Shown: positions 1 to 20,372 of the stretch, in pieces
Numbering within the stretch: the first letter of the stretch is position 1
Layout: each line of letters opens with the position of its first letter
Virus record (IMG/VR): IMGVR_UViG_3300000269_000002
Coordinates: 1 to 20,372 of that record
Source of the DNA: a virus
Direction: 5' to 3' (one strand)
DNA length: 20,372 nucleotides
Position numbers and translations under genes: made by a program
The notes under the pieces: model-generated
The model's database searches: none
What the model was told of the DNA's origin: nothing
The model's input: only the letters and a program-made list of their open reading frames with translations

Positions 1-333
1 ACGGATGGCTCTGTGGGAGTGCCTTTGTACACTCACCCACCCGCCGCTGATGTGCAGCCTGTGGCGTGGCTGCACGTTGGGTGCTTTTATGGCGAAGAAC
101 TTCAGGAATGGGAGATTGAAGAGGAAGACGGCTTGTGTGATGAACTGAATCACAAGTACGTTAATAAACCGACAACGTTGCCGCTTTACACCCATCCACC
201 CGCCAATGATGTGCGGGAGTTAGTTGAGGCGTTGCGCCGATTGGAAGAAGTCGCAAGCGATTGCGATATTGGCTACATGGACAATGCGCTACGTCATGCC
301 CGTGTGGTATTGGATAAGTGGGAGGGGAAATGA
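1..333 (+). CDS. PVAW/LYTHP-repeat phage protein (5' end outside window)
   Basis: The frame is open to the window edge, so the true start lies upstream; 110 residues are visible. The first visible residues (VPLYTHPPAADV, from about base 19) are the end of one repeat unit. A complete second unit follows, starting QPVAW (base 55) and closing with TLPLYTHPPANDV, then a short charged helix (RELVEALRRLEEVA). This PVAW-spacer-PLYxHPP layout belongs to a family of small accessory proteins common in phages of Proteobacteria; its function is not known to me. A GTG at 13 could be called as a start, but it would cut a repeat unit in half, so I prefer a 5'-partial gene. The protein ends in DKWEGK, and its TGA overlaps the next ATG at 330. 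Confidence 0.75.
   Translation, partial: TDGSVGVPLYTHPPAADVQPVAWLHVGCFYGEELQEWEIEEEDGLCDELNHKYVNKPTTLPLYTHPPANDVRELVEALRRLEEVASDCDIGYMDNALRHARVVLDKWEGK
314..333 (+). other. Gene-junction repeat, copy 1 (SD plus ATGA overlap)
   Basis: The sequence AAGTGGGAGGGGAAATGA combines the last codons of the upstream gene (KWEGK stop), the Shine-Dalgarno site and the start of the next gene. A near-identical copy lies at 604-624 with one additional G. Confidence 0.7.
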
Positions 334-959
334 AATTCGTAAAGAAGCCCGTGGTCATTGAGGCCACACAGTGGTTTGAACATGGCGACCATTCAGGAGT
401 TGAAGACTGTTGGTTTGACACAGAGGGGCGTGTTCGATGGGCACCAGGAGACAATCAAGCACTAAACGTATTTGCCTGCTTTAAGAGACCAGCGATTCGT
501 ACTCTTGAGGGTTGGCACATGGTCGAACCCGGCGATTGGATTATTACCGGAGTCAAAGGCGAACACTACCCATGCAAGCCTGACATCTTTGAACTGACCT
601 ACGAAAAGTGGGAGGGGGAAATGACTGAATCAAAACCCGTGGCGTGGCGGTGGCTTGATACCGCTACTTTTAGAAAATCAGTCCCTGCCTCCTCAAACCC
701 AAGCGAATGGACTCCGCTCTACACCAACCCGCAAAAACCACTTTCAGACGATCAAATTGACGCACTTATTTTGCCTCCAAGCGGAAGCGGAACTATTCGT
801 GACTTGGTGAGAATTGTTGAGGCGGCGCACGGAATTAGGAGTACCAAGCAGGTACTCCCCCAACTGCTCAACATCCTTGGCCCCACTGCGCCAGAGTGTT
901 GCGGTTGCGCTGTGGAATGGCAGGCCGCCATTGATTTGATAAGGAAGGAATTGGAATGA
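330..959 (+). CDS. Fusion of PGDWI-type phage protein with PVAW protein
   Basis: This 209-residue protein has two joined modules. Residues 1-97 begin MKFVKKPVVIEATQWF and include VEPGDWIITGVKGEHYPCKP and DIFELTYEKW, the hallmark of a small phage family of unknown function. Residues 98-209 form a PVAW protein (MTESKPVAW, then TPLYTNP, then LSDDQIDALI, RDLVRIVEAAHG and a Cys cluster ECCGC). I chose ATG 330 over GTG 318 because GGAGGGG at 321-327 is a good ribosome-binding site and because the ATG overlaps the upstream TGA. An internal ATG at 621 has an equally good site (GGAGGGGG), so the second module may also be made separately. The join looks like a one-base insertion (see findings). The role is unknown. 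Confidence 0.8.
   Translation: MKFVKKPVVIEATQWFEHGDHSGVEDCWFDTEGRVRWAPGDNQALNVFACFKRPAIRTLEGWHMVEPGDWIITGVKGEHYPCKPDIFELTYEKWEGEMTESKPVAWRWLDTATFRKSVPASSNPSEWTPLYTNPQKPLSDDQIDALILPPSGSGTIRDLVRIVEAAHGIRSTKQVLPQLLNILGPTAPECCGCAVEWQAAIDLIRKELE
604..624 (+). other. Gene-junction repeat, copy 2, with one extra G
   Basis: The sequence AAGTGGGAGGGGGAAATGA matches copy 1 at 314-333 except for five G instead of four. With four G the upstream module would end KWEGK stop, exactly like the first gene, and the ATG at 621 would start a separate gene. With five G the two reading frames are fused. Confidence 0.7.
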
Positions 960-1126
960 CTAACGTAATTGCGTTGGGAGCTTCAAAAATGCACCTCGGA
1001 GAATTAGCCGAAAAGATACGGGAAGCAATTATGGAATATGAGGGGCGAATCAGTTTGGCTGAAGCGGTTGGCGTGCTTGAGATCGTCAAATCAGACTTAA
1101 TTCTCAACAATGCTGAGAATTTATAG
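956..1126 (+). CDS. Small phage protein, unknown
   Basis: A 56-residue frame starts at an ATG that overlaps the TGA of the upstream gene (ATGA at 956-959), preceded by a purine-rich stretch AAGGAAGGAA at 941-950. The product (MTNVIALGASKMHLGELAEK...NNAENL) is predicted to be largely helical, with no Cys and no hydrophobic segment. I recognise no family. The overlap, the strong Shine-Dalgarno-like sequence and the fit between flanking genes are the reasons to call it; it is too short for coding statistics to decide. Confidence 0.6.
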   Translation: MTNVIALGASKMHLGELAEKIREAIMEYEGRISLAEAVGVLEIVKSDLILNNAENL

Positions 1127-1136
1127 GAAAAGAGAA

Positions 1137-1202
1137 ATGAGCCGAAAACCGAGAGAATCCGAGAAACACATTTTTGTAAATGGGTACAGCAATGCGAGCT
1201 GA
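1137..1202 (+). CDS. Possible 21-residue leader peptide
   Basis: This tiny frame (MSRKPRESEKHIFVNGYSNAS) has AGGAAAAGAG just before its ATG and ends with TGA at 1200-1202, inside the start region of the next gene. It could be a real micro-gene whose translation feeds the next start by re-initiation, or a degraded gene start. I recognise no homologue; length alone makes this uncertain. Confidence 0.3.
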   Translation: MSRKPRESEKHIFVNGYSNAS

Positions 1203-1413
1203 CTATTGCCCCATCGGAGGTGAGCCCTGCCAATCTTTATGTACAGAGCCATGTTCTGCTGGAAAGAGTGTAAATGCCGCTGGCGTGAACGAGTTAATGC
1301 GAGCTTTGAAAATCATTTCAATTTGGGCTGAGAACGGCAGGACTGAGAAAGACTTTGATGACATCGCAAAACTTGCAAGTGAAACAATAAAACACGGTGG
1401 TATGTTGTTATGA
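1180..1413 (+). CDS. Small Cys-rich phage protein
   Basis: The product is 77 residues from ATG 1180, or 73 from ATG 1192. Neither start has a good ribosome-binding site; the 1192 ATG lies just before the stop of the 21-codon frame at 1137-1202, which would suit translational coupling. The N-terminal part holds four Cys in a row of short spacings (CPIGGEPCQSLCTEPC), suggesting a metal-binding or disulfide knuckle. The rest (NELMRALKIISIWAENG...LASETIKHGG) is an amphipathic helical segment. The stop overlaps the next ATG at 1410 (ATGA). The function is not known. Confidence 0.65.
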   Translation: MGTAMRADYCPIGGEPCQSLCTEPCSAGKSVNAAGVNELMRALKIISIWAENGRTEKDFDDIAKLASETIKHGGMLL

Positions 1414-1628
1414 GTGATGAACAAAAAACAATTGAGTGTGTTCAGTATCACCCAAGAACAAATGATATTGCAATTTTTAAGACTGATAAAAATCAATATT
1501 GGATTGGTTCTTTTCATAAGTTTTGCACCCATACGACTTCAGAGCCACCGTATGCGAATCTGTATGGGTTTTATGAAATGTTGAGAGATGCTCAAATGCG
1601 GTTGGAATCCATGACGGGGGAAGAATGA
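1410..1628 (+). CDS. Small phage protein with MSDEQK leader
   Basis: A 72-residue product begins MSDEQKTIECVQYHPRTND. The first 17 bases are identical to the start of the frame at 1628 and differ by one base from 2383-2399, so it shares the leader of the PVAW proteins, but PVAW itself is absent and the body is unrelated. The body reads like a small beta-rich fold (IAIFKTDKNQYWIGSF) followed by a helix. It is coupled to the upstream gene by an ATGA overlap at 1410-1413, and its TGA shares a base with the next ATG at 1628. The function is unknown. Confidence 0.7.
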   Translation: MSDEQKTIECVQYHPRTNDIAIFKTDKNQYWIGSFHKFCTHTTSEPPYANLYGFYEMLRDAQMRLESMTGEE

Positions 1629-1660
1629 TGAGTGATGAACAAAAGCCTGTGGCGTGGATG
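1628..1660 (+). repeat. PVAW leader repeat, copy A
   Basis: This 33-base segment encodes MSDEQKPVAWM and matches 2383-2415 with two differences (T/C at repeat position 9 and G/A at position 18). A partial copy of 17 bases is at 1410-1426. The core 9-mer GTGGCGTGG also occurs at 61, 639, 1649, 2404 and 2590. Confidence 0.8.
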
Positions 1661-1708
1661 ATGAATAAACGAGGAGATCAAAATGACAACAGTAGCTCAA
1701 ATGATTGA
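1628..1708 (+). pseudogene. Truncated PVAW gene: leader only
   Basis: This 26-codon frame begins MSDEQKPVAWMMNKRGD and then runs out of frame into the gene starting at 1683. Its first 33 bases match the PVAW gene at 2383-2415 at 31 positions. No LYTHP half or helix follows. The simplest reading is a PVAW gene whose body was lost by recombination just after the conserved leader, leaving the ribosome-binding site and gene of the next cassette member directly behind. It could still be translated as a short peptide coupled to the gene at 1683. Confidence 0.55.
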
Positions 1709-1901
1709 ATGGCTTAAGACATTGCCTGAAGACGCAGAAGTCCAATGCGGAGTAGAAGAAACTTGTGGCTATGGTCATTACATGCGTATGACAGATGTTG
1801 ATTTTGACGCAAGTGATATTCTTAGTTTTGCTAGCCCAGAAGACCGTGCAAAATATCCCAACATGGGTGGTAGAGTCATTGTTCAAATCCGCGGCGAATA
1901 A
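1683..1901 (+). CDS. Small conserved phage protein (MTTVAQMIEWLKTLP family)
   Basis: The 72-residue product starts at an ATG preceded by GAGGAG, a strong ribosome-binding site. The N-terminal helix (VAQMIEWLKTLPEDAEVQCGVEE) is a pattern I recognise from many small hypothetical phage proteins: a short helix, then LP-x-DAEV and a beta-rich acidic body (MTDVDFDASDILSF, RVIVQIRGE). It is acidic and probably cytoplasmic, since no signal or membrane segment is visible. The gene overlaps the truncated PVAW frame upstream but has its own ribosome-binding site. No biochemical function is known to me. Confidence 0.8.
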   Translation: MTTVAQMIEWLKTLPEDAEVQCGVEETCGYGHYMRMTDVDFDASDILSFASPEDRAKYPNMGGRVIVQIRGE

Positions 1902-1949
1902 ACATTGTACTTTAAGACAATATCAAATTGTTTTTTGGAGAAACAGAAA

Positions 1950-2111
1950 GTGAAAGAAGAAAAGTTTCAAAAGATAGTGGAAGAGATCAGCGAGTTTCTA
2001 GGAGATCATGCTCTGCGGAATCATCATTACCTGTTTGACGAAGATATTATCAAAATCTTTTCACAGTACAAAAAGAAACACGTTAAACGAGCATTAGAGG
2101 AAGTGCGATGA
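1950..2111 (+). CDS. Small charged helical protein, GTG start
   Basis: The frame extends back to a TTG at 1905 with no ribosome-binding site. GTG 1950 follows GGAG at 1937-1940 with suitable spacing, so I choose it. The product is 53 residues (MKEEKFQKIVEEISEFLG...KKHVKRALEEVR), highly charged and helical, which could suit a small nucleic-acid or protein-binding helix bundle, but no family is recognised. The stop overlaps the next ATG at 2108. The 48 bases between 1901 and 1950 are AT-rich and hold no convincing promoter. Confidence 0.6.
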   Translation: MKEEKFQKIVEEISEFLGDHALRNHHYLFDEDIIKIFSQYKKKHVKRALEEVR

Positions 2112-2362
2112 ATAAAGAGAAAGTGTTGGAACTTGCTGAACAGGCGGGATTTATCAACAAAAAGCATAATGGCGCCGAATGGCGCTGGGGGTATATTGAT
2201 CCTGAATTGAATTCAAAATTAGAAAAGTTTGCTGAGTTGATCGTTCGTCAATGCGGATACTATGCTGATGTATTTTCAGCATTAGAATGTCCAGTAGATA
2301 TGGATCCTACTGAAACAAAGCCGAGCAATTATATCAAGCGAGAAATGGGAATTACAGAATGA
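2108..2362 (+). CDS. Small conserved phage protein (LELAEQAGF...FAELIVRQC type)
   Basis: The 84-residue product begins MNKEKVLELAEQAGF and continues with a Trp/Tyr-rich turn (EWRWGYIDPEL) and the helix KLEKFAELIVRQCGYYADV. This arrangement (LELAxQAGF, then FAELIV-R-x-C) recurs in small phage proteins of unknown function that sit in the same cassettes as PVAW proteins. The ATG overlaps the upstream TGA as ATGA and has GAGGAAG at 2097-2103 as ribosome-binding site. The end overlaps the next ATG at 2359. Confidence 0.75.
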   Translation: MNKEKVLELAEQAGFINKKHNGAEWRWGYIDPELNSKLEKFAELIVRQCGYYADVFSALECPVDMDPTETKPSNYIKREMGITE

Positions 2363-2937
2363 AAGATATTCAGATTGAATGGATGAGTGACGAACAAAAA
2401 CCTGTGGCGTGGATGTACACACTTGAATACGGGGATACAGTTGCTAATAAAAAAGTATCTTTGAGTCAACTGAATTACCCGTTTGGTGTGTGCGGTGCAG
2501 ATTACCTGCGAGAGAACAGCGATGGCATGAGTTATGTAAGACAAACGCTTCTTTACGCTCAACCAGTTCTTGTTTCAAATCAAACTCCAGTGGCGTGGAT
2601 GTGCACAGAAACCAAGGTTTTGTATGACAACGATACAAGCGCGGTTGACAAATATCATGGATTCAATCCAACGGTTCCCCTCTACGCCCACCCCAACCCC
2701 GCTGTGGTAAAGCAATTGGTGGAGGCGGCAGAGTCTGCACTTGAAGCAATGCTGTCCGTTGCAGAGGAAGCGTACCAGAGGGCAGAGCCAGTATGCTGTG
2801 GCAGGGGCGGCAATGAATGTTGTGGATGCCCAGAGCCTAAGTGGAACTCTGCAGACGAAGTAATCTTGCTTCGACTTCACCGCCCTCAGCAAGAACTTAC
2901 AGCAGCACTGGCAGCGGCGAAGGAGGCTGGGTTATGA
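2359..2937 (+). CDS. Two-repeat PVAW/LYAHP phage protein with CCG-ECCGC cluster
   Basis: This 192-residue protein holds two PVAW units in tandem: KPVAWMYTLEYG to LLYAQPVL, then TPVAWMCTETK to VPLYAHPNPAVV. A helix (QLVEAAESALEAMLSV) follows, then a Cys-rich stretch (VCCGRGGNECCGC, about residues 135-148) and a C-terminal helix (QQELTAALAAAKEAGL). ATG 2359 overlaps the upstream TGA, but the conserved leader MSDEQKPVAW begins at an in-frame ATG, 2383, so the ancestral start may be there. Neither has a strong Shine-Dalgarno. The same ECCGC string occurs in the fusion protein at 330-959. The paired-Cys pattern would fit metal binding, as an inference only. Confidence 0.75.
   Translation: MKDIQIEWMSDEQKPVAWMYTLEYGDTVANKKVSLSQLNYPFGVCGADYLRENSDGMSYVRQTLLYAQPVLVSNQTPVAWMCTETKVLYDNDTSAVDKYHGFNPTVPLYAHPNPAVVKQLVEAAESALEAMLSVAEEAYQRAEPVCCGRGGNECCGCPEPKWNSADEVILLRLHRPQQELTAALAAAKEAGL
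2383..2415 (+). repeat. PVAW leader repeat, copy B
   Basis: This is the second copy of the 33-base leader, matching 1628-1660 at 31 of 33 positions, here at the head of a full-length PVAW protein. Such copies are natural substrates for homologous recombination between cassette genes. Confidence 0.8.
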
Positions 2938-3188
2938 CGCTTGAAGAACTGCGAATGTTGCCACTTACATACACGTTCGGCTATTCAGCAGACGATCATG
3001 CGGTTCGGCGGTATGTGAATCAAGAACACGGCATCGCCAAACAAGTTTATACCCCCAGAAACCCTGAGACGTTGGAGTGGGGCAATGGCGAAATGTCGTT
3101 CATGCTTCTTGCGACCAAAGAAGAATTTGACACCGTGGAAGAACTTCACGCGGCCATGAAAAAAGCACAGGAGGGAAGTAATGACTGA
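2934..3188 (+). CDS. Small phage protein, unknown (MTLEELRMLPLTYTFGY)
   Basis: The start is ATG 2934, overlapping the TGA of the upstream gene and preceded by AAGGAGG, an excellent ribosome-binding site; the frame is open further upstream, but that part is a shadow of the previous gene. The 84-residue product has an N-terminal helix, a central segment with several aromatics (TYTFGYSADD, RRYVNQEHG) and a C-terminal helix (TVEELHAAMKKAQEG). I do not recognise a family or function. It overlaps the next gene by eight bases. Confidence 0.7.
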   Translation: MTLEELRMLPLTYTFGYSADDHAVRRYVNQEHGIAKQVYTPRNPETLEWGNGEMSFMLLATKEEFDTVEELHAAMKKAQEGSND

Positions 3189-3348
3189 TGAACAGGTTAT
3201 TGAAATTGCAATTCAAGGACCCCCCACAAAATTATTGTCAGACAGCCAACTAGACAAATTGATAATTTCAGAGTGGGGGAAAGACGCTTGCCTTCCAGCT
3301 ATGCGGAGGTTTGCTAGGATTGTGGAGAAGGCCGTAAAAAATAATTGA
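3181..3348 (+). CDS. Small phage protein: LSDxQ/RIVE module alone
   Basis: A 55-residue product (MTDEQVIEIAIQGPPTKLL...RFARIVEKAVKNN) starts at ATG 3181 behind GGAGGGAAG. Its second half (LLSDSQLDKLI then RRFARIVEKAV) parallels residues about 132-160 of the fusion protein at 330-959 (PLSDDQIDALI then RDLVRIVEAAHG). In many phage proteins this helix follows a PVAW...LYTHP unit, and here it stands alone behind a short MTDEQ leader. It is the last gene before the terminator at 3358. The function is unknown. Confidence 0.65.
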   Translation: MTDEQVIEIAIQGPPTKLLSDSQLDKLIISEWGKDACLPAMRRFARIVEKAVKNN

Positions 3349-3357
3349 CTAAACCAC

Positions 3358-3377
3358 GGGGCGAAAGCCCCTTTTTT
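3358..3377 (+). terminator. Rho-independent terminator after the small-gene cassette
   Basis: A perfect GGGGC stem, GAAA tetraloop and GCCCC stem are followed by six T. It lies ten bases after the last small gene and separates the cassette from the packaging and head genes. Confidence 0.9.
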
Positions 3378-3399
3378 ATTGCTCAAAAATCAGTTATCG

Positions 3400-3439
3400 T
3401 AATACCTCAGACCCGCACTGTTTGCGGAGAAAGGTATTA
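3400..3439 (+). promoter_or_regulatory. Hairpin over the terS ribosome-binding site
   Basis: Two nested inverted repeats fold the last 40 bases before the terS ATG (3441). The outer stem is TAATACCT (3400-3407) with AGGTATTA (3432-3439). The inner stem is CCGCA (3413-3417) with TGCGG (3423-3427) around the loop CTGTT. The Shine-Dalgarno candidates GGAG (3426-3429) and AAGG (3431-3434) are partly inside the stems, so folding would hinder ribosome binding. It could regulate terS translation, or be a binding site for terminase or a repressor. Confidence 0.5.
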
Positions 3440-3440
3440 A

Positions 3441-3854
3441 ATGAGTAAGCCACACGCTCAAAAAGAAGAAATTATCAAAAAAGTGCTTGAAGGCATGTCA
3501 AATCACGGGCTTAGTTGTTTTAAGTCTTGCAAAAAAGCAGGTATTCCGAACAGTACGTTTTTACTTTGGGTTAGTGAGGATAAAAGCCTTGCTGACAAGT
3601 ACATGCGTGCGCGTGATGATTTAATAGAGCGAATTGCAAACGACGCTATTGAAATTGCAGACGAGCCAGTAGGGACGACAGACTCAGGAGCTACGGATTC
3701 TGGAGCAGTTCAAAAACAAAGGCTCCAGGTCGACACTCGAAAATGGCTGCTTGCAAAACTTGCACCAAGAAAATACGGTGACAAAATAGAGGTATCTGGG
3801 AACCCAGAAAGCCCTTTAGTTCAAAGAATAGAGCGAGTGATTGTTAAGCCGTGA
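3441..3854 (+). CDS. terS: Terminase small subunit
   Basis: The small terminase subunit recognises phage DNA and presents it to the large subunit for packaging. The 137-residue product starts with a helix-turn-helix-like region (about residues 8-45: EEIIKKVLEGMSNHGLSCFK, then KKAGIPNSTFLLWV), followed by a helical segment (ADKYMRARDDLIERIANDAIEIAD), an acidic/Ser linker with a TDSGA duplication, and RLQVDTRKWLLAKLAPRKYGDK, a C-terminal signature seen in many phage small terminases. Its stop overlaps the GTG start of terL, so the two are translationally coupled. It is the first gene after the cassette terminator, so a late promoter is expected just upstream, although I cannot point to a good -35/-10 pair. 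Confidence 0.88.
   Translation: MSKPHAQKEEIIKKVLEGMSNHGLSCFKSCKKAGIPNSTFLLWVSEDKSLADKYMRARDDLIERIANDAIEIADEPVGTTDSGATDSGAVQKQRLQVDTRKWLLAKLAPRKYGDKIEVSGNPESPLVQRIERVIVKP
3678..3707 (+). repeat. Tandem TDSGA codon repeat in terS
   Basis: Two adjacent copies of five codons encode TDSGA-TDSGA. Four of the five codon pairs differ only at the third position, so the peptide repeat is kept while the DNA has diverged. It sits in the linker between the DNA-binding and C-terminal parts. Confidence 0.6.
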
Positions 3855-5074
3855 CAACACTTCAGCTTAAAACGCCAGAGTGGGCTATCCCCTTGCTTGA
3901 GCCAAGCCGTTACAAGGGCGCATGGGGAGGTAGGGGCTCCGGGAAATCACATTTGTTCGCTGAGTTGATGATCGAGGCGCACATTATGGATGCCAAGCGT
4001 AGAAGCGTGTGCGTTCGTGAAATTCAAAAGTCTCTGAATCAGTCGGTAAAGCGCCTGCTGGAAACCAAGATAGAGCAAATGAACGCCGGTGCATATTTTG
4101 AGGTTCAGGAATCCGTTATTAAGTCACGCAAGGGTGACGGGATGATTATCTTCCAAGGTATGCAAAACCATACGGCAGATTCTATCAAGTCACTGGAGGG
4201 ATATGATTGCGCATGGGTTGAAGAAGCGCAAAGTTTAAGCCAGCGCTCATTAGATTTGCTTCGCCCGACAATCCGAAAGCCGAATTCCGAATTGTGGTTC
4301 ACTTGGAACCCGAACAAAGCGACTGACCCGGTAGATGCGCTATTAAAGGGCGATACAAGGCCACCTGAAGCCGTGGTAATAGAAGTTAATTATATGGATA
4401 ACCCGTGGCTTCCAGAGGTTCTACGGAACGAAATGGAGTACGACAAGCGCCGAGACCCAGACAAGTACGCCCACGTTTGGCTTGGCCAGTACAGCAAGAA
4501 CAGCAATTCGCGGGTTTTCCATAATTGGCGAATAGAGGAATTCGAGGCACCAGCAGATGTAACGCATAGGCTCGGGGCAGACTGGGGGTTTTCAGTAGAT
4601 CCGACTGTTTTAGTTCGTTGTCATGTTATTGGCAGAACTTTATACATCGACCATGAAGTGTATCGAGTTGGTTGTGAAATCATGGACACACCAGACTTGT
4701 TTTTTACTGTTCCTGATTCTGAAAAGTGGCCAATGGTGGCTGACTCTGCAAGGCCAGAAACAATATCGCACATGAGGCGAAATGGGTTCCCCAAGATTAT
4801 GCCAGCGGTAAAGGGTCCGAAGTCATTAGAGGAAGGCATAGAGTTTTTAAAAACCTACGATATTGTTGTGCATCCAAGGTGTAAACATACAATTGACGAA
4901 TTGACGCTTTACAGTTATAAGATCGACAAACTAACAGGCAATATACTTCCACTTCTGGATGACAAGAAAAACCACACAATTGACGCATTAAGATATGCTT
5001 GTGAGGGTGTCAGAAGGGCAGTAACAAATAAGCCTAAAATATTCGTGCCGTTGCCAACAAGTAACAAATGGTAG
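3851..5074 (+). CDS. terL: Terminase large subunit (ATPase/nuclease)
   Basis: This 407-residue protein is the packaging motor: it hydrolyses ATP to drive DNA into the procapsid and cuts the concatemer. The ATPase half shows a Walker A loop GGRGSGKS (residues 26-33), a Walker B with catalytic Glu, CAWVEEAQ (120-127), and the coupling motif ELWFTWNP (147-154). The nuclease half shows the acidic residues expected of an RNase H-like fold: D244 in GADWGF, D298 in VADSA and D378 in HTIDALRY. Length and motifs fit the PBSX/Terminase_3-type group. The start is GTG 3851, overlapping the terS stop (GTGA); no better start is available, and coupling to terS explains the weak ribosome-binding site. The gene is complete. 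Confidence 0.95.
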   Translation: MTTLQLKTPEWAIPLLEPSRYKGAWGGRGSGKSHLFAELMIEAHIMDAKRRSVCVREIQKSLNQSVKRLLETKIEQMNAGAYFEVQESVIKSRKGDGMIIFQGMQNHTADSIKSLEGYDCAWVEEAQSLSQRSLDLLRPTIRKPNSELWFTWNPNKATDPVDALLKGDTRPPEAVVIEVNYMDNPWLPEVLRNEMEYDKRRDPDKYAHVWLGQYSKNSNSRVFHNWRIEEFEAPADVTHRLGADWGFSVDPTVLVRCHVIGRTLYIDHEVYRVGCEIMDTPDLFFTVPDSEKWPMVADSARPETISHMRRNGFPKIMPAVKGPKSLEEGIEFLKTYDIVVHPRCKHTIDELTLYSYKIDKLTGNILPLLDDKKNHTIDALRYACEGVRRAVTNKPKIFVPLPTSNKW

Positions 5075-5098
5075 AGAATAAAGAAACTAAAGGGAATT

Positions 5099-7174
5099 AT
5101 GTCTCGATTAACTAAAGAACAGCATTTTAATAATGTATTAGAAACGGCTCGCAATGAGTTCGATTCTATTCAATCCGCTATTAAAAATGAGCGGATGCAA
5201 TGCTCGGAAGATCGTAGATTTTATTCTATTGCTGGAGCACAGTGGGAAGGGCCATTAGGCGAGCAATTTGAAAATAAGCCAAAGCTTGAAGTAAATAAAA
5301 TCCATCTGGCGGTTATTCGCATTATTAACGAATACAGAAATAACCGCATTACTGTTGATTTTGTAAGCAAGGATGGGAAAAAAGCTGACTCACTCGCAGA
5401 TACCTGCGACGGTCTTTATCGTGCCGATGAGCAAGATAGCACGGCAGAAGAAGCCTACGACAATGCTTTCGAGGAAGCGGTGGCTGGTGGGTTTGGCGCT
5501 TGGCGACTTCGTGCTGAATACGAAGACGAAGAAGACGAGGAAGATGAGCGTCAGAGAATTAGGATTGAGCCTATATTCGATGCGGACTCGTCGGTTTTCT
5601 TTGATTTAGACGCAAAGCGCCAAGACAAATCAGACGCCAAAAGATGCTTTGTCATTTCCTCCATGAGCCGTGACGCTTATCGTGACGAATACGGAGATGA
5701 CCCGAGCGATTGGCCTAAAACAATCACGCATACCGAGTTTGATTGGTACACCCCAAATGTTGTCTATATTGCTGAGTATTACCGCGTGGAAGAAGTTTCG
5801 GAAACCATCAGGGTATTTGAGACTATTGATGGTGAGGAAGAAAAGTATTCCGAGTCTGATTTTGAGGCTGACGAAAACCTTGAGCAATCACTTGCTGCAA
5901 TTGGCACAAAAGAAATCAGGAGAAAGAAAGTAAAGCGCCGCAAGGTGCACAAGTATATTCTTTCTGGTGGCAAGGTTCTGGAGGATTGCGGATACATTGC
6001 AGGCAAGAACATCCCAATCGTTCCTGTTTACGGTAAACGCTGGTTCGTAGATAACATTGAGCGCTGCATGGGGCACGTTCGTTTGGCCAAGGATTCACAA
6101 CGCCTAAAGAATATGCAACTCTCAAAACTTGCAGAGATTGCGGCATTCAGCAGCATGGACAAGCCCATTTTTACCCCCGAACAAATGGCTGGGCATCAGG
6201 TAATGTGGGCAGAGGATAACGTGAAAAACTATCCTTATTTGCTCGCAAACCCAATGACCGACATGAACGGTCAGCCGGTAGCTAATGGCCCGATTGGGAT
6301 GAAGACAGCGCCTAACATTCCCCCTGCTATGGTGACATTGATGCAGGTTACCGAGCAGGATATGGCTGACGTTCTAGGCCGCCCTGAAAACGCCGAAAAG
6401 ATGGTTAGCAATATCTCCGGTAAGGCCGTGGAGATGATTCAGCAGCGCTTGGATATGCAAACTTTCATCTATATGTCCAACATGGCGAAAGCGATTAAAC
6501 GCTCCGGAGAAATTTGGCTCAGCATGGCCAAAGATATTTTTGTGGAAGAAGGCAGAAATATAAAAGCGATTGGCAAGCAAGGCGAGGTCTCAACCGTTGA
6601 ATTGATGCGGCCTGTGATCGGTGAAACTGGCGAGACAGAATTTGAAAACGATTTGTCCCAAGCCAATTTTGATATCGCCGTGGATGCTGGACCGTCAAGC
6701 AGCAGCAAGAAAGCGGCAACGGTTCGCGCAATCACGGGAATGATGACCATTACACAAGACCCAGAGACAATGCAGGTTCTTGGCTCAATGGCCATGATGA
6801 ACATGGAAGGCGAGGGGGTTTCCGAGGTTCGTGACTTCTTCCGTAAGCGCTTGGTAAACATGGGTGCAGTTAAGCCAACAGAGGAAGAAATGCAGGCCAT
6901 GCAAGCACAGGCCGCACAAGCCCAGCCAGACCCGCAGACACAGTACATGACGGCAGCAGCAAACCAAGCCGATGCAGAGGCATCCAAGGCGCGTGCTGAC
7001 ACTGTATTGACCGTTGCCAAGGCTGAAGAAACGCAGGCAAAGACTTTGAAGACAATGGCTGAAATTTCAGAGGTTGATCGCAAGCAAGCGTTTGAAGATT
7101 TGCAATTGCTTGGCAGTGCTTTTCAAGGCCAGCAACCACAGGAACAACAACCTGGCACACCGCCATTGGTTTAA
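5099..7174 (+). CDS. Portal protein, P22 gp1-like
   Basis: The portal forms the dodecameric ring at one capsid vertex through which DNA enters and leaves. The 691-residue length is close to the P22 portal, far above the 400-500 residues of siphovirus portals. Visible features are an N-terminal region LEVNKIHLAVIRIINEYRNNRITVDFV, GGFGAWRLRAEYEDEEDEEDE with an acidic patch at about 141-150, the stem/wing segment with VYGKRWFVDNIERCMGHVRLAKDSQRLKNMQLSK, ADVLGRPENAEKMVSNISGKAVEMIQQR, and a long Gln/Ala-rich helical C-terminus (about 590-680) that suits the helical barrel of P22-type portals. ATG 5099 follows AAGGGA. It lies directly after terL and before the scaffold, as in P22. Confidence 0.92.
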   Translation: MSRLTKEQHFNNVLETARNEFDSIQSAIKNERMQCSEDRRFYSIAGAQWEGPLGEQFENKPKLEVNKIHLAVIRIINEYRNNRITVDFVSKDGKKADSLADTCDGLYRADEQDSTAEEAYDNAFEEAVAGGFGAWRLRAEYEDEEDEEDERQRIRIEPIFDADSSVFFDLDAKRQDKSDAKRCFVISSMSRDAYRDEYGDDPSDWPKTITHTEFDWYTPNVVYIAEYYRVEEVSETIRVFETIDGEEEKYSESDFEADENLEQSLAAIGTKEIRRKKVKRRKVHKYILSGGKVLEDCGYIAGKNIPIVPVYGKRWFVDNIERCMGHVRLAKDSQRLKNMQLSKLAEIAAFSSMDKPIFTPEQMAGHQVMWAEDNVKNYPYLLANPMTDMNGQPVANGPIGMKTAPNIPPAMVTLMQVTEQDMADVLGRPENAEKMVSNISGKAVEMIQQRLDMQTFIYMSNMAKAIKRSGEIWLSMAKDIFVEEGRNIKAIGKQGEVSTVELMRPVIGETGETEFENDLSQANFDIAVDAGPSSSSKKAATVRAITGMMTITQDPETMQVLGSMAMMNMEGEGVSEVRDFFRKRLVNMGAVKPTEEEMQAMQAQAAQAQPDPQTQYMTAAANQADAEASKARADTVLTVAKAEETQAKTLKTMAEISEVDRKQAFEDLQLLGSAFQGQQPQEQQPGTPPLV

Positions 7175-7188
7175 AAAATATGGTATTC

Positions 7189-7220
7189 CGCTAAACCATT
7201 TTGAATTAGCGAGTTTTTTT
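7189..7220 (+). terminator. Weak terminator or attenuator between portal and scaffold
   Basis: CGCTAA (7189-7194) and TTAGCG (7206-7211) form a six-base stem with an 11-base loop, followed by AG and seven T (7214-7220). The stem is short and AT-containing, so at most partial termination is expected. It lies in the only sizeable gap between portal and scaffold. Confidence 0.4.
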
Positions 7221-7232
7221 ACGGGTAATTAA

Positions 7233-8090
7233 ATGCTAGAAAAGGCAGAGCAGTTTGATGAAGAAGTGATCGATTCTGAAGCGCAAGAAATCGAGCAAGT
7301 CGAAAATGTCGATATTGAGGCCGACGACAGCCAAGATGAGCACGAAGCCGATGAAGAAATTACGGTTAGCATTGGTGAGGAGTCGCCACCTCAAGACGAA
7401 GAAAAACCCGCTCCCGAGTGGGTTAGAGATTTGCGGAAAAACTACCGAGAACTTCAACGCGAAAAAAGAGAGCTGGAAGCAAGGTTAAACCAACGCACAA
7501 CAGAGGCAGAAAAGCCTATTACACTTGGTAAAAAACCAACCTTAGAACAGTTTGATTATGACGCTGAAAGGTTTGAGGAGTCACTTGAAGAATGGTACGA
7601 ACAAAAGCGATTAGTCAGCGAGCAACAGCAGAAGGTAGAGCTGGAGCAGCAAGCGCAACAGCGCGAATGGCAAAACCGTTTAAGTGCGTATGGCGAAGCA
7701 AAGCAGAAGTTAAAAGTTAAAGACTATGACGAAGCCGAGTATGCCGTTCAGGAGACGTTCAGTCAGACGATGCAAGGGATTATCTTGCACGGCGCTGATG
7801 ACCCCGCATTGATCGTTTACGCGCTTGGAAAGAACCCCAAGAAGGCAAAAGAACTAGCAGCAATTAATGACCCCGTAAAATTTGCTATTGCAATCGGGAA
7901 ACTGGAGACACAATTGAAAGTTAGTAATAAAAAATCACCGCCACCGCCAGAAAAGGCAATTCGCGGAAGTGGGTCCGGTTCTGGTTCAGTAGACTCGACA
8001 TTAGAGCGCCTGAGGGCAGAAGCAGAAAAAACAGGTAACATGAGCAAGGTAATTGCTTATAAACAACAACTTCGCAAGAAATCAACTTAA
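7233..8090 (+). CDS. Scaffolding protein, P22 gp8-like
   Basis: Scaffolding proteins direct coat assembly into a procapsid and then leave. The 285-residue product has the right length, place (between portal and coat) and composition. Residues 1-60 are extremely acidic, the middle (about 65-170) is charged, coiled-coil-forming helix rich in Glu, Gln and Arg, and a Pro run plus GSGSGSGS linker (about 233-250) leads to a basic C-terminal helix pair (STLERLRAEAEKTGNMSKVIAYKQQLRKKST). In P22 the basic C-terminal helix-turn-helix of gp8 binds coat, and this tail looks equivalent. The ribosome-binding site is poor (GGGT), which may keep the level below that of coat. Sequence conservation in this family is low, so the call leans on architecture and position. 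Confidence 0.85.
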   Translation: MLEKAEQFDEEVIDSEAQEIEQVENVDIEADDSQDEHEADEEITVSIGEESPPQDEEKPAPEWVRDLRKNYRELQREKRELEARLNQRTTEAEKPITLGKKPTLEQFDYDAERFEESLEEWYEQKRLVSEQQQKVELEQQAQQREWQNRLSAYGEAKQKLKVKDYDEAEYAVQETFSQTMQGIILHGADDPALIVYALGKNPKKAKELAAINDPVKFAIAIGKLETQLKVSNKKSPPPPEKAIRGSGSGSGSVDSTLERLRAEAEKTGNMSKVIAYKQQLRKKST

Positions 8091-8110
8091 TTTAATTTGG
8101 AGTATTAAAC

Positions 8111-9379
8111 ATGCCTAACGCATTTAGCAAAGAAGAACGCGTCGCGTTTGAAAACGTCCTTGAAGGTTTTAACGACGCTTTGGTGCTGTCACGTAACGTG
8201 TCTGTATACAACACGGACTCATCCTCAATGGAGCGTTCAAACAACATCATTTGGCGCCCAATGCCTTACGTTGCTCAGTCATTCTCCGGCACGGACATGA
8301 CATCCAACTTTAAGGATTCCACACAATTGGCCGTTCCTGCGACTATTGGCTTCAGCCGTTCAGCGCCTTGGGCAATGACCGCAACCGAATTGCGCGATAC
8401 ATTGCAAGAAGGTCGTTTGGGTGATGCGGCAAAACAAAAGTTGGCCGCCGATATTAACCTGGCAATCATGAACGTTGCAGCAACTCAGGGCACATTGGTT
8501 GTTAAGCGTACCGCCGCTGCATCTGGCTTTGATGATATTGCCGCAGCCGATGCAATCATGAATGAGACAGGCGTTCAGTCATTTGACCGTTACATGGCCT
8601 TGTCTACCCGTGATTACAACAACATGGCAAGCAACTTGGCCAACCGTGCAAACATGGTAGGCAAGCCAACAACCGCATACGAAAAAGCATACGTTGGTAA
8701 CATCGCCGGTTTTGAAACTTTCAAACTGGATTATGCAAACCGTTTGCTGGCTCGCGCAGGTGTGACCGTGTCCATTAACGGCGCTAACCAATACTACACG
8801 CCAAAAGCAACAAGCACGGCAACCACTGGCGAAACCGCTAACGTTGATAATCGTTACCAGACCATTGCAATTACCGTGACTTCCGGCACCGTTCGTGTTG
8901 GCGATGCCTTCACAATCTTGGGTGTGAATAACGTTCACGCAATCACCAAAGCTGACACAGGCCAACTCAAAACCTTCCGAGTGACCGCCATTGTTACCGG
9001 TGCTGGTGGTACTGGTACCGTTCAGATTTCCCCGCCTATTATTTCTGGCGGTGGCTCAACCGATGCCGAAGCTCAATACAAAAACTGTACTGCAACACCG
9101 GCCAGCGGCGCAGCCATTACGTTCCTGAACACCGTGGATGCAAACGTTAATCCTTTCTGGCAAAAAGACGCGCTTGAGATTCTGCCAGCTTCTTATGCCG
9201 TGCCAAGCGACGCGGGGGCAGCAGTAATGCGAGCCAGCACTGACCAGGGCATCGAGGTGGTGATGCAGAAGCAGTACGATATCAACACCATGCGCACCAA
9301 GTTCCGTCTGGACGTGCTCTACGGCGTGGTAAACAAGCAGCCTGAAATGTCCGGCATTATGCTGTTCTCTCAGACCTGA
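8111..9379 (+). CDS. Major capsid (coat) protein, P22 gp5-like
   Basis: The 422-residue product matches the P22 coat in length and layout: an HK97-type core with an inserted I-domain. The N-terminal arm and core (residues 1-222) include NNIIWRPMPYVAQSF and MALSTRDYNNMASNLANR. Residues about 225-345 (TVSINGANQYY to TVDANVNPFW) are Thr/Gly/Val-rich beta sequence fitting the I-domain. The core resumes with ALEILPASYAVPSDAGA and ends with QYDINTMRTKFRLDVLYGVVNKQPE. GGAG eight bases before ATG 8111 is a clean ribosome-binding site. Codon use (many AAC, ACC, GCC, CGT) looks more biased than in its neighbours, as expected for the most abundant virion protein. A strong terminator follows. Confidence 0.93.
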   Translation: MPNAFSKEERVAFENVLEGFNDALVLSRNVSVYNTDSSSMERSNNIIWRPMPYVAQSFSGTDMTSNFKDSTQLAVPATIGFSRSAPWAMTATELRDTLQEGRLGDAAKQKLAADINLAIMNVAATQGTLVVKRTAAASGFDDIAAADAIMNETGVQSFDRYMALSTRDYNNMASNLANRANMVGKPTTAYEKAYVGNIAGFETFKLDYANRLLARAGVTVSINGANQYYTPKATSTATTGETANVDNRYQTIAITVTSGTVRVGDAFTILGVNNVHAITKADTGQLKTFRVTAIVTGAGGTGTVQISPPIISGGGSTDAEAQYKNCTATPASGAAITFLNTVDANVNPFWQKDALEILPASYAVPSDAGAAVMRASTDQGIEVVMQKQYDINTMRTKFRLDVLYGVVNKQPEMSGIMLFSQT

Positions 9380-9396
9380 TTGATTTAGTCTAATAA

Positions 9397-9421
9397 AGGG
9401 GTGGAGAAATCCACCTCTTTT
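9397..9421 (+). terminator. Rho-independent terminator after coat
   Basis: AGGGGTGGA and TCCACCTCT form a nine-base stem with one G-U pair around a GAAA loop, followed by T (9418-9421). Upstream A residues extend the pairing to the T-tract, so it may work in both directions. It would separate highly expressed head genes from the tail genes. Confidence 0.85.
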
Positions 9422-9435
9422 CGTATGGAGTATTC

Positions 9436-9600
9436 ATGCCGCTCAAAAAAGGCTATTCAGCCAAAACCGTATCAAGTAACATCAAAAAAGAAATGAAATC
9501 AGGCAAGCCACAAAAGCAAGCCGTGGCCATTGCTCTTTCATCAGCAAAAGAAGCAGCAGCCAAGGCAGGGAAAAAAATGTACCAAAAGGGTAAAAAATGA
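9436..9600 (+). CDS. Small lysine-rich phage protein (QAVAIALS type)
   Basis: This 54-residue protein has 15 Lys, two Glu and no Asp or Arg, so it is strongly basic. It begins MPLKKGYSAKTVSSNIKKEM and holds KSGKPQKQAVAIALSSAKEAA, a short helical motif I recognise from small hypothetical proteins encoded near coat genes of many podoviruses (possibly the DUF6496 group; from memory, unchecked). GGAG before ATG 9436 is a good ribosome-binding site. Charge and size would suit binding of packaged DNA or of the capsid interior, but this is inference. The stop overlaps the next ATG at 9597 (ATGA). Confidence 0.8.
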   Translation: MPLKKGYSAKTVSSNIKKEMKSGKPQKQAVAIALSSAKEAAAKAGKKMYQKGKK

Positions 9601-9794
9601 ATAAGACCATGCTTTACAAACCAGACGGTGAATTTCAAGTAGATGATGGCTTTATTGATTACATCATCGTATGCGATGAAGATGTAGATTCAAAAATCGC
9701 TGAGGGATGGTTTAAAACGCCACCAGAGGCTATCAATTCAATACCACAAGAAGACGCCCCTAAAAAGCGCGGCAGACCGGCAAAAGCAGAATAA
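9597..9794 (+). CDS. Small protein with AT-hook-like C-terminus
   Basis: The 65-residue product has an acidic body (DGEFQVDDGFIDYIIVCDEDVD) and a basic tail KKRGRPAKAE, where RGRP (residues 58-61) is the core of an AT-hook, a minor-groove DNA-binding element. AAAGGG precedes the ATG, which overlaps the stop of the lysine-rich gene. The pair sits between coat and the gp4-like gene. Acidic phage proteins with a short basic tail are common at this place, but no function is assigned; the AT-hook reading rests on a four-residue core and could be chance. Confidence 0.7.
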   Translation: MNKTMLYKPDGEFQVDDGFIDYIIVCDEDVDSKIAEGWFKTPPEAINSIPQEDAPKKRGRPAKAE

Positions 9795-9796
9795 GC

Positions 9797-10276
9797 ATGG
9801 GCTGGACTAAAAGACAGTTTATTGAGCAAGCGTTTGATGAAATTGGACTGGCGCCTTATACATTTGATTTAACAGCAGACCAACTGCAAAGTGCGCTCAG
9901 AAAACTAGATTCAATGATTGCAATGTGGAACGCTAAAGGCATTCGTCTTGGCTTTCCGTTGCCAGCAAGCCCAAACAACAGTGATTTAGATACCGACACA
10001 CTGGTGCCAGATTCAGCTATTGACGCGATTTGCTTAAATTTGGCCATGAAGATTGCCCCATCATTTGGCAAAGGGATTTCTTTAGAAACCAAATCCGGCG
10101 CCAAGGCCGCATACGATGCCATGCTTTTAAGGTTTTCTATGCCAATGGAAATGCAATACACATCTACATTGCCGACTGGTGCTGGAAATAAAAACTCTGC
10201 TTCTGACGCTCCATTCTTTGGTCAGCCAGTTGATCGGTTGTTGGTTGGTGACGATGGCGCTTTAGAATTTCTCTGA
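9797..10276 (+). CDS. Tail accessory factor, P22 gp4-like
   Basis: P22 gp4 is the first protein added to the portal after packaging; it closes the head and extends the neck, and peptidoglycan hydrolase activity has been reported for it. The 159-residue product has the same length class and pattern: an N-terminal helix (KRQFIEQAFDEIGLAPYTF), LTADQLQSALRKLDSMIAMWNAKGIRLGFPLP, a central DSAIDAICLNLAMKIAPSFGK, and STLPTGAGNKN close to the C-terminus, which parallels the MPTGSGN of P22 gp4. The ATG lies two bases after the upstream stop. Function follows from family and position; catalytic activity here is not shown. Confidence 0.88.
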   Translation: MGWTKRQFIEQAFDEIGLAPYTFDLTADQLQSALRKLDSMIAMWNAKGIRLGFPLPASPNNSDLDTDTLVPDSAIDAICLNLAMKIAPSFGKGISLETKSGAKAAYDAMLLRFSMPMEMQYTSTLPTGAGNKNSASDAPFFGQPVDRLLVGDDGALEFL

Positions 10277-10283
10277 GGATTAA

Positions 10284-10739
10284 ATGACAACTATTAACCA
10301 ATTAACGACAATGGATTCTGTCTCAGACGGAGATCAAGTTCCATTTTTCAGTACAAATAATGGCGACACTAGAAAGTCGTCATTATCAGCTTTAAAAACT
10401 TATTTTCAAACCGGCATTACAGCCAATGACGATAAACTAACGCAATACTCGTCACCATCCGCGACAGGGTTCAGCGTACAGGTGAACAATGCTAGCAATA
10501 GCGTTTGGCTTGTATTGACACCAACCGGGGCATTTGCAGAAGGCACTTTGATTTTGCCATTGCTTGCAAACTGTGTAGACCGTCAGGAAATTTTAGTTAA
10601 TAGCACTCAGGCAGTGACAGCGCTTGCAATTAATGGAAATGGCGCAACTGTAACGGGCGCTCCAACAACATTAACAGCTAATTCATTTTTTAGATTGCGA
10701 TTCGATAACGTCGCCAAAGTTTGGTATAGAGTAGGATAA
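10284..10739 (+). CDS. Probable virion/appendage protein (MTTINQL type)
   Basis: The 151-residue product begins MTTINQLTTMDSVSDGDQVPFFSTNNGDTRKSS, followed by LSALKTYFQT, a start I recognise from phage structural genes of podoviruses and siphoviruses, often as an N-terminal virion-attachment region. The remainder is Thr/Ala/Asn-rich beta sequence (SATGFSVQVNN...VWLVLTPTGAFAEGTLILP...FFRLRFDNVAKVWYRV) resembling a small beta-sandwich. GAGG at 10275-10278 gives a good ribosome-binding site. It lies between the gp4-like and gp10-like genes with two further beta-rich proteins, so it probably helps build a tail appendage or head decoration. The exact role is not established. Confidence 0.75.
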   Translation: MTTINQLTTMDSVSDGDQVPFFSTNNGDTRKSSLSALKTYFQTGITANDDKLTQYSSPSATGFSVQVNNASNSVWLVLTPTGAFAEGTLILPLLANCVDRQEILVNSTQAVTALAINGNGATVTGAPTTLTANSFFRLRFDNVAKVWYRVG

Positions 10740-10748
10740 TAGGACAAA

Positions 10749-11147
10749 ATGACAGATATTCTTAAAAGTGACAACAACGTTCCACGGCGCTACGTTGATA
10801 AAAATGATAATGTTTTTGCCGAAACCGTTGTGTCAATGCCTTATTTTTGCGGTAATAATACTGCTATGCTTTCAGTTGGCATAACGTCTGCCGCAGTAAG
10901 TATTCCACCCCAATTGGGTAATAGTATTCGAGTTGTGAATGTTGGAACAAATATTGTTTGGTTCACTACTGGCGCAACAGGAACGACTCCAACCGCTGTA
11001 ATTGCTCTCGCAGGAATTCCAGGGTCTACGCCAATACTTCCGAACACTGCTGAATCATTTGCAATCCCATCCGGTCATTCAGTATTTGCTGCAATCAGTA
11101 ACGCAACTGGCAATACTATCTACGTTTCTGCTGGAGAGGGTTTGTAA
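10749..11147 (+). CDS. Probable beta-rich virion protein
   Basis: The 132-residue product starts MTDILKSDNNVPRRYVDKNDN; the rest is Val/Thr/Ile-rich and reads as a compact beta-barrel or sandwich (IRVVNVGTNIVWFTTGATGTTPTAVIA, ILPNTAESFAIPSGHSVFAAIS, NTIYVSAGEGL). The PGSTPILPN...FAIPSGHS pattern is typical of small phage head or tail decoration proteins in which a beta domain ends with an NTIYVSxGEG strand. AGGA precedes the ATG. Its stop overlaps the next ATG (TAATG). No catalytic motif is visible. Function is inferred from composition and neighbours only. Confidence 0.65.
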   Translation: MTDILKSDNNVPRRYVDKNDNVFAETVVSMPYFCGNNTAMLSVGITSAAVSIPPQLGNSIRVVNVGTNIVWFTTGATGTTPTAVIALAGIPGSTPILPNTAESFAIPSGHSVFAAISNATGNTIYVSAGEGL

Positions 11148-11959
11148 TGGTTGTGCGTGCGACTACATCAACAACAGCTATTGCACCGTTTAATATCCTT
11201 GATGTTTATACTGGCTCGGCAGCCGCGTATTCATTACGCAAATTGCGCGGCGCATATTCTGGCGCTGCTGTTCGTGTTCGCAGATCAAATGATAATGCTG
11301 AACAAGACATCGGTTTTGACGCATTGGGAAATTTTGATGAATTATCATTAGTCTCATTTGTCGGTGTTAATTCTGGATTTGTAACCACTTGGTACGACCA
11401 GAGCGGCAACGTTCGTAATGCTACACAGGCTATCGCCGCTAACCAGCCGAGGATTGTGGATGCTGGAGTAGTGGATAAGGTGAATGGGCGGAGTAGCTTG
11501 ACATATCCATCTAACACAATGCAATTTATTTATTCTGGAACAGGGCTTTCATCAACGAACGCTTGGTTTTTCAATGTGTTCTCAACGACAGACCAGATTG
11601 GTCTTTGGCATTACTCATCAGCAGGAACGTTTTTGGGGGCGTGGGGACAACCCGAAGAGAATACTACTAGCTTAGATATGGGCAATGTTGTTACCAGAGT
11701 AAACGGTGGTATTATTTCCCCACTTACGCGATTATCATTAAGAAATGCAGTTGCAACCGGAAGTCTATTAGTTGCATCTCACGGTCAAGTAATAACAAAT
11801 CCATTTTTAGCTCCTAAATATAACGGATATGATAATGCAAGTTTAGGGGGGTACTCTGTTACCGGTTCGTCTCCTGAATTTATCCTCTACACTTCCGACC
11901 AATCTTCCAACCGAGCAACAATTGAAGCAAACATTATGTCTTATTATGGAATAAACTAA
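11147..11959 (+). CDS. Putative tail appendage with arabinofuranosidase-B-like fold
   Basis: The 270-residue product contains a set of motifs I associate with the alpha-L-arabinofuranosidase B catalytic-domain-like region (ArabFuran-catal) found in many phage receptor-binding proteins: ILDVYTGSAAAYSLRKL, YSGAAVRVRRSNDNAEQDIGF, FVTTWYDQSGNVRNATQ and NQPRIVDAGVVDKVNG (residues about 17-118). The second half is beta-rich and ends IEANIMSYYGIN, as in concanavalin/LamG-like phage proteins. It probably binds, and possibly modifies, a cell-surface glycan; whether catalysis is retained cannot be told from sequence by eye. It has no long N-terminal virion anchor, so it may attach through the preceding small proteins. 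The ATG overlaps the upstream stop. Confidence 0.8.
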   Translation: MVVRATTSTTAIAPFNILDVYTGSAAAYSLRKLRGAYSGAAVRVRRSNDNAEQDIGFDALGNFDELSLVSFVGVNSGFVTTWYDQSGNVRNATQAIAANQPRIVDAGVVDKVNGRSSLTYPSNTMQFIYSGTGLSSTNAWFFNVFSTTDQIGLWHYSSAGTFLGAWGQPEENTTSLDMGNVVTRVNGGIISPLTRLSLRNAVATGSLLVASHGQVITNPFLAPKYNGYDNASLGGYSVTGSSPEFILYTSDQSSNRATIEANIMSYYGIN

Positions 11960-12175
11960 ATGAAATACAAAAAATTTGAATCAGAGAAACTCGCGCTTGA
12001 TTTTTCTGAATCCGTGGGCAAGGAAAAAGGTTGTAGCGGGGCTACAAAATATTGGTACAACATTTTGCAGGCCACCGATGGTTGGTACGCTGTAATTTAT
12101 GATGACACTGATATTCCTGATGCAACCGAAGTCGAACCGAAGTGGATTGAAAATGCCGAAAGACTCGCGCATTGA
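11960..12175 (+). CDS. Small phage protein, unknown
   Basis: The 71-residue product (MKYKKFESEKLALDFSESVG...KWIENAERLAH) starts directly after the stop of the appendage gene, with GGA a little upstream. It has an N-terminal helix, then KYWYNILQATDGWYAVIYDDT, a beta-rich aromatic segment, and an acidic C-terminus. Position directly behind a probable receptor-binding gene raises the possibility of a folding or assembly helper for it, but this is a guess from context. It overlaps the next gene by 23 bases in another frame. Confidence 0.65.
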   Translation: MKYKKFESEKLALDFSESVGKEKGCSGATKYWYNILQATDGWYAVIYDDTDIPDATEVEPKWIENAERLAH

Positions 12176-12434
12176 GCGTGCTGGGGTGTCTGGTTTTAAT
12201 AAACCAAAACGCACCCCGTCCCACCCAACAAAATCACACGTTGTAGTCGCAAAAGAAGGCGATAAAATAAAGACAATCAGATTCGGCCAGCAAGGCGTTT
12301 CTGGTTCTCCAAAAAAAGAAGGCGAATCAAAAGCGAACAAGACAAGGCGTGAATCATTTAAGGCCAGACACGCTGAAAATATAGCAAAAGGCAAAATGAG
12401 TGCTGCATACTGGAGCAATAAAGAAAAGTGGTGA
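12153..12434 (+). CDS. Small basic conserved phage protein (KPKRTPSHPTKSHVV type)
   Basis: The 93-residue product begins MPKDSRIERAGVSGFNKPKR and carries three blocks I recognise from a widespread phage family: KPKRTPSHPTKSHVVVAKEG, KTIRFGQQGVSGSPKK and FKARHAENIAKGKMSAAYWS. It is strongly basic, with conserved Ser, His and Trp positions, and no signal sequence. I recall no proven function; the composition would suit nucleic-acid or virion binding. ATG 12153 is chosen over the upstream frame because the conserved family starts here; an upstream ATG at 12099 would add residues that only shadow the previous gene. The ribosome-binding site (GGATTGAAA) is modest, and coupling to the overlapping gene may help. 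Confidence 0.78.
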   Translation: MPKDSRIERAGVSGFNKPKRTPSHPTKSHVVVAKEGDKIKTIRFGQQGVSGSPKKEGESKANKTRRESFKARHAENIAKGKMSAAYWSNKEKW

Positions 12435-12730
12435 GAATTTTATTTTTATTGTGTTTTTTTCTATCCTCATGCGCGTATAAGCCATTAGAAAATTTCCAAT
12501 GGGAAAAAACGCAAGAGCCATCCGAAAAAATAGTTTTTGTAAAGCATGATGACCCCAACAATTTTTGTAGAGAACTTGGCGTTAAGGTTGGCTTCATGCA
12601 AAAAATCATTGCATGTGCTTTAAGCACAAAAGATGTTTGCTTTATCGTTACAAATTTTGAAGAAAAAGAAATACCGATTTACATAAAAGCTCACGAAGAA
12701 AAGCATTGTCTGGGCTGGAGTCACAATTAA
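12428..12730 (+). CDS. Predicted lipoprotein with C-terminal HExxHxxGxxH metal site
   Basis: The 100-residue product starts with a classic lipoprotein signal: a basic start (MVR), hydrophobic ILFLLCFFL and lipobox LSSC, predicting lipidation at Cys15. After a short linker come Cys47, Cys63, Cys71 and Cys94, possibly two disulfides, fitting a periplasmic location. The last residues are HEEKHCLGWSHN; HEEKHCLGWSH (89-99) is a full HExxHxxGxxH zinc motif as in metzincin-type metallopeptidases, with His89, His93 and His99 as ligands and Glu90 as catalytic base. Two GTG starts are possible (12428 and 12431), the first overlapping the upstream stop. The gene is more AT-rich than its neighbours. Peptidase activity is inference; a metal-binding structural role is possible. 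Confidence 0.75.
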   Translation: MVRILFLLCFFLSSCAYKPLENFQWEKTQEPSEKIVFVKHDDPNNFCRELGVKVGFMQKIIACALSTKDVCFIVTNFEEKEIPIYIKAHEEKHCLGWSHN

Positions 12731-12741
12731 AGGTATTGCAA

Positions 12742-14142
12742 ATGCAAATTCCAATTTTGAATGGCATATATACAGATGGAGCGCCAAATGTTCGAACTTT
12801 ATATCCACAAAATCTAATTCCCGTTCCAAAAGAAAACGGGGTTAGTAATGGCTATTACCGTCAAGCTGATGGCATTACACAATTCGGAACTGGTGTGGGT
12901 GTTGATCGCGGTGGAATTGAATGGAACGGTCTTTGTTATCGAGTCATGGGGACAAAATTAGTTTCTATTGATAGCGTTGGCGCATACACCGTTATTGGCG
13001 ATGTTGGCGGCTCAGGTCAGGTTACATTTGATTATTCTTTTGATCGCTTGGCGGTGGCATCTAGTGGCGCTCTTTACTATTACAACGGAACTACATTTGT
13101 TCAGGTGACTGACGTCGATTTGGGAACCGTCGTTGATGTTGTTTGGGTTGATGGTTATTTTATGACCACGGATGGACAGTATTTAGTGGTTACCGAGTTA
13201 AATAACCCACTGTCAGTGAACCCATTGAAATACGGTTCATCTGAGGCAGACCCAGATCCAGTAGTGGCGCTCTTAAAGTTGCGCAATGAAATATATGCTC
13301 TGAACCGCCACACAATTGAGGTTTTCGATAACGTGGGTGGCGAATTGTTCCCATTTGAACGCATTGAAGGCGCGCAGATTCAACGTGGTGCAATTGGCAC
13401 GCAAGCGTGTGCGGTATACATGGATGCCGTTGCTTTTTTAGGTGGCGGTAGGCATGAAGACAATGCGATTTGGATTGGCGCGAACGGACAATGCACGAAA
13501 CTATCAACTCAAGAAATAGATTATGAGTTGGCATCATATACAGAGGCTCAACTAGCAAACGTTGTGATGGAGTCAAGAGGCTCAAAATCACATCAGTTTC
13601 TATATATACATTTGCCTGATAGAACTTGGGTATACGATGGAATGGCCTCTAACGCATTGCAAACGCCCGTCTGGTTTAAACTTGTTAGCAGCATTACAAA
13701 CGTTGGCCAGTATAGGGCGAGAAATTTTGTCTGGTGTTACAACAAATGGCTTTGTGGAGACCCAACTTCGTCAGCGCATGGTTATTTAGATGATTCAATT
13801 TCAACTCATTATGGCCAGACAATAACCTGGCAGTTTGGCACATCTATTATTTACAATGAAAGCCGAGGGGCGGTGATTCATCAGTTAGAACTTGTGTCTT
13901 TAACTGGCAGGGTTGAACTCGGAAAGAATCCAACAATCAGTACGGCATACTCAACAGACGGGGAAAACTGGAGTCAGGAAAAATTTGTGTCAGCCGGAAC
14001 AATCGGGCAATCAAACAAAAGGATTGTCTGGTTTCAACAAGGAGCACTTCGTAATTGGCGTTTGCAGCGGTTCACAGGCACAAGCGATGCCCACATATCA
14101 ATGTTAAGGTTGGAAGCCAACATAGAGGCGCTAAATGTCTAG
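12742..14142 (+). CDS. Packaged-DNA stabilisation/tail hub protein, P22 gp10-like
   Basis: In P22, gp10 follows gp4 on the neck, stabilises packaged DNA and carries the tail needle. The 466-residue product is very close to the P22 length and shows the family pattern: MQIPILNGIYTDGAPNVRTLYPQNLIPVPKENGVS at the start, repeated beta strands in a propeller-like layout (YRVMGTKLVSIDSVGAYTVIG, VTFDYSFDRLAVASSG, VDVVWVDGYFMTTDGQ), LKLRNEIYALNRHTIEVFDNVG, and EDNAIWIGANGQCTKLSTQEIDYEL. ATG 12742 follows AAAGGT. A TTG at 12706 in the same frame would add residues that shadow the lipoprotein gene. It overlaps the next gene by eight bases. Confidence 0.88.
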   Translation: MQIPILNGIYTDGAPNVRTLYPQNLIPVPKENGVSNGYYRQADGITQFGTGVGVDRGGIEWNGLCYRVMGTKLVSIDSVGAYTVIGDVGGSGQVTFDYSFDRLAVASSGALYYYNGTTFVQVTDVDLGTVVDVVWVDGYFMTTDGQYLVVTELNNPLSVNPLKYGSSEADPDPVVALLKLRNEIYALNRHTIEVFDNVGGELFPFERIEGAQIQRGAIGTQACAVYMDAVAFLGGGRHEDNAIWIGANGQCTKLSTQEIDYELASYTEAQLANVVMESRGSKSHQFLYIHLPDRTWVYDGMASNALQTPVWFKLVSSITNVGQYRARNFVWCYNKWLCGDPTSSAHGYLDDSISTHYGQTITWQFGTSIIYNESRGAVIHQLELVSLTGRVELGKNPTISTAYSTDGENWSQEKFVSAGTIGQSNKRIVWFQQGALRNWRLQRFTGTSDAHISMLRLEANIEALNV

Positions 14143-15322
14143 AAAGCAGCCATTAACTAGAAATCAACTTGCGGAGTTCCTGCCTAACCATGAAGCAATA
14201 AAAGCATTTGAGCGAATCATGGATGAGGTTTACAACCTTATGCCTGCTGACATTGTAACGCTTACCAACTTGGCAAATGAAGCATATTTACAAGGCTCAT
14301 CGGCTGGTAATCAAGCAGAGAGCGTATCTGGAAATTCTAGGCAGTTTGATTATTTGGACTTCCCTATTTCATCGGTTCCGGTTGCGCAGGCCAGGCGTGT
14401 TTTTTATGATGACGGAGACGGCACGCTGGAATTGGTGTTAAAAGGCGGTAACGTTTCGTCAAAACTTGGTCAAGGTGAAATTCAACTTTGTTTTAACGGC
14501 TCTGCAAGTTCATTGCCACGTGGAACGGTTGTTCAGGTCACAGGGGAGCAGGGTAATAGAATAAAAGTAGACCGAGCCAAAGCCGATGCAGAGGCATCAT
14601 CAAATCATACCTTTGGATTTGTTGCGGAGCCGATAACAAATGGCGCTGAGGGCTATGTAATCAATTCAGGCTTAATCCGCAAGTTAAATACGATCACTGA
14701 TTCAGATGGCAACGCCCTAACTGCTCGTGATACGCTTTACTTGTCTCCGCTAACCTCTGGTGGGTACACAAAAGTAAAACCCGTCTCGCCCAATCATTCG
14801 GTTATTGTTGGATTTGTGGTGCGGGTTCATGCTTCTGTTGGTGAGATATTCGTTAAGATAGACAATGGCTATGAGCTGGACGAATTGCACAATGTATATC
14901 TTCCCTCGCCGGTGGCCGACAATTCGCTGACCTACAACGCAACAAATTTGCGGTGGGAGGCCGGCCCTGTTATCAAGTCTGGCACTTATACGCCTACGCT
15001 CACAAACGTTGCAAACGTAGCGGCCAGCACTGCGGCAGTTTGCCAATGGATGCGCGTTGGTTCCGTTGTAACTGTTAGCGGCACTGTGGATATAGACCCA
15101 ACAGCAGCAGGGACGTGCGTGCTCAGAATGTCGCTCCCTGTGGCAAGTAATTTTTCTGCGGTGAATAATGCTGGAGGTACGTTCTCAACCACCACGGCGG
15201 GGCAGTCTGACAATGGGAGCATTATTGCAAACGTTGCATCTGATGTGTTTGAGTTTGGCTTCAATGCGGTTAATATCGCAAATGCAAAATATGCTTTTTC
15301 AGCAACTTATCAGGTAATCTAA
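14135..15322 (+). CDS. Putative tail appendage/fibre protein in the gp26 slot
   Basis: The 395-residue product starts MSRKQPLTRNQLAEFLPNHEAIKAFERIMDEV, an N-terminal helical motif seen in many phage tail proteins. The middle (about residues 75-255) is beta-rich, with GTVVQVTGEQGNRIKVDRAKAD, SNHTFGFVAEPITNG and DTLYLSPLTSGG, a pattern of phage appendages with repeated small barrels. The C-terminal part, from about 285 (SGTYTPTLTNVANVAASTAA, then MRVGSVVTVSGTVDIDPTAAG), resembles a beta-sandwich fibre-tip domain. It sits directly after the gp10-like gene, where P22 has the needle gp26, but has no long heptad-repeat coiled coil, so it is not an obvious needle. Attachment to gp10 or host recognition is plausible; the role is inferred. 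Confidence 0.72.
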   Translation: MSRKQPLTRNQLAEFLPNHEAIKAFERIMDEVYNLMPADIVTLTNLANEAYLQGSSAGNQAESVSGNSRQFDYLDFPISSVPVAQARRVFYDDGDGTLELVLKGGNVSSKLGQGEIQLCFNGSASSLPRGTVVQVTGEQGNRIKVDRAKADAEASSNHTFGFVAEPITNGAEGYVINSGLIRKLNTITDSDGNALTARDTLYLSPLTSGGYTKVKPVSPNHSVIVGFVVRVHASVGEIFVKIDNGYELDELHNVYLPSPVADNSLTYNATNLRWEAGPVIKSGTYTPTLTNVANVAASTAAVCQWMRVGSVVTVSGTVDIDPTAAGTCVLRMSLPVASNFSAVNNAGGTFSTTTAGQSDNGSIIANVASDVFEFGFNAVNIANAKYAFSATYQVI

Positions 15323-15657
15323 TGGTAATCACAGTTAAAAACATTATTCCCAGAAAATTCGCTGAAAATTCACAAACAGCGCAATATACTGCATCAGGCT
15401 GTAAAACAGTGATAGATAAATTCACAGTAACAAATAATTCGGCTGCAAACGTATCGTTAAGCATTAATCTAATCCCGTCTGGCGGTTCAGCATCAACAGC
15501 AAACCGAGTGTTAAATACTAGGTTAATAGCGGTAGGTGAATGTTATATTTGCCCTGAAATTGTCGGTCAGGTGATAGAGGATGGCGGTTTTATTTCTACG
15601 CTTGCAAGTGCAGCATCATCATTAACAATTAGTGCATCAGGTAGGGAAATTGTATGA
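15322..15657 (+). CDS. Small beta-rich phage protein
   Basis: The 111-residue product starts at an ATG overlapping the upstream stop (TAATG). It reads as one small beta-sandwich: KFAENSQTAQYTASGCKTVIDKFTVTNN, then VSLSINLIPSGG, TRLIAVGECYICPEIVGQVIEDGGFISTLAS, and a final strand SLTISASGREIV. The pattern (YTASG, FTVTN, V-x-L-x-I-x-LIP-x-GG, L-x-ISxSGRE-V) recurs in small phage structural proteins near tail genes, where they may decorate tails or capsids. No catalytic motif is seen. Its stop overlaps the next ATG (ATGA at 15654). Confidence 0.7.
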   Translation: MVITVKNIIPRKFAENSQTAQYTASGCKTVIDKFTVTNNSAANVSLSINLIPSGGSASTANRVLNTRLIAVGECYICPEIVGQVIEDGGFISTLASAASSLTISASGREIV

Positions 15658-16064
15658 AAGACATTAAGCCTCCAAAGTTTATTGGATATTCTTTTTCTGG
15701 AATACCTTCAGAAAAGCCATTTATTTCTGAAAAAGAAAACAATAAAAATTTAGAAATGGTCGTGGTTAATTGGCATCTTGGGCCGGAAAAAACATCTATT
15801 TATCCAAAAGATAATAAACAATTTTGGAATGAACTATCCAAGGCATGGAGTGTTACAGAGTCTGAGGCAAGAAGAAGATTTTGCGCTAATTGCGAGTATT
15901 TTGATAATACTCCTGAGATGATGGCCAAAATGGAAAAGATACCGCTAAATGATTTAGACAAAGATGGCGGTGGCCGTGGTTATTGCAATAAGTTTGATTT
16001 CATTTGCCATAACCTGAGAACCTGTCAAGCATGGGAAGAAAAAGAGTGTGAATCGGAGGATTGA
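15654..16064 (+). CDS. Cys-rich conserved phage protein, possible metal binder
   Basis: The 136-residue product is mostly polar in its first half (MKDIKPPKFIGYSFSGIPSE...). Its second half carries a Cys pattern: FCANCEYFDNTPEMMAKM (C77, C80), GGGRGYCNKFDFICHN (C111, C118) and RTCQAWEEKEC (C124, C132). CxxC followed by spaced Cys could bind zinc or an Fe-S cluster. I recognise NCEYFDNTPEMM and GGGRGYCNKFDFICHNLRTCQAW as a conserved block in podovirus hypothetical proteins that sit beside the gp14-like gene. The gene is clearly more AT-rich than the appendage genes before it. It is coupled by overlaps on both sides. The function is unknown. Confidence 0.75.
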   Translation: MKDIKPPKFIGYSFSGIPSEKPFISEKENNKNLEMVVVNWHLGPEKTSIYPKDNKQFWNELSKAWSVTESEARRRFCANCEYFDNTPEMMAKMEKIPLNDLDKDGGGRGYCNKFDFICHNLRTCQAWEEKECESED

Positions 16065-16066
16065 CT

Positions 16067-16519
16067 TTGGTTAATCTAAAAGTTTCTGATAATTCCTCAC
16101 AAACAGAAAGAAATCAGCTTTATAAAAATGATTATGTTCTTTCTGCTTTCGGGGAGTTGCATACAAAAGAACCAATTGAAAATGAATTTTTTAAATACCA
16201 CTCATGCTATGTGAATGGTAATTTTGTTGGTTGCTTTTTAGAAATAATAAGATCACCGATTGAAAGCGAAGTTCATTCTCTTTTGTTTAAAAGTGCAATT
16301 AAATATAGCAGGGAATTAGCTAAAATTTTTATCAGAAATTTATTTAACTCCAAGCCAATTTTTAGGGTTTCTACTCAAGTGATGCAAATTCATGGAAGTG
16401 TGATTAACTTTTGTTTAAAGATTGGTTTCATATTTGAAGGCATTAAACAATGTGCGGATATGAAAGATGGAGAATTACAAAACATGGTTATGTTCAGAAT
16501 TTTAAGAGGTGAAATATGA
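16067..16519 (+). CDS. GNAT-like protein in the P22 gp14 position
   Basis: A product of about 150 residues has the outline of a GNAT acetyltransferase fold: FKYHSCYVNGNFVGCFLEII (strands around a bulge), then a helix and RVSTQVMQIHGSVINFCLKI, where the last part resembles the helix after the acetyl-CoA site, and GFIFEGIKQC, the usual GF-x-x-EG turn late in GNAT domains. In P22 the gene at this place, 14, encodes a small protein needed for infectivity, annotated in databases with DUF2824 as far as I recall. There is no ATG; TTG 16067 lies seven bases after GGAGG (16055-16059), whereas TTG 16061 is too close, so 16067 is chosen. The Q/R-x-x-G-x-G/A loop of active enzymes is not clearly present, so catalysis is doubtful. 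Confidence 0.7.
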   Translation: MVNLKVSDNSSQTERNQLYKNDYVLSAFGELHTKEPIENEFFKYHSCYVNGNFVGCFLEIIRSPIESEVHSLLFKSAIKYSRELAKIFIRNLFNSKPIFRVSTQVMQIHGSVINFCLKIGFIFEGIKQCADMKDGELQNMVMFRILRGEI

Positions 16520-17184
16520 GCGGAGTTGTAAGTGGTGTTGGAAAAGTAATTGGAACTTTTACCGGTTCAACTCAACAGGCTGAGGCTGGAAAAAAAGCGG
16601 CAGATGTTCAGGCTGGCATGGCGCAAGCTGGAATGACTGAAGAGCGTAGGCAATTTGATAAGCTCATTGAGCTAATGTCACCGTACGTGACAGCCGGTAA
16701 GGGAGCAATGGAGCAACAGCAAGCCATTTTAGGATTGCAGGGGGCAGAGGCTCAACAAGCGGCGTATTCAGGAATTCAACAATCACCAGAATTTCTGGCC
16801 ATGCAACAACAAGGTGAGAACGCATTATTGCAGCAGGCCAGTGCTACCGGTGGCTTACGTGGTGGAAATATTCAAGGGGCATTAGCACAGTTTCGCCCAG
16901 GATTATTAAACCAGTTGGTTCAACAACGTTATGCGAATCTCGGTGGCATTACATCCCTTGGGCAGGCATCAGCAGCAGGGCAGGCCGGAGCAGGTATGCA
17001 ATCAGCTGGGGCAATAGCGAATTTGCTTGCACAACAAGGGGCGGCTCAAGCTGGTGGAATAATGGCTAAAGGTGGTTTACAAAAAAATGTTTTTGGGGAT
17101 TTGATGTCTATTGCTGGAGCATATACCGGCTCGCAAAAAGGAATTTCTGGAGCTTCACAAACCGGTCAAAAATCTTTCCAATAA
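16516..17184 (+). CDS. DNA ejection protein, P22 gp7-like
   Basis: P22 gp7 is one of three proteins packaged in the head and ejected with the DNA to help it cross the envelope. The 222-residue product is nearly the same length and very rich in Gly, Ala and Gln. It has a hydrophobic Gly/Val start (MSGVVSGVGKVIGTFTG), a helical middle, and a conserved block QQSPEFLAMQQQGENALLQQ, ASATGGLRGGN, FRPGLLNQLVQQRYANLGG. The ATG overlaps the stop of the gp14-like gene (ATGA). It opens the three-gene ejection block, in the same order as P22 7-20-16. The call rests on block pattern, composition and order. Confidence 0.87.
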   Translation: MSGVVSGVGKVIGTFTGSTQQAEAGKKAADVQAGMAQAGMTEERRQFDKLIELMSPYVTAGKGAMEQQQAILGLQGAEAQQAAYSGIQQSPEFLAMQQQGENALLQQASATGGLRGGNIQGALAQFRPGLLNQLVQQRYANLGGITSLGQASAAGQAGAGMQSAGAIANLLAQQGAAQAGGIMAKGGLQKNVFGDLMSIAGAYTGSQKGISGASQTGQKSFQ

Positions 17185-17192
17185 GGTAAAAA

Positions 17193-18458
17193 ATGCAGCC
17201 AATTAATTATATTCCACAAAACCAGCCTGATTTTATGCGAAACTTTTTGACTGGTTTGCAAGCTGGTTCTTTATATTCTGATATTCAAATAAAACAACAA
17301 GAAGCAGCAAATGCTCAAGCATTAAAAGAGCAGTATTCTAAAGATATGCAAGAAGCATTTAAATTGCAGACGCCTGAAGCATTTGGACAGTTGGCAATTA
17401 AATATCCAACGCAGAGAGAGGCAATTCTTGCCGGTGGAAAATTAATTACAGAAGAACAGCAAAAGAGCGCATTCAATGACGCCTCAAAAATCTATAATTC
17501 TATTTCAAATGGAAATGTGGATTACGCTAAAAACCTGCTAGATACAAAGATACAGGCATTTCAAAACTCAGGAAAAGACGCAAGTGGTTACCTTGAATTA
17601 AAAGCACAATTAGAAAAAGACCCAAAAATCGCTCAAGCGTCATCAGCATTTATTGCGTCCTCACTTGACCCAGAGAAATTTCTTAAAATTAACAAGGCAC
17701 CGTCTGAGGTTTCCGAGGCAAAATCCAAAGCCGATAAGGCTGCAATAGAATCAAAATTTGCAGAATCAAATGCAGTTTTAGATATTCAGAAAAAAGGCTG
17801 GGATGTCACCAAGATTCAAGAGGACATCAAGATTGCAAAAGAAAATTCACGTATTGCTGCATTAAACGCCCAAATTTCCAGAGAAGGGAATTCGTTGAAG
17901 CGTCAAGAAATGGGGCTTAAACTACAAGAGATGCAAGATAAGAGAGATGAGGCAATCCGTGGGAAAACATATGAGGCTGAGACCCAATTGGGTCAGATGG
18001 ATAACTTGCTTAATAGTGTTGATGGAATTTTGAACAAGTCTGTCATAAAAGACAAGAGCGGCAAAATAATTGATTATACTAGCACGGTAAAATCGGCAAC
18101 GGGTCCGATTTCGTCACGACTTCCCACTTTGAGTAGTGATGTTGCGGATTTAGAGGAAGCCGTTGAGACGATAAAGAGTCAAGTAACAATGTCGCGTATC
18201 GGTGAAATGAAAGGCGCATTGTCCGATAAAGATTTAAAGACTTTGCAAGACTCCTTACAGGCATTAAGCTTGAGGCAATCTCCTCAGCAACTTTTTTCAA
18301 ATTTGAAAGAAATTCAACGTCTTACGACAAAGGCACGTGATAACACTATTAAAAGATATGGAATCCCCGCTGGTTCTCCTGCCAGAGTTCCGGATACGCC
18401 CCAATCAGCGCCTGGACAATCTGAAATTGATTCGATTCTTAAAAAATACGGCGGTTAA
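17193..18458 (+). CDS. DNA ejection protein, P22 gp20-like
   Basis: The 421-residue product takes the gp20 place between the gp7-like and gp16-like genes. It begins MQPINYIPQNQPDFMRNFLTGLQAG, then a Gln-rich helix. Residues about 173-275 are a continuous coiled-coil (EAKSKADKAAIESKFAESNA, KIQEDIKIAKENSRIAALNA, KRQEMGLKLQEMQDKRDEAI). A conserved helical block follows, with ATGPISSRLPTL, SDVADLEEAVETIKSQV and SRIGEMKGALSDKDLKTL, and the C-terminus is SILKKYGG, a repeated ending in phage and phage-associated internal proteins. It probably forms part of the trans-envelope conduit. Sequence identity to P22 gp20 is likely low; the call rests on position, length and architecture. AAGG precedes the ATG. 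Confidence 0.82.
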   Translation: MQPINYIPQNQPDFMRNFLTGLQAGSLYSDIQIKQQEAANAQALKEQYSKDMQEAFKLQTPEAFGQLAIKYPTQREAILAGGKLITEEQQKSAFNDASKIYNSISNGNVDYAKNLLDTKIQAFQNSGKDASGYLELKAQLEKDPKIAQASSAFIASSLDPEKFLKINKAPSEVSEAKSKADKAAIESKFAESNAVLDIQKKGWDVTKIQEDIKIAKENSRIAALNAQISREGNSLKRQEMGLKLQEMQDKRDEAIRGKTYEAETQLGQMDNLLNSVDGILNKSVIKDKSGKIIDYTSTVKSATGPISSRLPTLSSDVADLEEAVETIKSQVTMSRIGEMKGALSDKDLKTLQDSLQALSLRQSPQQLFSNLKEIQRLTTKARDNTIKRYGIPAGSPARVPDTPQSAPGQSEIDSILKKYGG

Positions 18459-18460
18459 TT

Positions 18461-20350
18461 ATGGCGACTTTGCAACAACTTGAGCGTGCGTTAATTAACG
18501 CTGACAAGGCCGGTGACACTGACGCAGCCCGTAAACTCGCTGCAGTGATTACACGTGCTCGTCAGGACGTATCTTTGCAAATACCTGATACGCAAATTCC
18601 TGAAACCGTTCCTTCCCCTGCTCAGCCCGGAATAGGTGAACAGTTAGTCGGAACTGGGGAGGCTGCATTAGCAGCAGGAACTGGCGCTGTTGGCGGTACG
18701 CTTGGTATGCTTGGCGGCACCCTCAAAGGACTTGCGGAGCAGATTTTGTCCGGCCAATTTGGAACGCCGCAGGCCGCGAGACTTGTCGAACAGTCTGCTG
18801 CAAAAGGGGCACAGGCTCTTACTTATGAGCCACGCACACAAGCAGGCCAAGAGCAAACAAGGGCAGTAGGTGAAGCATTGCAGCAAATTTTGCCTGTGAC
18901 ACCACTTACCGGTGAACTTGGGATGATCGCCCAAGGTACAAAGGCAGCAAGGCCAGCAATACAGGCCGGTGCTGGTATTGCCTCTGAAGTCGCACAGCAG
19001 TCCGCACAAGCGGTTAAGCCAGTAGCACAAAGGGCAATTACAGCGGTACGTGAAAAAGTCTCTCCTGCTGCTTCTGTTCAACGTGGCTCGGTCGGAGCTG
19101 CTGCAACTCCAGAGGCTTTGATTCGTGAAACAGGTGCTGCTGAATTGCCTGTACCAATTAAACTGACAGAAGGGCAGAAAACACGTACATTTGAACAGCA
19201 ACGATTTGAACGTGAAATGGCTAAAAACCCAGAAATTGGCGAGCCAATTCGTGAGCGTTTCGCACAGCAAAATAAGCAACTCATTCAGAACATGGATGCG
19301 TTCATTGATATGACCGGCGCACAAACTCCTGATTTGCGTTCAATTGGTGTATCTGTCACTGAGGCATTGCGCTCCCGTGCTGCAAAAGATAAAGCGCAAA
19401 TTAGAACTCTTTACAAAGAAGCAGAAAAGGCGGGTGAACTTTCTGCCCCCGTTGATTTTGCGCCGATTGCAGATTACCTAAACCAGAATCGTGCTGGTCG
19501 TTCCTCCGCTCCTATTCTGCAAACAATTGCAGATGAATTAAAGGTGCAAGAAGTTGGCGGTGGCGCATTGGCAGAAGGCACTATTTCAACGGGTACGGTT
19601 ACGCTTCAGCAGGCTGAAAAAATCCGTGCAGCTATTAACAGATTTGCAAAGCAAAACGACCCTAATGATTTGCGTGTTGCATCTGAATTAAAGTCATTGA
19701 TTGATGCCCAGACAGAGGGCACGGGTGGCAATCTATATTCAAAGGCTAGAGCAGCAAGGGCGCGATATGCTCAGAATTATGAAGATATTGGCATTGTAAA
19801 AAATATGCTTGGAACAAAGCGTGGCTCTGTTGATCGTGTAATTGCGCTTGAGGATGTATTGAATCGTTCAATTGTTGCGCCTACCGCATCTTTGGATTCA
19901 GTTCGTCAGATTAGGAGATTACTCCAAACTGAGGGCGCCAAAGGAAGTCAGGCATGGAATGAATTGCAGGGCGGAACTCTTGCTTATATTCGTGACCAAG
20001 CAACTAAAAATGTTGCTCGTGACACTATGGGAAACCCCATTGTTTCGGCAGCGCAATTAGACCGTGTTATTTCTGGCCTAGATAAATCAGGAAAACTTGA
20101 TTTTATTTATGGTAAAAAAGGTGGAGAAAAAATTAGACTTTTGAATGAAATTGCAAAAGACGTACTTACATCACCACCTGGAGCAATAAATACAAGTAAT
20201 ACAGCATCTGTTATTTTAGCAGGTCTCGATATGTTAATTAGTGCTGCTGCTGGAGTTGCTGCCCCAGTATTAACTGGTGTTCGGATGTCCGGCAAGCATA
20301 TTAAAGATGCAAGATTAAAAGCTCGTGTAAAGAAAGCGTTGGGTGAATAA
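18461..20350 (+). CDS. DNA ejection protein, P22 gp16-like
   Basis: The 629-residue product is about the size of P22 gp16, the ejected protein that acts at the inner membrane. It starts with a helix (MATLQQLERALINADKAGDTDAARKLAAVI) of a kind often seen in phage internal proteins. A Gly/Ala-rich hydrophobic stretch follows (about residues 67-88: AALAAGTGAVGGTLGMLGG), then a Gln/Ala/Thr-rich region and a long helical body. Close to the C-terminus is a clear membrane segment (about 581-606: TASVILAGLDMLISAAAGVA), followed by a basic tail (KHIKDARLKARVKKALGE). Two membrane-compatible segments fit insertion into the host membrane. It starts two bases after the gp20-like stop, and its own stop overlaps the next ATG. 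Confidence 0.85.
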   Translation: MATLQQLERALINADKAGDTDAARKLAAVITRARQDVSLQIPDTQIPETVPSPAQPGIGEQLVGTGEAALAAGTGAVGGTLGMLGGTLKGLAEQILSGQFGTPQAARLVEQSAAKGAQALTYEPRTQAGQEQTRAVGEALQQILPVTPLTGELGMIAQGTKAARPAIQAGAGIASEVAQQSAQAVKPVAQRAITAVREKVSPAASVQRGSVGAAATPEALIRETGAAELPVPIKLTEGQKTRTFEQQRFEREMAKNPEIGEPIRERFAQQNKQLIQNMDAFIDMTGAQTPDLRSIGVSVTEALRSRAAKDKAQIRTLYKEAEKAGELSAPVDFAPIADYLNQNRAGRSSAPILQTIADELKVQEVGGGALAEGTISTGTVTLQQAEKIRAAINRFAKQNDPNDLRVASELKSLIDAQTEGTGGNLYSKARAARARYAQNYEDIGIVKNMLGTKRGSVDRVIALEDVLNRSIVAPTASLDSVRQIRRLLQTEGAKGSQAWNELQGGTLAYIRDQATKNVARDTMGNPIVSAAQLDRVISGLDKSGKLDFIYGKKGGEKIRLLNEIAKDVLTSPPGAINTSNTASVILAGLDMLISAAAGVAAPVLTGVRMSGKHIKDARLKARVKKALGE

Positions 20351-20372
20351 TGGCACAAACAGCAAAATCACC
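20350..20372 (+). CDS. Start of a further gene, cut by window end
   Basis: An ATG overlaps the stop of the gp16-like gene (TAATG) and reads MAQTAKS before the window ends. The overlap style is the same as at other junctions here, so this is probably a real start. Nothing can be said about the product. Confidence 0.5.

Follow-up and report, generated by a model that had tools for sequence, protein, structure and literature searches.

A predicted Shine-Dalgarno hairpin within a leader block that precedes two different first genes of a phage packaging operon

We analyzed a 20,372-nucleotide stretch of viral DNA (the window) from a phage whose portal, coat, and stabilization proteins mark it as P22-like. 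The features listed in this paragraph lie on the plus strand. The last small gene upstream of the leader (3181-3348) was read from the sequence; its 55 codons plus stop put it below the 60-aa limit of the open reading frame list. The intergenic gap that follows (approximately 3349-3440) holds an intrinsic terminator, GGGGC-GAAA-GCCCC-TTTTTT, at 3358-3377 (stem-loop 3358-3371 plus a T-run), starting 10 nt 3′ of the small gene's end at 3348. Next come a spacer (3378-3399), which contains a weak promoter-like match discussed below, and the hairpin that is the subject of this study (3400-3439). The first gene beyond the gap is terS (3441-3854), which profile matches assign to PHROG 1482 and Pfam Sf6_terminase. 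The terL gene (3851-5074; Terminase_3 and Terminase_3C, also by profile matches) begins with a GTG at 3851 that overlaps the terS stop codon (3852-3854). Read directly from the sequence, the in-frame codon ahead of the terS ATG is TAA (3438-3440).

An Rfam scan at gathering thresholds gave no matches in the window or in ten related loci. Put/nut antitermination RNAs are sites located upstream of the terminator being overridden, and the hairpin does not fit this class because it sits 3′ of the terminator at 3358-3377, not 5′ of it, although it might act on terminators farther along. No known late antiterminator was found among the proteins scanned (10 with PHROGs, 4 with Pfam) from G001, the 36-kb contig of locus L002.

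The initial annotation had described two nested perfect stems that end one base before the terS ATG and include part of the Shine-Dalgarno (SD) sequence, and our analysis bears this out. The outer stem has 8 bp and pairs TAATACCT at 3400-3407 with AGGTATTA at 3432-3439 (5′ arm UAAUACCU, 3′ arm AGGUAUUA). The inner stem has 5 bp and pairs CCGCA at 3413-3417 with TGCGG at 3423-3427. Base 3440 is unpaired and the ATG occupies 3441-3443. The SD region, GGAGAAAGG (3426-3434), contains GGAG at 3426-3429 and AAGG at 3431-3434, both of which are partly paired in the predicted fold (mean unpaired 0.44 and 0.27, respectively). The outer 5′ arm includes ACCU, which is complementary to AGGU of the SD region.

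The nested two-stem structure is the predicted minimum-energy fold, with a hairpin energy of about -14.5 kcal/mol and a z-score of -2 to -3 that varies with the segment chosen. When compared with shuffled sequences, as had been proposed for this element, a 71-nt RNA folded at -17.3 kcal/mol (z -2.00; 7 of 200 shuffles at least equal), and a 58-nt segment containing the hairpin folded at -14.8 kcal/mol (z -3.00; 0/200 shuffles as good). The terS start gave the lowest z-score among 29 start regions in the window (-2.11, with a runner-up of -1.65). We did not accept the inverted repeat alone as proof, because the window contains 14 perfect inverted repeats (arms of at least 8, gaps of 3-30) and 8 shuffles contain a mean of 9.25. 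Masking of the SD by predicted local structure is also common in the window: on a fixed measure over positions -14 to -6, 12 of the 28 other starts have an SD region less accessible than that of terS (0.43).

We found that the terminator, spacer, and hairpin form an 85-nt block (3355-3439) that is present in five other viral contigs. A pattern that left both stems partly free matched exactly these five stretches in a search of viral contigs; among the matches listed for the simpler pattern TAATACCT..AGGTATTA, most were unrelated AT-rich repeats. The terminator is the same in all six contigs with the block (6/6), and comparison showed the spacer to be invariant except for C3398T in L086. Two copies, L199 (contig of L001) and L285 (contig of L002), precede terS, and this is the same terS as in the window. 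The other three, L279, L402 (contig of L086), and L403 (contig of L085), precede a DNA methyltransferase gene. A blastn comparison of 3341-3480 with the fetched loci gave a leader match that runs up to exactly 3439, including loci where the next gene is not terS. The hairpin abuts the methyltransferase ATG in L085, L279, and L086, and the last base of the outer 3′ arm is the first base of that ATG. In this context, the predicted fold reaches -15.9 kcal/mol in both L085 and L086 (z -2.98 and -2.84).

The L085 methyltransferase matches PHROG 498 and Pfam N6_N4_Mtase and has a ParB-like N-terminus (PHROG 620; the Pfam ParB_N match is below the cut-off). Beyond the methyltransferase, the terS family can be read in L085 and L086, L279 being too short. 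In both, the downstream terS belongs to PHROG 309, as opposed to PHROG 1482 in the window, and the two kinds of TerS have only a short C-terminal stretch in common. The sequence 5′ of the terminator in L086 also differs from that of the window. The initial annotation had tied the element to terS. The presence of the same block directly before the methyltransferase gene in three contigs contradicts this, and the element therefore goes with the first position of the operon and not with terS. Across 399 genomes of the family of G007, a leader search hit 3, where the aligned part was limited to query positions 6-47 (the terminator part), and a TerS search gave matches in 8/399. The L085 and L086 methyltransferases are 88% identical in their N-terminal parts but diverge in places over the second half, suggestive of a swapped target-recognition part. 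The terL gene of L086 (1954-3069) carries an intein in its Walker A motif (GGRG / SGKSH; Pfam Intein_splicing, E 7.7e-13).

We compared the copies of the block for evidence of covariation. Three substitutions separate the window from L085 and L279: C3414T and G3426A, which together make up the inner-stem pair 3414-3426, and T3422A in the loop. The pair is C-G in four of the sequences (window, L001, L002, and L086) but U-A in the other two (L085 and L279; inner arms CUGCA and UGCAG). Within the block, L086 differs from the window only by C3398T, an unpaired position. All 18 pairs of the terminator and hairpin (13 in the hairpin) hold in 3/3 distinct rows; one pair shows a two-sided change, and slid structures show none. 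The covariation check called for by the initial annotation yielded one compensatory pair, but a shuffle control reached its score in 173/500 cases; with only three distinct rows, shuffling cannot give significance. A post hoc calculation gave a probability of 0.0036 that three random substitutions in the 85-nt block would produce a Watson-Crick double change in the hairpin. Only two distinct hairpin sequences occur among the block copies found. We regard this compensatory change as suggestive; it is a single event and not proof. The window, L001, and L002 show no substitutions from 3320 to 3541, compared with 109 and 124 differences overall in 3556 positions. We did not count the identity of these leaders as selection because the silent sites of terS are identical too.

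Directly established are the hairpin, its stability, the position of the block before two different genes, and one compensatory change. With about even confidence, we propose that an mRNA hairpin sequesters the SD and so restrains or times expression of whichever gene comes first downstream of the terminator. The anti-SD-like ACCU of the 5′ arm would pair with AGGU in the SD region of the first gene, and RNA that reads through the terminator would carry the whole hairpin. Ribosome entry would be slowed, leaving the product of the first gene low or delayed. Terminator, spacer, and hairpin would act as a single leader unit, retained at the start of the packaging operon when its first gene is replaced; this gene is terS in the window and a DNA methyltransferase in the sister phages. 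Where the methyltransferase follows, the stem would also include the first base of the AUG. We infer that the hairpin would lower translation in vivo for reasons of dosage or timing. In the initial annotation, binding of a protein or small RNA could melt the structure, and control would extend to terL through its coupling to terS.

The block could instead be a passive recombination joint, a shared boundary for gene swaps in which pairing is preserved by recent ancestry only. Conserved boundary sequences mark gene junctions in mosaic (lambdoid) phages, and the block resembles them as a short sequence retained while genes on both sides are exchanged. The flanking genes differ upstream in L086 and downstream in L085, L279, and L086, and the match stops at 3439. 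The lack of substitutions in 3320-3541, silent sites included, points to recent exchange. Unlike lambdoid boundary sequences, the block includes a terminator as well as an SD hairpin in which one compensatory change has occurred. All three substitutions between the window and L085 fall in the inner hairpin, where two compensate each other, and other leaders at the same place also have SD hairpins, as described below. We consider a passive joint unlikely.

SD-covering hairpins do recur at this position in relatives, with other sequences. Among terS relatives collected by protein similarity alone, we identified a different hairpin, AACCUU-UCGCG-RAGGUU, that lies over the SD just 5′ of the ATG (AACCTTTCGCGRAGGTT type). 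Its sequence form is CGCAGAA..AACCTTTCGCGRAGGTTA immediately before the ATG, and a change from U-A to U-G is tolerated in the stem (AAGG/GAGG). We extracted 41 distinct terS leaders from 57 of 80 terS-relative loci. Fourteen of the 41 have no open reading frame running in from upstream, and in 10 of these 14 the SD is unpaired at 0.41 or less; the same holds for 10 of the 27 leaders that do have such a frame. The 10 low-accessibility leaders without an upstream frame comprise two hairpin types from only two lineages. Compared with shuffles, the second type has no extra stability (z -1.59 to +0.13), and it is a feature of shared lineage. The terS of one carrier, L162 (a contig of a MAG assigned to Comamonadaceae), is 64% identical to that of the window and follows a terminator and a hairpin of the second type, which hints at hosts in the Comamonadaceae.

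The CGCAG..AACCTTTCGCGRAGGTTA element spans 27-29 nt and was found in 44 distinct contexts, 30 of them intergenic and the other 14 inside an open frame; this collection is biased, as most loci were fetched by sequence pattern. Intergenic copies precede terS genes of the window's kind, methyltransferases, and short genes known by their N-termini only. Carriers include part of L003-L027, L289, L309, L318, L321, L347, L348, L328, L367, and others. The element matches the 3′ end of the methyltransferase gene, at the codons for KPFAEV, and for this reason may be a remnant of lost methyltransferase genes that was kept as a leader. The proline codon of KPFAEV is CCT in 24/26 tails, compared with 207/849 of the remaining proline codons of those genes; these tails are related by descent.

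The behavior of the second hairpin type bears on a further alternative, that the nested palindromes are a DNA operator bound by a phage regulator of transcription into the packaging operon and that the RNA hairpin is only a by-product. Measured center to center, 10 bp separate the inner half-sites and 32 bp the outer arms, close to one and three helical turns, respectively. The DNA strand of the element also folds better than shuffles (z -3.42), the compensatory Watson-Crick change preserves the DNA dyad as well as the RNA stem, and weak PHROG matches point to a possible HTH-type regulator encoded upstream in G001. On the other hand, a fixed protein would be less expected to allow a half-site to be altered in both arms, before either gene the element includes the SD and stops exactly at the start codon, and the U-A to U-G change in relatives breaks the DNA palindrome but not the RNA stem. 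Weighing these points, an operator appears improbable.

A third kind of SD hairpin was observed directly before the methyltransferase start of related phages, with a stem of 3-6 bp and a conserved loop, ACCC-NNN-AGGA. It is carried by L486, L489, L491, L493, L512, L516, L530, L537, and L543, and further by L548, L552, L555, L556, L558, L560, L562, and L564. The loop motif occurs in 21 of the leaders surveyed (34 distinct leaders, 79/80 methyltransferase loci). Pairing was assessed with an arm-swapping test, because MAFFT shifted one hairpin class by a base. In this test, 9/11 distinct arm combinations pair at 4 or more positions, and 5000 arm shuffles gave a mean of 2.65 and a maximum of 7. 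Rfam gave no match in the five loci of this type that were scanned (L431, L452, L458, L468, and L470). This methyltransferase-leader hairpin clearly covaries and is possibly a new RNA motif.

Considering the three hairpins together, we offer a broader and speculative reading, which we consider unlikely. The freshwater phages of this group would use interchangeable translational-control leaders at one operon position, where three unrelated hairpins (the window, AACCTTTCGCGRAGGTT, and ACCC-NNN-AGGA types) bury the SD of the first gene, be it a DNA methyltransferase or terS. Methylation and packaging proteins would be held back until late, for example until a late transcript begins within the 5′ arm, and selection would act on the leader as a module whatever gene it controls.

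Relief of the window hairpin by a transcript that starts inside the 5′ arm would fit its geometry, as in T4 late genes. RNA starting at 3407-3412 is predicted to free AAGG, with the unpaired value rising from 0.27 to about 0.9. A T4-type timing switch would place a late promoter in the spacer and the RNA start in the 5′ arm, such that late transcripts are unmasked and read-through RNA is silent. The promoter-like match in the nearly invariant spacer, TTTTTA-16-TATCGT, has its -10 at 3395-3400, which would put the RNA start near 3407, and RNA from 3407 onward frees AAGG. The match is weak, however; because it scores only at the 99.0 percentile of plus-strand positions, one such site is expected often in a region of this size, and a consensus promoter scan found no site in the spacer region. 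This switch has a precedent in T4 (PMC2988022), and for the window we give it only a slim chance.

Pac sites in or near terS are known in P22-like phages. The suggestion that the element is a pac-like site recognized by TerS, or an RNA operator for TerS autoregulation, draws on that precedent and on the adjacency of terS, but it is disfavored to the point of being very improbable, because three contigs carry the block ahead of a methyltransferase gene and the terS of L085 and L086 lies 1.2 kb away and belongs to another PHROG family; the gene swap after the block speaks against both versions.

Terminase synthesis in P22-like phages is generally considered to be controlled at the level of transcription. 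Phage hairpins that sequester a ribosome-binding site (RBS) are already known as such. They occur in late genes and homing endonuclease genes, namely T4 soc, e, I-TevI, and segB and Aeh1 mobE (PMC2988022). The predicted SD-sequestering hairpin of the window resembles these in being a stable structure that pairs the SD just before the AUG, for phage genes that can lie on read-through RNA (PMC2988022). In the T4 and Aeh1 examples, late promoters have been mapped whose transcripts lack the 5′ arm, whereas the window has only the weak promoter-like match. The window leader further differs from them in following an intrinsic terminator and in its retention when another first gene is present. T4 gene 32 and gene 43 have autoregulatory RNA operators in which the gene's own product binds the leader (PMC3014915). 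Both cases share with the window a phage mRNA structure at or near the RBS, but the window-type leader precedes two unrelated proteins, which makes TerS autoregulation unlikely. The cabRNA of staphylococcal phages, which triggers CBASS, is likewise a structured RNA from the terminase region; it lies inside terS/terL, unlike the window hairpin, which is upstream of terS (PMC10686824).

In the open-access literature searched, we found neither a hairpin leader retained ahead of interchangeable first genes in a packaging operon nor a hairpin in a terS or methyltransferase leader. If SD sequestration by a retained leader is true, mosaic phages could exchange genes without losing the expression level of the operon position. 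The 40-nt hairpin provides a precise and testable target, and the covarying methyltransferase-leader hairpin, for which the scanned loci gave no Rfam match, may represent a new RNA motif.

We made two further observations. Several small upstream genes of the window share repeats at 1627-1660 and 2382-2415 (GATGAGTGAYGAACAAAA.CCTGTGGCGTGGATG) and at 58-75, 1646-1663, 2401-2418, and 2587-2604 (CCTGTGGCGTGG), as might be found in a family of related small proteins. In G001, positions 5052-5384 (in the orientation of the window) contain a 110-aa open reading frame in which nearly all of the sequence is made up of G, Y, D, and N repeats.

Follow-up and report, generated by a model that had tools for sequence, protein, structure and literature searches.

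The question raised by this locus is what a lipoprotein of 100 residues, ending in a complete zinc-binding consensus, may do in the late region of a phage genome. The window (the whole stretch of DNA analysed, 20,372 bp) corresponds to an IMG/VR virus contig and contains a late module of the P22 type, in keeping with the phage origin stated in an earlier sequence-only reading. In this module, a gp10-like gene for a head-closure or phage stabilisation protein (12742..14142, + strand) matched PF11134 with an E-value of 2.3e-38, and also phrog_578. The lipoprotein gene lies immediately upstream (12428..12730, +), starts with a GTG codon and has a GC content of 34%, versus 44.5% across the window. 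Its translation contains ...LFLLCFFLSSC-AYK... near the N-terminus and has HEEKHCLGWSHN as its C-terminal end, the chain running up to the stop codon as ...KAHEEKHCLGWSHN.

The signal peptide and lipobox L12-S13-S14-C15 are encoded at 12428..12472 (+), with Cys15 at position +1 as the lipid-anchor candidate and an Ala at +2, so that the LSSC signal claimed for the protein was confirmed in the translation. Residues 89-99, HEEKHCLGWSH (12692..12724, +), agree with the HExxHxxGxxH/D zinc-binding consensus. Written as H89-E90-x-x-H93-C94-x-G96-W97-x-H99, they would supply three zinc ligands and a catalytic Glu, and every position of the C-terminal motif described previously was found. The protein had also been called a four-Cys protein. 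This is correct for the globular part (Cys47, Cys63, Cys71 and Cys94) and incorrect for the whole chain, which has six; Cys9 lies within the signal peptide and Cys15 is the candidate lipid acceptor.

When the window protein alone was searched against HMM libraries, no match was obtained. A whole-protein similarity search returned two copies almost identical to the window protein and, from a different phage (L003), one relative at 35% that has the core cysteines and HEEKHCxGWxH in common with it. A scan for the motif HExxHCxGWxH in its DNA form returned 80 stretches from viruses and 48 from bacteria before noise removal, noise being pattern matches in frames that lacked the family context, such as short frames or frames antisense to other genes. 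The distinct relatives retrieved by pattern scans number well over 100 and come from unrelated environmental phages and from some bacterial chromosomes. Their signature consists of an export signal (in most), a Cys after a helix, [AG]C, C-x-[IV] and, near the C-terminus, the motif HExxHCxGWxH or HExxHCxGWPxxH; a second subtype carries HExxHCNGWPxDHP. In the fetched loci, a combined profile collected 246 ORFs, of which 204 were non-redundant, a set that also takes in some members of a separate, Met-containing group of about 180 residues. Judged by these similarities, the window protein belongs to a large family, essentially undescribed so far, whose members are very small and mostly exported phage proteins.

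Among the chromosomal members is a gene found in Halieaceae, for example Luminiphilus and HTCC2080. A match was found in 3 of the 398 genomes of a phylum-wide sample, the centre genome counted, which indicates that the family is uncommon in bacteria. Searches by tblastn with five single members against cultured phages, and with one against plasmids, gave no match. The genes beside the relatives are heterogeneous (terminase, tail, replication and others), and a survey of neighbouring genes across the family for a functional partner or target showed no consistent partner. A lysozyme-like gene occurred within 4 kb in 6 of 141 loci, too few to claim a role in lysis. Tyrosine integrases above the cut-off were present in 5 of 28 family records, some of which may be fragments; with so few, a role restricted to prophages looks unlikely. 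Several single cases were also recorded. The neighbour of a Halieaceae chromosomal copy (L099:4799-5389) encodes a FlgO-family protein (PF17680, E-value 9.4e-36). Two viral contigs (L344 and L241) each carry two divergent copies of the small gene, one of those in L241 being a 55-residue fragment in which the first His is replaced by Tyr. In two bacterial relatives (L301 and L300) the third His is at spacing +7: a lipoprotein ending in HEVRHCFEGRFH and a protein ending in HEVGHCFYFSYHN.

Independent evidence for conservation comes from the positions left free in the scans and from whole-protein searches, the other scans having been selected on parts of the motif. When the Glu codon was left free, Glu was found in all of the family-context hits (85/85), and none of the 29 non-Glu hits had the family context. 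When the third His was left free, about 38 of the 41 family-context hits that had no His at +6 proved to carry one at +7 or +8; the three exceptions were two larger proteins (L244 and L264) and L203. Among non-redundant members, 169 of 174 have the third His at +6, +7 or +8. The spacing thus shifts yet the His persists, which is the behaviour expected of a metal ligand. Within the 246 profile hits, HE..H was absent only from one 55-residue fragment, and the relatives obtained by whole-protein similarity, both viral and from Halieaceae, kept HExxHCxGW...H. The examination of homologues that had been proposed as a check on the motif was in this way carried out, and gave a constant Glu and a third His retained at variable spacing.

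In addition, the cysteines of the globular part varied in two pairs only. Cys47 (codon 12566..12568, +) and Cys63 (12614..12616, +) were both present in 142 of 149 members and both absent from 6, with 0 and 1 members in the two mixed states. For Cys71, at the start of the last core strand (12638..12640, +), and Cys94 (12707-12709), the corresponding numbers were 129, 18, and 1 and 1. Fisher tests, which ignore phylogeny, gave p values of 5e-21 and 5e-10 for the two pairs and above 0.5 for the cross pairs, and the losses were spread over several dissimilar sequences. Furthermore, when the Cys after the second His was left free in a scan, the members without it also lacked the Cys of the last strand. 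This co-variation suggests that C47-C63 and C71-C94 are disulphides. As far as sequence can tell, the window protein is probably extracytoplasmic and held by these two predicted bonds.

An N-terminal hydrophobic stretch was found in 85 of 136 relatives, versus 19% of control ORFs, and 29 were lipobox-like. About a third of the relatives have no obvious signal peptide; four of those without one (L072, L019, L216 and L217) retain the core cysteines. A spanin match of L003 was rejected, being confined to residues 6-26 of its signal peptide. Neither the sequence nor the arrangement of Rz/Rz1 was found when an Rz1-type spanin was considered, and there was no Rz-like gene among the searched neighbours.

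The structure of the window protein was predicted with AlphaFold from an alignment of 73 sequences. The mean pLDDT was 86.9, with values of 89-98 per ten-residue block over residues 31-100 and of about 95 in the core. The predicted elements are a strand (34-39), a helix (43-49), two strands (62-66 and 70-75) and a helix (84-94) that bears HExxH, followed by a turn and a strand (97-99) containing His99. For the second subtype, the same strand-helix-strand-strand-helix order was predicted from its own alignment. This topology can be reconciled with a reduced zincin core, and the features expected of a zincin (HExxH on a helix, an invariant Glu and a candidate third protein ligand) were all recognised in the sequence and the predicted structure.

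A Foldseek search against the PDB gave no significant solved fold, GTPases and others appearing at meaningless E-values above 1. Against BFVD, it gave four uncharacterised phage proteins (probabilities of 0.96-1.00) and weak IrrE, SprT and M10 matches. Neither the window protein nor the A2 profile matched Pfam, NCBIfam or the sequences of the PDB. Reprolysin_3 was found below threshold for a few relatives (best value 0.0033), and PHROGs caught fringe members only. One of these models, phrog_27783 (88 positions, no function assigned), matches fringe members such as L046 (E-value 1.7e-8) but, in two record sets, neither the window protein nor most members.

At the locus itself, the upstream neighbour encodes a phrog_7595-like small basic protein (12153..12434, +; start codon approximate), whose stop codon is overlapped by the start of the lipoprotein gene. 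For the gp10-like gene, the most likely start codon is ATG 12742, which is preceded by AAAGG and lies 11 bases past the lipoprotein stop. No promoter-like site was found at 11900-12950 of the window, suggesting that the lipoprotein gene is probably transcribed with the late operon. In MW202867, the nearest annotated relative by gp10 (67% identity), the phrog_7595 homologue is followed directly by gp10, with three bases from stop to start and no lipoprotein gene. Given this empty site, the window gene appears to be an insert of about 300 bp, bordered by the phrog_7595-like gene on the left and gp10 on the right, unless it was lost in MW202867. The low GC content fits an insertion, yet some neighbouring genes are AT-rich too. 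From this arrangement, the gene looks like an accessory late gene, inserted in the tail/head-completion operon.

In the close relatives L001 and L002, the appendage-like genes (10784..12145, +), which end just left of the phrog_7595-lipoprotein-gp10 block, are replaced. The replacement has sharp borders and flanks that are about 88-97% identical, as in a modular swap. The block itself is retained in both, the lipoprotein having about 98% protein identity to the window copy. Elsewhere in the window, an ORF for a Cys-rich protein of 136 residues, CANCEYF...GYCNKFDFICHNLRTCQAW, is located at 15654-16064; at about the same place, after gp10, MW202867 has a gene annotated as 'high potential iron-sulfur protein'. 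The gene at 16061-16519, very AT-rich at 29% GC, lies in the position of P22 gp14 and weakly matches DUF2824 and phrog_651 (head morphogenesis). Repeated segments of the 'PVAW...PLYTHPPA' type, common to several ORFs, occur at 1-959 and 2359-2937.

We consider it fairly likely that the window protein is a minimal zincin-type metallopeptidase, an envelope lipoprotein encoded by an accessory late gene and cutting a host envelope protein. Of the roles suggested at first sight, the minimal peptidase is the best reading of the motif conservation, the pairing of the cysteines and the predicted fold. According to this proposal, the protein would be made late, together with the tail/head-completion operon, exported by Sec and then lipidated at Cys15, the Ala at +2 directing it presumably to the outer membrane of a typical Gram-negative host. 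The mature domain of about 85 residues would comprise a strand, a backing helix, a beta-hairpin and the HExxH helix, together with the disulphides C47-C63 and C71-C94. One metal, probably zinc, would be bound by His89, His93 and His99, with Glu90 as the putative general base. C71-C94 would connect the edge strand to where the active-site helix ends, and may stand in for the larger domain and Met-turn of metzincins. Once in place, the enzyme would cut a host envelope protein, and the phage might benefit either from easier lysis and virion release or from a surface changed for later phages. We lean slightly towards lysis or envelope remodelling, rather than exclusion, as the benefit.

It is possible, though on balance unlikely, that the protein is a superinfection-exclusion lipoprotein of the Llp/Cor/Rtp45 kind, which prevents the adsorption of later phages by binding or clipping a host receptor. 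To our knowledge, the superinfection-exclusion lipoproteins described act by binding, which requires no invariant HExxH, and we know of none with an invariant HExxHxxGxxH. The window protein resembles them in its LSSC lipobox, in its small, periplasmic-type mature domain with predicted disulphides and in being encoded near appendage genes; llp sits beside the receptor-binding gene pb5 (PMC9586334), and Rtp45 is a small disulphide-bonded superinfection-exclusion lipoprotein (PMC12685063). Two relatives matched the Cor family (phrog_1119) weakly, at best with an E-value of 0.0071, whereas the window protein matched no Cor model. Moreover, llp-type genes adjoin the receptor gene, yet the window gene was kept through the swap of the appendage genes in L001 and L002, which is a mild argument against a receptor-specific role. 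The exclusion role advanced by the sequence-only reading was weakened accordingly, the gene having stayed with gp10 and not with the swapped genes.

A non-catalytic role, in which the three His of a structural lipoprotein would hold a metal and no peptide would be cut, appears improbable. It would agree with the lack of a matching solved peptidase fold and with the very small size of the domain, in which a substrate cleft could hardly be accommodated. For a structural site the His would be enough, yet the Glu is no less invariant than they are. We regard as very improbable a virion-associated protein of the tail/head-completion module, active in assembly or ejection. The gene is indeed flanked by phrog_7595 and gp10 in a tightly packed late operon, and the distant relative in L072 is likewise directly upstream of a gp10-like gene. 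Against this stand the signal peptide and lipobox, the absence of the gene from the same place in MW202867 and the varied neighbours of the relatives. Finally, a chance motif in a random small ORF, for which nothing but the ORF size speaks, is of negligible probability and is refuted by family conservation, as the same protein context recurs in many distant relatives; the DNA form of the motif gave 0 matches in shuffled windows.

Returning to the minimal peptidase, we extend it to the whole family more tentatively, with slightly less than even confidence. The relatives would form an undescribed, widespread family of phage peptidases, the smallest HExxHxxGxxH zincins, in which two disulphides replace the Met-turn subdomain; they would be exported, would cleave a specific envelope protein and would be encoded by a movable accessory gene of unrelated tailed phages. 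If active, the window protein would be among the smallest known metallopeptidases, and the extended zinc motif would be shown to work without a Met-turn. The occurrence of the family in many unrelated environmental phages, together with its absence from Pfam and NCBIfam and near-absence from PHROGs, points to a common, unrecognised phage action on the bacterial envelope. The residue predictions are clear: E90, the three His and the two disulphides.

Among known systems, Llp, Cor and Rtp45 are also small disulphide-bonded phage lipoproteins, some of them encoded beside receptor-binding genes, but they act by receptor binding and are not known to carry HExxH. In minigluzincins, the third ligand is a Glu on a downstream helix. 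No such Glu on a second helix was found in the window chain, which ends at residue 100; its third-ligand candidate is His99, with no further element behind it. Unlike the window family, minigluzincins are not disulphide-stapled lipoproteins. The likeness lies in size: minigluzincins of the abylysin type (cited in PMC4559962) consist of one small HExxH peptidase domain, about 100 residues long, as in the window family.

With metzincins (clan MA(M); Peptidase_M10, Reprolysin, Astacin), the family has in common HExxHxxGxxH, the HExxH helix, the Gly turn, the third His and export. It differs by its mature domain of about 85 residues, its two predicted disulphides, the additional use of HExxHxxGxxxxH spacing by relatives and the absence of a Met-turn. 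Since the chain ends one residue past His99, the window protein is by definition not a metzincin, and the label 'metzincin-type', taken as membership, had to be abandoned; about half of the relatives have 0-3 residues after the third His. A scan in which the Cys was left free also drew marine viral proteins of about 180 residues with HExxHALGWxH and a Met some ten residues later. Several of these (L305, L303, L308, L312 and others) are matrixin-like, and L305 passes the Pfam Matrixin cut-off (25.4 versus 24 bits). These proteins are a separate, recognisable metzincin group. Comparison of their profile with that of the small family gave a probability of 81.6%, which is weak evidence of common origin because both groups were drawn by the same motif.

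A precedent for the proposed role is the Listeria phage-derived Mtz (LMRG_00713), a secreted metzincin that makes bacteria more sensitive to phage lysis, apparently by lipoprotein cleavage (PMC8235301). Mtz is Gram-positive, contains a Met-turn (AIMLD) and has a TIMP-like lipoprotein as its partner, whereas in the window the lipoprotein and the peptidase-like protein are one and the same, and no partner for it was found. Both are phage-associated and exported and carry the extended HExxHxxGxxH; as Mtz acts on the cell envelope and favours lysis, the window protein might be likened to it in function.
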